Shown piece after piece: positions 1-64,000 of a DNA stretch of 64,000 bases. The notes beneath the pieces were generated by a model. That model was not told where the DNA came from. It worked only from the letters and a program-made list of their open reading frames with translations, and did no database searches. The stretch lies in contig CASDZW010000012.1 of NCBI GenBank assembly GCA_949285915.1, positions 27,992-91,991 on the forward strand, given 5' to 3'. Numbering within the stretch: the stretch's first letter is position 1; every line of letters starts with the position of its first letter. Position numbers and translations under genes: made by a program. Source of the stretch: an uncultured Collinsella sp. (GTDB lineage: Bacteria; Actinomycetota; Coriobacteriia; Coriobacteriales; Coriobacteriaceae).

Positions 1-165
1 GACGGATGCACACGCAGCTCTAGGGATGTGCCTTCGAAGGATCAGAGCGGATGACTTTCGGGGCCGAACACGACTGAGTCAAGGCTGCGGCCGGGGTATG
101 CATTGAGATTGTTATGCAGTTGCTGCACGAACAAGCGCTACATGAATTCGCTGCATGAATTGATG
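1..165. other. Left-edge stretch with no recognised gene
   Basis: No convincing reading frame, tRNA or promoter is seen here. It holds a short tandem of CATGAATT just before the PBP terminator. It may be the intergenic tail of a gene lying outside the window. Confidence 0.4.
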
Positions 166-167
166 CA

Positions 168-200
168 AAAAAGGACCCGGAGTGACCGGGTCCTTTTTGC
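168..200 (-). terminator. Bidirectional-looking intrinsic terminator of the PBP gene
   Basis: A perfect 13-bp stem (AAAAAGGACCCGG / CCGGGTCCTTTTT) closes a 5-nt loop. A-tracts on one side and T-tracts on the other mean it could stop transcription in either direction. It lies just past the stop codon of the leftward PBP gene. Confidence 0.85.
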
Positions 201-237
201 GTTCTGGATGCTAAAAACGGCGGCGCTGCGGTGCAGC

Positions 238-2478
238 TTACGATTGAGATTCCCCTTCCGGTGTGGGCTCCGGTTGAGGATCGGGCGTCGGTGTCGTCTC
301 AGGCTTCTCCGGTTCCGGGTCAGGCTCAGGGTCAGGCGTCGGGGTTGGCGTGGGCTCGGGTTCCGGCTCCGGCGTAGGCGTGGTCGGGCTGGTGGGCGAG
401 CTCGGGGTCGTCGGGGGCTGCTCGGGCGAAGCCGGCGACTCAGCGGATTCGGGGGACTCTGCAGACTCCGCCGGAGACTCGCTCTGCTGTGTCGTCGTGG
501 CGCTCGAGCGCATGCCTACGAGCGACTTGCCCTCGCACTTCCACACAGAGTCATCCTTGTAGTTGATCTGCTGGTCGGTCGTGGGGAACTCGGCACGGGG
601 CACGCCCTCAAGAATGGCGTTCAGGGTGTTGCGCGCCATCGGCAGCGTAAAGTCGTTGCCCAGCGCCTCGCGTCCGCCAACATAAATGGGGATGGAGCCC
701 GAGGAGTAACCGGTCCAAACGGCGATGGCGTACTGCGGGGTGTAGCCGCAGAACCACAGGTCGGCCGTGTCGGAGGTGGTGCCCGTCTTGCCGGCGAGCG
801 GCTGGTTGACCGAGAGGCGCGCCGCGGTACCGGTGGCGCCGCTGTGGTTGATAACACCCTCGAGGACCTCGGTAAGGACCTGCGTCACGCTGGTGTCGAG
901 CACCTGCTCGGGCGCATCCTGATGCTCGTAGACAACCTCGCCGTCACGGTTCTCGATCTTGGTGATGGCAACGGCGTCGCGGTGATAGCCGCCCGTGGCA
1001 AAGGTGGAGTAGGCCTCGGCCATCTCGAGCGTGGAGATGCTGGTGACGCCGAGCGTGAGCGTGGGGACGTCTTCCATGTCCGCGGTGATACCGAGGTCCT
1101 GCGCGGTGGCGATGATGTTCTGGTTGCCCACGGCCTTGGCGACCTGCACGTAGCCCGTGTTGGACGAGAGCTCGGTGGCGCGGGCGAGCGTGATGGTGCC
1201 GTAGCTCGAGTTGCCGTAGTTCTGCACGTTGTGTGGCTTGTCCAGACCCTCGGTAAGCGTGTAGGGCGAGTTGCAGTTGATGCGGATGTTGGGGTTCATG
1301 CCCTGCTTAAGGGCGGTCGCAAGCGTGAAGGTCTTGAACGAGGAACCCACCTGACGGCCGGTGATGGCGTGGTTGGTGTGATGCTCGTCGGCGTAGTAGT
1401 CCTTGCCGCCCACCATGGCGCGGATGTAGCCCGTGCCGTTCTCGATGATGGTCATGCCGGCCTCGAGGCCGTCGAGGTTGTAGCGGTTGAGCTGGTCGAC
1501 GACCGCGGTCTCGGCAGCAGCCTGGATAGTGGGGTCGATGGTGGTATAGACGGTAAGGCCGCCAGAGAAGATGGCGTCGTAGCTGAACTCCTCGTTCAAG
1601 AGGGAGCGCACATAGTCGACAAAGTAGGGCTGGCCCAGGACCTCGACGCCGGTGGAGGAGTTCTCGGTCACGTTGAGCGCAATGGGCTCGGCTTGAGCAG
1701 CGTCGTGCTCCTCCTGGGAGATCTTGCCGTTGGAGAGCATGCGGTCGAGAACCGTGTTGCGGCGCTGGAGGGCGAGGTCGGGGTTGACGGTGGGGTCGTA
1801 GCGCGACGGCGAGTTGGGCAGACCCACGAGCAGCGCCGCCTCGGCGAGCGTGAGGTCGCTGGCGTTCTTGGAGAAGTAGGTCTCCGAAGCCGCCTGGATA
1901 CCGTAGGCGCCGTGGCCAAAGTAGATGGTGTTGAGGTACATCATGAGGATCTCTTCTTTAGAGTAGATCTCCTCCATCTTGATGGCGATGTATGCCTCGC
2001 GGACCTTGCGCTCGAGCGTGTCGTCAAACTGCTCGTCGGAGAGAATCGTGTTGCGCACGAGCTGCTGCGTGATGGTGGAGGCGCCCTCGTGGCCGCCGGT
2101 GAGCTGCACCACCACGGCGCGCATGATGCCGTAGAGGTCGACGCCGTTGTGCTCGTAGAAGCGCTCGTCCTCGGTGGCCACGGTGCCGTCGAGCACGTAC
2201 TGGGACACCTGGTCGATGTTCACCGAGGTGCGGTTCTGCGCGTAGAGGCTCGCGATCGTGTTGCCCTGGGCGTCGAGAATCGTCGTCGGCTCGCTCGTGA
2301 GATACAGGTCGGTGTTGGTGTAGTCGGGCAGGTCCTCCAGCCAGCGACTCACGTTGCCGAGCATGCCGATGCCAAAGGCGATGCCTGCGATAAGCAGAAA
2401 ACCGATGAACGAAGCCACGATGGCAGGAACGAGATGCGTCCTGGCGTTCGTTCGTATATGACGCTCACGTGGACCCAT
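238..2478 (-). CDS. Class A (bifunctional) penicillin-binding protein, PBP1A-like
   Basis: This 746-aa protein polymerises and cross-links peptidoglycan at the outer face of the membrane. A single membrane anchor (about residues 16-42) follows a short basic cytoplasmic tail. The GT51 glycosyltransferase domain comes next, with EDERFYEHNGVD and GASTITQQLVRN. The transpeptidase domain carries SSFK (about 377), SSN (about 438) and KTGTT (about 561). The last ~85 residues are a low-complexity tail of ESAESPE-type units passing into Pro/Thr/Glu/Asp repeats, probably a wall-spanning or flexible tail. The start is supported by a strong AGGAGG seven bases upstream. It is transcribed alone and divergently from the U32 gene. 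Confidence 0.95.
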   Translation of the reverse strand: MGPRERHIRTNARTHLVPAIVASFIGFLLIAGIAFGIGMLGNVSRWLEDLPDYTNTDLYLTSEPTTILDAQGNTIASLYAQNRTSVNIDQVSQYVLDGTVATEDERFYEHNGVDLYGIMRAVVVQLTGGHEGASTITQQLVRNTILSDEQFDDTLERKVREAYIAIKMEEIYSKEEILMMYLNTIYFGHGAYGIQAASETYFSKNASDLTLAEAALLVGLPNSPSRYDPTVNPDLALQRRNTVLDRMLSNGKISQEEHDAAQAEPIALNVTENSSTGVEVLGQPYFVDYVRSLLNEEFSYDAIFSGGLTVYTTIDPTIQAAAETAVVDQLNRYNLDGLEAGMTIIENGTGYIRAMVGGKDYYADEHHTNHAITGRQVGSSFKTFTLATALKQGMNPNIRINCNSPYTLTEGLDKPHNVQNYGNSSYGTITLARATELSSNTGYVQVAKAVGNQNIIATAQDLGITADMEDVPTLTLGVTSISTLEMAEAYSTFATGGYHRDAVAITKIENRDGEVVYEHQDAPEQVLDTSVTQVLTEVLEGVINHSGATGTAARLSVNQPLAGKTGTTSDTADLWFCGYTPQYAIAVWTGYSSGSIPIYVGGREALGNDFTLPMARNTLNAILEGVPRAEFPTTDQQINYKDDSVWKCEGKSLVGMRSSATTTQQSESPAESAESPESAESPASPEQPPTTPSSPTSPTTPTPEPEPEPTPTPTPDPEPDPEPEKPETTPTPDPQPEPTPEGESQS

Positions 2479-2656
2479 AGAGACCTCCTGGAGTTTCCCC
2501 TAATGGCGCGGGCACCTTGCCCGCATGCCGTAGCGGATTGCGACATACATATGTACTGAACACAATAGCGCAACGCACCTGTGGTCGGTCTCGTGTATTC
2601 TTCTTGCAGGCATTTTTTCAGACTGCGTGCATAAGACGACGAGGGGAGGGCGCGCC

Positions 2657-4795
2657 ATGGACGAGGCTTTAGCTGCAGAGGGGACCGCACCAGTGCTGCT
2701 GCCGGAGCTGCTTGCACCCGCAGGCTCTGCCGAGGCGCTGCTCGCCGCCATCGCCGCCGGGGCAGACGCCGTCTACGTCGGTCTCGCAGAGCCCGGTCTC
2801 GATGCACGCGCCGCAGCTCCCGGGCTCACTTGGGATGAGCTCGAGCGCGCTTGCGCCTACGGTGCAGCGCACGGCGTTTCGGTATATGTGACGCTGAACG
2901 CGCTCGTGCGTCCGGGCGAGGAGGCCCGCGCTCTTTCTGCTGCGCGCCGGGCACAGCGCGCAGGTGCTTCTGCCCTCATTGTTGCGGACCTCGGCCTTGT
3001 GCGTTTGCTTGCCGAGGAGCTCCCCGACATGGAGCTTCACCTTTCTACGCAGGCAGGCGCCCAGGCAGCGCCGGCGGTCGCCTTTGCCGCGCGCGAGCTT
3101 GGCTGCACGCGCGTCACGGTTGCGCGCGAGCTCTCAGCGGCCGAGATTTGCGACATCGTCTCTACGGGCGTTGCGTGCGAGGTGTTCTGCCACGGGGCCA
3201 TCTGCATCAGCTACTCGGGGGCGTGCTCGCTTTCCGCCGCCGCGCGCGGACGCTCGGCGATGCGGGGCGATTGCACCCAGCCCTGCCGGCAGTCATGGCG
3301 CCTCGTCGACATCGCGGGGGAGGACCGCGCGCGGGCGGCAGGGGACAAGCTTCTCTGCCCCAAGGACTTTCTTGGCTTGAGGATGCTGCCCGAGCTCGTT
3401 CGCGCCGGCGTTTCTGCCCTCAAAATCGAGGGACGCATGAAGAACCCCGATTACGTCTTCAACGTGGTGGGCGCCTACCGCGCGGCGCTCGATGCGCTCG
3501 CTGTGGGCGAGACGTTTGATGTAGACGCCCTTGTGCGGCGCGCGGGCACGTCGTTCAACCGTGGATTCACCGACGCCTATCTGCGCGGTGACGCTGAGGG
3601 AACAGGTCGCGACCTCATGAGCTTCGAGCGCTCCTGCAACCAGGGTGTTGAGGTGGGCTTGGTCGTGGCGCGCGCTCGCCACGAGGTGACCGTTGAGCTC
3701 GCGGGCCCCGTGCGCCTGGGCGACACGCTCGAGATCCACACGATTCTTCCGGCGGACGCCGGTGCGGGTGTACCGCGCCGCTTCCCGCTCATTCCCTGTA
3801 CCGTTTCCGGTGAGCCGGGCGAGCGCGTCACGCTGCGCTGCAAGCGGCGCGTTGGGGTGGGGAGTGCCGTCTTTCTTACGGCGAGCGCCGCGGTGCTCGA
3901 GGCATCCGCTCGCGCCGTCGATGCGCTGCGGGGCGAGGTCTTTGGCGCTGCTGCCCATGTGGTGGACGACGGATCACGCCGCCTGCCGCCTCGCGCCGGC
4001 GAGACACCGCTTGCCACCTCGACAGAAAACGGCGCCCTTTTCGGCGCCGGGGCAGTCTCGGCACCATCGTGTGAGGCGGTTGCCGTTCCTGTGTATGAGA
4101 TGGCCGACGTTCCTGTTTCAAGCCCGGTGTTTGTCGCAAGCCCCGACGCGGCGTCATCGCTGCTCGCTGAAGGTGACGCCGAGGTTGCGGTCGAGGCATG
4201 GCGCCTTCTGGATAACGAGGACGAGTGGGAACCGCTTCTGCCGCATCTGACGGTGCTGCTCGATGCGTGTTGTCGCGCGTCCGACCTCCCACGCACCCGC
4301 CGCCTCATGCACGCTGCCCGGCGGGTGATCTGCCGGAACCTCACACAGATCGCCCTCGCCCGAGAAGCTGGCGTTGCCTTTGACGCCGCCGCGCCGCTCT
4401 ATGCGGAGAATCCCGCGGCGGCCCGCGCGCTTCAGTCGTGGGGCGCCGAGCGCGTCTGGCTGCCCGATGAGCTGCCGGCCGATGATGCGCGCCGTCTCAT
4501 GGAGGCGATGCCTGCCGCACCGCTCGGCACGCTCGAGCCGGCGGAGCACGAGCTCATGGTTATGGAGCACTGTATCCTTACGGCCGAAGGGCCGTGCGAC
4601 CACCGGTGCGCTGCGTGCAGCCGTCGCCGCGAGCCGCGTTTTCTTTTGGGAAAGAACGGGGACCGCTTTACCGTGTGCACCGATGCACTCGGTCGCTCGC
4701 GCGTGCTTTCCTGTGGCGGCGGTGCACCTCGGACGGCGTCCACATGCACGACGTTGGGCTTGCGCCCGCGAGGGGAGGGCCAATGCAGCTGCTAG
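2657..4795 (+). CDS. U32 peptidase family protein (RlhA/TrhP-like)
   Basis: This 712-aa protein belongs to the long form of family U32. Members studied in E. coli (YdcP/RlhA, YegQ/TrhP) act in RNA hydroxylation; others are annotated as collagenase-like proteases. The N-terminal TIM-barrel begins with LLAPAGSAEALLAAI. The Cys-rich U32 signature CHGAICISYSGACSLS continues into RGDCTQPCRQ at about residues 180-215. KIEGRMK follows. The chosen ATG has GAGGGGAGG about 7 bases upstream; an ATG ten codons earlier lacks one. The last ~35 residues after the Cys cluster near 660-670 look unlike the family, so a late frame change cannot be excluded. It overlaps the next gene by 13 bp. Confidence 0.85.
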   Translation: MDEALAAEGTAPVLLPELLAPAGSAEALLAAIAAGADAVYVGLAEPGLDARAAAPGLTWDELERACAYGAAHGVSVYVTLNALVRPGEEARALSAARRAQRAGASALIVADLGLVRLLAEELPDMELHLSTQAGAQAAPAVAFAARELGCTRVTVARELSAAEICDIVSTGVACEVFCHGAICISYSGACSLSAAARGRSAMRGDCTQPCRQSWRLVDIAGEDRARAAGDKLLCPKDFLGLRMLPELVRAGVSALKIEGRMKNPDYVFNVVGAYRAALDALAVGETFDVDALVRRAGTSFNRGFTDAYLRGDAEGTGRDLMSFERSCNQGVEVGLVVARARHEVTVELAGPVRLGDTLEIHTILPADAGAGVPRRFPLIPCTVSGEPGERVTLRCKRRVGVGSAVFLTASAAVLEASARAVDALRGEVFGAAAHVVDDGSRRLPPRAGETPLATSTENGALFGAGAVSAPSCEAVAVPVYEMADVPVSSPVFVASPDAASSLLAEGDAEVAVEAWRLLDNEDEWEPLLPHLTVLLDACCRASDLPRTRRLMHAARRVICRNLTQIALAREAGVAFDAAAPLYAENPAAARALQSWGAERVWLPDELPADDARRLMEAMPAAPLGTLEPAEHELMVMEHCILTAEGPCDHRCAACSRRREPRFLLGKNGDRFTVCTDALGRSRVLSCGGGAPRTASTCTTLGLRPRGEGQCSC

Positions 4796-6399
4796 CCGCC
4801 CTTGCCGGACCCCGGCGCACACTTGCCTCGCTCGCTCGGCGGATTGATCCCGAGACGGCGGTCGCCGTGACCCTCGTCTGCTTGCTCGCCCTCGCCCTCG
4901 TTCCCATGGTTGCCATCTCTGCCTTTGACCATAGCTATGCGGACGATTGGCATTACGGCGTCGACGCGCATCTGGCGCTCGAGGCAGGCAAGGGCGTCGC
5001 GGGGGCCATCGCTGCGGCGGCTGCCGAGGTGGTCGACACGTTCTTCTCATGGCAGGGAACCTACTCGGCAATCTTTTTTATGGCCCTGCAGCCCGGCGTG
5101 TGGAGTGAGGAGCTCTACGGCGTCGGCGCGGTCGCGATCATGGCGGCGCTCGTGGCCTCCACGCTCTATGCGTCATCGGTGCTCGTGCGTGATGTGCTCG
5201 GTGGCAGCCGCTCCACGGCCGTCGCTGCGGCGTCGGCCGTCCTTCTGCTGCAGACGCAGCTCATGCCCAGCCCCGTCGAGGGCATCTGGTGGTACAACGC
5301 CGCCATCTACTACACGTTTTACCATGCGCTCATGCTCGTGGCGGCGGGGCTCGGCATTCGGCTTTTGCGCGGCGGCACCCGCGTGTGCATCTACACGCCC
5401 GCGGGAACGGCGTTGCGCTCCCTTCTTTTGGTCGCGCTCGCGTTTGTTATTGCGGGCGGGAACTTTGTGACCGCGCTGGTTGCGGGGCTTCTGCTCGCCG
5501 CGGGCGTTGCGGCGGGAGTGCGCCGCGGCAATCGCCGGGGCCTTCTGCTCCTGCCGGCACTTGCGGTCTTTGTGGCCGGGTTTGCCGCCTCGATGGCAGC
5601 GCCGGGAAACGCCATCCGGCAGGAGACGCAGTTTGCGGGCGATGCGCTCGGCGTTGTGGCAACGCTCATCAAAAGCGGGCTTGCGGCGGGGGAGTACCTC
5701 GTCCTTTGGACCAACGGTTATCTCTTGCTCATGCTGGCTCTCGTGCTGCCTTTGCTCGTCTGCGCTGCGCGCCGTTCGACGTGTTCGTTCCGCTATCCGG
5801 GTTTGGCGCTTACGGGGTCATTCGCCCTGTTTGCGGCGAGCTTTACCCCTACGTTCTACTCTATGGGCTACGTAGGTCCGGGGCGTGTGCAGAATATCCG
5901 CTACGACCTCTTCGTGATTCTTGTGCTGGTGTGCGCCACATGGCTTGCGGGCTGGTGGGTCCGCCGGCGCGAGCAGGGGGCAGAGGCAAAAGAGGCGCCC
6001 GATGGCGCGGAGGCGGTTCCGGCAGATTCGCCCGCGCCCACCGCGGCGACGCCGCCGCCCCTCTCATACGGTCGCTTTGCCGCAGTGGTTTTTGCGGTGC
6101 TTGTGCTCTCGGTCACAGCCCTCGCCCTCGACGAGCGCCATGTCGACGACCTCGTTTCCCTCTCTGCTGCGCGTTCGCTTGTGACGGGTGAGGCGGTTGA
6201 GTACGACACGCAGATCCGAGAGCGTATCGAGCGCATCGAGGAGTCGCCCGACGCAGAGGTGGAGGTGCCCTTTATCACGACGGCACCCAAGGTGCTTTTT
6301 ATGGGGGACATCCGCGACAACATGGATACCTATATCAACTATCGCTTTGCGCAATGGTGGGGCAAGGACGCGATAACGGGGTATCATGCAAGCCTCTAG
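4783..6399 (+). CDS. Multi-pass membrane protein, DUF6056-like
   Basis: This 538-aa protein has about ten hydrophobic segments. An early extracytoplasmic stretch contains DDWHYG, and FFSWQGTYSAIFF follows. That layout resembles DUF6056 or GT-C-like membrane proteins of Actinobacteria, whose function is not known to me. A soluble C-terminal tail of about 100 residues follows the last helix. The start overlaps the end of the U32 gene and has AGGGGAGG five bases upstream, so translation is probably coupled. The family call is from memory of the motif pattern, not a search. Confidence 0.7.
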   Translation: MQLLAALAGPRRTLASLARRIDPETAVAVTLVCLLALALVPMVAISAFDHSYADDWHYGVDAHLALEAGKGVAGAIAAAAAEVVDTFFSWQGTYSAIFFMALQPGVWSEELYGVGAVAIMAALVASTLYASSVLVRDVLGGSRSTAVAAASAVLLLQTQLMPSPVEGIWWYNAAIYYTFYHALMLVAAGLGIRLLRGGTRVCIYTPAGTALRSLLLVALAFVIAGGNFVTALVAGLLLAAGVAAGVRRGNRRGLLLLPALAVFVAGFAASMAAPGNAIRQETQFAGDALGVVATLIKSGLAAGEYLVLWTNGYLLLMLALVLPLLVCAARRSTCSFRYPGLALTGSFALFAASFTPTFYSMGYVGPGRVQNIRYDLFVILVLVCATWLAGWWVRRREQGAEAKEAPDGAEAVPADSPAPTAATPPPLSYGRFAAVVFAVLVLSVTALALDERHVDDLVSLSAARSLVTGEAVEYDTQIRERIERIEESPDAEVEVPFITTAPKVLFMGDIRDNMDTYINYRFAQWWGKDAITGYHASL

Positions 6400-6483
6400 T
6401 CGGCTACACTAGAAAAGTTATGCAATAGAACCAAGCACCGCCGCGTCAGCGTGGCGAGGGTGCTAGACAGCAGGAGGAACACT

Positions 6484-7698
6484 ATGCTCTCTGTTGACGA
6501 GCAGATGCGCATCATCACCTCGGGCGCGGCGCAAATCGTACCCGAGGCGGACCTTAGGAAGAAGCTCGAGCGCGGCGTGCCCTTGAACATCAAGCTCGGC
6601 GTCGACCCCACCTCGCCCGACCTGCACCTGGGCCACGCGGTGCCGCTGCGCAAGATGCGCCAGTTCCAGGACCTCGGCCACAAGGTCACGCTCATCATTG
6701 GCAACGGCACGGCCATGATCGGCGACCCCTCGGGCAAGAACACCACGCGCCCGCAGCTCACGCAGGAAGAGGTCGAGGCCAACGCCGCGACCTACGTTGC
6801 GCAGGCCATGAAGATCCTGGACCCCGAAAAGACCACCATCGTTCACAACGGTGACTGGATTTTGTCGCTCGACTTGAAAGGCATGCTCGAGCTCTGCAGC
6901 AAGTTCACCGTGGCGCGCATCTTGGAGCGCGACGACTTCACCAAGCGCTACCAGAGCCAGACGCCGATTGCCCTGCACGAGTTCCTCTACCCGGTGATGC
7001 AGGCGTTTGACTCGGTGAAGATCAAGGCCGACGTGGAGATGGGCGGCACCGACCAGCTCTTCAACCTGCTCGCCGGCCGCGAGCTCATGGAGAAGATGGG
7101 CATGGAGCCGCAGGTTGCGCTCACCATGCCGCTTCTTGAGGGCACCGATGGCGTGCGTAAGATGTCCAAGTCCTACGGCAACTACGTGGGCCTCACCGAC
7201 GAGCCGGCGGACGCCTTTGGCAAGATCATGTCCATTCCGGACGAGATGATTGGCAAGTACTACCGCCTCGCCTCGACGCTCTCTGTCGACGAGGTCGACG
7301 CTATCGACGCCGCGCTTGCCGACGGCTCGGCCGACCCCTACGAGCTCAAACGCGCCCTTGCGGTGAACATCGTCGACGCGTACCACGGTGTGGGCGCGGG
7401 CGAGGCTGCGAAGGCGGAGTTCGACCGTGTCTTCAAGGAGGACAAGCTTCCCGAGGACATCGCCGATGTTCATGTTGACCTTACGCCGAACGATCAGGGC
7501 CTCGTATACCTTGCGGCCGTGCTTAAGGACGCCGGCCTCGCGCCCTCCGCGGGCGAGGCGCGTCGTCTGATCGACGGCGGCGGCGTCAAGATCGACCAGA
7601 AGGCGGTCGCGCCCAAGAGCTACAACGTCGACCCCGCGCTTCTGCACGAAGGCTGCGTCCTGCAGGTGGGCAAGCGCAAGTACGCGCGCCTGGTTTAG
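6484..7698 (+). CDS. tyrS: Tyrosyl-tRNA synthetase
   Basis: This 404-aa class I synthetase charges tRNA-Tyr. The class I HIGH-type motif is HLGH at about residue 49, after KLGVDPTSPDLHLGH. The KMSKS motif is present at about 226 (RKMSKSYGNYVGL). GGTDQLFNLLAGR contributes to the active site, and an S4-like RNA-binding domain fills about residues 340-404. The motif pattern fits the TyrRS type 2 (TyrZ-like) subgroup. The ATG is preceded by GCAGGAGGAAC. No T-box leader is seen in the short upstream gap. Confidence 0.96.
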   Translation: MLSVDEQMRIITSGAAQIVPEADLRKKLERGVPLNIKLGVDPTSPDLHLGHAVPLRKMRQFQDLGHKVTLIIGNGTAMIGDPSGKNTTRPQLTQEEVEANAATYVAQAMKILDPEKTTIVHNGDWILSLDLKGMLELCSKFTVARILERDDFTKRYQSQTPIALHEFLYPVMQAFDSVKIKADVEMGGTDQLFNLLAGRELMEKMGMEPQVALTMPLLEGTDGVRKMSKSYGNYVGLTDEPADAFGKIMSIPDEMIGKYYRLASTLSVDEVDAIDAALADGSADPYELKRALAVNIVDAYHGVGAGEAAKAEFDRVFKEDKLPEDIADVHVDLTPNDQGLVYLAAVLKDAGLAPSAGEARRLIDGGGVKIDQKAVAPKSYNVDPALLHEGCVLQVGKRKYARLV

Positions 7699-7767
7699 GA
7701 CCAGCCGGGCGCTTCTGCACCGCCCCGCACCCATCGGCGCAATCCGCCCGCTTCACCCGTTTTCGCC

Positions 7768-7826
7768 AAAACCGTGTTTACCAGCTCTTCAGACGCTCCA
7801 GGAGCTGGTAAACACGGTTTCTTTGA
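7768..7826 (+). terminator. Long perfect hairpin after tyrS, probable terminator
   Basis: A 19-bp perfect stem (AAACCGTGTTTACCAGCTC and its complement) closes a 15-nt loop and is followed by TTTCTTTG. It lies 70 bp past tyrS. Its outer end shares GGTTTCTT with two other hairpins in the window. Confidence 0.7.
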
Positions 7827-7931
7827 TTGAGGAGCGAATCTTTGCCGGATTTGCCAGCTCTTGGCAACCGGCAGGGCATTTCGGCGCGCATCGCGCGTTC
7901 AGGCTCGGTCTCCCCATGTCCCGATAAACAA

Positions 7932-7987
7932 AAGAAACCACGCTTTGCGCGTCCCGTTAGGTTCACATGCGCAAAGCGTGGTTTCTT
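7932..7987 (-). terminator. Long perfect hairpin, probable terminator of the leftward membrane gene
   Basis: A 19-bp perfect stem (AAGAAACCACGCTTTGCGC and its complement) has an 18-nt loop. Read leftward it ends in GGTTTCTTTTGTTT, a reasonable T-tract, 23 bp past the stop of the small membrane protein. Confidence 0.7.
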
Positions 7988-8010
7988 GCGAAAGGGTGAT
8001 GTTGGGCCGT

Positions 8011-8412
8011 TTAGAGATCGGCCTCCTTGCGGCACATGCCGTCGAGGATGGCGGCGACGAGCGCCAGCACACCGATGAGGGCAGCTGCCACGGGGACATC
8101 GGCGCCCAGACCGGCGGCGAAGATGGTCAACACCGCGAACACCACTACGAGGATAGCGACGAGGCGGTGGCTGCCGAGGCGGCTCGGCTGGTTGGCGCCG
8201 TGGATACCCATGACGGCGCAGAAGAAGGTGAGCACGGCACAAACGAGGTAGAGAATGCCGTCGATGTTAGCGACGAGCACGCCGAGGACGCCGGCCTCCT
8301 CCTCAGCAAGGTTGCCGGCGAAGAAGCCGAGGCAGCCGAGGAAGACGGCTACGACTGCCATAACGATCTGCAGTAGGCTCACGATCTTGAGAGCTTTGCG
8401 GTTGGTGGACAT
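8011..8412 (-). CDS. Small four-helix membrane protein of unknown function
   Basis: This 133-aa protein begins MSTNRKALKIVSLLQIVMAV and has four hydrophobic helices with short loops, ending in a charged CRKEADL. I do not recognise the family. The start is set by AAGGAGGTC four bases upstream of the ATG; a longer in-frame extension lacks a binding site. It is a single-gene unit divergent from the solute-binding protein. Confidence 0.75.
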   Translation of the reverse strand: MSTNRKALKIVSLLQIVMAVVAVFLGCLGFFAGNLAEEEAGVLGVLVANIDGILYLVCAVLTFFCAVMGIHGANQPSRLGSHRLVAILVVVFAVLTIFAAGLGADVPVAAALIGVLALVAAILDGMCRKEADL

Positions 8413-8633
8413 GGTTGACCTCCTTGATGGCGCCGCAGCGCCGAGCGATGTTCGAACAGTATTGTTCCGGCGTGAAAACGCCTGCCCGTTTTCGGGCAAT
8501 CCTAAAGTATAGGGCGAAAGGCCTTTCGGCTATCAACTATTAATTGACCCTCCTTGATTCGAGTGCATTTCTTCCCAGTCCAGACCATACTATTGGCGTT
8601 TGTGAGACATGCGATTATTCCATGGGAGGAAGG

Positions 8634-9494
8634 ATGCAGGACATTTCGAGAAGGGGCTTTATCGGCCTCGCGCTCTCGGGTGCCGTCTGCTTGACGGGGG
8701 GACTTGCCGGTTGCACTGGCGGGGCTCCCGCTGGCAGCGGCTCTAGCGCCCAAGCAACTGTTTCGGCCAGCTCGGATACGCTGCGCGTGGGTGTGCGTGC
8801 CGACATCGTGGGTTTTGGGTACCTGAACGATCAGACGGGCAAGTACTACGGCCTCGAGATTGACATAGCCAATGACCTTGCGGAACGTCTCGGTTACAAG
8901 AGCGTGAGCTTCAGCACGGTCACGCCCGAGAATCGCAAGGATATGCTGCTCGACGGTGATATCGATGCGCTTATTGCGTGCTACTCCATTGCTGAGACGC
9001 GCCTCGAGAACTTTGATTTCTCGCCCGCCTACTATGACGACGCCATCGTCGCGGTGGTTGAGAATTCGTCGCTGATTGAGTCGATTGACGATCTTCGTGG
9101 TTGCACGTTCGGCTGCATGGGTGGTGCGAACGCGGCACCGTTGCTGAACAACAAGCTGAAAGAGATTGGTTTCTCGGCCGGCACGGACAAGATCTTGGGT
9201 GCCGACGACGTCGACGTGAAGTTTGATACCTGGCGTCTTGTTCAGTTCCCTTCTTATCAGGAGCTTTCCGATGCGCTTGAGGAGGGAGCGGTTGACGCCA
9301 TGGTTCTCGACGGCGCTATCGCAAAGACGTACATGAATGACGAGCGCTCCATTCTCGACGGTTTTAACGTGGACGAGGTCTCTTACGGCGTTGCGACCGT
9401 CAAGGGCTCCGAGCTCTCCGCGCGCGTCGCGTCTGCAGTTCAGGACATGCTCGACGACGGCACGATCGATGCGCTCGTCGATAAGTGGGACTAG
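8634..9494 (+). CDS. Tat-type lipoprotein, amino-acid-like solute-binding protein (SBP family 3)
   Basis: This 286-aa protein begins with SRRGFIG, a twin-arginine-like motif, followed by a hydrophobic stretch and the lipobox LAGC, so it should be lipid-anchored outside the membrane. The mature part has the family 3 periplasmic-binding fold, with LRVGVRADIVGFGYLND, GLEIDIANDLAERLG, and DGDIDALIACYSIAETRLENFDFS, the region that contacts the ligand in amino-acid binders. No permease or ATPase is adjacent. The next gene, 12 bp away, is an MscS channel with its own sensor domains. GGAGG lies four bases before the ATG. Confidence 0.85.
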   Translation: MQDISRRGFIGLALSGAVCLTGGLAGCTGGAPAGSGSSAQATVSASSDTLRVGVRADIVGFGYLNDQTGKYYGLEIDIANDLAERLGYKSVSFSTVTPENRKDMLLDGDIDALIACYSIAETRLENFDFSPAYYDDAIVAVVENSSLIESIDDLRGCTFGCMGGANAAPLLNNKLKEIGFSAGTDKILGADDVDVKFDTWRLVQFPSYQELSDALEEGAVDAMVLDGAIAKTYMNDERSILDGFNVDEVSYGVATVKGSELSARVASAVQDMLDDGTIDALVDKWD

Positions 9495-9506
9495 GGGGCG
9501 ATTTGT

Positions 9507-12500
9507 GTGAAGATGTCCAAGAAGCTGACCGTGAAGGTCGGGGCGCTCATCGTTGTCGCGGTTGCGAGCCTCGTCATCATGGCCATCGCGCTCACGGGGA
9601 TGCAGGGCTCGCTTACCCGCTCGGGTTACACCGAAGAGATCAAACAGGAGGCCGCGGAGTTGCCGGAGCTTCTGGCCGAGGCCGAGACCGAGACCGCCGA
9701 CAACACCGAGCAATATGACGCCATCTACCAGTCCAAGGCAGCTCAGGTCGCTTTCATGGCGCAGAACGAGACCGGGTTTGAGGCCACCGATGCGAAGATG
9801 GCAGAGTATCGGGAGCTGCTCGGAGTCGACAATGTCATGGTGGTGAACCGCTCTGGCGACATCGTCGCCAAGGCGGAGGCTACCGATGCCGACTTCGCCT
9901 ACGCGCGTTTCAACCAGCTGCGTCAGACCTTCGATACCCACCAGCCTTCCGCTGCGGTTGAGATTGACCTCCCTGAGCAGGATTGGCTCGATCGCTATTA
10001 CGCCGATCGTATCGATGATGAGACCATGGTCGTGATTGAACAGAATCCTGAGGAGCTTCGCGCACTCGTTGAGCAGTCCGGCTCCATCGCGAGCGTGCTC
10101 GGAAACATCACGCTCGGCCAGAATGGCTTTGTTTTCGCCGTCTCCGCTCAGGATTACCTGATTGATTATCATCCCGATGAGAATCTGGTGGGTGCCGATG
10201 CCATTGACGCCGGCATCGATGTCGCCGCGCTCGAGGACGGTTCCTTCTCCACCATGACCCTTGACGGCGAGGAGCTGTACTGCGGTGTCACCCTCATCGA
10301 TGGTACGTACTACATCTGTGCCGTGCCCGAGGCTGACATGGCATCTTCGAGTGCCATTACCGTCGGGGTTATCCTTTTCGCGTTCTTTGTGGTTATTGCC
10401 GCGGTGACGCTCTACGGTATTTTTGTCCTGCGTGATGAGGAGTTCCGAGGCGCAGGCAGTGACGTCGCCGACGACGCTGGGAAGGCAGCTTCCGCCCGTC
10501 GCATCAACGCGCGCGTCGCCCCGCGTGCCGCGGTTCTCTGCCTGGTAGGCTTCTTCGCAATTCTCGCGGTGTCGTTCTACATGCAGACGCTGTTCGCGCT
10601 GTCCTCTCAGTCCCTCACCATGAACGAGCGCGTGGCGGATATCGCAGACACTATCGAGCGCACGGAGAGCGCAGCGGATGAGCTCACGGCACAGTATAAC
10701 GAGCGCTATCTCTCCAAGGCCGAGGTCGCTGCTTATATCATCGAGCGAAATCCCTCCCTTGCGACGCGCCCCAAGCTGCAGGAGCTCGCCGACGCACTCC
10801 AGATTCAGTCGGTCTTTGTGTTCAACACCGCCGGTGAGATGACCGCCACCAACTCCAGCTACACCAACTTCACGCTCTCCGAGGACCCCGAGGATCAAAG
10901 CTATGAGTTCCGCAAGCTCCTCCAGGGTGTCGATTCGCTCGTTCAGGAGCCCCAGCCCGACGAAATCTCAGGCGACCTAAAGCAGTACATTGGTGTTACC
11001 ACCCACAATGACGCCGGCGATTTGACGGGCTTCGTGCAGCTGGGCATCCGCTCCAGTCGTCTGGAGAACATGCTCGCAAGTGTTCAGATCGATCATGTCC
11101 TCGACGGCGTCCAGGTGGGCACTGATGGCTTTGCCTTTGCTGTCAATAAGTCTGATGACACCTTTGCCTACTATCCCAATGCCAACACCATTGGCAAGGT
11201 CGCAACTGAATGCGGGCTCACTGAGGCTCAGCTGCGCGATGGCTTCTCTGACTACATTACGGTGAATGGCGAGACCTACTACGCCTCCGCGACCGAGACC
11301 TCGGACTACTACATCTTCGTCGCTGGTAGCGAAGGCGCTCTCATGGGCGACCGCGTGCCGCTGACGTTGACGACGGGCGCGATTGCGCTCGTATGCCTGC
11401 TCGTGGTATTCGGTTTGCTCGTGTGGGATACAGGCGTCGTCGCGGCATCTCCTGCGGAGGAGCGCGCCTCCGACGAGCCGCGCCGTATGATTGAGGTTTC
11501 TGTGGGCGACCGTCGCGTGCGCACCGAATCCGCGGCAAGCCGCTGGCTCAACCGCTCGTTCCATTGGGACGAGATGACACCTGAGCAGAAGCTGGGTACC
11601 GTGCTCAAGTGCTTCCTGGGGCTGGGCGCTATCCTGGTCGCAATTGCGGTCATCTTCAAGGACTCGATTTTTGAAAAGGGCTCGCTGTTCGCCTATATCC
11701 TCGGTGGCGGCTGGGCGCACGGCCTCAACATCTTTGCGATCACCGCATCCATCATGTTCGCGTGCGTCATCTTGACCATCGTCACCATCATTCAGAAGAT
11801 CCTGCAGATGATCGGTGGCGTGCTCGACGCGCGCGGCCTCACTATCTGCCGCCTAGTGTCGAGCGTAGCCAAATACGGTGCCATGATTGGCATGCTCTAC
11901 TGGTGCCTGGCGCTGCTCGGCGTCGATACGGCGACGCTCTTGGCTTCGGCGGGTCTCCTCACCTTCGCGGTGTCTCTCGGCGCGCAGGGCATCGTCTCCG
12001 ATATCATCGCGGGTCTTTTCATTATCTTTGAGGGCGAGTTCCGCGTCGGCGATATCATCCAGGTCAGTGGCAACAAAGGCACCGTGATTGAAATCGGCGT
12101 GCGCTCGACGAAGATCAATGACGGTTCCGGCAACATCCTGGTGTTGCGCAACTCGAGTGTCTCCAACGTGGTCAATATGACCAAGGAGCACAGCTACGCT
12201 GCGGTCGAGGTTGGTATCGAGTACGGCGAGAGCCTGGAGCGTGTGGAGAATATCCTTTCCGAGGAGCTCCCCAACATCAAGAAGCGTCTGCCCGCCATCA
12301 TCGACGGCCCGTTCTACAAGGGTGTCACAATGCTTGCGGACAACTCGGTCAACATCAAGATTGTGGCGGAGTGCGCCGAGAAGGATCGCGGCGGTCTTAC
12401 CAACGACCTGAACCGAGAGATGAAGCTGCTCTTCGACAAACACGACATTTCGATTCCGTATCCGCAGGTCGTCATCAACAAGCCCACGGTATTCAAGAAG

Positions 12501-12620
12501 GCTACCGAGGCCGAGAAGGCTGCTGCCGACAAGTTCAACGCGGAGCAGAAGGAAGCCATCAAGAATCTGGTGGACGAGGACGAGGATTTCGACGAGTTCA
12601 ACGACTCCAACCGCCACTAA
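9507..12620 (+). CDS. MscS-family channel fused to two Cache-like extracytoplasmic sensor modules
   Basis: This 1037-aa protein starts at GTG, seven bases after AGGGGGCG. Visible order: helix (about 10-31), extracytoplasmic domain to about 280, helix (280-308), cytoplasmic linker, helix (341-362), second extracytoplasmic domain, helix (618-641), linker, then a channel part with helices near 697-721, 739-766 and 787-806. The MscS pore helix and beta domain follow (about 810-930: LLASAGLLTFAVSLGAQG, then FRVGDIIQV). Both outer domains carry Cache-like signatures (GQNGFVFAVSAQ and GTDGFAFAVNKS, each with a tyrosine pair near the end), so the module looks duplicated. Ordinary MscS has about 280 residues. 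The tail is acidic. Confidence 0.85.
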   Translation: MKMSKKLTVKVGALIVVAVASLVIMAIALTGMQGSLTRSGYTEEIKQEAAELPELLAEAETETADNTEQYDAIYQSKAAQVAFMAQNETGFEATDAKMAEYRELLGVDNVMVVNRSGDIVAKAEATDADFAYARFNQLRQTFDTHQPSAAVEIDLPEQDWLDRYYADRIDDETMVVIEQNPEELRALVEQSGSIASVLGNITLGQNGFVFAVSAQDYLIDYHPDENLVGADAIDAGIDVAALEDGSFSTMTLDGEELYCGVTLIDGTYYICAVPEADMASSSAITVGVILFAFFVVIAAVTLYGIFVLRDEEFRGAGSDVADDAGKAASARRINARVAPRAAVLCLVGFFAILAVSFYMQTLFALSSQSLTMNERVADIADTIERTESAADELTAQYNERYLSKAEVAAYIIERNPSLATRPKLQELADALQIQSVFVFNTAGEMTATNSSYTNFTLSEDPEDQSYEFRKLLQGVDSLVQEPQPDEISGDLKQYIGVTTHNDAGDLTGFVQLGIRSSRLENMLASVQIDHVLDGVQVGTDGFAFAVNKSDDTFAYYPNANTIGKVATECGLTEAQLRDGFSDYITVNGETYYASATETSDYYIFVAGSEGALMGDRVPLTLTTGAIALVCLLVVFGLLVWDTGVVAASPAEERASDEPRRMIEVSVGDRRVRTESAASRWLNRSFHWDEMTPEQKLGTVLKCFLGLGAILVAIAVIFKDSIFEKGSLFAYILGGGWAHGLNIFAITASIMFACVILTIVTIIQKILQMIGGVLDARGLTICRLVSSVAKYGAMIGMLYWCLALLGVDTATLLASAGLLTFAVSLGAQGIVSDIIAGLFIIFEGEFRVGDIIQVSGNKGTVIEIGVRSTKINDGSGNILVLRNSSVSNVVNMTKEHSYAAVEVGIEYGESLERVENILSEELPNIKKRLPAIIDGPFYKGVTMLADNSVNIKIVAECAEKDRGGLTNDLNREMKLLFDKHDISIPYPQVVINKPTVFKKATEAEKAAADKFNAEQKEAIKNLVDEDEDFDEFNDSNRH

Positions 12621-12669
12621 CGCTGCGCCACGCCACACAGTGCGCTAGGATGACGCAGGCAAGGAGGTG

Positions 12670-12707
12670 CCGGCCCGAAGGCAAGAGGCTTTCGGGCCGG
12701 TTTTCTT
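12670..12707 (+). terminator. Intrinsic terminator after the MscS fusion gene
   Basis: Stem CCGGCCCGAA / TTCGGGCCGG with an 11-nt loop and a TTTTCTT tail, 50 bp past the stop codon. It separates the SBP-MscS pair from the next operon. Confidence 0.85.
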
Positions 12708-12828
12708 GAGAGTTGCAGAAGCTTTCTCGGCACGATACCGAATACCTGCGGAAATACGGTATCATGCTTAAGCTACCGGTTACCTGTCCGCGTGCTCGAC
12801 GCACTGCATTCACTACGGAGGAAACGCC

Positions 12829-14163
12829 ATGTCCGAGTCGGAGAGAACGCCCAACGCAGTTGCGCCGCAGGGCGGCGGTGCATCTCCTTTACCGGAGGCC
12901 CCCGCGACTGAGCGCAAGATTCCCCTGATCCTCAAGATCTACGGCTTCCTCTGCATGGCGGACGGCATCATCACGGTGCCGATGGTCTTTATCTTCTTGG
13001 GCCTTGTGTGGTGGGCGGCTTTCGCGCGGCCCGACCTCATCTCGATCGGTAGCGACCCGACGCTGCCGATGATTCTCATGGCAATCTCCATCGTGGTGTC
13101 GCTCGGCAACGGGATTGCACTCATCATCTTTGGCCATTCGCTTCTTAAGAACCGCCGCCGCAACGCCGCGCGCTGGTCGCACGCGCTTATTGCCACCACG
13201 CTCGTTCAGATCATCCTGCGCATCATGCTCGAGGGTATCGGCACCAACCTCATCGCCGACGCCATCCAGCTTGCGATCGTGCTTACCCTCTCCGTCACGG
13301 TCGACCCGCAGCTGCGCCACGAGCGCCATATGAAGCAGGTCATGCGCGACCTCACCGACCGCGAGGCGGCGCGCGCCGGAATGCTCGGTCGCGACCTCGA
13401 GGGCAAGGGCTACATCGAGCTCAACTTCTTCAACCTGTTCTGGGTCTTCACCGTCTGCTGCGTGCTCGGCCTCATCATCGAGACCATCTACCACATGGTC
13501 GTGGTCGACCCGGGCGTCTACCAGGACCGCGCGGGCATGCTCTTTGGCCCGTTCTCGCCCATTTATGGCTTTGGCGCCGTGCTCATGACGGTTGCCCTGA
13601 ACCGCTTCTACAAGGCGAATCCCGTCATCATCTTTGTGGTCTCCGCCGTGATCGGCGGCCTCTTTGAGGCGGCGGTCAGCTGGTTCATGCAGACCGGCTT
13701 TGGTGCGGTTGCCTGGGACTACTCCGGCTCCACCATCTTTGGGCTCTTCCCCGACCCGGTGGCGGTCATATTCCAGGGACGCACCTCAACACTCTTTATG
13801 TGCATGTGGGGTGCGCTCGGTTTTGTGTGGATCAAGTTCTGCCTGCCGTGGCTTTTGAAGTTCATCAACATCATCCCCTGGAAGGTCCGCTACAGCTTCA
13901 CCACGCTCTGCGCGATTCTTATGCTCGTGAACGGCGTCATGACGCTGCAGGCGCTCGACTGCTGGTTCGAGCGACTCTCGGGCACCGCGGGCACCACACC
14001 TGTGGAGGAGTTCTACGCCAAGAACTTCGATAACGCCTACATGCAGCACCGCTTTGAGAGCATGACCATCACGCCCGAGAACTCCGGTCGTGTGGACAGC
14101 TCTGCCGTGGCAGACGCTGTGGCAGAGCCCGCCGCCGGCTCGTCTGAGGCGGGTGCGGCATGA
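12829..14163 (+). CDS. CmpB-like putative ABC-transporter type IV membrane protein
   Basis: This 444-aa protein has a hydrophilic N-terminus (about 30 residues), four helices in the first 200 residues, then a region matching the CmpB-like family (Pfam PF06541 as I recall it). Visible family motifs are MLFGPFSPIYGFGAVLM, a conserved Glu in GGLFEAAVSWFMQ, AWDYSGST and MCMWGALGFVWIKF. The family name says ABC transporter, but no ATPase is adjacent and the activity is unproven. The C-terminus is Ala/Ser-rich. GGAGG lies seven bases before the ATG. The stop overlaps the lipase-like start (ATGA). Confidence 0.8.
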   Translation: MSESERTPNAVAPQGGGASPLPEAPATERKIPLILKIYGFLCMADGIITVPMVFIFLGLVWWAAFARPDLISIGSDPTLPMILMAISIVVSLGNGIALIIFGHSLLKNRRRNAARWSHALIATTLVQIILRIMLEGIGTNLIADAIQLAIVLTLSVTVDPQLRHERHMKQVMRDLTDREAARAGMLGRDLEGKGYIELNFFNLFWVFTVCCVLGLIIETIYHMVVVDPGVYQDRAGMLFGPFSPIYGFGAVLMTVALNRFYKANPVIIFVVSAVIGGLFEAAVSWFMQTGFGAVAWDYSGSTIFGLFPDPVAVIFQGRTSTLFMCMWGALGFVWIKFCLPWLLKFINIIPWKVRYSFTTLCAILMLVNGVMTLQALDCWFERLSGTAGTTPVEEFYAKNFDNAYMQHRFESMTITPENSGRVDSSAVADAVAEPAAGSSEAGAA

Positions 14164-15464
14164 CGGAGCGCAAGCGCCCCCGCTGGGGCCTGAGAATCCT
14201 TGCCGCACTCGGCGTGGTGCTCGTCGCCTGCGGCATTGCGCTTGCCGTCGCGGTGCACCATCGCCAGGAGCAGGAGCGCTTGGGGCTCGGCGTGGTCTCC
14301 GAGCCCACGGCGCCGCAGGAGCTCGCGGACTCGTCCGCGCGCACGGGCGCCTTCACCACTGATATTGAGTTCACCACCATGGCAACGGGCGCTGCGACCG
14401 TCTCTACCGAGGTGGCGTGGGACGATGCGTGGTTCTTCCAGGACCCCGCGGTCTACAACCACGAGCTCGCCACCACCTGCGCAGTGCTCTCTGCCGTTGC
14501 CAACTCGGAGTCCGGCTACTATCAGGCCGGTTCGGGCGGCCGCGCCTACATGGAGGAGGCGCTCGCCGCGCTCGGGTTTGAGGATATCTCGACCGCATCC
14601 TACCAATACCGCAGCGAGATCTTTGACGAGATTGTCGACGCCCTTACCGGTACCGACGACGTCGTGGCCTACTCGGTGGCGACCAAGCGCCTTGTTGCCG
14701 AGGACGGAAGCGAGAAAACGCTCTTCCTCGTCTCCGTGCGCGGCAGCTACGGTTCCGAGTGGCTGAGCGACCTCAACATGGACTTTGACAAGGACTATGC
14801 CAACGTCGAGCATGAGGGTTTCATGCGGTCCGCCAACGAGATTGTGGAGGACCTCGCCACGCGTATTACCAACGAGGCCGAGCTCGACGGCACCGACGAC
14901 ATTGCGCTGTTGTTCTGCGGCCACTCCCGCGGTGCCGCGACGGCCAACATCGCCGCCGCCTACGCCGACGAGATGACGACGAGCCTTCGCTCGTTTGCCC
15001 CGCTCGAGAGCATCTACTGCTACACCTTTGCGGCGCCCGAGGTGACGCTCTACGAAGACGTGGATGACCCGCTGTTCGACAATATCTTCAACATCCTGAA
15101 TCCGAGCGATATGGTGCCACGTATGCCGCTTGCGGAGTGGGGCTACGCGCGCTACGGCCATGACCTCATGCTCCCCGGCTACGGTGACGAGGGCTTTGGC
15201 GCGGCACACGAGGCGATGTGCGCGACGTTTAAGGAGAACACGGGGGTCGAGAGTCCCTATGTGCCCGAGGACCGCGAGCACGTCGATAAGCTGATCGCCG
15301 ACCTCGCGCGCGAGGTGCCCACGGTGGACGATCTGTTCTCGCTGGGCGGTGTGGCGTCGCTTGTGCACGACCTTCTCGCCGACATCAACCCCATGCAGGT
15401 GCTCTACGGACACTACCCAAGTGTCTACATCGCTTGGATGCAATCGCTCGATACGCTGGTTTAG
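14160..15464 (+). CDS. Class-3 lipase-like alpha/beta hydrolase, membrane anchored
   Basis: This 434-aa protein has a short basic start, one N-terminal helix (about 10-30) and a large extracytoplasmic domain. The nucleophile elbow is GHSRGAA (Ser near residue 256) after a buried strand ALLFCGH, the layout of lipase class 3 and related hydrolases. Candidate acid and histidine residues lie in the segment from NPSDMVPRMP to GYARYGHDLM. The substrate is unknown. It is translationally coupled by a 4-bp overlap to the CmpB-like gene, which suggests a shared role at the cell surface. Confidence 0.75.
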   Translation: MTERKRPRWGLRILAALGVVLVACGIALAVAVHHRQEQERLGLGVVSEPTAPQELADSSARTGAFTTDIEFTTMATGAATVSTEVAWDDAWFFQDPAVYNHELATTCAVLSAVANSESGYYQAGSGGRAYMEEALAALGFEDISTASYQYRSEIFDEIVDALTGTDDVVAYSVATKRLVAEDGSEKTLFLVSVRGSYGSEWLSDLNMDFDKDYANVEHEGFMRSANEIVEDLATRITNEAELDGTDDIALLFCGHSRGAATANIAAAYADEMTTSLRSFAPLESIYCYTFAAPEVTLYEDVDDPLFDNIFNILNPSDMVPRMPLAEWGYARYGHDLMLPGYGDEGFGAAHEAMCATFKENTGVESPYVPEDREHVDKLIADLAREVPTVDDLFSLGGVASLVHDLLADINPMQVLYGHYPSVYIAWMQSLDTLV

Positions 15465-15473
15465 CGCGCCGGT

Positions 15474-15545
15474 TCCGTGTGCCCGTGCGCCCGTCTGCGC
15501 CTGTGCGGGGGTGCCTCCTTGCGCCCGCGTGTGCCCGTGTGCCAT
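15474..15545. repeat. Low-complexity GTGTGCCCGTGCGCCC-type stretch
   Basis: Short imperfect repeats of GTGCCCGTGCGCC and TGCGCC units fill the gap before the adenine deaminase gene. They may be slippage-prone. No riboswitch fold was recognised here. Confidence 0.45.
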
Positions 15546-15621
15546 TTGGGTACCATGGCAACAACGGACGTCGACGGAGGGAGCGCCATGGCGGGCACGG
15601 CAGAACTTGCGAACATGATCG

Positions 15622-17355
15622 ATGCGGCATGGTCAGCGCGTGGTGGATGGTCGTGTTGCCGTGGCGGATGGCGTCATCGTGGGCGTGCTTTTTGACGACC
15701 GCGATGCGGACGTGCCCGACCCCGCTGCGGCGACCGTCGTCGACTGCGAAGGCCGCTACCTCACACCCGGCCTTATCGACGGTCACCTGCATATAGAGAG
15801 CTCCAACGTCCGTCCCTCCGAGTACGCCAAGATGGCGCTCGCCCGCGGCACCACGACCGCAATCGCCGACAGCCACGAGATCGCCAACGTCGCCGGCCTC
15901 GACGGTCTGGAGTTCATGATCGAAGACGCCCGTCGCGCTCCGCTCGACATCAAGTTCATGATGCCCTCGTGCGTGCCGGCGCTTCCCGACGAGCAGGCGG
16001 GTGCCTCCATCACCGCGGCCGATATGCATACGTTCATGGCGGCGCACCCCGGCGACATCTTTGGTTTGGGCGAGATGATGAACATGCCGGGTGTCTTTGC
16101 AGCGGATGCCGAGACGCTCGGTCGCATCGACGCCGCTGACCGCACGGTTTCCGGCCTTGTTGACGGCCACGCGCCGCTTGTGGCCGGATGCGACCTCAAC
16201 GCATACGCTGCCGCGGGCATCATCGCCGATCACGAGTGCACCGGTCCCACCGAGGCGCTCGACAAGCTCTCCCGCGGCATGTACCTCATGCTGCGCGAAG
16301 GGACCTGCAGCCACGATCTTGACGCGCTGGCGCCGCTGGTGACGGAAAACCCCGCCCGTGCCCGCCGGTGCTGCTTCGCGACCGATGACCGCGCGCCGTC
16401 GGACGCGCTTGCGGAGGGCATGATCGATAACGCCTGCCGTCGTGCGGTCGCCGCGGGGATCGATCCGGTGGTTGCGCTCACGATGGCCACACTCTCGCCG
16501 GCGGAGTGCTTCTGCCTCGACCACGGACACGCGCCCGCGCGCGAGCGCCGCGGTGCCATCGCGCCCGGCAAGCGGGCGGACGTGCTTTTATGGGAAGACC
16601 TTACCTTTGCGCGCCCACCGCATGCGGTCTTTACCTCAGGCCGGCTCGTGGCGATGGAGGGGCGCTATCTTGGCGAGGTCGCGCCTGCGGCCGAACGCGT
16701 CTGCGAGCTGGAGCAGAAGCTCCGCGGCTCGGTGCGCCTGCCCGAGCTCTCGCTCGGCGTCTTTTCCTATCCGTTCCAGCCGGGCGAGGTCGTGATTGAC
16801 GCCATCCCCGGCAAGGCTATCACCGGTTCTGCGCGTCCCGAGACGGCGGAGGGGCTCCGTCGCATTATGCTTATCGAGCGCTACGGCCGCGGTGTCGCGG
16901 CGCAGGCGGCTGGTGCGGACGGTGCAGGTCCCGCGGGAGAGAGCCTTGTAGGCAAGCACATCGGCCGCGGCTGGGTGCGCGGCTTCACCATAACGGGCGG
17001 CGCCATCGCTTCGACGGTGGGACACGACTCCCATAACGTCTGCGTGGTGGGCGATAACCCCGCCGACATGCTCGCCGCGGTGCGCGCTGTCGGCCAAGGC
17101 GGGTTTGTACTCGTGCGGGACGGCGAGGTTGTGGCCAAGCTCGACCTGCCGCTCGGCGGCCTCATGAGCGACCGTCCGGCAGAGGAGGTCGCTCGGGCCC
17201 ACGACGCTTTTGTGACCGCGGCGCGCCGCGCCGGGCTGGAGCCGCCACTCGACCCGATCATGGGCATGATCTTCTTGCCGCTTCCGGTTATCCCCGAGCT
17301 GCGTATCCGCCCCGAAGGCCTCTTTGACACGGTGCGCTACGAATACGTCTCGTAG
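15622..17355 (+). CDS. ade: Adenine deaminase, N-terminus uncertain (possible frame break)
   Basis: The protein converts adenine to hypoxanthine in purine salvage. Amidohydrolase motifs are clear: PGLIDGHLHIESS (metal-binding HxH), DSHEIANV (usually DPHEIANV), VDGHAP, DHECTGPTEA, REGT and CFATDDRAP. The open frame of 577 codons starts at an ATG without a ribosome-binding site. A much better start, ATG at 15588 after GGAGGGAGCGCC, opens another frame (MAGTAELANMIDAA) that resembles the usual deaminase N-terminus and stops near 15695. The usual strand leading into RVVDGRVAVADGVIVG is also shortened. A small deletion plus frameshift near 15625-15640 would explain this; so would an assembly error. 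Confidence 0.8.
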   Translation: MRHGQRVVDGRVAVADGVIVGVLFDDRDADVPDPAAATVVDCEGRYLTPGLIDGHLHIESSNVRPSEYAKMALARGTTTAIADSHEIANVAGLDGLEFMIEDARRAPLDIKFMMPSCVPALPDEQAGASITAADMHTFMAAHPGDIFGLGEMMNMPGVFAADAETLGRIDAADRTVSGLVDGHAPLVAGCDLNAYAAAGIIADHECTGPTEALDKLSRGMYLMLREGTCSHDLDALAPLVTENPARARRCCFATDDRAPSDALAEGMIDNACRRAVAAGIDPVVALTMATLSPAECFCLDHGHAPARERRGAIAPGKRADVLLWEDLTFARPPHAVFTSGRLVAMEGRYLGEVAPAAERVCELEQKLRGSVRLPELSLGVFSYPFQPGEVVIDAIPGKAITGSARPETAEGLRRIMLIERYGRGVAAQAAGADGAGPAGESLVGKHIGRGWVRGFTITGGAIASTVGHDSHNVCVVGDNPADMLAAVRAVGQGGFVLVRDGEVVAKLDLPLGGLMSDRPAEEVARAHDAFVTAARRAGLEPPLDPIMGMIFLPLPVIPELRIRPEGLFDTVRYEYVS

Positions 17356-17360
17356 CCACC

Positions 17361-17395
17361 CGCTGCCTATTTCGGGACGGGGTCAAAATATGCAG
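17361..17395. repeat. REP-like palindromic unit, copy 1
   Basis: Contains GGGACGGGGTCAAAAT flanked by imperfectly pairing TGCCTATTT and AAATATGCA. A second copy sits at 39162-39198. Confidence 0.55.
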
Positions 17396-17411
17396 TCCTG
17401 CTAGCGGTGTG

Positions 17412-18257
17412 TCACAGCGCCGCGCTAAAAAGCATATCCATGATGAAACGCCCGACGCCTGCCTCGTCATTGCTGCCGCAAACGATGTTCGCTGCTTCGC
17501 GGACCTCGACCTCAGCATTTGCCACGGCAACTCCCGTTCCCGCCGCCTGGACCATGGAGAGGTCGTTCAGGTTGTCACCAAAAGCGACGGCGTCCTCAAC
17601 GGGCTCGCCCAAGTGCCGGCAAAGCCAGCGCAGCGCCCCTCCCTTTGAGGCTCCGGCCTCCATGACCTCGATGTTCATGGGGTAGGAGCGGGTGATGTCG
17701 ATGCCCTCAACTTTGCGTAGGGCACGCAGCAGCTCGTCACGGTCGCGCGGGTCGTGCCAGTACATGGAAACGCGCTCGAGGTCCTGCACGCGCGCGAGCG
17801 TCTCGGGCGCCTCCTCGTCCACCGGCGCGCGCGTGTCGCGCATAGACTGCGCCATATACGGGTCGCCGGCAAACTCATCGATACGCTCAAAGAGGTCACG
17901 GCGCAGATAGCAGTGCCCGTCCGCAAAGATATCGAACGTGACGTCGCGCCCGCGCGAAAGGTCCCAGCAGGCGAGTGCGTGCTCGCGCGTGAGCGGGGCG
18001 GAGTGGATGGTCCGCGCCTCAGCGAGGCGGTCCGCGCCCGTCCCAAGTTCAGAGACCGTGGCCCCGTTGGCGCTCACCGCAAAGTGCACAGCCGGGTGGT
18101 CGAGAATCTCGTGCGGGATGCCTGCGAGCGGCCTGCCGGAGCAGGGGACAAACTCCCACCCGCGCGCGGCAAGCGCATCGAGCGCGCGCCAGCAGAGGTC
18201 GTCCACATGCTTTTCTGAGTCCAGGAAGGTCCCGTCCAGGTCGGAGAAGAAGATCAT
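17412..18257 (-). CDS. HAD-superfamily hydrolase, Cof type
   Basis: This 281-aa phosphatase-like protein begins MIFFSDLDGTFLDSEK, with the catalytic DxDGT motif at residues 6-10. The later HAD motif is AVAFGDNLNDLSMVQAAG near residue 235, followed by VANAEVEVREAAN. The size and cap region fit the Cof/YwpJ subgroup, which act on sugar phosphates, FMN or pyridoxal phosphate; the substrate cannot be told here. It starts nine bases after the citrate synthase stop with only a weak ribosome-binding site, so it is probably co-transcribed. Confidence 0.88.
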   Translation of the reverse strand: MIFFSDLDGTFLDSEKHVDDLCWRALDALAARGWEFVPCSGRPLAGIPHEILDHPAVHFAVSANGATVSELGTGADRLAEARTIHSAPLTREHALACWDLSRGRDVTFDIFADGHCYLRRDLFERIDEFAGDPYMAQSMRDTRAPVDEEAPETLARVQDLERVSMYWHDPRDRDELLRALRKVEGIDITRSYPMNIEVMEAGASKGGALRWLCRHLGEPVEDAVAFGDNLNDLSMVQAAGTGVAVANAEVEVREAANIVCGSNDEAGVGRFIMDMLFSAAL

Positions 18258-18266
18258 CGGGCGGCC

Positions 18267-19676
18267 TTAGCGCTCGGCGAGCGGCACATAGGTGACATCG
18301 TCCAGAACCGCGTTGTATGCGGGACGGATGATGCGATGGGCGCCGTAGAGCTCCTCCATGCGGTGCGCGGCCCAGCCGGCCATGCGCGCCACGGCAAAGA
18401 GCGGCGTGAAGAGGATCTCGGGCACGCCGAGGATGCTGTAGATAAAGCCCGTGTACAGGTCGATATTGGCGCAGATGGGCTTGGTCATGCCGCGCACGTC
18501 GCGCATGACAGCCGGCGCAATGCGCTCGATACGCTCGATAAGCGCAAACTCCTTGCCAAGGCCCTTCTCCTCGGCGAGCGAACGCGCGTAGCGCTTGCAG
18601 ATCTGAGCGCGCGGGTCTGAGAGCGTGTAGATGGCGTGCCCCATGCCGTAGATGAGACCGGAGTGGTCGAAAGCCTCGCCCGTCAGGATCTTCGCCAGGT
18701 AAGCGGCGACTTCGTCGTCATCGTCCCAATTTGTCACGTGCGCGCGGATGTCGGCGTGCATCTGGGTCACCTTGGCGTTGGCGCCGCCGTGGCGCGGGCC
18801 CTTGAGCGAGCCGATGGCGGCGGCGTAGGCGGAGTAGGCGTCGGTTGCGGAGGACGACAGCACGCGGCAGCTGAAGGTTGAGTTGTTACCGCCGCCGTGC
18901 TCGGCGTGGAGCATGAGCATGACGTCGAGGAGCATGGCCTCCTCATGGGTGAAGTCGTCTCCGCCGCGCAGTACCTCGAGAATCGCCTCGGCCATCGAGG
19001 CGGAGGCGTTGGGCTCGGGTACCTGAACGCGCACGCCGGAGTCCATCGCCTCGTGCGTGATATGGGCGATGGCGGCGATGCGCGGAAGACGTGCGAGCAG
19101 CGACAGCGCGACGTCCACCTCGTGCGGAGCGGTGATGTCGTCGGGCGTTTCGTCAAAGGCGTAGAGCATGAGCACGGCGCGCTGCAGCACGTTCATGATG
19201 CTGTTGGACTTTGTGGCAAGCGGGAACTCGGAGATGTACTCGTCTTCAAGCAAACGGAGGCTGCCGATGCGCGCGCCGATGCTCTCGAGCTCGTCCGCGC
19301 GTGGGAGCTCACCGGTAAGCAGGAGGTAGGCGACCTCCTCGTAGCCAAAGCGGTCCTCTGCCTGGGCGTGGTCGATGATCTCGGCGATATCGTAGCCGCG
19401 GATGGTGAGCTTGCCTTCGTCAGGAATGAACTTGCCGTTCTCCTTGCGGTAGCCGTGCACGTCGGCGATGCGCGTGAGGCCGGCGACCACACCCGAGCCA
19501 TCGGCGTTGCGCAGGCCGCGCTTGACGTCGTGCTCGCGATAGAGTTCCTCGTCATAGGGCATCATGGAGGCGCCGGTGTAGAGGCGCGTTGACGCAGGGG
19601 AGATGCGCCTCGACTTAGCGAAGTTCTGGAGATGGCGCTGAGCCGGCGCAATATGGTTATAGAACTGGTCGATCAC
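18267..19676 (-). CDS. gltA: Citrate synthase
   Basis: This 469-aa enzyme joins acetyl-CoA and oxaloacetate. The catalytic residues lie in LHAEHGGGNNSTF (His), YGMGHAIYTLSDPRA (His) and ANIDLYTGFIY (Asp). KLTIRGYDI is the usual N-terminal family motif. A 2-methylcitrate activity cannot be ruled out by eye. The start is GTG with a G-rich upstream sequence; a later MMPYDEELYREHD start is an alternative. The HAD gene follows in the same direction. No other citrate-cycle genes are in the window, so it probably feeds glutamate synthesis. Confidence 0.93.
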   Translation of the reverse strand: MIDQFYNHIAPAQRHLQNFAKSRRISPASTRLYTGASMMPYDEELYREHDVKRGLRNADGSGVVAGLTRIADVHGYRKENGKFIPDEGKLTIRGYDIAEIIDHAQAEDRFGYEEVAYLLLTGELPRADELESIGARIGSLRLLEDEYISEFPLATKSNSIMNVLQRAVLMLYAFDETPDDITAPHEVDVALSLLARLPRIAAIAHITHEAMDSGVRVQVPEPNASASMAEAILEVLRGGDDFTHEEAMLLDVMLMLHAEHGGGNNSTFSCRVLSSSATDAYSAYAAAIGSLKGPRHGGANAKVTQMHADIRAHVTNWDDDDEVAAYLAKILTGEAFDHSGLIYGMGHAIYTLSDPRAQICKRYARSLAEEKGLGKEFALIERIERIAPAVMRDVRGMTKPICANIDLYTGFIYSILGVPEILFTPLFAVARMAGWAAHRMEELYGAHRIIRPAYNAVLDDVTYVPLAER

Positions 19677-19747
19677 GGTGCCCCCAATCTAATTGGTTCG
19701 CAAGGCGGGCGTGGTGCCGCTATGCCGGCGCGTGCCGGCGGTGCCGC

Positions 19748-20035
19748 TTAGAGGCGGTACATGAAGTTGAAGACGTCCTCGCGCTGCACCTGGACGCTCA
19801 CACCGATCTCCTCGCCAGCCGCGGCGAGTTCCTGCGAGAGCTCGGTGAAGTCGAGCGAGCAGGCGCTCGTGTCGGCGAGCATCGTCATAGTAAAGATGTC
19901 CTCGATAACGCTTTGGGTGATGTCGCGGATGTCAACGTTGGTCTCGCCGAGCACGCGGGTGATGGCGGCGAGGATGCCCGGGCGGTTTTTGCCGAGGACG
20001 GTGATGACGACGCGGGTGGGGGAGAGCTCTGCCAT
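19748..20035 (-). CDS. ACT-domain protein, UPF0237 family
   Basis: This 95-aa protein is one ACT domain: VVITVLGKNRPGILAAITRV, then NVDIRDITQSVIEDIFTM, and the family ending VQREDVFNFMYRL. ACT domains bind small metabolites such as amino acids. UPF0237 genes usually lie directly before a UPF0210 gene; here the next gene in that direction is citrate synthase and no UPF0210 gene is present in the window. AAAGGA lies nine bases before the ATG. Confidence 0.88.
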   Translation of the reverse strand: MAELSPTRVVITVLGKNRPGILAAITRVLGETNVDIRDITQSVIEDIFTMTMLADTSACSLDFTELSQELAAAGEEIGVSVQVQREDVFNFMYRL

Positions 20036-20173
20036 GAGCGGTCCTTTCTGTCGATGGCGCCCTGTGCGGCGGCGCGGTATTTCGAAGCAGTTTACCCATT
20101 GTATCGGTCGAACATTTCCGACGCGTGTACGTAAACGCGTCCGTTCATGGAAGTCTCATGGCGCAACACGCTT

Positions 20174-20204
20174 TTGGGCAGGCAATCTGCGGGTGTGGTA
20201 TCCT
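20174..20204 (+). promoter_or_regulatory. Candidate promoter of rpmE
   Basis: TTGGGC and TATCCT are separated by 19 bp, just upstream of the two leader hairpins. The spacing is wider than optimal, so this is a weak call. Confidence 0.35.
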
Positions 20205-20220
20205 AGGCAAGTTGTGTTTT

Positions 20221-20280
20221 GCCTTGGTCGGAAACCAAGGCGCCTTATCGTTTCGGTATCAAGCCGAAACACGAAAGGAG
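20221..20280 (+). promoter_or_regulatory. Structured rpmE leader, candidate L31 autoregulatory element
   Basis: Two compact hairpins lie between the candidate promoter and the start. The first (20221-20241) pairs CCTTGGT with ACCAAGG. The second (20250-20270) pairs GTTTCGG with CCGAAAC and ends four bases before AAAGGAG. Several L31 leader motifs are known in bacteria, and I recall one reported for Coriobacteria. The match was not tested against a covariance model. Confidence 0.5.
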
Positions 20281-20287
20281 TCCCCTG

Positions 20288-20728
20288 ATGAAGCCTGGTA
20301 TTCATCCCGAGTACATGGAGTGCACGGTGCGCTGCTCCTGCGGCAACACCTTTGTGACCCGTGCTACCGTGCCCGAGATCCGCGTCGAGCTCTGCAACGA
20401 GTGCCATCCGTTCTACACCGGCCAGCAGAAGTTCGTCGACACCGGTGGACGCGTTCAGCGCTTCGCCGACAAGTTCGGTGGCGCCGCTCAGGCCGCTCTC
20501 GAGCGTGAGGCCGCCAAGAAGGCCGCCCGTGCCGCCGCTGCCGAGGAGGCCGCTGCCAAGAAGGCCGCCGAGCGCGAGGCCAAGGCCGCCGAGAAGGCCA
20601 AGCGTGCCGCTGAGTTTGAGAAGAAGGCCGCTGCCGAGGCTGCCAAGAAGGCCGCTGAGGCTCCTGCCGAGGATGCCGTCGAGGCTCCCGCTGAGGCTGC
20701 CGCTGAGACCGAGGCTGCCGCTGAGTAA
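20288..20728 (+). CDS. rpmE: Ribosomal protein L31 with long Ala/Lys/Glu tail
   Basis: The first ~65 residues are canonical L31: [20 protein letters not shown] and [20 protein letters not shown]. Four Cys residues make it the zinc-binding form. The remaining ~80 residues are a helical KKAAE/AEEAAAK-rich tail that ends in Pro/Glu/Ala repeats, about twice the usual L31 length (146 aa). Such tails on ribosomal proteins are common in this group. The ATG is set by AAAGGAG seven bases upstream; an upstream in-frame ATG would run through the leader hairpins. Confidence 0.93.
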
Positions 20729-20751
20729 CCAGTACGGTTCATAGATTTGTG

Positions 20752-20787
20752 AAGGCCCTGTCGTGTTGTGCGACAGGGCCTTTTTGC
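20752..20787 (+). terminator. Intrinsic terminator of rpmE
   Basis: A 12-bp perfect stem AAGGCCCTGTCG / CGACAGGGCCTT with a 7-nt loop, followed by five T. Confidence 0.9.
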
Positions 20788-21268
20788 TATCAAGAGCTAT
20801 GGCAAAGACCGTACCAGCACATTTGCTGATTTACTAACTTTGAGAATCAAAAACAAACGTTTGTCAACTAAAGATAGGCGGATGGAAGCCATTTTGGCGA
20901 CTCGTTCGTACAAATTGGCGCCTGACCTTATAAAACAAACCCCGAATTATTTTTCTAAGAAGTGCCGTTCACGGATTAGTCGGCCCGCTTGTCTGAAATA
21001 TGTAGACGTTGCGAAGATGGCAGCATAACATCGTAATGTCACTACGTCTGTGGCGAGAGGACGTGGCTCCGATCCAAGGCATTTCCCCGTTTTGGCAAGA
21101 GCACTTTCTTTCACCAGAGACGGACGCGCTCAGTAAGGTCTGCGCTAGGTGCAGATGGCCGAATTGAGCGAGGGCCGCCCTTTCAGCGCCGTGTGGGGTG
21201 CCGACCCCAGGGGGTGGCGCGGCGGTCCGCTTTTCGGATAGGGGAGACGGCGAGGCAAACGGAAGGAG
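20788..21268 (+). promoter_or_regulatory. AT-rich control region upstream of the PTS operon
   Basis: About 210 bp here (20800-21010) is clearly AT-richer than its surroundings and holds no credible gene; an 86-codon open frame lacks a ribosome-binding site and coding bias. The perfect 12-bp palindrome ACAAACGTTTGT at 20853-20864 is a candidate operator for a sugar regulator. The last 200 bp return to high GC. The -10/-35 elements could not be placed with confidence. Confidence 0.45.
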
Positions 21269-21277
21269 ATGAAAGAA

Positions 21278-21607
21278 ATGGCAGAAGAGGATACCAGCAT
21301 GGAGATGATCTCGTTCGGGATCGTTGCTGCGGCCGGTCAGGCTCGCAGCATGGCCATGGAGGCTATCAAGACCGCGCGCGAGGGCGACATCGCTCAGGCT
21401 CGTGAGCTCCTCGAGGAGTCCCGTAAGGCGGGTCTCGAGGCTCATGACGAGCAGACGAAGCTGCTCTCCCGTGAGGCTGGCGGCGACCACGTCCCCGTAG
21501 ACGTGCTGCTCGTCCACTCGCAGGACCACCTGATGACCTCGATGCTTTGCCAGGACCTGGCAGAGGAGCTCATCAACCTGTACGAGGCTGTGGGTAAGCT
21601 TTCCTAA
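21278..21607 (+). CDS. PTS lactose/cellobiose-type IIA component
   Basis: This 109-aa cytoplasmic phosphocarrier accepts phosphate from HPr and passes it to IIB. The family pattern EMISFGIVAAAGQARSMAMEA opens the helical bundle, and LLVHSQDHLM holds the phospho-histidine. The second ATG was chosen because AAGGAG lies nine bases upstream of it and abuts the first ATG. It is the first gene of an operon continuing with IIB, a membrane protein, IIC and a GH1 enzyme. Confidence 0.92.
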   Translation: MAEEDTSMEMISFGIVAAAGQARSMAMEAIKTAREGDIAQARELLEESRKAGLEAHDEQTKLLSREAGGDHVPVDVLLVHSQDHLMTSMLCQDLAEELINLYEAVGKLS

Positions 21608-21670
21608 GGTAGCTGACCATCGGTCAAAAGGGGTGCGACGCACCCCCGTCAATGAAGAGGGAGATTCAAG

Positions 21671-21973
21671 ATGAAGGTTTTGCTCGTTTGCGCTGCCGGT
21701 ATGTCCACCAGCATGCTTATGAAGAAGATGGACGAGTACGCTGCTGCCAATGGCATCGATCTCGAGATCAACGCCATGAGCTTCAGCGAGCTCAAGAACC
21801 CGGCTGATGCTGGCTATGAGTGCATTCTCATTGGCCCGCAGATCGCCTATCAGAAGGATAAGGTCATCAAGAAGGCCCAGGGCCTGCCGGTCGACGTCAT
21901 CCCCATGGCGAACTACGGCCGCCAGAACTGCCCGGCCATCTTCGAGCAGCTGAACGGCCTTCTCGGCAAGTAA
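21671..21973 (+). CDS. PTS lactose/cellobiose-type IIB component
   Basis: This 100-aa protein carries the phospho-cysteine in VCAAGMSTSML (Cys 8), followed by the usual KMDEYAAANGIDLEINAM and IGPQIAYQKDKV. It passes phosphate from IIA to the incoming sugar in IIC. It is 63 bp downstream of the IIA gene, with GAGGGAG before the start. It may also serve the second IIC at 52.7 kb, which has no IIB of its own. Confidence 0.94.
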   Translation: MKVLLVCAAGMSTSMLMKKMDEYAAANGIDLEINAMSFSELKNPADAGYECILIGPQIAYQKDKVIKKAQGLPVDVIPMANYGRQNCPAIFEQLNGLLGK

Positions 21974-22021
21974 GCGCTTCGATTGAACCTTGTGCAGATA
22001 AAGGCTACGGAGAGGTAAGAC

Positions 22022-22576
22022 GTGTCGAGAAAGCAGGATAGAAAGAAGCGTCGTCAGCGTGCTTTGGAGGATGTCCGTCTGAAGGAGCATCCCGAGCACA
22101 CGACGAGGTTCTACTACGATGAGCAGCTGGTGCGCGGCGCTCGCGTGACCCGTTTCATGTTTGTGCGCTACATGTCGGCGTTCATCTTCTTCCTGAACCT
22201 TTCTTGGTTCATTCTTATTCTCTCAGTCGGTTCCTGGGGCTGCCTTGTTCCTCTGTTCAACGCCCTCACCGCTGGCATCGCTCTTGTTGAGTGCATGGTT
22301 AGCGTTGCGCGCGATTATGAGGAGCTCAAGTACGGCGAGAAACTCTACCTCGTCTCGGTCGTGCTTACCGCCCTGGTTGCCGTGTACACCCTCGTGATGG
22401 GGCGGGAACTGTTCTTCCCGTTCCTGACGCTGCCGGTGTACGGCGCCGTCTATTGCCTTATCAGCATCGCTGCAGAGCTTTTGGTCCTGCGTCGCCTCAA
22501 GAAGATGCGTGACCATACCGACAAGCGCTATGAGCGCTATGCCCGGGTCTCTGCAGAGGCATCCAATGTTTCCTGA
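22022..22576 (+). CDS. Unknown four-helix membrane protein inside the PTS operon
   Basis: This 184-aa protein starts at GTG after GGAGAGG. A basic cytoplasmic N-terminus (SRKQDRKKRRQRALEDVRLK) of about 45 residues leads into four hydrophobic helices, and it ends with the charged helix LRRLKKMRDHTDKRYERYAR. I do not recognise a family. It sits between IIB and IIC with short gaps on both sides, so it is almost certainly co-transcribed. It could be an accessory subunit of the transporter, but that rests on position only. Confidence 0.7.
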   Translation: MSRKQDRKKRRQRALEDVRLKEHPEHTTRFYYDEQLVRGARVTRFMFVRYMSAFIFFLNLSWFILILSVGSWGCLVPLFNALTAGIALVECMVSVARDYEELKYGEKLYLVSVVLTALVAVYTLVMGRELFFPFLTLPVYGAVYCLISIAAELLVLRRLKKMRDHTDKRYERYARVSAEASNVS

Positions 22577-22593
22577 GAGGATGTGACTTTACA

Positions 22594-23934
22594 TTGTTCG
22601 AATTCCTTGAGAAGTATGTCATGGGCCCGATGACCACGGTCGCCCAGTTCCGTATGGTTCGCGCCATTACCCAGGCCGGTATGTCCACCATCGGTGTCAC
22701 CATCGTCGGTTCGATGTTCCTGGTTATCAACGTCCTGCCCCAGGCCTTCCCGGTCCTCGAGGGCATCTGGGACGTGTCGTTCAACCAGATCACGAACATC
22801 TACATGCTCGCCAACTATGCGACGATCAGCTCCATCTCGCTCTACTTCCTGATCGCCGTTGCGTTCGAGTATGCGCGCATTCTGTCCGAGGAGGATGAGA
22901 TTGGCATCAAGCCGATCAACGCCGTGCAGATCGCGCTGTTCTCTTACCTCATGCTCATCCCGCAGCTTGAGATGGTCGACGGCGTCATCTCTCTCATGAG
23001 CAATCCTGATGCTGGTGTCTTCAACGGTATGGCCACCGCTGCCGGTACCCTTGGCCGCTTCGGCTCCTCCGCGCTCTTCGTGACGTTCATCGTCTCGTTC
23101 TACTCCGTGCGCATCTACGCCATCTGCGTCCAGAAGCACATCGTCATCAAGCTTCCCGATGTCGTTCCCGCCGGCGTTGCGAACTCCTTCACCTCGCTCG
23201 TCCCGGTCGCGTTCGTCGCTATCGTGAACATGCTCATCCAGGGCGTGCTCTTCGCCTTCGGCACGAACATCTTCGACATCATCGCCATCCCCTTCGGCTT
23301 CATCACCTACATCTGCGACACGCTGCCTGGCCTCATCGTCATCCAGCTCCTCATCCACCTGCTCTGGGTCGTGGGTATTCACGGTGCCTCCATCATCGGC
23401 TCCTTCTACTCCGCGATCGCTCTTGCGAACATGGCTGAGAACGCCGCCGGTGGCCACATGTTCCTCGCTGGCGACCCGTTCAACCCGTTCGTCTACGCCG
23501 GTGGTTCTGGCGCTACGCTCGCCCTCGCCTTCATGCTCTGCTTCATCGCTAAGTCCGAGCAGCTGAAGGCCATCGGTAAGGCCGAGATCGTCCCGGCTCT
23601 CTTCAACATCAACGAGCCCATCCTCTTCGGCCTGCCGATCGTGTACAACCCCAACGTCATCGTGCCGTTCATCATGGCGCCCGTCATCTGCGTGATCGCC
23701 GCCTACATCGAGTTCCAGGTTGGTCTCATCACCCCGATCATCGCGAGCGCTCCTTGGTGCACGCCTGGCCCGCTGAACGCGTTCCTCGGCACGGGCGGCA
23801 GCCTCATCTCCGCTCTTATGTCGTTCGTGAACATCCTTCTCGCCGGCGCCATCTGGTTCCCGTTCTTCAAGCGCTATGACAGCAAGCTCTACGCTGAGGA
23901 GCAGGAGAAGCTCGCCGAGGAGTCCGCTGCGTAA
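22594..23934 (+). CDS. PTS lactose/cellobiose-type IIC permease
   Basis: This 446-aa membrane permease of the cellobiose (CelB) type translocates the sugar while IIB phosphorylates it. Family motifs include FEFLEKYVMGPM, LWVVGIHGASIIGSFYSAIA, and FNINEPILFGLPIVYNP, the conserved NEP segment. TTG appears to be the start; GAGAGG lies 13 bases upstream, rather far. Ten or so hydrophobic helices are visible. It follows the unknown membrane gene by 17 bp. Confidence 0.93.
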   Translation: MFEFLEKYVMGPMTTVAQFRMVRAITQAGMSTIGVTIVGSMFLVINVLPQAFPVLEGIWDVSFNQITNIYMLANYATISSISLYFLIAVAFEYARILSEEDEIGIKPINAVQIALFSYLMLIPQLEMVDGVISLMSNPDAGVFNGMATAAGTLGRFGSSALFVTFIVSFYSVRIYAICVQKHIVIKLPDVVPAGVANSFTSLVPVAFVAIVNMLIQGVLFAFGTNIFDIIAIPFGFITYICDTLPGLIVIQLLIHLLWVVGIHGASIIGSFYSAIALANMAENAAGGHMFLAGDPFNPFVYAGGSGATLALAFMLCFIAKSEQLKAIGKAEIVPALFNINEPILFGLPIVYNPNVIVPFIMAPVICVIAAYIEFQVGLITPIIASAPWCTPGPLNAFLGTGGSLISALMSFVNILLAGAIWFPFFKRYDSKLYAEEQEKLAEESAA

Positions 23935-23970
23935 GCTTCGGTTCCCGTCTAGGGCCATCGTTGCCTGAAT

Positions 23971-25571
<1,601 letters not shown>

Positions 25572-25597
25572 CGGCTCGCCGCTCATCATAGCGCTGC

Positions 25598-25632
25598 AAG
25601 ATGGCCCGGGTTCCCGGGCCATCTTCTTATTT
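25598..25632 (+). terminator. Intrinsic terminator of the PTS/GH1 operon
   Basis: A perfect 13-bp stem AAGATGGCCCGGG / CCCGGGCCATCTT with a 2-nt spacer is followed by CTTATTTG. Confidence 0.85.
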
Positions 25633-25759
25633 GTGCGTGGTTTATCCGTGCGTACACGCAACCTTCGCAACCGAGAGCCGCTTTAGGGATAGAGTAATCG
25701 CGTGTGAATCTGACCGTCGGCCGCCCCGCGCGCCGGCGTATGCGTGAAAAGGACCGCCC

Positions 25760-28669
<2,910 letters not shown>

Positions 28670-28674
28670 GCGCC

Positions 28675-29811
28675 ATGGCGGACGCAACCGAGAAGACCGT
28701 CGTCACGCCCGAGGAGCTCGACGCTCTGGAGGCGCGTCTCGACGAGGTTGAGAAGTACCTGCATCTGGACGAGAAGCGCGGCCGCGTGGCCGAGCTCGAG
28801 CGCGAGAGCGCCGCACCCGGCTTTTGGGACGACGGCGACCGCGCGCGCACCCTCATGGCCGAGCTCTCCTCCGCGCGCGACGACGTGAACGCGGTCGAGG
28901 GTGCCCGCATCGCCCTTGGTGATGCGCGCACCGCGCTCGAGTTTGCTTCCGAGTCCGAGCCGGAGGAGGCGGCGGAGTTTGAGGCGGAGGCGACGGCCTC
29001 TGCCCGCTCGCTCGCGCACGCCATCGACGAGCTTGAGCTCTCGAGCTGGTTCACCGGCGAGTTTGACCACGGCGACGCAATCCTCACCATCAAGCCCGGC
29101 CAAGGCGGCCTTGAGGCGCAGGACTGGACCTTCATGCTCTTTAAGATGTACATGAAGTACTGCGCGCGCCGCGGCTGGAAGATCACCGTAAACGACTGCC
29201 CCGCGGCCGAGGTCATTGGCATCGACCGTGCCACCATCACCGTCGAGGGCAAGGACGCCTTTGGCATGCTCCGTGCCGAGGCAGGCGTGCACCGTCTGGT
29301 GCGCATCAGCCCCACCGATGCCAAGAAGCGCCGCCAGACCACGTTTGCCGGCGTTGAGGTCATCCCGGTGCTGCCCGATGACATCGACATTGAGATCGCG
29401 CCCGACGACATTCGCGTGGACGTGTACCACGCGAGCGGCCCCGGCGGCCAGGGCGTCAACACCACCGACTCCGCTGTGCGCGTGACGCACCTGCCCACGG
29501 GCATTGTGGTCACCTGCCAAAACGAGCGCAGCCAGATTCAGAACAAAGCCGCGTGCATGCAGATCTTAAAGGCGCGCCTCTACGAGCTGGAGCTCCAAAA
29601 GCGCGAGGACCAGCTGGACGAGATTCGCGGCCCCAAGACTGAGATTGGCTTTGGTAACCAGATTCGCTCCTACGTGCTCTATCCCTACCAGATGGTGAAG
29701 GACCTGCGCACCGGTGTGGAGACGGGCAACGTCGAGAGCGTGCTCGACGAGGGCGACCTCGACCCGTTCATCATCGGCTATCACCGCTGGGCTACCGGCA
29801 ACGCGGAGTAG
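28675..29811 (+). CDS. prfB: Peptide chain release factor 2, with SPT in place of SPF
   Basis: This 378-aa factor ends translation at UGA and UAA. The catalytic loop ASGPGGQGVNTT (GGQ at 257-259) is intact. The codon-reading tripeptide, SPF in typical RF2, reads SPT here (RISPTDAKKRRQTTF, Ser 212 to Thr 214). RF1 carries a PxT motif at the equivalent place, but the surrounding sequence, the N-terminus and the tail (GYHRWATGNAE) are RF2-like. The frame runs without the in-frame UGA and programmed shift found in many RF2 genes. It follows secA directly, the common actinobacterial order. Confidence 0.92.
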   Translation: MADATEKTVVTPEELDALEARLDEVEKYLHLDEKRGRVAELERESAAPGFWDDGDRARTLMAELSSARDDVNAVEGARIALGDARTALEFASESEPEEAAEFEAEATASARSLAHAIDELELSSWFTGEFDHGDAILTIKPGQGGLEAQDWTFMLFKMYMKYCARRGWKITVNDCPAAEVIGIDRATITVEGKDAFGMLRAEAGVHRLVRISPTDAKKRRQTTFAGVEVIPVLPDDIDIEIAPDDIRVDVYHASGPGGQGVNTTDSAVRVTHLPTGIVVTCQNERSQIQNKAACMQILKARLYELELQKREDQLDEIRGPKTEIGFGNQIRSYVLYPYQMVKDLRTGVETGNVESVLDEGDLDPFIIGYHRWATGNAE

Positions 29812-29848
29812 GGCTGTTCCAGGCACCCCATCTTGCCGTTCAGCTTTG

Positions 29849-29886
29849 GAGGCATGGTCCAAAGGACCACGCCTCTTCGCTTTTGC
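29849..29886 (+). terminator. Terminator of secA-prfB
   Basis: GAGGC-AT-GGTCC pairs with GGACC-AC-GCCTC across an AAA loop, with an internal 2-nt mismatch, and is followed by TTCGCTTTTG. Confidence 0.7.
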
Positions 29887-29944
29887 AGCAACTTGGCGCG
29901 CCTTACAGTTCGGTCGCGCGGCTGGCAAAATCGGCCGCTCCGGA

Positions 29945-30089
29945 CAGCTCACGCCTGAAGTGGGCATCAAATATGCCGAGAGGGGAGCATAGGTCCTTTT
30001 TCTACGGTTTCTTGCTACGGTTTTTCATGCGAAATTCCGGCTGTACGCGACCCTTTTTGAATTTGATGCCCATTTCAGGCGTGAAGCTG
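29945..30089. repeat. 145-bp inverted-repeat element between prfB and the YitT-like gene
   Basis: CACGCCTGAAGTGGGCATC... (29950-29972) is matched by its complement at 30061-30083 with one mismatch. Pairing continues outward through CAGCT with a 1-nt bulge. The 88-bp interior holds two near-copies of GG/CGACC-CTTTTT and a doubled CTACGGTTT. No gene is visible inside. The layout fits a small non-autonomous mobile element or a large extragenic palindrome. Confidence 0.6.
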
Positions 30090-30250
30090 CATTTTGGGTT
30101 GCGCTGAGGTCTTTTGTGCGATTTGGTCGCAACCGCTCGCCGTCGCACGGCGAACCGGGCGGTCCAGTCCTGCGTTCGGGCGACGCTCTCGACTGCCCCG
30201 TGGGACGGAGCGGCCCCTTGCGGGGCTGCGGCGGATGCCGAGGGCGTCCG

Positions 30251-30259
30251 TGCTACAAT
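30251..30259 (+). promoter_or_regulatory. Extended -10 promoter of the YitT-like gene
   Basis: TGCTACAAT is an extended -10 element about 88 bases upstream of the start codon. No good -35 is seen. The same TGCTAnnAT form occurs upstream of the transketolase and ilvA genes. Confidence 0.5.
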
Positions 30260-30346
30260 ACCGCCGGCAAATCAAACGACCATGCGCCTGTTAGGGTACG
30301 GCGGTGCGCCGCGGCAAGCGGTGACCGTGCGCAGAAAGGACGGGCC

Positions 30347-31240
30347 ATGGTGTCCCGCAGCATCTCCGACCTCATCCGCTCGCAGTTTGTGCGCGACCTG
30401 CCGCTTGTGATTTTCGGTTGCGCGATTGCGGCGCTCGCAACGGACATGTTTCTCATCCCACACGGCCTCGCCGCGGGCGGCGTGACCGGTATTGCCACCA
30501 TCATCAATGAGCTCGCGGCGCGCCAGGGTATAAACCTGCCCGTAGGTATCCAGACCATCATTATGAACGCTGCCATCATGCTTTTGGTGGTGCGTTCGGG
30601 CGGGGCGCTCTACGCCATCCAGACGGCGACGGGCTTTGTGCTCTTCGGTATCTTCTGCGATCTCTTCGCACCCTTTGTGGTGCCGCTCGCGCATACCGAG
30701 CTTCTGGTGCCCGCGCTTTGGGGCGGCATCATACTGGGTCTGGGCCTTGGCCTCTCCTTCCGCTGCGGCGTGTCGACGGGCGGCTCGGATACCGTTGCGC
30801 AGATCATCGCCCGCAAGTTCTCGCTGCCGCTCGGTTCTACCGTCATGGTGATCGACTGCCTCATCTGCGCGGCGTCCGCCCCGGTCTTCTCGGTTGACAA
30901 CGCCCTTGCCGCGGCACTCTCCATGGTGGTGACCGGCCTTGTGCTCGACCGCGTGGTCGATGGCGGCAACAGCCAGCGCGCTGCCTTCATCATCTCCGAG
31001 CGCTACGAGGAGATCTCGCACGACATCCTCTACGGCCTCGAGCGCGGCGTCACCCGTATCCAGGCGCGCGGTGAGTGGACCGGCGAGGAGCGCCCCATGC
31101 TCTTTGTCATCCTCGACAAGCGCGAGATTCAGATGCTCAAAGCCGTTGTTGCCGAGCACGACAAGAACGCCATCATGGTCATCTCCGACGTGAACGAGGC
31201 GCTCGGCGAGGGCTTTGGCGAACTGGGACAGAGCGTATAG
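30347..31240 (+). CDS. YitT family membrane protein with DUF2179 domain
   Basis: This 297-aa protein has five or six helices with PHGLAAGGVTGIATI and FRCGVSTGGSDTVAQI, both typical of the YitT (DUF161) family. A cytoplasmic DUF2179 domain follows (GLERGVTRIQARG, MLFVILDKREI, NAIMVISDVNEALGEGF). The molecular role of the family is not settled. The ATG has AGAAAGGA nine bases upstream; a 77-codon upstream extension in frame has no such site and crosses the promoter. It is a single-gene unit. Confidence 0.88.
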   Translation: MVSRSISDLIRSQFVRDLPLVIFGCAIAALATDMFLIPHGLAAGGVTGIATIINELAARQGINLPVGIQTIIMNAAIMLLVVRSGGALYAIQTATGFVLFGIFCDLFAPFVVPLAHTELLVPALWGGIILGLGLGLSFRCGVSTGGSDTVAQIIARKFSLPLGSTVMVIDCLICAASAPVFSVDNALAAALSMVVTGLVLDRVVDGGNSQRAAFIISERYEEISHDILYGLERGVTRIQARGEWTGEERPMLFVILDKREIQMLKAVVAEHDKNAIMVISDVNEALGEGFGELGQSV

Positions 31241-31404
31241 TCGGCTTATGAATGGCACGCCCGCCCAAGCTAGCTCACGTTTTGCCGGTTGCACGCAGGT
31301 TGCTCAGGGCTATTTAGAACTACTCAGAACTTCCTAGAGGTGTCTCGACCGTCTTCCTCTCCGCGGTGCTCGGAGATGTGGAGGAAGCGCGTTCGGCCGT
31401 CAGT

Positions 31405-31947
31405 TCAATATCGCGCCTTCCAATAGGCGTTCGCGAGCTCGTGGTACAGAGGCGAGTCGTAGGGGAGGTCGAGCTTGCGGCAGACGATGGGCCCCATGTC
31501 CTCGTAGATGACGGGGTCGGTGCTCAGCCCGATGAGTGTTCCCACGTAGTGTTGTCCGTTGTATTCAAAGTTCCGGCTCTCGACCATGGGGTCAGCGGCA
31601 ACGCTCAGCAACGTGATGAGCCCGAACGCAGCTATCGCAGCTAACCACAAGACCCCGCGACGTACCACGCGTCCCGCGCTTGGACGGACGCCATCGACCG
31701 AACGCCCCGTTACGACGATGGTGCGCGCCAGCATAAAGGCAGCAATCCAGCCGGGCATGTAGATTGATATCGCACGGAAGAACATCGTTCCACAGTAACC
31801 TCCCGCATCAATGGCGGCGCTGATACAGATCCCGAGTACAAAGATGCCGCCGAACCCCAGGGCGGCTGCGGGGAGGCGCTCCTCGCTAAGGAACGGGATT
31901 GTTATCGCCGAGAATGCAACGCAGAGCAGAAATGCGAGCCAAAGCAC
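31405..31947 (-). CDS. Four-helix membrane protein of unknown function
   Basis: This 180-aa protein starts at GTG (VLWLAFLLCVAFSAI) after TAGGAGG. Helices are visible near 1-20, 30-60, 65-90 and 105-125. The last ~55 residues are hydrophilic, ending DSPLYHELANAYWKARY. The family is not recognised. A short leftward frame ends 10 bp upstream, so the two may be co-transcribed. Confidence 0.65.
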   Translation of the reverse strand: MLWLAFLLCVAFSAITIPFLSEERLPAAALGFGGIFVLGICISAAIDAGGYCGTMFFRAISIYMPGWIAAFMLARTIVVTGRSVDGVRPSAGRVVRRGVLWLAAIAAFGLITLLSVAADPMVESRNFEYNGQHYVGTLIGLSTDPVIYEDMGPIVCRKLDLPYDSPLYHELANAYWKARY

Positions 31948-31957
31948 GGTGGGCCTC

Positions 31958-32095
31958 CTATTCCAGCTCAGCCAGCAGGTAGTTTGCCAACGCCCGGCAG
32001 CAAGCGAGATGAAGCGAATCTGGGCCCGTGCCGGAGAATTGGCTGAGCAGACCCCTGGGCAGACCTTCTGGTGTTCTTTCAAGCGTACCATGCAT
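31958..32095 (-). CDS. Possible small protein, 45 codons
   Basis: The frame MHGTLERTPEGLPRGLLSQF ... ALANYLLAELE ends just upstream of the membrane gene and its stop codon supplies that gene's AGGAGG. Its own ribosome-binding site is weak (GCGAGG next to the ATG). It may be a small gene coupled to its neighbour, or a remnant. No family is recognised. Confidence 0.3.
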   Translation of the reverse strand: MHGTLERTPEGLPRGLLSQFSGTGPDSLHLACCRALANYLLAELE

Positions 32096-32219
32096 CCTCG
32101 CATATAGAGTGAGTGTCAAATCATCAACATCTTGATTTCTATGCTGAGCTGGGTTGGTGGGGGGGTTGTGGGTACGCTGCACTATGAGGTGGCTTACCGG
32201 GCAAGGTGGGAGGTGCGGC

Positions 32220-33626
32220 ATGAGCAATCTGACACGGCGCGCTATGGTGGCAGGTACGGGTTTGGGTGCTTTGGCCCTACTTACAGGGTGCACGGGAGGT
32301 GGGCCGGGCGGCTCGGGGTCGGATGCTCCAGCGGGCTCGTGCGGTACTTCTAACGCGACGAAAGCTCAGGACGTGCGCCTCGCGTGGGACGCGCTGCTGT
32401 TGGTTGAGCCAAATGCAGAGGGTGAACCTGCTGGGGAGCCACTTTCTCAGATGGCGCTGTACCTGTACGAAAAGACCAGCAACCTTGTAGCTTGGGGTGA
32501 TGGTGTGCTGGTGGGAGCGGGTGCATCGCTTCTCCACTTCGACCACACGACGGGGGAGGTTCGTACGCGCGTCGAGCTTGCGGCTGACGAAGGCGCCGGC
32601 GTTCTGGGCGACATCATGAGCATCGCGGTCGCGGACAGCCAGGCTTATGTTGCGACATCGGGCGGGTACATCTCCTCCATCGACCTTGCGACCGCCGCGC
32701 AGCGTTGGGCTACGTTGGTGTGTCCAGCACGTTCCACAGGATGGCTTGCACAGGACGCCGATGGCAGCACCGACGACCTGCCGGGAGCATGGCTCTGTCC
32801 CGATGTCGTACTCGCTGATGGTGCCGTTTTCGCTGGCTATTCAAGTTATCAGATGGAGGACGCCTCTACGCTGGCGTGCGTTGAGGCGCCTACAGGTGAG
32901 GTACGTTGGACCCGCCAGCTCGAGGGCCGCTTGGACACCGCGGGCGGCATCGGGTACCCCGTAGCGGTCGATGCGGGCCTTCTCCTGCCCATGCCGGATG
33001 GCTCTGGTCTCGGTCTGCTGAGCATGCAGACGGGCGAGACGCTCGATTTGCTCGAGACGGACAGCCCCATCTACATGGGCCTCACCATGAGCGACGGGGG
33101 CGGGCTGCCGTGTTTCTTCCAGTCCAAGCTCGGTACGCTCTATCGCGTGGATGCGGAGGGTAACGTCCTGGTTGCCGCGAGCGCGCAAGACGCTTGCACG
33201 GATTCCGCCAAACGTGTTCCCTCGGGCGCGCGACCGCTTCTGGCGGACGGACACGTGATCGTGAACGCGGCAACCCAGGATGAAGACGCGAAGCGCTTCG
33301 ACGGGGATTACAATCCGTCGGCAGGGGAGTGCGTGGTCTTTGATGCCGAGACGCTCGAGGTGCTGGAGCGCCACGATGCTCCAGAGATCGAGTCGACGCC
33401 CGTGCGTGTGGGTGAGGGGATGTACTACCTTGGCCGTGCCGGCATTTACCGTACAGCGCTCGAAGACGGCGTCCCCAGCGAGCCCGAGCTCGTTTTCAAC
33501 GCCGAGGGGCGTGACCGCGACGTGTGGGAGCAGCAGCTACTCGCGGCGGACGGCATGCTCTACTTTGTGGGCGGGCCCCACGGCGAGCGGTGGCTGTATG
33601 CCATCGGCCCTGCGGATGATGCTTAA
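32220..33626 (+). CDS. Secreted lipoprotein with beta-propeller (PQQ-like) repeats
   Basis: This 468-aa protein begins MSNLTRRAMVAGTGLGALAL followed by LTGC, so a twin-arginine-like signal with lipobox is likely. Repeating blades are visible: VAWGDGVLVGAGASLLHFDHTT, VADSQAYVATSGGYISSIDLAT, LADGAVFAGYSSYQMEDAST and VGEGMYYLGRAGIYRTA. These match PQQ/WD-type propeller repeats, used for binding or complex assembly. No enzyme motif is seen. GGGAGGTG precedes the ATG. It stands alone between unknown membrane genes. Confidence 0.75.
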   Translation: MSNLTRRAMVAGTGLGALALLTGCTGGGPGGSGSDAPAGSCGTSNATKAQDVRLAWDALLLVEPNAEGEPAGEPLSQMALYLYEKTSNLVAWGDGVLVGAGASLLHFDHTTGEVRTRVELAADEGAGVLGDIMSIAVADSQAYVATSGGYISSIDLATAAQRWATLVCPARSTGWLAQDADGSTDDLPGAWLCPDVVLADGAVFAGYSSYQMEDASTLACVEAPTGEVRWTRQLEGRLDTAGGIGYPVAVDAGLLLPMPDGSGLGLLSMQTGETLDLLETDSPIYMGLTMSDGGGLPCFFQSKLGTLYRVDAEGNVLVAASAQDACTDSAKRVPSGARPLLADGHVIVNAATQDEDAKRFDGDYNPSAGECVVFDAETLEVLERHDAPEIESTPVRVGEGMYYLGRAGIYRTALEDGVPSEPELVFNAEGRDRDVWEQQLLAADGMLYFVGGPHGERWLYAIGPADDA

Positions 33627-33701
33627 GAGAAGGCAAGGTCTTGCAAAAAGGGGAAGGTACCGCGGTTAAGGGGAAACCTCGGGACGTATATTGGAGCTGC
33701 C

Positions 33702-33896
33702 ATGGAGAAGGAAAAGCGTTTTAAGGTGTTCGACGTGGTCGCGATTGTCTGCGGGCTTATCGGTGGGGAAGTAGCGGCAATGCTCTTTGCCCCAAACGGC
33801 CCCACGATTTCGCGCGTTATTGCTTGGTTAATCGGTGCGGTTGTTGTTACCGCACTGGTAGTTGTTGTCGGGTCGCTGCTTCGTCGCGAGTCGTAG
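33702..33896 (+). CDS. Small two-helix membrane protein
   Basis: This 64-aa protein begins with a charged stretch (MEKEKRFKVFDV), has helices near 12-31 and 39-59 and ends LLRRES. The family is unknown. GGAG lies eight bases before the ATG. Confidence 0.5.
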   Translation: MEKEKRFKVFDVVAIVCGLIGGEVAAMLFAPNGPTISRVIAWLIGAVVVTALVVVVGSLLRRES

Positions 33897-33995
33897 GCTA
33901 AGGCCGCATAAGGCAAGTCGAGTCCGTTGCTGTGGCGGCTCAGTGAACGCGTCTCTTGTGCTGCCGGTCTCTCGCGCCGCTGTCCCAAGCGCTTT

Positions 33996-34391
33996 CTATC
34001 GTTTGGTGCGCGTCCAGTACACCGCTGAGAGGCCGAGGACGATGCCAAAGACCAGCGCGCACATTTGGCCGAGCAACATGCCGGAAGCAATGTAGAACAC
34101 GCATAGGGCGGCCGATAGAACGGCAAGCACCGCACCGACCACTTGGCGTGCACGCTCCGGGAGCCGACCGACCACCAGGACGGCGAGGACGAGGGCGAGC
34201 GCGGCGCCGAGGAGATTTGTGGATAGAATCGCCCCGAGGTTGTACGCCTCGTTTGGCGGCTGGAAGTACCAGACGGTCCACCGCACCGCCACCGGCTCGG
34301 TGGCATAGGGCACGGCAAGGCAGACGTATCCCCAGGAAAGCGCAATGGTAAAGGCCTGAGCGGTGCGTTTAAGTGAGGTCGGGAGCTTCAT
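33996..34391 (-). CDS. Four-helix membrane protein of unknown function
   Basis: This 131-aa protein has four hydrophobic helices (near 10-30, 50-72, 82-104 and 106-124) and a short basic end. GGGAGG lies six bases before the ATG, which supports it as a real gene. The function is unknown. It converges with the small two-helix gene. Confidence 0.6.
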   Translation of the reverse strand: MKLPTSLKRTAQAFTIALSWGYVCLAVPYATEPVAVRWTVWYFQPPNEAYNLGAILSTNLLGAALALVLAVLVVGRLPERARQVVGAVLAVLSAALCVFYIASGMLLGQMCALVFGIVLGLSAVYWTRTKR

Positions 34392-34692
34392 GGCAAGCCT
34401 CCCTACAGTCGCAACGTAACCTTATCCGGCTCCTACCCAGCGCGATAGAGGCCATGCAACGGTCCATCGAATAATTCGGCGAGCGCGGGGGGGGGTCACC
34501 GGCAAACGGTTGCCGTGACGGTTCTGTGAACGCGCCTCACACGCCACTCGCGCGCCACGCATGATGAAACGTTATATCGCGCACTGCGACCATTAAATGT
34601 TGGTCGATATGGGATGTGTTTACTAAACATGGCGTCTGAGCTGCTATGATGAGTTGGCTTTTGCCCCAGACCTAACCCAGAGAGGGATGTTC
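34392..34692 (+). promoter_or_regulatory. Transketolase upstream region with promoter and palindromes
   Basis: No gene is seen. The extended -10 TGCTATGAT lies at 34642-34650. Directly upstream is the perfect palindrome TGTTTACTAAACA (34617-34629), positioned where a bound protein would block or adjust the promoter. A second dyad, CGACCA...TGGTCG, lies at 34587-34606. A G-run of ten bases occurs near 34490. Confidence 0.55.
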
Positions 34693-35592
34693 ATGGCAAC
34701 AGATGCACTGAGACAGGCCAGCGCGCGGAGCGACGCGGAGATTGCGCTCATCGCCAACCGCATGCGGCACGACATCATCGAGATGCTGGGGGCTGCGGGC
34801 TCCGGCCATCCGGGCGGCTCGCTCTCGGCGACCGACATTATGGCAACGCTGTTCTACTCCGGCCTCCTCGGCATGGACCCGGCCGACCCCAATAACCCCG
34901 AGCGTGACCGCTTCATCCTCTCCAAGGGACACGCGGCGCCCGCGCTCTACGCGCTCCTCGTCCAGCTCGGCTACATTCCGCATGACGAGATCACGACGCT
35001 TCGCCAGGTTGACAGCCGCCTGCAGGGTCACCCCGACCGCCACGCCTGCCCGGGCGTTGAGGTCTGCACGGGTTCGCTCGGCCAGGGCTTATCGATTGGC
35101 TCTGGTATTGCGCTCGGCTTCAAGCTCGATGCCAAGCGTGACGGCTCCGAGCCGCGCCGCGTCTTTGTGCTCCTTGGCGACGGCGAGATGCAGGAGGGCG
35201 AGAACTGGGAGGCCGCGATGTTTGCGGGCAACCAGGAGCTCGACAACCTCGTCGCCATCGTCGACCTCAACAACCTGCAGATCGACGGCCACGTGACCGA
35301 CGTCAACAACATCGAGCCCGTGGCGGACAAGTTCCGCGCCTTTGGTTGGGAGACCATCGCCGTCGACGGTCACGACATCGCGTCTGTTCGCGCGGCGCTC
35401 GAGGCCGCTGTCGCGGTGAGTGGCAAGCCCGCCGTCATTGTCGCCAAGACTATCAAGGGCAAGGGCGTCTCGTTCATGGAGGACCAGGTAAGCTGGCATG
35501 GCAACGCGCCCTCGCCCGAGCAGACCGAGGTTGCCCTCGCCGAGATCGATGCCGCGTACGAGGCGCTCCTCGCAGCGCAGAAGGAGGCCTAA
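34693..35592 (+). CDS. Transketolase, N-terminal (thiamine-diphosphate binding) subunit
   Basis: This 299-aa half contains the ThDP-binding region of transketolase: GHPGGSLSATDIMATLFYSG, SKGHAAPALYALL, GSLGQGLSIGSGIALGFKL, and GDGEMQEGENWEAAMF with NNLQIDGHVTDV (ThDP/Mg motif). Split transketolases are common in anaerobes. Of two close ATG codons the second has GAGGG six bases upstream. The C-terminal half follows by three bases. Together they serve the pentose phosphate pathway. Confidence 0.95.
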   Translation: MATDALRQASARSDAEIALIANRMRHDIIEMLGAAGSGHPGGSLSATDIMATLFYSGLLGMDPADPNNPERDRFILSKGHAAPALYALLVQLGYIPHDEITTLRQVDSRLQGHPDRHACPGVEVCTGSLGQGLSIGSGIALGFKLDAKRDGSEPRRVFVLLGDGEMQEGENWEAAMFAGNQELDNLVAIVDLNNLQIDGHVTDVNNIEPVADKFRAFGWETIAVDGHDIASVRAALEAAVAVSGKPAVIVAKTIKGKGVSFMEDQVSWHGNAPSPEQTEVALAEIDAAYEALLAAQKEA

Positions 35593-35595
35593 GAC

Positions 35596-36522
35596 ATGGC
35601 TAAGGCAACCCGCGCCGCTTTTGGCGAGACGCTTATCAAGCTCGTTGACGAGGGCCAGGACATCATAGCCGTGGACGCTGACCTCTGCGGTTCCACCACC
35701 ACCGGCGCCTTTGGCAAGGCATATCCTGACCGGCTCGTCGATGTGGGCATCGCCGAGCAGAACATGATCGGTGTGGCGTCCGGCTTGGCGCTCACCGGCC
35801 GCACGGTCTTTACCGGCTCGTTTGCCGTCTTTGGTACGGGCCGCTGCTGGGAGCAGATTCGTAACACCGTCTGCGACTCTGACCTCGACGTCAAGATCTG
35901 CCCCACGCACGCCGGCATCACCGTTGGCCCCGACGGTGCCACCCATCAGGCGCTCGAGGACATCGCGCTCATGCGGGTGCTTCCCGGCATGCGCGTGCTC
36001 GTGCCCGCCGACTATGCGAGCGCCTGCGCGGCGATTCGCGTCGCTGCGTCGACGCCCGGCCCCTTCTACGTGCGCCTGGGTCGCGAGCCTTTGCCTGAGA
36101 TCTACGAGGACGGCTTCACCTGCGACGTGGCCTTTGCCAACGTGGTGCGCGAGGGCGCCGACATCGCCATCATGGCGTGCGGTGTTGAGGTGGCGCACGC
36201 CCTGAAGGCGGCTGAAGAGCTCGCCGCCGAGGGCATCAACGCTGAGGTCGTCGACGTCATGAGCATCCGCCCGCTTGATGATCAGACCCTCATCGCCTCC
36301 GCTTCCAAGTGCGGGCGCGTCCTCACGGTGGAGGAGCACAGCATCTATGGCGGTATGGGTTCCGCCGTGGCAGAGCTTCTTTCTGAGAAGTGCCCTGTGC
36401 CGGTCACCCGTATGGGCATGACGGGCTTTGGCCAGTCGGGCACCGCCGCCGAGCTTCTTTCCTACTACGGCCTCGACGCCGCGGCGATCGCCGCCCGCGT
36501 GCGCGAGCTCTTGGGTAAGTAG
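35596..36522 (+). CDS. Transketolase, C-terminal subunit
   Basis: This 308-aa half supplies the pyrimidine-binding and C-terminal domains. Visible motifs are DADLCGSTTTGAF, VGIAEQNMIGVASGLA (the Glu that activates ThDP), CPTHAGITVGPDGATHQALED, and VEEHSIYGGMGSAVAE. It resembles the DXS/transketolase C-terminal family, but the neighbouring N-terminal half identifies it as transketolase. It is co-translated with its partner, three bases apart. Confidence 0.95.
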   Translation: MAKATRAAFGETLIKLVDEGQDIIAVDADLCGSTTTGAFGKAYPDRLVDVGIAEQNMIGVASGLALTGRTVFTGSFAVFGTGRCWEQIRNTVCDSDLDVKICPTHAGITVGPDGATHQALEDIALMRVLPGMRVLVPADYASACAAIRVAASTPGPFYVRLGREPLPEIYEDGFTCDVAFANVVREGADIAIMACGVEVAHALKAAEELAAEGINAEVVDVMSIRPLDDQTLIASASKCGRVLTVEEHSIYGGMGSAVAELLSEKCPVPVTRMGMTGFGQSGTAAELLSYYGLDAAAIAARVRELLGK

Positions 36523-36591
36523 GCGCGGCTCGTTTTCGGCCCCGGGGCGCCAGCCCTGGAGTTGGCGTGTTGTCCAATATGCAGTATCTCC

Positions 36592-36645
36592 GGCACCTGC
36601 GCCGGCGTGGCACGGTCGCCTCGCCGGCGCAGGTGCCTGTTTGCA
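36592..36645 (+). terminator. Strong hairpin after the transketolase genes
   Basis: A perfect 16-bp stem GGCACCTGCGCCGGCG and its complement closes a 14-nt loop, then TGTTTGC. The T-tract is weak but the stem is very strong, 70 bp past the stop. Confidence 0.65.
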
Positions 36646-36683
36646 GGTGTCTGTCTTGTCCGCCGCCAGCCATCCTCGCCGAG

Positions 36684-36855
36684 ATTGTGTATACCGAAAC
36701 TGTCTGCCCGACCGTCTCGTCCAAATTGTGTATACCTAAACTTTGGCAATGCGACATGAGGAATAACAAAGTCGCAGGTAGAGGTGGTGACACTGAAATC
36801 GGTACAGTGAAATGCTCGAGTTTCACCGTACACAATCTGTTTCGGTGCACACAAT
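36684..36855 (-). repeat. ATTGTGT repeat element, copy A
   Basis: Two direct 16-mers (ATTGTGTATACCGAAA at 36684-36699, ATTGTGTATACCTAAA at 36725-36740) face two inverted ones (36821-36836, 36840-36855). Read on the minus strand its core matches copies B and C (TCTACCTGCGACTTTGT near 36764-36784, then CTCATGTCG). It lies between the transketolase genes and the ftsE promoter. No gene is apparent inside. Confidence 0.75.
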
Positions 36856-36930
36856 TTTGCGGCGCGCGCGTATCGGGCGCGGGCAGATCCGCTCAACTGA
36901 CGCGTGATGCCACCCTTCGGTCTGTGCCGC

Positions 36931-36961
36931 TTGTGTGCAGGCGCTAACACGCTGGTAAAAT
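36931..36961 (+). promoter_or_regulatory. Candidate ftsE promoter
   Basis: TTGTGT and TAAAAT are separated by 19 bp, 42 bases upstream of the GTG start and 75 bp downstream of repeat copy A. Confidence 0.4.
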
Positions 36962-37003
36962 AGTCCCGTCTGTAATTCAAACGCACGACTTGAAGGAGCG
37001 CTT

Positions 37004-38155
37004 GTGGCCAACCACTTCCGCAAACCCGAAGAGGGGCAGGACGAGGTCAGCACGCCGTCAGCGGAACCCGTCGCAGCTTCGCACTTCGCACTTTCAACCG
37101 ATTCCGATGCCGTGGCGGACACTGCCGCCGGGGCGTCGACCGCGCCCGCAGATGCGGCCGATTCCGGTTTTTCCGCTCAACCCGCGGTTAACCCCATGGT
37201 CGGCGGCGCCGCTGCGCCGGGCCCGGATGACACGGGGGCTTTTCTCGCCAGCGCCGGCGTGAGCATTCCCGCCGCGCTGAACGTGCCCGAGATGACCGCC
37301 ATCCCCGAGGTGACGGCCGAGCCCGAGCCCGAGATCACGCCCGACCAGGCCGAGGAGATCGCCGACCTCAACGAGGCTCTCGACGACCCCAACTTCACCA
37401 CGGTCTTTGCACCGGTGGAGTCTGCGCGCAAGCAGGCGCGCGAGGCAGGCGTCGAGCCCGTGATCCTCTTTGAGCACGTCACCAAGGTCTACCCCGCACA
37501 GCCCAACAAGCCCGCGCTCGATGACGTCAACATCGAGATCTATCCGGGCGAGTTCGTCTTCCTCGTCGGTCACTCCGGCTCCGGTAAGACGACCCTTCTG
37601 CGCACCATGACGCGCGACGTCAAGCCCACCTCGGGCCGCGTGCTCGTGGCGGGTCAGGACCTCATGCGCCTGAAGAATCGCAAGGTCCCGTTCTTCCGTC
37701 GCCAGATCGGTACGGTGTTCCAGGACTTCAAGCTTCTGCCCGGCAAGACGGTCTACGAGAACGTCGCCTTCGTACTGCAGTGCATCGGCAAGCCGCGCGG
37801 CGTCATCCGCACGCAGGTACCCGAGGTGCTGCGCCTCGTGGGCCTCGCCGACCAGATGGACTCCATGCCCGACCAGCTCTCCGGCGGTGAGCAGCAGCGC
37901 GTCTCCGTGGCACGCGCCATGGTCAACCGCCCGCCGCTGCTTATCTGCGACGAGCCCACCGGTAACCTCGACCCGGCGATTTCGCTCGGCATCATGAAGC
38001 TGCTCGAGCGCATTAACCGCACGGGCACCACGGTCATCGTGGCGACGCACGACCGCGAGATGGTCGACTCCATGCGCCGTCGCGTTATTTCGCTCGAGGC
38101 GGGCCATGTGGTCCGCGACCAAGAGAGGGGAGGCTACGGCAACTATGGCGCCTAG
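37004..38155 (+). CDS. ftsE: Cell-division ABC ATPase FtsE with long N-terminal extension
   Basis: The C-terminal ~230 residues are FtsE: VILFEHVTKVYP, Walker A GHSGSGKTTLL (near residue 189), FQDFKLLPGKTVYENV, signature LSGGEQQRVSVARA and Walker B LLICDEPTGNLDP. FtsEX controls peptidoglycan hydrolases at the septum. The first ~150 residues are an acidic, Ala/Pro/Glu-rich extension with no recognised fold and are absent from ordinary FtsE (about 230 aa). The GTG start is supported by GAAGGAG five bases upstream, and the extension has the same codon bias as the rest. It overlaps ftsX. Confidence 0.93.
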   Translation: MANHFRKPEEGQDEVSTPSAEPVAASHFALSTDSDAVADTAAGASTAPADAADSGFSAQPAVNPMVGGAAAPGPDDTGAFLASAGVSIPAALNVPEMTAIPEVTAEPEPEITPDQAEEIADLNEALDDPNFTTVFAPVESARKQAREAGVEPVILFEHVTKVYPAQPNKPALDDVNIEIYPGEFVFLVGHSGSGKTTLLRTMTRDVKPTSGRVLVAGQDLMRLKNRKVPFFRRQIGTVFQDFKLLPGKTVYENVAFVLQCIGKPRGVIRTQVPEVLRLVGLADQMDSMPDQLSGGEQQRVSVARAMVNRPPLLICDEPTGNLDPAISLGIMKLLERINRTGTTVIVATHDREMVDSMRRRVISLEAGHVVRDQERGGYGNYGA

Positions 38156-39095
38156 CAATCTCGGCTATTCCCTGCGCGAGGCGGGGAGCCATTTCTTCCG
38201 CAACTGGACCTCTTCGCTCGGTGCGGTCTTCACTATCTTCCTGTCGCTTTTCATCATCGGCCTCTTCATCATCGGCTCCGCGATGATCACCTCGGTCATC
38301 GGCGACATCGAGCAGACGGTCACCATCACCGCCTTCGTGTCCGACGATGCCTCTGACGAGGACATCCAGGCGTTCCGTGATGAGCTCGAGACATGGGACA
38401 ACGTCGCCCACATCGACTTCAAGACCAAGGAGGACGCGCTCGAGGATTACCGCGCGACCATGTCCGACCACGCCGAGGCCACCATCAGCGCGCTCGACGG
38501 CGAGAACCCGCTGCCGCGCTCCTTTGTCATCCAGATGGAGGACTCCTCGCAGGTGGCAGACACCGCGGAGCGCATCAAGAACGACGAGCTCTTCCGCACG
38601 ATCGTCGATGACGACGACCCCGAGGTCGACGACGTCGATGCTGACGTGGATGCCGGCGTGATCTGGGGCCAGGAGGAGGTCAGCGTGCTCTTTGAGGTGA
38701 CTGGCTACATCCGCATCGCTGCCGTGGTGCTCGTGGCGCTTCTCACCTTCATCGCGTTCATCTTCATCAACAACACGATTCGCCTGTCCATCACCGCGCG
38801 TCGCCGCGAGATCGCCATCATGCGTCTCGTGGGTGCGTCGAACGGCTTCATCCGCGGGCCCTTCATTACCGAGGGCGTCATCCAGGCAATCCTGGGCGCG
38901 TTGCTCGCGGTTGGTGCACTCGAGCTTATGCGCAACATCCTCGTGCCGACGGCACAGGCGGCACTTGGCTCGCTCTTCAACATCACCATCCCGCTCGACA
39001 TCTACCTGGTTACCTACGCGGCGCTCGCACTCGTGGGCGTGGTCATTGGCCTCTTTGGTTCTGCCATCGCCATGCGCCGCTACCTCAAGGTGTAG
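38145..39095 (+). CDS. ftsX: Cell-division permease-like protein FtsX
   Basis: This 316-aa protein has the FtsX layout: cytoplasmic N-terminus with SLREAGSHFFRNWTSS, one helix, a large extracytoplasmic loop (about 55-190) including DDDDPEVDDVDADVDAG, then three helices with ARRREIAIMRLVGASNGFIRGPF between them. It forms the membrane part of the FtsEX complex. The start lies inside the end of ftsE (11-bp overlap) with GGGGAGG upstream. The acidic Asp-rich stretch in the outer loop is longer than in most homologues I know. Confidence 0.94.
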   Translation: MAPSNLGYSLREAGSHFFRNWTSSLGAVFTIFLSLFIIGLFIIGSAMITSVIGDIEQTVTITAFVSDDASDEDIQAFRDELETWDNVAHIDFKTKEDALEDYRATMSDHAEATISALDGENPLPRSFVIQMEDSSQVADTAERIKNDELFRTIVDDDDPEVDDVDADVDAGVIWGQEEVSVLFEVTGYIRIAAVVLVALLTFIAFIFINNTIRLSITARRREIAIMRLVGASNGFIRGPFITEGVIQAILGALLAVGALELMRNILVPTAQAALGSLFNITIPLDIYLVTYAALALVGVVIGLFGSAIAMRRYLKV

Positions 39096-39125
39096 CAGAA
39101 CTCGCAAGCTAACAGGTTACGTTTA

Positions 39126-39156
39126 GGGGTCGGGGGCTGCGCTCCCGGCCCCTTTT
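39126..39156 (+). terminator. Terminator after ftsX
   Basis: GGGGTCGGG pairs with CCCGGCCCC around a short loop (one G-T pair), followed by TTTT. It is 30 bp past the stop. Confidence 0.7.
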
Positions 39157-39161
39157 GCAGC

Positions 39162-39198
39162 TTTGGCACATTTGGGGACGGGGTCAAAATGTGCATCT
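39162..39198. repeat. REP-like palindromic unit, copy 2
   Basis: GCACATTT ... AAATGTGC forms an 8-bp stem around the same GGGACGGGGTCA interior seen at 17361-17395. Confidence 0.6.
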
Positions 39199-39257
39199 TC
39201 GCCAGTGGACTGTTTGCTGGTCTTATCCCATAAGACTCGCTAGAGGGGAGGTGCGCC

Positions 39258-41432
39258 GTGGGGCGCCAACGTCGACATAGATCTCATCGCGGGCCGGCGC
39301 GCAGCGTTCGTCGCCCGAGCCTTACCGGTACCGTGGTCCTGCGCGAGCACGGTGCCCTGGTGGAGACGGCCGAGGGTTCGTTCAGGTTGGCGGGCCGGTC
39401 TCTGCGCGAGGTGATGGGCGGCGACACGGTTGCCGTGAGCCTGCACCGCGGCCAGCGCGGCGAGCGTCGTGCCGTGGTGGAGAGTGTGATCGAGCGCGCC
39501 GCCGTGACGGTGGTGGGCACCTATGCCGCCGCTGGCCCGCTCGGGGCGATCCGCCCGCTCGACACGCGCTTGCACGCAGACTTCTTCGTCTTGCCCGGCG
39601 ACCTCTCTGCGCAAGACGCCCGGGTGGCGGAGGGCGATGTGGTCCTCGCGCGCATTGTCTCTTATCCCACCCGCTACGAATCCGGCGTGGTGACCATCGA
39701 GCGGAGGCTCGGCGGCGCGGACGCTCCCGACCTCGGCGTTCAGTGCATTATGGCGCGCTACGACCTTGTGGAAGGCTATCCCGAGGCTGCGGAGCGCGAG
39801 GCCGAGGGGCTTGCGCTCGACGTGGAGGCGGCGCTTGCAGATCCGCTGCGCCGCGATTTGCGCGACCGTTTTGTCCTCACCATCGACCCGGTCGACGCGC
39901 GAGACTTTGACGACGCCATCTCGCTCGCGCGTACGACCGACGGCGGCTACGCTCTCGGAGTGCACATTGCCGACGTGTCCCACTACGTTGCCTGGGACGG
40001 TTCGATCGACCTCGAGGCGCGCCGCCGAGGGACCTCGGTCTATCTTGCCGATCGCGTGCTGCCGATGCTGCCCGAGCGCCTCTCGAACGAGCTCTGCTCG
40101 CTGGTGGCTGGCGAGGACCGCTTAGCGTTCACGGTTGATATGGAGCTCGACCGCGCGGGGCATCCGCGTCGCGTGCGCATGTATCCGAGTGTCATTCGCT
40201 CGCGCGTCCGTTTGTCCTACGACCAGGCAGATGCGCTGTTGGAGGGCGCCGCTGCGGACCGGGACGACGAGGCGGGCCAGGGCGCCGCTACGGACCGGGA
40301 CGCCGCTACGGACCGGGGCGCCGCTGCACACCGCTCGGAGCCGCCGTGCCCGCACGGCGGCCTGTCGCTGTCGGAGCAGATTACCCGCGCTGCGGCCGAG
40401 GGCGTGGACCTTGCCGCGTTTCTCGCCTTGGCGCACGAGCTCGCCCAGAAGCGCACAGCAATTCGCCTCGCGCGCGGCGCCATCGACTTCGACACCGTCG
40501 AGGTGCATGCGCTCATGGGCGAGGACGGTGCGCCGCAGGCGCTCGTCTCGCGCGAGCGCACCGCTGCGACCTCGCTCATCGAGGAGGCGATGCTGCTTGC
40601 CAACGAGTGCGTGGCGGAGCGCCTGGCCGTCCTGGATACGCCGTGCGCCTATCGCGTGCACGAGCCGCCTTCGCCCGACCACCTCCACGCCGCGGCGGAG
40701 ACCTTAAGCGAGCTCGGTGTGATTGACCGCGCTGGGGCCCGCCGGATCGAGGCGGGCGACCAGGCTGCCATGCGGGCCGCGCTTGCGCATGCAGAGCGCA
40801 CCGGCGCGGGCGAGATTGCCAACGCGCTTCTCCTCCGCGCCATGCAGCGCGCCCTCTACAAGCCCGCCAACGAGGGGCACTATGCCCTCGGTGCTCCCGC
40901 GTACTGCCACTTCACAAGTCCCATTCGCCGCTACCCGGACCTCATCGTCCACCGGGTCCTCAAGCAGGTTCTGGCAGCGGAGCAGCTCGGCGCTCGTGAG
41001 GCCCGCTCGCGTGCCGCGCATCTTACCGGTAGCGGGCGCGACGCGCTCGAACACGTGCTGCCACAAATATGCCGGGGCGCGAGCGACCGCGAGCGCATGG
41101 CGGACGCCGCCGCGCACGCCTCGCAAAAGGTGATGGTGGCGACCTACTACGCCTCGCGCGTGGGTGAGCGCGCGGCGGGGCGCATCGTCTGGATGGACCA
41201 GATGGGGCTCTTTGTGCGCCTCGACGGCACGCATGCGGAGGGTCTCGTCCGCCTCTCCGCCGTGGGCGACGAGTGGTTCGATTTTGACGAGCGAACCCTC
41301 TCCATCACCGGCGCCTCGACAGGGCGTGTGGTACGCGTGGGCGACCGCGTCATTGTGGAGGTTGCCTCCACCAACGTGCTGCGCGGCCACCTCGATCTCA
41401 AGCTCGTGCACGTCATGCGTGCGCTACACTAG
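39258..41432 (+). CDS. rnr: Ribonuclease R family exoribonuclease
   Basis: This 724-aa 3'-5' exoribonuclease has cold-shock-like N-terminal domains and the RNB catalytic domain, with the metal-binding aspartates in TIDPVDARDFDDAIS. HYALGAPAYCHFTSPIRRYPDLIVHR is the conserved RNB end, and an S1 domain closes the protein (GRIVWMDQMGLFVRL). GTG start with AGGGGAGG. About residues 327-356 are an insertion of repeated GAATDRD units in the RNB domain. The neighbour smpB fits a shared role in trans-translation and RNA quality control. Confidence 0.95.
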   Translation: MGRQRRHRSHRGPARSVRRPSLTGTVVLREHGALVETAEGSFRLAGRSLREVMGGDTVAVSLHRGQRGERRAVVESVIERAAVTVVGTYAAAGPLGAIRPLDTRLHADFFVLPGDLSAQDARVAEGDVVLARIVSYPTRYESGVVTIERRLGGADAPDLGVQCIMARYDLVEGYPEAAEREAEGLALDVEAALADPLRRDLRDRFVLTIDPVDARDFDDAISLARTTDGGYALGVHIADVSHYVAWDGSIDLEARRRGTSVYLADRVLPMLPERLSNELCSLVAGEDRLAFTVDMELDRAGHPRRVRMYPSVIRSRVRLSYDQADALLEGAAADRDDEAGQGAATDRDAATDRGAAAHRSEPPCPHGGLSLSEQITRAAAEGVDLAAFLALAHELAQKRTAIRLARGAIDFDTVEVHALMGEDGAPQALVSRERTAATSLIEEAMLLANECVAERLAVLDTPCAYRVHEPPSPDHLHAAAETLSELGVIDRAGARRIEAGDQAAMRAALAHAERTGAGEIANALLLRAMQRALYKPANEGHYALGAPAYCHFTSPIRRYPDLIVHRVLKQVLAAEQLGAREARSRAAHLTGSGRDALEHVLPQICRGASDRERMADAAAHASQKVMVATYYASRVGERAAGRIVWMDQMGLFVRLDGTHAEGLVRLSAVGDEWFDFDERTLSITGASTGRVVRVGDRVIVEVASTNVLRGHLDLKLVHVMRALH
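40236..40335 (+). repeat. Degenerate tandem repeat inside rnr
   Basis: Four imperfect units close to GGCGCCGCTACGGACCGGG occur in a row, with period changes of 18-30 bp, all multiples of three in effect, so the reading frame is kept. They encode the GAATDRD-type insertion. Confidence 0.65.
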
Positions 41433-41462
41433 GGGCCTGACCGAATGGGAGGACATGCGAAC

Positions 41463-42398
41463 ATGGACCAGATGAGGGACCTTCCCTTTACGCTCGACGA
41501 CCTCGCCCATGCCGAGAACTTCCTCGCGCAGGGTGACATCGACCGCGCCCTGCCGTACCTGCAGGACCTGCGCGATGCTGCCGAGGACTACATAGCAAGC
41601 GCCTGCGTCACCACCGACGAGGTGCAGTACTTTAGCTTTGCCGACGAGTTCGAGTGGCTTGCGTACCGCCGCGTCGAGCGCGACCCGCGCCGCCTCGTGC
41701 CGGCGCCGCTGCCCTTCGACCGCCTCTACGCCGCCCTCGGCTTTGCCTATATCCGCCAAAACGAGTTCACCCTCGCGCGTGACGCCCTTATGCAGGCGGT
41801 GCGCTGGGACCCCATGAACTGCGCGCACCGGCTGAACCTCGCCGGCGTCTTCCGCATGCTCGGCAATGCGCAGGAGTGGGCGTCGCTCTCGCACTCGGTT
41901 ATCGAGCGGGCGAGCGACCCGGTCTCGGCTGCACGCGCCTACGTGAACCTCGCCTTCTTCTTTATGGACGAGGAGAACGCTGCCGCTGCCGAGGGCTGTG
42001 TGCGCGCCGCGCGTCGCCTGGCCGAGGACGACGCCCTTGTTGCGCAGGCGGCGGACCGCATGGCTGCGGAGCATCCCGAGGCTGCCGAGCTCACGGATGC
42101 CGAGGCCGCGGGCGCCATGGAGGGCGCGGGCGTTTCCGCCGAGCCCAACGCTGAGATGGCGGTCTGCCTCATCATGTGCGCGACCGATGCGGCCGCCCAG
42201 GGCAAGACCGACGAGGCCACGCGCTTCACCATCCGTGCGCGCGACCTGGTGGGCGCGCCTGCTGCCAAGGCCCTCATCCAGCTTGTGCGCGAGGCAGATG
42301 CCGAGCTCCGCGCGGAGCGCGAGGGCGCCGCACCTGCTGGCGCAGCCGGTGTTTCCGCGACCGATGACGCTGCGGAGGAGGGGGACCAGGATGCCTAG
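41463..42398 (+). CDS. TPR-repeat protein of unknown function
   Basis: This 311-aa helical protein has tetratricopeptide-like repeats: ALPYLQDLRDAAEDYI, RLYAALGFAYIRQNEFTLAR, CAHRLNLAGVFRMLGNAQEW and ARAYVNLAFFFMDEENAAAA. The C-terminus is Ala/Glu-rich. The second Met was chosen, with GGGAGGA ten bases upstream. It starts 30 bp after rnr and overlaps smpB by eight bases, so it belongs to the same operon. A role in RNA quality control is inference from position only. Confidence 0.75.
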   Translation: MDQMRDLPFTLDDLAHAENFLAQGDIDRALPYLQDLRDAAEDYIASACVTTDEVQYFSFADEFEWLAYRRVERDPRRLVPAPLPFDRLYAALGFAYIRQNEFTLARDALMQAVRWDPMNCAHRLNLAGVFRMLGNAQEWASLSHSVIERASDPVSAARAYVNLAFFFMDEENAAAAEGCVRAARRLAEDDALVAQAADRMAAEHPEAAELTDAEAAGAMEGAGVSAEPNAEMAVCLIMCATDAAAQGKTDEATRFTIRARDLVGAPAAKALIQLVREADAELRAEREGAAPAGAAGVSATDDAAEEGDQDA

Positions 42399-42861
42399 TC
42401 GCCGCGAGCGCAAGACCATCGCCAAGAACCGCTCCGCGCACCACGAGTACGCCATTGAGGAGACGTTTGAGTGCGGTGTGGTGCTGACGGGCACCGAGGT
42501 GAAGAGCCTGCGCGAGCGCGCCTGCCAGATCACCGACACCTTTGCCCTCATTCGCGAGGGGGAGTGCTGGCTTGTGGGCGTGCACATCCACCCCTATAGC
42601 CATGGGTCCATCTTCAACCGCGACCCCGACCGTCGCCGCAAGCTTTTGCTCCACCGCCGCCAGATCGACTACCTCGACGGCAAGCTTCGCAACCGCGGTT
42701 ATGCCCTCGTGCCGCTCGAGCTCTACTTTGATACCAACGGCCGCGTCAAGCTCACGCTCGGCCTCGGCCGTGGCAAGAAGCTCTACGATAAGCGCGAGGA
42801 CATGGCGCGCCGCGACGTGGACCGCGAGATCGCGCGCGCCCTCAAGGAGCGCAGCCGCTAA
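42391..42861 (+). CDS. smpB: SsrA-binding protein SmpB
   Basis: This 156-aa protein binds tmRNA and delivers it to stalled ribosomes. Motifs: KTIAKNRSAHHEYAIEETFE, GVVLTGTEVKSLRERACQI, HIHPYSHGSIFNRDPDR, LLLHRRQIDYL and the basic tail KKLYDKREDMARRDVDREI. GGAGGAGGGG lies before the ATG inside the end of the TPR gene. The tmRNA gene itself (ssrA) was not found in this window. Confidence 0.96.
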   Translation: MPSRRERKTIAKNRSAHHEYAIEETFECGVVLTGTEVKSLRERACQITDTFALIREGECWLVGVHIHPYSHGSIFNRDPDRRRKLLLHRRQIDYLDGKLRNRGYALVPLELYFDTNGRVKLTLGLGRGKKLYDKREDMARRDVDREIARALKERSR

Positions 42862-42879
42862 CGGGAAGGGACGTGCCGT

Positions 42880-43779
42880 ATGGGAGGATGTTCGGTTCTT
42901 GTTTTGCTGAGCGCCCTGCTTGCGGTGGGTGCGGCGTTTCTCGCCATCTTCCTGGGCGCTCTCGGCCTCTTTCTTGTGGCGGTCGTCCTCACGATCGTGT
43001 TTGCCGTGCGCACGCCCCGACGCCGCGCCGCCGGCAAAAAGCTCGGACCGCTTATCGCCATCCCTGTGGTGCTCTACGTCATCAGCGTGCCGGTGCTGGC
43101 GCTTTCGCTCACGCAGGTCATCGTGCCTGCTGCGGTGGACTACACCACGGCGAGCTACGCGGACGCCTGCGACGCGGTGCGCCACGACAACCCCGACGAG
43201 CTTAAGCGCTGCCTCTCGGCAACCACCTTCCGCTTTGATGAGGACAGGGGCGACACGCCCGAGAACCTGCTTGCGCTCGCGTTCGAGTACCGCGCGGCGC
43301 GCGTCGTGGGGCCGCTTCTGGACATGCTCGATAAGCTCGGCTTATCGATAGACGTGAACGCGTCGCTCGACCGCACCGATGCCGCAGGAGATGCCTGGCG
43401 CTCTCAGTACCCGCTGCTTTGGGTGTGCGAGGAGGGCAATGCCGAGCTCGAGGCCGTGCAAGCCCTTGTCGAGCGCGGTGCGGATATCAACGTGCGCGAC
43501 GACGCCACGGGCTGGACGCCTCTTATGTGGGCGTGCTCGGGTGCCTTTGAGGGCTACTGGGATGCGTATAAGGGGGATGACGCCGCTCGCCTTGCTCAGA
43601 CGGAGGAGGCTCTCGACTACCTGCTCGACTTGGGGGCGGACCCGAGCATCGTAAGTGTGGAGGGCGACACGGCGTGGTCGCTTTTTGAGGTTTACGTGGG
43701 GGACCGCACAATCGGGGACCTCTCTGAGGATGCCGCTGCCGAGGCTCTCTCTACCTACGAGCCCCGTCTCAATCCGTAA
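42880..43779 (+). CDS. Membrane protein with C-terminal ankyrin repeats
   Basis: This 299-aa protein has three N-terminal hydrophobic stretches (about 4-20, 22-45 and 56-80), then a soluble domain. Ankyrin-like units are visible: PLLWVCEEGNAELEAVQALV followed by ERGADINVRDDATGWTPLMW, and EALDYLLDLGADPSIVSVEG. They probably mediate protein contacts. The function is unknown. It follows smpB by 18 bp with GGGAAGGGA before the start. Confidence 0.75.
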   Translation: MGGCSVLVLLSALLAVGAAFLAIFLGALGLFLVAVVLTIVFAVRTPRRRAAGKKLGPLIAIPVVLYVISVPVLALSLTQVIVPAAVDYTTASYADACDAVRHDNPDELKRCLSATTFRFDEDRGDTPENLLALAFEYRAARVVGPLLDMLDKLGLSIDVNASLDRTDAAGDAWRSQYPLLWVCEEGNAELEAVQALVERGADINVRDDATGWTPLMWACSGAFEGYWDAYKGDDAARLAQTEEALDYLLDLGADPSIVSVEGDTAWSLFEVYVGDRTIGDLSEDAAAEALSTYEPRLNP

Positions 43780-43855
43780 TCTCCGTCTCATCTGCCGGGC
43801 CTGGCTCCGTGCGGGTATAAGGGCCTCAACAACCCTTCGATGAGGGGAGAGCCTC

Positions 43856-44359
43856 ATGGATATGACCGCGTTTTTCAAGATGAGCTACGGACTCTACGTA
43901 GTGTCCGCTCAGGCAGATGGCGAGCGTGCCGGCTGCCTTGTCAACACGGCGGTGCAGGTCACCGCGGAGCCGCCGCGCATCTCGGTCGCCGTCAACAAAG
44001 AGAACGTCACCGCAGGGGTCATCGCCCGCGCGGGTGCCTTTACGGTCACCGCGGTCGACAAGACGGCGGACATGCCCTATATCGGCAACTTTGGATTCCG
44101 TACGAGCGACGGGTACGACAAGTTCGAGAAGTACGGTTGCGAGATCTCGGCGGTCGGCAGCCCCTATGCGCCCGAGCACGCCTGCGCGGTCTTTGCCTGC
44201 CGCTTGGTAGATACGGTCGACGTGGGGACACATTTCCTCTTTATCGGCGAGGTCGTGGATGCGGAGCGTCTCTCTGAGGAGGAGCCGCTCACTTACAGCT
44301 ACTACCACAGTGTGCTCAAGGGCAAAACGCCACCTAAAGCGAGCTCGTATCAGGGGTAG
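43856..44359 (+). CDS. Flavin reductase-domain protein (flavoredoxin-like)
   Basis: This 167-aa protein fits the FMN-binding flavin reductase family: FKMSYGLYVVSAQADGERAG, CLVNTAVQVTAEPPRISVAV and DVGTHFLFIGEVVDAE. It resembles the N-terminal half of high-molecular-weight rubredoxin (Hrb) of acetogens, which passes electrons to diiron or flavodiiron oxygen reductases. A separate rubredoxin gene lies 180 bp downstream. GAGGGGAGAG precedes the ATG. Confidence 0.85.
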   Translation: MDMTAFFKMSYGLYVVSAQADGERAGCLVNTAVQVTAEPPRISVAVNKENVTAGVIARAGAFTVTAVDKTADMPYIGNFGFRTSDGYDKFEKYGCEISAVGSPYAPEHACAVFACRLVDTVDVGTHFLFIGEVVDAERLSEEEPLTYSYYHSVLKGKTPPKASSYQG

Positions 44360-44474
44360 GGAAGGGCCGCTTACTCCAGCTTGGCGGTTGCGGCGTGTGG
44401 CCGCCCGCATCCCTCTGCAAATGGGTCTTAATTTGTAGCAATTATGAGTTCCGCCGTTTGCCGCTTGCGAGTGA

Positions 44475-44501
44475 TTGAGAACAGGGCGGCGTGGCTATAC
44501 T
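44475..44501 (+). promoter_or_regulatory. Candidate rubredoxin promoter
   Basis: TTGAGA and TATACT with a 15-bp gap, 38 bases before the start codon. The spacing is short, so either the -35 is wrong or the promoter is unusual. Confidence 0.4.
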
Positions 44502-44538
44502 AGCGATACCATTCATCGCCTGTGAAAGGACGGTTGTC

Positions 44539-44682
44539 ATGAGTGACGAGAAGAAGACCTACAAGTTCGTCTGCGTTGTCTGCGGCTATGAGGTCGAGGT
44601 CGATACGCCCGAGCTCCCCGAGGATTACGTATGCCCCGTCTGCGGCGTTGGTCCCGATCAGTTCGAGCTGGTCGAGGAGTAA
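44539..44682 (+). CDS. Rubredoxin
   Basis: This 47-aa iron protein has the two CxxCG knuckles: [12 protein letters not shown] and [18 protein letters not shown]. It carries single electrons, often for oxygen or peroxide removal in anaerobes. AAAGGACGG lies before the ATG. The DPHWP/aromatic segment of classic rubredoxins is reduced ([11 protein letters not shown]), as in rubredoxin-like domains fused to other proteins. With the upstream flavin reductase it may form a split version of Hrb. Confidence 0.92.
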
Positions 44683-44725
44683 CTCCAGCTGCATCATCGT
44701 CGCGCAACCACAAGCGTGACCCCCA

Positions 44726-44761
44726 AAGGCACCCCGGCATTGCGTCCGGGGTGCCTTTTTG
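44726..44761 (+). terminator. Rubredoxin terminator
   Basis: A 12-bp perfect stem AAGGCACCCCGG / CCGGGGTGCCTT with an 8-nt loop, then TTTT. Confidence 0.9.
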
Positions 44762-44770
44762 GTGCCGTGT

Positions 44771-44832
44771 GGAAGAAACCAAGTTTAGACGCGTTTCGGC
44801 CGGTAATTTCACGTTTAAACTTGGTTTCTTCC
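44771..44832 (-). terminator. Third GGTTTCTT-ended hairpin
   Basis: A perfect 17-bp stem GGAAGAAACCAAGTTTA and its complement encloses 28 nt. It lies past the rubredoxin terminator and 54 bp past the stop of the leftward hypothetical gene, whose transcript it could end. Confidence 0.6.
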
Positions 44833-44885
44833 TATTCGAGGGCTTAGGAAGTTGAGTTTACAGCGAGGTCGCCTCACTGGTCCCG

Positions 44886-45566
44886 TCATGCGCTAAGAAT
44901 CGACGCGCTCTTGCGGTAGCGTCCGTCGATACCGATGGTGTCGCGCAGAAGCCGCAGGTAGAATCCAACGAGCATGACCTCGGGTCTGTCGGCGAGGTCT
45001 TCGGGGTGGATCATGCCGGGACCGTCGAGAGCGGTGTAGCGCGCCTCGGCGATGTCGTAGAGATACACCTTGCCGACGTGATACCACTTGCCGTCAACCT
45101 TGGCGATGCGCTCGGCGATGGTGCCGTCGCGCCAACGCTCAACCGAGCACAGATAGGAGTCGGCCACCTCGTAGCGACGGTCGTCGCAGACGTCAATGAG
45201 GGTGCACGTGCCACGCTCGAGGTCTTTACGATGGATCTCAAAGCGCGAGAAGAACTGTGTCCGCTCGATTTGCCTGAGCCGTATGAGCTGGTCCGCGCTC
45301 AGGCGACGTCCCGTCTGCTTGTGGTGCGTGACGAACCACGAGAACGGCGAGCGCCCCTCCACGCCGGGAAACTCAAAAAGAAGCCATTCGCTAAAGAGCG
45401 GGCTAATCTCCTCGCGCGTGAGGTGGGGTTCTTTGCCAAAAAGGAATGCAGGTTCCACGAAGCCCATGAACATGGCGTTTGCGAGGTCGAGGACCTCCTC
45501 CTTGTGCTCTTGCCAGTACATGCCCACGATGTTGACGTCGTGCTCGATAGTTTTCTCGTCTGCCAT
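44886..45566 (-). CDS. Hypothetical soluble protein
   Basis: This 226-aa protein has no membrane helix. It begins MADEKTIEHDVNIVGMYWQE and includes SPFSWFVTHHKQTGRRLSAD and SYLCSVERWRDGTIAERIAK. The middle looks like a small mixed alpha/beta domain. I do not recognise the family. The start is clear (GAGGAGG five bases upstream). It is a single-gene unit. Confidence 0.7.
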   Translation of the reverse strand: MADEKTIEHDVNIVGMYWQEHKEEVLDLANAMFMGFVEPAFLFGKEPHLTREEISPLFSEWLLFEFPGVEGRSPFSWFVTHHKQTGRRLSADQLIRLRQIERTQFFSRFEIHRKDLERGTCTLIDVCDDRRYEVADSYLCSVERWRDGTIAERIAKVDGKWYHVGKVYLYDIAEARYTALDGPGMIHPEDLADRPEVMLVGFYLRLLRDTIGIDGRYRKSASILSA

Positions 45567-45888
45567 AAGACCTCCTCGGTGCCGGTGCGCCCGCCTTTTG
45601 CGAGTGCGTCCCCCGAGGATATGCGGGCCGTCAAACAGAATGGCGCCGCTCGCTAACGCCGTTTGAACAGTCCCTTGATACGTCTTTGAGCGTTATCTAA
45701 CCGGCCAGCTCAGAGGGGCCAAAAACGAGGTGCCCCGCCGCGAGGACGCATCCTCGGGCGGGGCGAATATCCATAGATTACGCAGATTGTGGACTGTTTG
45801 AGTTGCCAGGGACAGGGACTTCGGGTCGCTACGTCTTGCGGGTGGCGACCCCGGGTTTCAAAAACGCGCGAGCGGGCGTCCCGGCTTG
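45567..45888. other. Intergenic region with one terminator
   Basis: Between two leftward genes. Besides the hairpin listed separately it holds CGGGTCGCTACGTC...GGCGACCCCGG, a second stem close to the zinc-ribbon gene end. No gene was seen. Confidence 0.5.
45727..45766 (-). terminator. Terminator of the zinc-ribbon gene
   Basis: GCCCCGCC and CGAGGA arms pair with TCCTCG and GGCGGGGC (one bulged base). Read leftward the stem is followed by ACCTCGTTTTTGG. Confidence 0.7.
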
Positions 45889-46374
45889 TTAGGACTTGGT
45901 CTCCATGCGTGCGTGGCACTTGGGGCAGGTAACGATGATCTTGCCCTTGCCGCGCGGGACCGAGAGCATGGTGCCGCAGTTGGGACACTTGAGAAACGCC
46001 TTCTCCTTGCGCTCTTTCCACATCTTCTTGGCAACGCGGGCCTGTCGCTTGAGGTCGCTTGCGGAGGAGCCGGCTGACGACTTGGCGCTACCTGTACTGC
46101 GTCCGGTGCTACCGGCGTGCGAGCTGCCGCCGAAGTACTTGCCGATTACGGGGATGCGCGCGGCGAGGCGGCAAAACGCCTCGTTCTCCTCCCGGCGGGC
46201 GGAGATGTTTTTGGAGAAGGCGCGCACGAGGGCGAGGACGAGGATCGCGAGCGCAATGTAAGAGGCGGCGCGCACTTGGAACAGGGTGCCGACGAGCGCG
46301 AGCACCACGCCGATGCCGCCGAGTGCAGCGGAGAAATCGTCGACGCCGTTGCGGCCGTTCATGAAGTTTTGCAT
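45889..46374 (-). CDS. Membrane protein with C-terminal zinc ribbon
   Basis: This 161-aa protein has two helices (about 18-34 and 38-55), a Ser/Gly-rich linker, a basic helix (LKRQARVAKKMWKERKEK) and a zinc ribbon with CPNCGTMLSVPRGKGK and CPKCHARMETK. The role is unknown. Start MQNFMNGRNG was preferred, with AGCAGG about nine bases upstream; a longer form beginning 19 codons earlier is possible. Confidence 0.7.
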   Translation of the reverse strand: MQNFMNGRNGVDDFSAALGGIGVVLALVGTLFQVRAASYIALAILVLALVRAFSKNISARREENEAFCRLAARIPVIGKYFGGSSHAGSTGRSTGSAKSSAGSSASDLKRQARVAKKMWKERKEKAFLKCPNCGTMLSVPRGKGKIIVTCPKCHARMETKS

Positions 46375-46548
46375 GTAAGACCTGCTCTTTCTGCTTTGGT
46401 TAGACTCGTGCATCTTACCCTTGCGCGCCGCATCCATCCGCATGAAGCGCAAAGACGCGCGAATCTGCGCAGGTCATTCACGGGTGTGGAGGGTGGCGCC
46501 GCGCGCTTGGCGCCTGTGCAGGTGAACAAGTGCAGGCGCGGCAGCCTC

Positions 46549-47397
46549 TTAGTATTTGCCGCGCAGGGCGTACCAGCCGTTATGCTCCTCGACCTCAAGC
46601 GGCACGCCAAACAGCTCGCTCAACACGTCGTCGCGCATGAGCTCGGCCTTGGGACCATCAGCAAAGATCTCGGCATCCTTGATGAGAAGGACACGGTCGA
46701 TAGCGGGGATGATGTCCTCGGGGTAGTGGGTGACGAGTACCACGGAGCGCCCCTCGGCGGCGAGAAGGCTCATGGTCTCGCGCACGTGGTACATGCCTTC
46801 GGGGTCAAGGCCCGTGCAGGGTTCGTCGAAGATGAGGATCTTTGGGTCGCTCATGAGCTCGCGCGCCACAAGCACGCGGCGCACCTGGCCGGTTGAGAGG
46901 GTCATGACGTCGCGGTCGGCAAGGTCGGCAATGCCCAGGCGGTCGAGGGCCTCGATTGCGCGCGGGCGGGCAGACGCGGGCACGTCGACATGCTTGGGGA
47001 GCCCCAGCGTGCCAAAGATGCCGCCCATCACGATCTGATCGACGGGCAAATGGACGCGCACCTGGTCGTGCATGGTGGCGGACACGATGCCGAGCGCCTG
47101 CTTGATGTCGGAGAGGAGCGGGCGCGCCTGGCCGCGGAAGCGCACGGGCGGCTCGTCGCGATGGAGGGGGAAGACCTCGCGCGTGAGGAGCTGGATGAAG
47201 GTGGACTTGCCGGCGCCGTTGGGGCCGAGCAGGGCCACATGCTCGCCCTCGGCAAGGTCGAAATTGCCTACGGAGAGAATGGTGCGGCCAGCGCGAACCA
47301 CCTCGGCATCGCGAATCTGAAAGAGCGGCTGCGTATTCGTTGCGTTCCGCGCGTCTGTTGCGTTCTGTGCGCTGGGTGCACCCTGCGTCTCGTCCAT
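46549..47397 (-). CDS. Stand-alone ABC transporter ATPase (YlmA/ModF-like)
   Basis: This 282-aa ATPase has Walker A LLGPNGAGKSTFIQLL, Walker B ILIFDEPCTGLDPEG, and an H-loop in VVLVTHYPEDI. The signature reads LSTGQVRRV rather than LSGGQ. The N-terminal ~25 residues are Ala/Asn/Thr-rich. No permease gene is adjacent, as is usual for the YlmA/ModF-like group whose role is unclear. It diverges from ilvA. Confidence 0.85.
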   Translation of the reverse strand: MDETQGAPSAQNATDARNATNTQPLFQIRDAEVVRAGRTILSVGNFDLAEGEHVALLGPNGAGKSTFIQLLTREVFPLHRDEPPVRFRGQARPLLSDIKQALGIVSATMHDQVRVHLPVDQIVMGGIFGTLGLPKHVDVPASARPRAIEALDRLGIADLADRDVMTLSTGQVRRVLVARELMSDPKILIFDEPCTGLDPEGMYHVRETMSLLAAEGRSVVLVTHYPEDIIPAIDRVLLIKDAEIFADGPKAELMRDDVLSELFGVPLEVEEHNGWYALRGKY

Positions 47398-47530
47398 AAC
47401 GTACCCCCGTTGCTGCTGTTGCGTTTGTAACTGTACTACGGCTGCGTGCCGCCTCGCCTGTGCCCGCCGCGGATTGTTTCCAACCGTTTTCGCCTCGGAT
47501 GCGTCCGCATGCCGCTAAGAGGGCGGGCTC

Positions 47531-47539
47531 TGCTATGAT
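47531..47539 (+). promoter_or_regulatory. Extended -10 promoter of ilvA
   Basis: TGCTATGAT, identical to the transketolase element, lies 79 bases before the ATG. No -35 is recognised. Confidence 0.5.
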
Positions 47540-47617
47540 GCTACTTTATCTAACCAAAGTATTTCATCGCTGTTTGCGCCCCTTGCTTGTGCGCAGACGG
47601 CCAGGGGAGGGGTCGCC

Positions 47618-48838
47618 ATGCCCGAGATGCTTACGCTCGACGCCTTTGAGGAGGCCTCGCAGAAGGTAAAAGAGGTCACGCAGGAGACCAAGCTCGTCGA
47701 GAGCCCGTATTTCTCCGCGCAGTGCGGCAACCGCGTATGGCTCAAACCCGAGAACATGCAGCGCACGGGCGCTTACAAGGTGCGCGGTGCGTACTACAAG
47801 ATCTCGACGATGGAATCCGATGAGCTCGAGCGCGGCATCGTCACGGCAAGTGCCGGTAACCATGCGCAGGGCGTGGCCTTTGCCGCCACGCGCGCCGGCG
47901 CCCGCTCGGTGGTGGTCATGCCCACGACCACGCCCCTTATCAAGGTGGAGCGCACCAAGGGCTACGGCGCCGAGGTCCTGCTCTCGGGCGATGTGTACGA
48001 CGAGTCGTGCGATTTTGCCCTTGAGCTCGCCGAGCGCGAGGGCATGACTTTTATCCATCCCTTCAACGACCCCGTGGTGGCGACCGGTCAGGGCACCATC
48101 GCGATGGAGATCGTGCAGGAGTTGCCGCTCGTCGACACCATTCTCGTGCCCGTGGGCGGCGGCGGGCTCTCCTGCGGCGTGGCGACGTTTGCCAAGCTCT
48201 ACAACCCCAAGATCCGCGTCATCGGTGTGGAACCGGCGGGCGCGCCGAGCCTCACGGCCGCGCTCGAGGCGGGCAGCCCCGTGAAGCTTCCTGGCGCGAA
48301 CACCATCGCTGACGGCACCGCGGTGCTCGAGGTGGGCGACAAGGTCTTCCCGTACCTCCAAAAGAACCTCGACGACGTTATCGCCGTGCCGGACGACGAG
48401 CTCATCGTGGCATTCCTCGACATGGTGGAAAACCACAAGATGATTGTCGAGAACTCGGGTCTGCTCACGGTGGCGGCGCTCAAGCATCTGGCGCCCGAGA
48501 ACCGCCGCGTGGTGTCGATTCTTTCCGGCGGCAACATGGACGTCATCACCATGAGCTCGGTGGTGCAACACGGCCTCATCCAGCGCGGGCGCATCTTCAC
48601 GGTAAGCGTGCTGCTGCCGGACCGTCCGGGCATGCTCGTGAAGGTAGCCTCCGCCATCGCCGATGAGAACGGCAACGTCATCAAGCTCGAGCACAACCAG
48701 TTTGTCTCGACCAACCGCAACGCCGCTGTGGAGCTGCGCGTCACCATCGAGGCGTTTGGCGAGAACCACAAGCGCCAGATCGTCGAGGCGCTCGAGCGCG
48801 CCGGCTTTACCCCCACGGTGGTCCAGACCGCGCTGTAG
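47618..48838 (+). CDS. ilvA: Threonine ammonia-lyase with ACT domain
   Basis: This 406-aa PLP enzyme turns threonine into 2-oxobutanoate, the first step to isoleucine. The PLP lysine lies in AYKVRGAYYK; ASAGNHAQGVA and VPVGGGGLSCG bind the substrate and the phosphate. An ACT domain occupies about 325-406 (FTVSVLLPDRPGMLVKVASA), so it may be feedback-regulated. AGGGGAGGGG precedes the ATG. The other isoleucine/valine genes ilvDBN lie 10 kb downstream beyond the sugar island. Confidence 0.94.
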   Translation: MPEMLTLDAFEEASQKVKEVTQETKLVESPYFSAQCGNRVWLKPENMQRTGAYKVRGAYYKISTMESDELERGIVTASAGNHAQGVAFAATRAGARSVVVMPTTTPLIKVERTKGYGAEVLLSGDVYDESCDFALELAEREGMTFIHPFNDPVVATGQGTIAMEIVQELPLVDTILVPVGGGGLSCGVATFAKLYNPKIRVIGVEPAGAPSLTAALEAGSPVKLPGANTIADGTAVLEVGDKVFPYLQKNLDDVIAVPDDELIVAFLDMVENHKMIVENSGLLTVAALKHLAPENRRVVSILSGGNMDVITMSSVVQHGLIQRGRIFTVSVLLPDRPGMLVKVASAIADENGNVIKLEHNQFVSTNRNAAVELRVTIEAFGENHKRQIVEALERAGFTPTVVQTAL

Positions 48839-48863
48839 CTTCCTTACTAGGACTTCTTTCCCG

Positions 48864-48902
48864 AGCGCGTGCGGCGCATCACGCCGCGTGCGCTTGTAGG
48901 TC
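48864..48902 (+). terminator. Hairpin after ilvA
   Basis: GAGCGCGTGCGGCG pairs with CGCCGC-GTGCGCTT across a short loop, then TGTAGG. Stem strong, T-tract poor. Confidence 0.4.
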
Positions 48903-48982
48903 CCGCGGCTCGGCTGCTGCGGGACGCACTGTACGCATGTCCCCGGTACGCGCGATTGTCCAACATCGCGTTCGGCGGCAGA

Positions 48983-49151
48983 ATTGTGTGCAGTGAAAGA
49001 TTGTGTGCGCTGAAACTATTTCCACGAACAGATGGCTCGAAAGCGGCAAGTCTTCTACCTGTGGGTTTGTGAACGATTGTGTGATGGGCTTTCTTGCATA
49101 GGGCTCATGTTGTCAGTTTCACCGCACACAATTTGTTTCACTGCACACAAT
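48983..49151 (+). repeat. ATTGTGT repeat element, copy B
   Basis: Direct 16-mers at 48983-48998 and 49000-49015 (ATTGTGTGCAGTGAAA, ATTGTGTGCGCTGAAA) face inverted ones at 49117-49132 and 49136-49151. A lone ATTGTGTG lies at 49075. The core GTCTTCTACCTGTGGGTTTG (from 49050) matches copy C. It lies at the left edge of the sugar island, after ilvA. Confidence 0.8.
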
Positions 49152-49261
49152 CTTGTGCTGCATGCGAAATTGTTCCGAGTGCATGTGATGTCGCGGGCCG
49201 CATGCGCCGGGGACGCATCATGCACGACATGTTGCGTATGCAGCCTTTCCAGTGCTGCTCA

Positions 49262-49310
49262 TATAAGATAGAAATCGTGATATAAGGCAATAGAGTCTGA
49301 TATAGATTTG
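49262..49310 (+). promoter_or_regulatory. AT-rich promoter and candidate AraC-site pair upstream of the MupG-like gene
   Basis: TGATATA occurs twice in direct orientation exactly 20 bp apart (49278 and 49298), two helical turns, as AraC-type proteins often bind. TATA-rich words here could also be the -10. Similar TGATAT/GATATA words fill the araC-PTS intergenic region at 52570-52612. Confidence 0.5.
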
Positions 49311-49361
49311 CTCGTGCCTCCGCTATGCTCGTCTCGCAACGTCATGAGGAGGACGAACCAG

Positions 49362-50468
49362 ATGCTCTGTATATCCCTGTATCCCGATAAGACGACCCTT
49401 CAAGAAGATGAGGCGTATCTCGAGCTTGCCCGCAGCCTGGGATATGGCCGTGTATTCACCTCGTTTTTGCAGATAAATCCCGAGGACCCTCGGCGCAGCG
49501 TTATGCGTATCAGGGAATCGTGTTCCTTGGCGAGGGAGAAGGGTTTCGAGGTCACCCTCGATATCCATCCGCTTGTGTTCGACTATATCCATGCCGAGCC
49601 TACGGACCTTCGCTACTTCTACGAGATGGGCGTTACCACTGTGCGTCTCGATGCGGGGTTCAACGGGAGAACCGAGGCGGCGATGACGCACAACCCGTGG
49701 GGGATTGGTATCGAGCTCAACATGAGCAACGACAATCCCATGCTCGACCTTGTGGAGGCGTACGGTGCAGACGCGCAGCGTCTTTCGGGGTCGTGCAATT
49801 TCTATCCCCAGCGTTATACGGGCATGCCCCTCGACGCATTCCGAAGCGTTGCCGAGCGCTATCGTTCGCATCATATGCGCTCGGCAGCGTTCATTACCTC
49901 ACAGGCCGCAAGCGTCTCTCCTTGGCCCGTCTGCGAAGGCAACTGCACGCTTGAGATGCATCGCGATTTGCCCATAAGGCTGCAGGCGCGTCATCTCAAG
50001 ATGCTTAATCTCGTGGACGATTGGATTGTAGGCAACGCCTATGCGCCTGAGACAGAGCTTGCTGCGGTTGCGGAGGAGTATCGCCGCGACCGACCTGTTG
50101 TTGGGGTGGTGTTGGATGCCGAGGCGAGTGAGGCCGAGCGCGAGCTGCTGCTCGGGCACGGGCAGCGCTATCGCGGCGACTGCAGCCCGTACATGATTCG
50201 CAGCTGCGAGGGGCGGAGAACCTTTGGCAATCGCCCCCTGCCCGCCCATCTTAATCGCGATGTAAAGCGCGGCGATGTGTTGGTCCTCAATGAGGATTAC
50301 GGCCAGTATCGGGCGGAGGTGCAGATGGCACTGCTCGATCGGCCGGCAGATCCGCGCGTCAACGTGGTCGGTCACGTGGCGGAAGACGAGCTGCCGCTCA
50401 TCGATGCGCTGCGTCGCTATGAGGAGTTCGATTTGGTGGAGGCGCAAACCGAGGTCGTGGTCGCATGA
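49362..50468 (+). CDS. MupG-like (DUF871) glycosidase-family protein
   Basis: This 368-aa protein has the DUF871 TIM barrel: MLCISLYPDKTTLQED, GYGRVFTSFLQINPED, VTLDIHPLVFDYI and FNGRTEAAMT, with HNPWGIGIELNMSND. The C-terminal cyclophilin-like part follows. In Staphylococcus MupG is a 6-phospho-N-acetylmuramidase that cleaves the PTS-imported MurNAc-6P-GlcNAc disaccharide. Here the substrate may be another phospho-disaccharide. Start chosen for GAGGAGGA nine bases upstream. It overlaps the ROK gene (ATGA). Confidence 0.85.
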   Translation: MLCISLYPDKTTLQEDEAYLELARSLGYGRVFTSFLQINPEDPRRSVMRIRESCSLAREKGFEVTLDIHPLVFDYIHAEPTDLRYFYEMGVTTVRLDAGFNGRTEAAMTHNPWGIGIELNMSNDNPMLDLVEAYGADAQRLSGSCNFYPQRYTGMPLDAFRSVAERYRSHHMRSAAFITSQAASVSPWPVCEGNCTLEMHRDLPIRLQARHLKMLNLVDDWIVGNAYAPETELAAVAEEYRRDRPVVGVVLDAEASEAERELLLGHGQRYRGDCSPYMIRSCEGRRTFGNRPLPAHLNRDVKRGDVLVLNEDYGQYRAEVQMALLDRPADPRVNVVGHVAEDELPLIDALRRYEEFDLVEAQTEVVVA

Positions 50469-51391
50469 AGGACGTAAAACAGGCGATGGAGCAGGCTCGC
50501 TACGTTGGCGTCGACATTGGGGGCACGCGTCTGAAACTCGGTGTTGTCAGCGCTAGGGGAGAGGTGAGCGACCTTAGAAACGTCTCGACCCCCCAGACGC
50601 GTGAGGAGATTTTTGACACCATTGGCTCCTTTGTGTCGGAGTGTGCGGCGGCAGGGCCGGTTGAAGGTGTTGGCCTGAGCATGCCGGGCATCATTGACGG
50701 TAGCGGCTATACCGTTACGGCGGGTGCGGTAAAGGCGCTGCGCAACCGTCCGGTCCAAGATGAGCTTACCGAGCTTGTGTGCCTGCCGGTTAGGGTGTCA
50801 AATGACGGGCGCGCGGCGGCTCTTGCCGAAGGTTGGGTTGGCGCGGCGCAGGACGTTTCGGACTATATCGTCTTTACGTTGGGCACCGCGATTGCAGCAG
50901 GTATCGTGCTCGACGGAAAGCTCCGCGATGGTCTCGGGGGCCTGGCGGGGGAGTTTGGCGTCGCCCTTGCCGACATCGTGCGGAACGACTACGAGGCGCA
51001 CTCGTTTGCCTTCAGGGCGGCGACGGTCGCGGGCCTTTGCCGCGACTATAGTTACGCGGTACACGAGCGCGTGCTCGACGCACGTGAGATTTACCGTAGA
51101 GCCGCCGCAGGCGACAACGAAGCAGCTCGCGCCATTGAGGACTTCTATCAGGCCGTAGCGGTGCTTTGCGTGAACTCCGCAGTGACCGTCGCCCCCGAAG
51201 CTATTGTCATCGGCGGAGGCATCAGCGCCAACGACCAGGCTTTTTTGGGCATGCATCGGGCTTGGGAGCGCGTCATCGACAATTATCCGGTCCTCGGTTG
51301 CGTTCGCATGCCAGAGCTCAGGCGGGCGGGATGCCGCAACAACGCTGGCATGATCGGCGCTGTATATCGGCTTATCTGTGACAAGGCTTAG
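50465..51391 (+). CDS. ROK-family sugar kinase lacking the zinc motif (1)
   Basis: This 308-aa protein carries the phosphate-binding YVGVDIGGTRLKLGVV, SMPGIIDG, SNDGRAAALAE, FTLGTAIAAGIVLDGKL and VIGGGIS of ROK kinases. The Cys-rich zinc motif (CxCGxxGCxE) that usually follows GEFG is absent. It probably phosphorylates a sugar released by the neighbouring hydrolases. It is coupled by a 4-bp overlap to the MupG-like gene and converges with the AraC regulator. Confidence 0.88.
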   Translation: MKDVKQAMEQARYVGVDIGGTRLKLGVVSARGEVSDLRNVSTPQTREEIFDTIGSFVSECAAAGPVEGVGLSMPGIIDGSGYTVTAGAVKALRNRPVQDELTELVCLPVRVSNDGRAAALAEGWVGAAQDVSDYIVFTLGTAIAAGIVLDGKLRDGLGGLAGEFGVALADIVRNDYEAHSFAFRAATVAGLCRDYSYAVHERVLDAREIYRRAAAGDNEAARAIEDFYQAVAVLCVNSAVTVAPEAIVIGGGISANDQAFLGMHRAWERVIDNYPVLGCVRMPELRRAGCRNNAGMIGAVYRLICDKA

Positions 51392-51407
51392 CCCCCACAG
51401 GTTGTCA

Positions 51408-52556
51408 CTACAGGTAGTAGAAGTTCCGCGTCTGATACTCGCGCGGAGTCTGCCCCGTCACCTTTTTGAACTGGGCGATGAAATGGCTCTGCGACGAGAA
51501 TCCCAGGCGCGTGGCGATATCCTGGGCGGGCATGTCGGTAAAGAGCAGGAGATGCTCTGCCTCTTCAACCTTGCGGTGCAGGATGTAGGTTGTGAGCGTC
51601 TCGCCCGTTTCGCGCTTAAAGGTGGCAGAAATGTAGGCGCCAGAGCGGCCGGTCGCTTCTGAGAGATCGGTCAAGGTGATCTTGTCTTGAAGATGCTCGG
51701 CGATGTATTCGACGCACCGGTGAACGAGCGGCGAGCTTGCCTTACTTGCCGCTGTGATGAGGTCAACGAACGAGAAGCTCATGTATCTGAAGTAGTCGAG
51801 GAACCCTTCGGCGGTGCGGACGCGTCCCAGATTCTGCAGCAGGGCGTCGGAGAGTGAGAAGGCGGCGTCGAGAGGTACCCCTTCCTGGATGGCAAGCCTT
51901 GTGAGCAGCGTATCGAGGGCAATGAACTTGTAACGCATGGTCTCTAGGTCGTTGGCGCCGAGTTTTGGCCGATAGGTCTTTCCCATCTGCGAGATGATCC
52001 AGTCGAGCTTGTCCTTTCTGCCGCGCTTTACGTAATCGAGGTACTTCAGCTCAAATTGATAGGAGTCCCTCGTGGCTTCTTCGGCCCGCCTGCTCTCCAC
52101 GTTCGCCTCGCGCGTACCCTCGACCTCGCTCAAGATATCCGCCTCGTCGATGCGCTCGACCGGAATTGCCGCAGTCTCGATACGCTTGTGCGTAACCGCG
52201 GTGTAGACGAACTTCGCCATAGCGCAGAAGCTCTCAACCGTCTCGCTCGACACGTAGTTTTTTATGACGCCGAGACGAGGATCATCCTCTATGGAAGCCT
52301 CGAGAAGGCAACAGGGACCTACGAGCACGGTGAAGTCACCAGAGGTGAACGAGGCGACGAGGTAGTGGTAGATGGAAAGAGCGTGCACAGGGTACTCGTC
52401 TTGTGCGAATAGACCGTCCATCATGTCGAGATAGGGCATAAGCGGGGAGCTTTTGGGGAAAAGCAGCGTTCGGCTAGCATCGAGGACGCAGCAGGGCACG
52501 TGCGTGCGGTCGTAGAGCTCCTCGAACGTTTCCTTCATCTGATCGAGGTTAAGCAT
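51408..52556 (-). CDS. AraC-family transcriptional regulator
   Basis: This 382-aa regulator has a C-terminal AraC/XylS DNA-binding domain (KITLTDLSEATGRSGAYISA, LHRKVEEAEHLLLF, IATRLGFSSQSHFIAQFKKV). The N-terminal ~270 residues are a sensory region of the kind found in PTS-linked AraC regulators; the ligand is unknown. It is divergent from the PTS IIC gene, so it probably controls that operon and the MupG operon. GGCGGAGGAATC precedes the ATG. Confidence 0.9.
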   Translation of the reverse strand: MLNLDQMKETFEELYDRTHVPCCVLDASRTLLFPKSSPLMPYLDMMDGLFAQDEYPVHALSIYHYLVASFTSGDFTVLVGPCCLLEASIEDDPRLGVIKNYVSSETVESFCAMAKFVYTAVTHKRIETAAIPVERIDEADILSEVEGTREANVESRRAEEATRDSYQFELKYLDYVKRGRKDKLDWIISQMGKTYRPKLGANDLETMRYKFIALDTLLTRLAIQEGVPLDAAFSLSDALLQNLGRVRTAEGFLDYFRYMSFSFVDLITAASKASSPLVHRCVEYIAEHLQDKITLTDLSEATGRSGAYISATFKRETGETLTTYILHRKVEEAEHLLLFTDMPAQDIATRLGFSSQSHFIAQFKKVTGQTPREYQTRNFYYL

Positions 52557-52736
52557 TGATTCCTCCGCCGGATATAAAAAAGATGCTATAAAACGTATAG
52601 ATATGATATCTCGGAAGCGTTCCTGTCGGTATAACTAAGCTGTCTTGCAGGTGAGGTCGCTGCACCCACCCTGCGCACAGGCGACGGCCGAGCCTGTCTT
52701 TGCGTGCAGCATGTGGCAGAACAAGGAGACTCACAC
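52557..52736. promoter_or_regulatory. araC / PTS IIC divergent control region
   Basis: AT-rich in the first 80 bp. GATATGATATC (52600-52610) is a perfect palindrome about a central G. GATATAAAA, GCTATAAAA and CGTATAGAT words recur at 9-14-bp steps. TATAAC at 52630 is a candidate -10 for the rightward operon with no good -35, as expected for an activator-dependent promoter. Confidence 0.5.
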
Positions 52737-54080
52737 ATGAGTAAGCTTGATGATTTTCTGAACGGCCCGCTCATGGGCCTAGCGAGCAAGTTGGCCAACA
52801 ACACGATTATCTCCTCCCTTATGGAGGGATTCATTCGTACGAGCCCCATTACGCTCGGTATCGCATTCATCACCATCGTCGGCAACTTCCCCATCACCGC
52901 TTGGACCGACTGGCTCGCCGCCATTGGCCTCGCGGACGACGTGACGGCCATCACTAACGGCGCCACCGGTGTCATGACGCTTTACGTCATCTACTCTGTG
53001 GCAATGTCGTACGGCGAGAACCTCGGTCTTGATACCAAGGCCCGTAATGCAGCACTCATCTCGCTCGCATCGTTCATCATGATCATGCCGCAGACGGTCT
53101 CTACGCTGGTGGAGCAGGACGGCGAGATCGTGGAGAGCGCTGTCAACGCCCTCACCCTCGATTACCTGGGCGGTCAGGGTCTGTTTGTGGGCATGATCAT
53201 CGCGCTGGTGGTTACGCGCGCCTACGCGTGGCTCTCAGCTAAGAACATCCAGTTCAAACTGCCCGAGTCCGTGCCGCCCATGGTTTCTGATTCGCTTTCG
53301 CCCATCTTTGTGGTTACGATTATCTTCGTTGCGGTCTTTGCCGTGCGCGTTGGCATGAGCCTCACCCCTGCGGGTGACCTCATCACCTTCTTTATCAACA
53401 CCATCAACGCGCCGCTTCTTGGTCTTTCGACTTCGCCTCTTTCGATCATCGTCATTCAGGGCCTGCTCTCTGCGCTTTGGTTCTTTGGCATCCACAACGC
53501 CGTGCTTCAGGGCCCCCTTGCGGTGATTAGCCTTACCATGGTGACGGGCAACATCCAGGCTTTTGCCCAGGGCGATCCGCTGCCGTTCCTCACCACGAGC
53601 GTCGTGTACCTCGGTATGCAGGCTGCCGGCTTCCGTGGCCTCTACTTCCTGCGCATGCTCAAGATGAAGTCTGCCAAGTTCCGTCAGCTTGCGAAGCTCT
53701 GCATCGTGCCGAGCATCTTCAATATCGATGAGCCGTTCATGTTCGGTATGCCCATCGTCTTGAACCCCATGTTTGCCATTCCGCAGTGCTTCACCCAGAT
53801 TATCGCGGGCTTTGTCACCTGGGGTCTTACGTTCGTGCTGCCGCTCGGCGGGTACAATCCCACGCTCAGCCTCATGCCGTGGACGACGCCTTACTTCGTA
53901 AAGTTCCCGCTTGCGGGCGGCATTCCGCTTGTAATCATCATGCTCGTGTCCTTCGCCATCGGCTACCTCATGTGGACGCCCTTCCTGAAGGCGGCGGACC
54001 GCAAGGAGTTTGAGGCTGAGCAGCGTTTTGAGGCCGAGAAGCTCGCTGCCCAGACGGCAGCAGAATCCGCGGCGGAGTAG
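52737..54080 (+). CDS. PTS lactose/cellobiose-type IIC permease (orphan)
   Basis: This 447-aa permease has the CelB-type pattern: KLDDFLNGPLMGLASKLANN, SALWFFGIHNAVLQGPLAVI and FNIDEPFMFGMPIVLNP. Ten or so helices are visible, then a Glu/Ala-rich tail. No IIA or IIB gene is in the island; the nearest lie in the 21.3-kb operon. AAGGAG lies eight bases before the ATG. It heads the operon continuing with the SGNH hydrolase, GH1, ROK kinase and esterase. Confidence 0.92.
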   Translation: MSKLDDFLNGPLMGLASKLANNTIISSLMEGFIRTSPITLGIAFITIVGNFPITAWTDWLAAIGLADDVTAITNGATGVMTLYVIYSVAMSYGENLGLDTKARNAALISLASFIMIMPQTVSTLVEQDGEIVESAVNALTLDYLGGQGLFVGMIIALVVTRAYAWLSAKNIQFKLPESVPPMVSDSLSPIFVVTIIFVAVFAVRVGMSLTPAGDLITFFINTINAPLLGLSTSPLSIIVIQGLLSALWFFGIHNAVLQGPLAVISLTMVTGNIQAFAQGDPLPFLTTSVVYLGMQAAGFRGLYFLRMLKMKSAKFRQLAKLCIVPSIFNIDEPFMFGMPIVLNPMFAIPQCFTQIIAGFVTWGLTFVLPLGGYNPTLSLMPWTTPYFVKFPLAGGIPLVIIMLVSFAIGYLMWTPFLKAADRKEFEAEQRFEAEKLAAQTAAESAAE

Positions 54081-54084
54081 GGTG

Positions 54085-55293
54085 ATGGCGACCGGTTGGG
54101 TGCGCGCTTGGGCGCGCGCCCAGCGGGGCGTCGCCGCCGTGGCGTCTGTTTCGCGCGGAAGCTATGAGCTGGAGTTCTCAGAGGCGTACGGTGCGCGTGA
54201 GCTGCGCTTGGTCTTTGGAGCACGTTACGATGACGTACCCGTGAGGGTGACGGCGGCAGTGCGCGGCGACGGCACGACCCCCGTCACGTTCAGCGGCGAG
54301 CGCGAGGGGAGCATTCCTGCGGGCGGCACGCTTGTCTCAGACGCGGTGCCGGTTGATGTTTGTGCTGATGCGCCCATTCGTATCCGGTTTACCTTTGCTG
54401 CGGAGTGCCCTGTTGCAAGCGCTTTTGATCTTGCAGACTATGACGGCGTGCGCATCGTTGCAAGCGAGGTCTTTGGACAAGATGGAATGCCTGCGGACGC
54501 GCGCCTTGCGCAGACGATCTTCTGCTTGAGCGGAATTGAGGTCCGCGGCAGCTCTCTGCGTGGCTGCGTTGCCTTTTTTGGCGATTCCATCTGCGAGTTG
54601 GGGACGTACTTCCGTTTGGCGCGTCCGTTTTTGAGCCAGCGCGGCTACGCGGCTCTTAACCTCGGCATCTCGGGCAATCGCTTGCTGCGCGCTATCGAGC
54701 ATGTCGACTTCTCACGCACGGACAATCCCGGTCTTGCCGAGATTGCGCGCAGGTGCCCGGGGCCTTTGACAAATCTTGCCCCAAGGCAGCAGGCATACGG
54801 GTTTGCGGGGGTTGATCGCTTTTCGACCGACGTCCTCTCCTGTTCCGGGCTGGTTCGCGCGGTTGTCGCGTTGGGAGTGAACGACTTGTACATTCCCGGT
54901 ACGTTCTGCGGCGATGAGGATGAGCTGCCTTGTACGGAGGAAATGTTGCAGGGCTATGGGGCGCTTGCGAAGTCCCTCGAGTGCGAGTGTCCAGGTACGT
55001 CGTTGACGTGGCTCGCCATCACTCCCTTTGCGCGGGCGTGCGCAGGGGACGGTTCCCTCGGGGTCCTTCGCCGCGGGGTGAATCGGCACCTCAAGGCGTT
55101 TGCCCACCATCGCGGGGAGCCGTTTGTGGAATTCGACGAAGTACTTTTGCTTGCTCCCGCATGTATTGATCCCGACTGCTTCTTGCCGGATGGGCTCCAT
55201 CCCAACGATCGTGGCGGTGAAGCGATGTTTTACCAGATGGAGGCTTCACTCGTGCATTCGTGCGGGACAACGCCCGCCAAGCAGCCGATGTAG
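54085..55293 (+). CDS. SGNH/GDSL-family acyl hydrolase
   Basis: This 402-aa protein has an N-terminal beta-sandwich-like region (about 1-160) and a C-terminal SGNH hydrolase domain. The catalytic Ser is in AFFGDSICELGTYF; GISGNRLL gives the Gly, GVNDLY the Asn, and DGLHPNDRG the Asp and His. No signal peptide is visible, so it should act inside the cell. Such enzymes remove acetyl or other acyl groups from sugars. It begins four bases after the PTS IIC gene. Confidence 0.85.
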   Translation: MATGWVRAWARAQRGVAAVASVSRGSYELEFSEAYGARELRLVFGARYDDVPVRVTAAVRGDGTTPVTFSGEREGSIPAGGTLVSDAVPVDVCADAPIRIRFTFAAECPVASAFDLADYDGVRIVASEVFGQDGMPADARLAQTIFCLSGIEVRGSSLRGCVAFFGDSICELGTYFRLARPFLSQRGYAALNLGISGNRLLRAIEHVDFSRTDNPGLAEIARRCPGPLTNLAPRQQAYGFAGVDRFSTDVLSCSGLVRAVVALGVNDLYIPGTFCGDEDELPCTEEMLQGYGALAKSLECECPGTSLTWLAITPFARACAGDGSLGVLRRGVNRHLKAFAHHRGEPFVEFDEVLLLAPACIDPDCFLPDGLHPNDRGGEAMFYQMEASLVHSCGTTPAKQPM

Positions 55294-57638
<2,345 letters not shown>

Positions 57639-57680
57639 GCTACGGTAGACGGCAGCGTGCGACGAGAGGGGATGACGGTG

Positions 57681-58688
57681 ATGATGGCGCCCATAGTTCT
57701 GGCGGCCGCCGCTGCGGCGGCGGGCGCGCTCGCATACTCGCCCTGGCCGGTGGTCTGGCTGCTTAGACACGGCTTTGGCGGAGAGTCGCACGCGCAGATT
57801 CCCGACGAGGAGGCGCTGCGCTCGCGCGTCGAAATCCGGCGGGATATTCAGCTGTTTGACGGTGCGCGGAACACGGGATGCGATGTGTACCTTCCCCGTG
57901 CGCGGGGAGACTCCAAGCGACCGCTCCCCGTAGTCTTTTGGATACACGGCGGCGCCTTTGCGGCGGGGTCCAAGGGTGGGGTTCTGCCGTGGGGGCTCTC
58001 GCTGGCGGCGCGCGGTTATGCGGTGGTTGCGCCAGATTATCCCTGGGTTCCCGAAGCGTCCTATCCCGGACAGGCGCGCCATCTGCAGGAGTGTCTCGTG
58101 CGACTTCGCCAGGCGTCGGAGGAGGAGGGCTCGCTTCCCCTCGATATGCATCGCGTAGTGCTCGCGGGCGACTCCGCCGGCGCCTTCCTTGCTGCGCAGG
58201 TGGCGCTTATCGCCACGGACAAGACGTACGAGGCAGCGCTTGATGTCACGAGTGCCCTTGCTGCGGACGATATCAGGGCGACGCTTCTGTTCTGCGGCCC
58301 CTACAGCGTGGGGACGATTCTTAGTTCGGTTAAGAAGCCGACGCTGCGCTACATGGTGAACCGCTTGGGATGGGCGTTTTTTGGCGAGCGTCGGTGGCGC
58401 ACCTCGCCGCTTCTGAGCTCGACCGAGATTGCCCGTCAGGTGACGGGGAGCTTTCCTCCCTCGTTCATTTCGGATGGAAACGGGTTCTCCTTCGAGCGCG
58501 AAGGACGCGAGCTCGCATCTGCACTGGAGGAGGCGGGCGCGCCGGTGGATCATCTGTTCTTCCCTTGCGGGCCGCTGGGTGCCGATGATCCTATCGACCA
58601 CGAATACCAGATGAACCTCGCTTCTCCCGCGGGCAGGCTTGCTTGGGAGCGCGCGACCACGTTTTTGGCTAGATGGTGCTCGGCGTAG
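57681..58688 (+). CDS. Alpha/beta hydrolase of the hormone-sensitive lipase group, membrane anchored
   Basis: This 335-aa protein has the oxyanion motif FWIHGGAFAAGSKGG and nucleophile elbow LAGDSAGAFLAAQ of the HSL/BD-FAE-type esterases. The N-terminus MMAPIVLAAAAAAAGALAYS is a membrane anchor or signal, so it is probably outside. Of three in-frame ATG codons the second is favoured by GAGAGGGG nine bases upstream. It closes the island operon. An acyl-sugar esterase role is inference from the neighbours. Confidence 0.8.
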   Translation: MMAPIVLAAAAAAAGALAYSPWPVVWLLRHGFGGESHAQIPDEEALRSRVEIRRDIQLFDGARNTGCDVYLPRARGDSKRPLPVVFWIHGGAFAAGSKGGVLPWGLSLAARGYAVVAPDYPWVPEASYPGQARHLQECLVRLRQASEEEGSLPLDMHRVVLAGDSAGAFLAAQVALIATDKTYEAALDVTSALAADDIRATLLFCGPYSVGTILSSVKKPTLRYMVNRLGWAFFGERRWRTSPLLSSTEIARQVTGSFPPSFISDGNGFSFEREGRELASALEEAGAPVDHLFFPCGPLGADDPIDHEYQMNLASPAGRLAWERATTFLARWCSA

Positions 58689-58808
58689 TTTGTTTTTGCT
58701 CGGTTGCCACCGTCTACACCTCGAGCGATGCCATCGGCATTGTTTTCGTCCGCTACCGCGAAGCCTGGTATGCGTGAGGTTTTGTGTTTCCGCTGCGTAC
58801 GCTGAAAG

Positions 58809-58963
58809 ATTGTGTATACCGAAATAATGCCAGCGAATAGGCGCCTTGCTGCCGATACGTCTTTTATCTGGGGTTTTGTGGGAGGTTTAGCGGTGAATCG
58901 CTCGGGCGGAGCTGTTTGCGGTCTGTTTCGGTATACACAATCTTTTGTTTCGGTATACACAAT
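58809..58963 (+). repeat. ATTGTGT repeat element, copy C
   Basis: One direct 16-mer (58809-58824) faces two inverted ones (58926-58941, 58948-58963), all exact ATTGTGTATACCGAAA. The outer pair extends to a perfect 24-bp inverted repeat (58801-58824 with 58948-58971) and, with one mismatch, about six bases more. The core GTCTTTTATCTGGGGTTTTG starts at 58859. It lies at the right edge of the sugar island. Confidence 0.85.
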
Positions 58964-58971
58964 CTTTCAGC

Positions 58972-59547
58972 GTGCGCGACAGCGCTAGACGCTTCCGTCC
59001 TTGCGTACTTTGGCCTGATTTAGACATCTGCATCTCTTGCCGCAGTTGCCTATCCGAGCAATTGTGTTTGACTAAGAAACGGGTGCAAGCAATTCTAGGT
59101 AGAGCGCGCCTTTCGGGAAGCGCCTCCATATTCCGCGTGCGTTCCGTTCAGCCGTCGCCCGCTGCCGCCTGCCGATTGCCTTGTTTCAAGCTGGTTACCG
59201 TTGTCGCATACCACTGCGGGCGTGCCTGCGCTCGGCGATACTTGCCAAACTCAGCAAATGCGTTGACAGGGCGAGTACCGGGCGTTCGTGCCACAGCGAG
59301 CGGGGCAGCGTGAGAACCCGCGGCGGGTGACCGGGAACATACCCTCGAGCAGCTCGGCTGAACGCGTGCGTGCCACGCGCGGGCGATCCCCGCGAAGCAC
59401 CGCCGCTAGTATGCCGCGCCGGAGCCCCCGTTACGGGCATCGCGCTACGAGGGCCGCAAAGGATGCGGCGCCTTACCTCGCATTTCTGATACATGCGAGC
59501 GAGCCGGCAGGAAGGCTCGCCTAACGGGAAGCGAGGCGTGAAGCAAG
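58972..59547 (+). promoter_or_regulatory. Long structured upstream region of ilvD
   Basis: No gene is seen. TTGACA at 59263 is a consensus -35 but has no matching -10. From about 59260 the sequence is GC-rich and palindromic: CTCGCAT/ATGCGAG (59477-59499) abuts GCGAGCC/GGCTCGC (59499-59520), which share a base and could exclude each other. A branched-chain leader or T-box would be expected; GCGAGTA-like and GAAC words occur but the TGGnACC box of T-boxes was not found. Confidence 0.4.
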
Positions 59548-61206
59548 ATGCGAAGCGATGCCGTAAAGAAGGGGCTGGCGCGTGCCCCCCACAGGAGCCT
59601 TCTCAAGGCGGACGGGCTCACCGACGAGGAGCTCGAGCGCCCGCTCGTCGCAGTGGTCTCGGCGCAAAACGAGGTCATCCCCGGACACATCCACCTGCAG
59701 CAGATCGCCGATGCCGTAAAGGCGGGCATTCGCATGGCGGGCGGAACGCCCCTGCAGGTCAACACCATCGGCGTATGCGACGGCATCGCCATGAACCACG
59801 AGGGCATGCACTACTCGCTCACGAGCCGCGAGGTCATTGCCGATTCCGTTGAGTGCGCCATCCAAGGTCACCAGTTCGACGCGATGGTGCTCATCCCCAG
59901 CTGCGACAAGATCGTGCCCGGCATGCTCATCGCCGCGGCGCGTCTGAACATCCCCACAATGCTCGTCTCGGGCGGCCCTATGCTCGCCGGGCGCGACAAG
60001 TGCGGTCACCAGACCGACCTCAATACGCTCTTTGACGCGGTGGGCGCCGTCACGGCGGGCACCATGACGCCGGAGGAGTGCGCCTGGCTCGAGAACACGG
60101 CCTGTCCTACCTGCGGCAGCTGCTCGGGCATGTTCACCGCAAACTCCATCTGCTGCCTTGCCGAGGCACTCGGCCTCGCCCTTCCCGGCAACGGCACCGT
60201 GCCCGCGGTGTACGCGGAGCGCATCCGCCTTGCCAAGAAGACGGGCATGAAGGTGATGGAACTCGTAGAGCAGGGCACCTGCGCGCTCGACATCCTGAAC
60301 GAGGCCTCCGTCTACAACGGCATGGTGCTCGATATGGCCTTTGGCGGCTCCACCAACACGATGCTCCACCTGACGGCCATCGCGCACGAGGCGGGCTGCG
60401 ACATCTCGATGACCGATTGGGACGAGGTCTCTGCCAAGACTCCCAACATCGTGCGCATCGCTCCGGCGTCGAACCTCCACATCGAGGACCTGAACGCCGT
60501 GGGCGGCATCCCCGCCATCATCGGTGAGCTCGGCCGCGCGGGTCTTCTGCGCGAGGACGCCCTCACCTGCCATGGCACCATGGCGGAGTGGATTGCCGAG
60601 ATTCCGCCGGCAGACGGCGAGATCGTCCGCACGGTAGACAACGCGTTCTCGCCCGTGGGCGGCCTCAAGGTCATGCAGGGCAACCTCGCGCCCGACTGCG
60701 GCGTGGTCAAGAAGAGCGCCTGCGCGTCCGACATGTGGCAGTTTGAGGGCACGGCGCGCGTCTTTGATAGCGAGGAGACCGCCTGCGAGGCCATCTTTGG
60801 CGGCAAGATCAACCCAGGCGACGTGGTGGTCATCCGCTACGAGGGGCCGGCCGGTGGCCCGGGCATGCGCGAGATGCTCACGCCCACCTCGGCCATCTGC
60901 GGTATGGGGCTCGACCACTCTGTCGCGCTCATTACCGACGGCCGCTTCTCCGGCGCGAGCAAGGGCCCGTGCATCGGCCACGTCTCGCCCGAGGCCGCGG
61001 CGGGCGGTCCCATCGCGCTTGTGGAGGAGGGCGACCGCATCGCCATCGACATCGAGGCCGGAACGCTTGAGCTCAAGGTGACAGACGAAGAGCTCGCCCG
61101 CCGCCGTGCCGCCTGGCAGCCGCCGGCGCCCAAGTACACTCGCGGCGTGCTTGCGCGCTATGCCAAGCTCGTCACCTCTGCAGACAAGGGGGCGTATCTC
61201 TCATGA
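59548..61206 (+). CDS. ilvD: Dihydroxy-acid dehydratase
   Basis: This 552-aa Fe-S enzyme makes the 2-oxo acids of valine and isoleucine synthesis. It begins [20 protein letters not shown]. Cluster cysteines lie in [11 protein letters not shown] and [13 protein letters not shown], with substrate motifs [14 protein letters not shown] and [20 protein letters not shown]. The length is usual. The ribosome-binding site is poor. The stop overlaps ilvB (ATGA). Confidence 0.96.
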
Positions 61207-63335
61207 TCGATCAGACGAACACCACCGCCGGCACCGCAGCGCCTATGGCGGGCAGCCCGCGCACGCCCGACATGCCCGACGACATCCGCCAGCACCGGTG
61301 CGCGAGCGCCGTGGCGCCGCGCGAGGGCGCGGGCGACGGCACCACGCGCGAGGAGCGTCTTGCCTTAAAGGAGCTCGCCATCTCGGGCAAGCCCTTTGGT
61401 CCGGGCAGCCATACGGACAAAGAGGGCAAGACCATGACCGGCGCGCAGGCGATCATCGCCTCGCTTGAGGCCGAGGGCGTGGACGTGCTCTTTGGCTACC
61501 CCGGCGGCCAGGCCATCAAGATCTACGACGCGCTCTACGACTCGACCAAGATCCGCCACATCCTGGCCCGCCACGAGCAGGCCGCCGTGCACGAGGCGGA
61601 CGGCTATGCGCGTGCGACCGGGCGCGTGGGCGTGGTGCTCGTCACCTCGGGCCCCGGCGCCACCAACACGGTGACGGGCATTGCCACGGCCTACATGGAC
61701 TCCGTGCCGCTCGTGGTCATCACCGGTCAGGTTACGCGCGGCGTCATCGGCACCGATGCGTTCCAAGAGGCGGACATCGTGGGCATCACCATGCCCGTGG
61801 TGAAGCACAGCTTCTTGCTCCAGAGCAACGACGACCTCACCCGGACGTTCCGCGAGGCGTTCTACATCGCCTCGACCGGGCGCCCCGGCCCCGTGCTCAT
61901 TGACATCCCCTCCGACCTTGCGGGCGAGGAGATGGTCTTCCATTATCCCGATCAGGTGAATATCCCGAGCTACCGGCCCACGTACCGCGGCAACGCCAAG
62001 CAGGTGCGCCAGGCGGTCGAGCTCATCCGCGAGGCCGAGCGCCCCGTGCTCTACGTGGGCGGCGGCTGCGTGACGAGCCATGCCTGCGCCGAGGTGGTCG
62101 AGCTTGCCGAGAAGATGCAGATTCCCGTGGTGACGACGCTCATCGGCAAGGCCGCCGTGCCGTGCTCGAATCCTTTGAACCTCGGTCCCGTGGGCATGCA
62201 TGGCTCCAAGTACGCCAACATGGCCATGACCGAGGCGGACCTCATTATCGCGGTGGGCGCGCGCTTCTCTGACCGCGTGACGGGCAAGCTCTCTGAGTTT
62301 GCGCCGCACGCCACGTTTATCCACATCGACATCGACCCGGCAGAGATCGGCAAGGTGGTGGACCCCCGCGTGCCCATTGTGGGCGATGCACGCAACATCG
62401 TGTCCGCCATCAACGAGCGGCTCGATCGCGTGGGCGCCGAGCCCCGTGACGAGGCGTGGGTGAAGACCGTCTTTGAATGGCGCGAGCGCTGGCCGTTCTA
62501 CACCGAGGACTTTGCCGACTATCCGGACCGCATTGCCCCCGAGCAGGTGCTCGAGGCGCTCTCCGCCAAGCTCGACCCGCATGCGAGCGTGGTCACCACC
62601 GAGGTGGGCCAGCACCAGATGTGGGCGCACCAGCACATCCATCGCGAGGAGTCGCGCACGTTCATCTCCTCCGGAGGCCTCGGCACCATGGGGTTTGGCT
62701 TCCCTGCGGCGGTTGGCGCCAAGATCGGACGCCCCGGCGCGCAGGTGGTCTGCATCGCCGGCGACGGCTCCATCCAGATGAATATCCAGGAGATGGCAAC
62801 GGCCGTGGGCAACGGCGTCGCCGTGAAGATCCTGCTCATCGACAACAACGCGCTAGGCATGGTGCACCAGTGGCAGCGCCTGTTCTACCACGAGCGCTAC
62901 AGCTGCACCGAGTTCACCGCCAACCCCGACTTTGTCAAACTCGCCGAGGCGTACGGTTGGGGCGCAGAGCGCATCAACCATCCCGATCAGATTGATGCCG
63001 CGCTCGACCGCATGCTTGCCTCCGACGGCCCGTATCTGCTCGACGTGATTATCCCCACGGCGCAGACGGTCTACCCGATGGTCGCGCCCGGTGCCGCCAT
63101 CGACGACATCATCGGCGCCATCGACGTGACCTTGGGCGGCGTGCGCGTGACCGAGAAGGGCATGAGTCCGGCGGGCGAGACGGCGGGCGACATCGCCCAT
63201 CCGCTGCCCTTGAACGAACGCACCGACGGCGCATCGCGCACGGGCGGCGCCACGCGCGTCTCCGACCCTGCGATGGGCGCCGAGGCGCGCCCGGCGATTG
63301 CCGCAGATGACGAGGCCTCGAAGGGAGGCGAGTAG
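61203..63335 (+). CDS. ilvB: Acetolactate synthase large subunit with N- and C-terminal extensions
   Basis: This 710-aa ThDP enzyme condenses pyruvate with pyruvate or 2-oxobutanoate. Family core: [20 protein letters not shown] (from residue 78), [29 protein letters not shown] with the ThDP Glu, [15 protein letters not shown] with the Mg/ThDP Asp. The first 77 residues are a hydrophilic extension; an internal ATG at residue 78 has AGAGGG seven bases upstream, so both starts may be used. The last ~60 residues (after the family end) are also extra. It is coupled to ilvD by a 4-bp overlap. Confidence 0.95.
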
Positions 63336-63337
63336 CG

Positions 63338-63823
63338 ATGAAATACATCCTCTCCGTACTCGTTGAGAACAAACCCGGCGTGCTCAGCCGCGTGACGGGG
63401 CTCATCAGTCGCCGCGGGTTCAACATCGACTCGCTCACGGTCGCTCCCACCGAGGACGTGACCATGAGTCGCATGACCATCATCGTCAACGCCGACGAGG
63501 TCGCCTACGAGCAGCTCACCAAGCAGCTGCATAAGCTCGTCTCGGTCTATAAGATCTCGGACCTCACCGAGGAGGATGCCATCGAGCGCGAGCTCGTGCT
63601 CTTCAAGGTGGTGGCTCCGCCCGACCGTCGGCACGAGATCATCGAGATCGCCAACATCTTCCGTGCCAACATCGTCGACGTGGGCAAGAACTCGCTCACG
63701 GTGGAGGCGACGGGCACGGCGAGTAAGCTGGACGCGATGGAGGACCTTTTCCGCAGCTACGGCATCCGCCAGCTTACGCGCACCGGCAAGATTGCGATGA
63801 GCCGCGGCGCACGCGACGCGTAA
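63338..63823 (+). CDS. ilvN: Acetolactate synthase small (regulatory) subunit
   Basis: This 161-aa subunit binds valine and controls the large subunit. The N-terminal ACT domain reads KYILSVLVENKPGVLSRVTG, then RRGFNIDSLTVAPTED. The C-terminal half (VVAPPDRRHEIIEIANIF, LTVEATGTASKLDAMEDLF) is typical. It follows ilvB by two bases. ilvC, often next, would lie beyond the window. Confidence 0.96.
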   Translation: MKYILSVLVENKPGVLSRVTGLISRRGFNIDSLTVAPTEDVTMSRMTIIVNADEVAYEQLTKQLHKLVSVYKISDLTEEDAIERELVLFKVVAPPDRRHEIIEIANIFRANIVDVGKNSLTVEATGTASKLDAMEDLFRSYGIRQLTRTGKIAMSRGARDA

Positions 63824-63880
63824 GGCGCTACGGGACCGCCCGCGGGCATATCGCCACCCGCTGCGGACAGTCCTGGCTCG

Positions 63881-63906
63881 CACGGAGGCGCCGCTGGCGC
63901 CTCCGG
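63881..63906. terminator. Strong hairpin near the right edge
   Basis: CGGAGGCGCC and GGCGCCTCCG pair across a 2-nt gap with further GCAC/CGTGC pairing outside. There is no T-tract, so its role as the ilvDBN terminator is uncertain. Confidence 0.35.
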
Positions 63907-64000
63907 CTCGTGCGGAACTTGCGGACGGTGAGGCACCGCCCGGCACCTTGTGCGACCGTACCTGCGTGTGAGTCAACAGTAGGGTTTTGCCGCAGTGTAT

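What the first reader, a model, noticed from the sequence alone, without database searches (positions are those of the whole stretch)
8634..12620. Solute-binding lipoprotein paired with a double-sensor MscS channel
The sequence shows a family 3 solute-binding lipoprotein with no ABC partner, 12 bp upstream of a 1037-aa MscS protein that carries two copies of a helix-Cache-like domain-helix module before the channel. MscS channels open under membrane tension. Two outer ligand-type domains plus an orphan binding protein suggest a channel whose gating is tuned by an external ligand such as an amino acid or compatible solute. This is inference; no such pair is known to me.
Basis: partly seen in the sequence, partly recalled or inferred. 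Interest (0 to 1): 0.75.

Follow-up and report, generated by a model that had tools for sequence, protein, structure and literature searches.

The report
Amino-acid-tuned pressure valve in gut bacteria
Gut bacteria of several groups carry, side by side, a gene for a pressure-valve type channel with two predicted outer sensor domains and a gene for a protein of the kind that catches small molecules outside the cell; the two genes are inherited together, and the catcher likely docks on the channel so that an outside amino acid, probably glutamate or aspartate, would tune when the valve opens.

Summary
An orphan family-3 solute-binding protein (SBP, 8634-9494) lies 12 bp upstream of an MscS-type channel (9507-12620) with two outer domains, D1 and D2, whose models match double-Cache structures and which are homologous to each other.
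The pair is conserved. In a Coriobacteriia scan, 53 of 54 loci with a close channel (best segment at least 51% identical) have the SBP directly upstream. So do 57 of 80 named loci (paired ones in Actinomycetota and Bacillota); none of the 19 at 36% identity or less does. Of 54 SBP orthologues, 52 sit beside the channel.
A D1 motif, R-[FY]-N-x-L-R/K (residues 134-139), marks paired channels: 62 of 62 against 0 of 23 unpaired in the discovery set; 5 of 6 against 0 of 14 in a later set (4 independent pairs: 3 strict, 1 near miss). The SBP keeps an aspartate/glutamate-like pocket. An aquaporin gene is a recurrent neighbour elsewhere, not here.
Most likely the loaded SBP docks on the channel, probably on D1, and shifts its tension threshold. 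Docking, ligand, gating effect and its direction are untested; a co-divergence test did not favour D1 over D2. Nearest precedents: MscK and GlnH-GlnX.

The parts
8634..9494 (+). Family-3 solute-binding protein, predicted lipoprotein (286 aa)
   Evidence: SBP_bac_3 85.9 bits; orthologue beside the channel in 52 of 54 genomes that have it at E 3e-51 or better
8634..8714 (+). Signal part: SRRGF start and lipobox-like LAGC with Cys27
   Evidence: read from the sequence; lipobox pattern in 39 of 62 and RR in 32 of 62 paired SBPs
8796..9311 (+). Predicted ligand pocket: R55, R101, C116, S118, R123, Y208, D226
   Evidence: R101, R123, Y208, D226 in 61 of 61; R55 in 59 with 2 gaps; S118 58 Ser and 3 Thr; C116 Cys 45, Thr 9, Ala 7
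9495..9506 (+). Intergenic gap, 12 bp
   Evidence: gap 2-19 bp in 56 of 62 pairs
9507..12620 (+). MscS-type channel with two outer domains (1037 aa; 1035 aa from the ATG of 9513)
   Evidence: PF00924 and PF21088 over cut-off; model pLDDT 78.7, pTM 0.58
9528..9596 (+). TM1 (about residues 8-30)
   Evidence: hydropathy peak 11-29
9597..10352 (+). Outer domain D1, tandem-Cache fold (residues 31-282)
9906..9923 (+). Motif RFNQLR (residues 134-139) that tracks SBP presence
   Evidence: 62 of 62 paired, 0 of 23 unpaired; later set 5 of 6 and 0 of 14
10353..10436 (+). TM2 (about residues 283-310)
   Evidence: hydropathy peak 284-302
10518..10592 (+). TM3 (about residues 338-362)
   Evidence: hydropathy peak 341-359
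10593..11360 (+). Outer domain D2, Cache fold (residues 363-618)
   Evidence: dCache_1 E 1e-8, under cut-off; structural matches; homologous to D1
11361..11426 (+). TM4 (about residues 619-640)
   Evidence: hydropathy peak 621-639
11577..12476 (+). MscS channel core (about residues 691-990)
12669..12701 (+). Terminator-like hairpin after the pair
   Evidence: 14 pairs, 10 of them G-C; the scan as a whole finds no more than shuffles do

Best explanation
The two genes very likely encode one device: an MscS-type pressure valve whose opening would be tuned by an outside amino acid, probably aspartate or glutamate, caught by the predicted lipid-anchored SBP that likely docks on the channel's outer Cache domains. 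Proposed steps: (1) the SBP closes on its ligand (inferred from pocket residues); (2) the closed SBP docks on the membrane-distal Cache of D1, around the helix that carries R134-x-N136-x-L138-R139 (inferred from the motif that tracks SBP presence); (3) the D1/D2 arms of the channel's subunits form an outer ring, and docking shifts that ring and with it the tension needed to open the MscS pore (inferred; MscK has a periplasmic gating ring and needs external K+); (4) the pore releases small osmolytes, glutamate among them (established for MscCG, inferred here). I lean to the loaded SBP being a co-agonist, as K+ is for MscK; inhibition by the exported product is almost as likely. Shown here: the genes, their conserved pairing, Cache-like models, the conserved pocket residues, and the correlation of the D1 motif with the SBP. 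Not shown: binding, docking, gating.
For: Pairing: SBP directly upstream in 54 of 65 loci of the class scan, and in 53 of the 54 whose best segment is at least 51% identical; in 57 of 80 named loci. Reciprocal: of 54 SBP orthologues at E 3e-51 or better among 396 genomes, 52 lie beside the channel, one is split over contigs, one is a truncated remnant without a channel. SBP and channel distances correlate (Mantel r 0.87, n 57). Tie to D1: of positions at least 93% conserved in paired channels, 10 of 25 in D1 but 1 of 25 in D2 are lost in unpaired channels (Fisher p 0.005). At matched pore identity the D1 distal Cache is 0.36-0.49 identical between paired channels and 0.16-0.23 between unpaired ones. 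Motif 62 of 62 against 0 of 23; later set 5 of 6 against 0 of 14. On a tree of the channel part alone the SBP label changes at least 5 times, and the motif or its near form goes along. Pocket. Recurrent aquaporin neighbour. Precedents: MscK, GlnH-GlnX, MscCG.
Against: A partial-distance test gave no preference of the SBP for D1 over D2 (0.344 against 0.343; D2's helix was highest, 0.459). Paired-only conservation is not confined to D1: 5 of 14 such positions lie in the MscS part 691-780. The motif could belong to a pocket of D1 itself. The position of GlnH Thr162 is Cys here (Cys 45, Thr 9, Ala 7 of 61), so acid specificity is not certain. Many related channels have no SBP (0 of 19 named loci at 36% identity or less have it). 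The strict motif is missing in one paired channel (L195, RFRxLR). The full-length model is of moderate confidence, and no complex was modelled. The aquaporin is not near the pair in this genome.
Confidence: 0.6

Rival explanations
1. D1 itself is the receptor: the RxNxLR helix lines a ligand pocket in its distal Cache, and the SBP only gathers or delivers the same ligand or serves a parallel purpose, without docking.
For: R134, N136, R163 and Y165 are invariant in 32 paired D1 domains. The universal amino acid motif of dCache_1 domains also has an arginine two places before its Trp (YxxxRxWY, PMC9901441). SBP distance does not favour D1.
Against: The dCache_1AA motif is absent. It does not explain why the motif is present only where the SBP gene is.
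Confidence: 0.2
2. The SBP feeds an ABC permease encoded elsewhere, for instance to recapture amino acids that leave through the channel; the genes share an operon because both answer osmotic stress.
For: Family-3 SBPs usually serve ABC permeases (established knowledge); the genome has 16 BPD_transp_1 matches. The aquaporin neighbours fit a shared osmotic theme.
Against: A shared regulon does not predict the D1 motif that follows the SBP nor the near-perfect reciprocal linkage. No permease match lies on this contig.
Confidence: 0.15
3. The two genes merely travel together; the channel is an ordinary emergency valve whose outer domains are spacers.
For: Related channels exist without the SBP, so the outer domains do something without it.
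Against: Tight gap, linkage across families and two phyla, and the correlated motif.
Confidence: 0.05

Closest known systems
MscK of Escherichia coli (potassium-dependent MscS-type channel)
   Same: MscS pore with a large outer part; gating by tension and by an external ligand; a periplasmic gating ring (PMC9653487, abstract).
   Different: The ligand is K+, and no binding protein is mentioned in the abstract. The window's protein scores far under MscK's model (47.4 against 991 bits).
GlnH-GlnX-PknG of mycobacteria and corynebacteria
   Same: Orphan aspartate/glutamate SBP lipoprotein encoded beside a membrane protein with four TM segments and two outer domains that is proposed to receive its signal (PMC6069109 and PMC9769921, passages).
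   Different: GlnX's outer domains are helical bundles and the output is a protein kinase, not a pore.
MscCG of Corynebacterium glutamicum
   Same: MscS-type channel of an actinobacterium that exports glutamate (PMC6110860, abstract).
   Different: The abstract, the only part read, mentions neither outer Cache domains nor an SBP partner.
alpha2delta subunits of animal calcium channels
   Same: Two dCache_1 domains serving an ion channel, the first with an amino acid pocket (PMC9901441, passages).
   Different: A separate subunit of an unrelated channel, with the amino acid motif intact; no SBP.
LuxP-LuxQ of Vibrio (recalled; not read here)
   Same: A periplasmic binding protein that docks on a tandem PAS/Cache-like sensor domain (recalled). 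LuxQ-periplasm was seen only as a Cache-clan family in PMC4822843 (passages).
   Different: The output is a histidine kinase and the ligand autoinducer-2 (recalled).

Membership tests
MscS channel family | Beta-domain and pore-helix models over cut-off | tested here: met
   PF00924 57.0 (cut-off 20.2), PF21088 27.4 (cut-off 23.1); PF21082 17.6 is under its 21. Structural matches to MscS.
MscS channel family | Opens under membrane tension as an oligomer | not testable with these tools
   needs patch clamp and a structure
Double Cache (dCache_1) domain | Pfam dCache_1 score over cut-off | tested here: inconclusive
   D2 35.3 against 45, D1 16.3; yet the database's own annotation lists PF02743 for the identical protein P0003.
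Double Cache (dCache_1) domain | Two PAS-like modules on a long N-terminal helix, matching solved double-Cache domains | tested here: met
Amino-acid-binding dCache_1 (dCache_1AA) | Motif YxxxRxWY ... Y ... D (as given in PMC9901441) | tested here: not met
   no R-x-W anywhere in the window's protein
Family-3 SBP | SBP_bac_3 over cut-off | tested here: met
   85.9 bits against 26.4
Aspartate/glutamate-binding SBP (GlnH/PEB1 kind) | Residues for the ligand's amino and carboxyl groups (Ser164, Arg169, Asp250 in GlnH) | tested here: met
   S118, R123 and D226 are Ser in 58 (Thr in 3), Arg in 61 and Asp in 61 of 61. Equivalence is by spacing and by the profile alignment to 2v25, not by a direct alignment to GlnH.
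Aspartate/glutamate-binding SBP (GlnH/PEB1 kind) | Residues for the side-chain acid (Arg147, Trp232, Thr162 in GlnH) | tested here: inconclusive
   Arg101 61 of 61; Tyr208 (61 of 61) in place of Trp; Cys116 in place of Thr in 45 of 61. NCBIfam's best row is an aspartate/glutamate-binding model, under its cut-off (101 against 373).
Aspartate/glutamate-binding SBP (GlnH/PEB1 kind) | Measured binding of aspartate or glutamate | not testable with these tools
   needs calorimetry
MscK | NCBIfam MscK model over cut-off | tested here: not met
   47.4 bits against 991
GlnH-GlnX system | Partner membrane protein with helical-bundle outer domains | tested here: not met
   the outer domains match Cache folds instead

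The most novel reading that the evidence does not exclude
This is the first mechanosensitive channel under the control of a separate soluble receptor: a binding protein loaded with extracellular aspartate or glutamate clamps the RxNxLR helix of the channel's first Cache domain and resets the tension at which the MscS pore opens, so that gut bacteria (often with an aquaporin gene alongside) match the release of glutamate-type osmolytes to how much is already outside. It is an ion-channel counterpart of LuxP-LuxQ.
Probability: 0.4. Interest if true: 0.85.

Novelty: new variant of a known kind. Interest (0 to 1): 0.72.

Why it matters
MscS channels are textbook safety valves opened by force from the membrane; the abstract on MscK calls it unique in also needing an external ligand. 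A family common in gut Actinomycetota and Bacillota with two outer sensor domains and a dedicated binding protein would show that bacteria put a pressure valve under chemical control. It would give a Cache-plus-channel system simpler than the alpha2delta calcium-channel one, and it bears on amino acid release by gut bacteria. It also makes a question directly testable: natural channels with and without the SBP and its motif exist, so which outer domain takes the signal can be asked by comparing or swapping them.

Tried and rejected
Co-divergence of the SBP with D1 against D2, given the channel core: no difference. It counts against pinning the docking site on D1.

The amino acid motif of dCache_1AA was not found. 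A profile search of PDB sequences with D1 gave no Cache chain (best E 0.037, unrelated), and with D2 only weak chemoreceptor rows (best E 0.0045). The Cache assignment therefore rests on structural models, the weak Pfam match and D1-D2 homology.

Compatible-solute ligand: set aside because the pocket keeps amino acid residues. ABC partner next door: the gene at 12829-14163 carries the Pfam name ABC_trans_CmpB, a putative membrane family, and is not a BPD_transp_1 match.

LysR and small-membrane-protein neighbours recur but on either side of the pair, so I did not make them parts. A read-through fusion of the two genes as a mock complex was considered and not done: its five-residue link would hold the SBP on the wrong side of the membrane.

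The contrast of raw group averages was confounded by the lower diversity of paired channels; one search repeats it at matched pore identity. There too the C-terminal part and others differ at the lowest identities, and sequence pairs share rows.

Literature: 0 papers hold 'mechanosensitive channel', MscS and 'Cache domain' together, and none of the papers listed describes an MscS-SBP pair by title and start of abstract (lists were capped: 20 of 118, 5 of 5, 12 of 257, 10 of 29, 1 of 1). Most subscription papers are not in that library.

Rows left out: L001 and L002 in all locus counts. In the motif count, paired ORFs under 700 aa and unpaired ORFs under 850 aa; the 23 unpaired include L109, whose open frame begins inside D1's region. 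L109 was left out. In the later set I fetched 20 of 49 places: left out were three genomes seen before (G396, G398, G399), the 3' half of G639, G527 (a long frame with stops in the match) and the short plain-MscS matches.
Full report
What is there. The window is part of a Coriobacteriaceae genome (G000:C12, about 82% complete). G324, labelled same genus, has the contig length of the Candidatus Coprousia avicola record (47,434), a genus of that family. The SBP gene 8634-9494 and the channel gene 9507-12620 run in the same direction with 12 bp between them. A terminator-like hairpin of 14 pairs follows at 12669-12701, though the scan as a whole finds no more sites than shuffles do. The SBP has a twin-arginine-like start, a lipobox-like Cys27 and a clear family-3 domain.

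How general the pair is. A search with the channel matched 64 of 396 Coriobacteriia genomes at 1e-30. I took DNA around 65 matches (L003-L067). In 54 the SBP lies directly upstream (two of these SBPs are cut or partial, L019 and L054). Of the 11 without it, four match only the plain MscS part, one lies at a contig edge, one is a rearranged fragment (L055), and five are distant long relatives. Of the 54 loci whose best segment is at least 51% identical, 53 have the SBP. A scan of named genomes kept the best 80 loci (555 candidates encoded a relative, so 80 is a cut), from Coriobacteriia, one Bifidobacterium, many Lachnospiraceae, Oscillospiraceae and Erysipelotrichaceae, and Spirochaetota. In 57 of 80 the SBP is directly upstream, all of them Actinomycetota or Bacillota or unnamed in rank. 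At 39% identity or more it is 57 of 61, the four misses being two broken channel genes (L109, L127) and two contigs that begin inside the gene (L129, L137); at 36% or less it is 0 of 19. The two sets share genomes and are not independent. In 56 of 62 pairs the gap is 2-19 bp. From the SBP side, 54 of the 396 genomes have an orthologue at E 3e-51 or better: 52 beside the channel, one cut between contigs (G371), one truncated and without a channel (G225). SBP and channel distances correlate at r 0.87 (57 pairs; largest of 999 permutations 0.19), as co-inheritance predicts.

Tie between SBP and D1. At pore identity 0.52-0.58 the D1 distal Cache is 0.40 identical between paired channels and 0.16 between unpaired ones; D2 distal is 0.39 and 0.28 (pairs of sequences share rows and are not independent). 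Of positions at least 93% conserved in paired channels, those at most 35% conserved in unpaired ones are 10 of 25 in D1 (95-275), 1 of 25 in D2 (421-610), 2 of 66 in pore, beta domain and C-terminal part, but also 5 of 14 in residues 691-780 of the MscS part. The sharpest mark is R-[FYWH]-N-x-L-[RK] at 134-139: 62 of 62 paired and 0 of 23 unpaired channels. Among database proteins whose neighbours I did not see, it is in 116 of the 120 closest homologues and 0 of 16 distant ones. The loci had also given me the motif, so I tested it on Lachnospiraceae genomes drawn afterwards (397 searched; 20 of 49 places fetched): 5 of 6 paired and 0 of 14 unpaired have it. Of the six, L181 looks like a near copy of L121 and L182 has the contig length of L093, so four are independent: three with the strict motif, and L195 with RFRxLR (Fisher p 0.005 for 3 of 4 against 0 of 14). 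At least one unpaired row, L185, is a near copy of L130, seen before. On a tree from the channel part alone the SBP label needs 5 changes, at least 4 forced by well-supported branches, against about 20 in shuffles. L058 against its sister L052, L195/L196 inside an unpaired clade, and L193 (weakly placed) among unpaired rows show the motif or its near form together with the SBP. Against pinning the contact on D1: within paired channels SBP divergence follows D1 and D2 equally, and the motif could belong to a pocket of D1 itself.

The ligand. The profile's best solved relatives are 2v25, the Campylobacter major cell-binding factor (PEB1, name recalled), and AncQR, tied by E-value. Aligned over 61 SBPs, R101, R123, Y208 and D226 are invariant, R55 is present in 59 with 2 gaps, and S118 is Ser in 58 and Thr in 3. 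In GlnH of M. tuberculosis Ser164, Arg169 and Asp250 hold the amino acid's main groups and Arg147, Trp232 and Thr162 its side-chain acid (PMC6069109, passages). By spacing these are S118, R123, D226, R101, Y208 and C116; the last is Cys in 45, Thr in 9 and Ala in 7. I predict an acidic amino acid. The equivalence rests on spacing and on the 2v25 alignment, not on a superposition.

The setting. An aquaporin gene (Pfam MIP) lies next to the channel or pair in 12 of 65 class loci (many of these loci hold only 1.5 kb upstream) and near it in 18 of 80 named ones (up to 2.8 kb away). In seven it precedes the SBP on the same strand with 54-207 bp between. Of 55 genomes with the pair or its remains, 46 have a MIP match. 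In the window's own genome it is on another contig. This speaks for a role in water and solute balance in the relatives.

Mechanism and comparison. MscK needs external K+ as well as tension and dilates a periplasmic ring on opening (PMC9653487, abstract). GlnH-GlnX shows how an orphan aspartate/glutamate SBP is proposed to signal through a neighbouring membrane protein with two outer domains (PMC6069109 and PMC9769921, passages). MscCG is an MscS-type glutamate exporter (PMC6110860, abstract), and MscS of Bacillus methanolicus is reported as one too (PMC12541555, search listing). Animal alpha2delta proteins carry two dCache_1 domains, the first binding amino acids (PMC9901441, passages). Put together, the best reading is an SBP-controlled valve. 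Its direction of action, its ligand and the docking face are predictions. No listed paper or 83 describes such a pair.

Noticed in passing
8014-8412 (-): Small membrane protein without a Pfam match; relatives lie near the pair in other loci and beside SBP-less channels L052 and L062.
   Followed up: partly
L091, L092, L093, L097, L098, L100, L106: Three-gene run aquaporin - SBP - channel on one strand in Lachnospiraceae and other Bacillota.
   Followed up: partly
L133 and L134: Aquaporin gene near channels of the same family that have no SBP, so the aquaporin link may be independent of the SBP link.
   Followed up: no
L006-L010, L012, L033, L035, L037-L039, L043-L045, L047, L050, L051, L056: A LysR-type regulator gene lies upstream or downstream of the pair in these 18 of 65 class loci.
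   Followed up: no
12829-14163 and 14160-15464 (+): Downstream genes: a membrane protein that Pfam names ABC_trans_CmpB and a class-3 lipase.
   Followed up: no
G000:C8:13622-14464: A paralogous SBP (38% identical) beside two BPD permease matches, likely an ordinary ABC counterpart of the orphan SBP.
   Followed up: no
L130:1039-3729: An 896-aa ORF upstream of an SBP-less channel begins with what looks like an SBP-type domain; not analysed.
   Followed up: no
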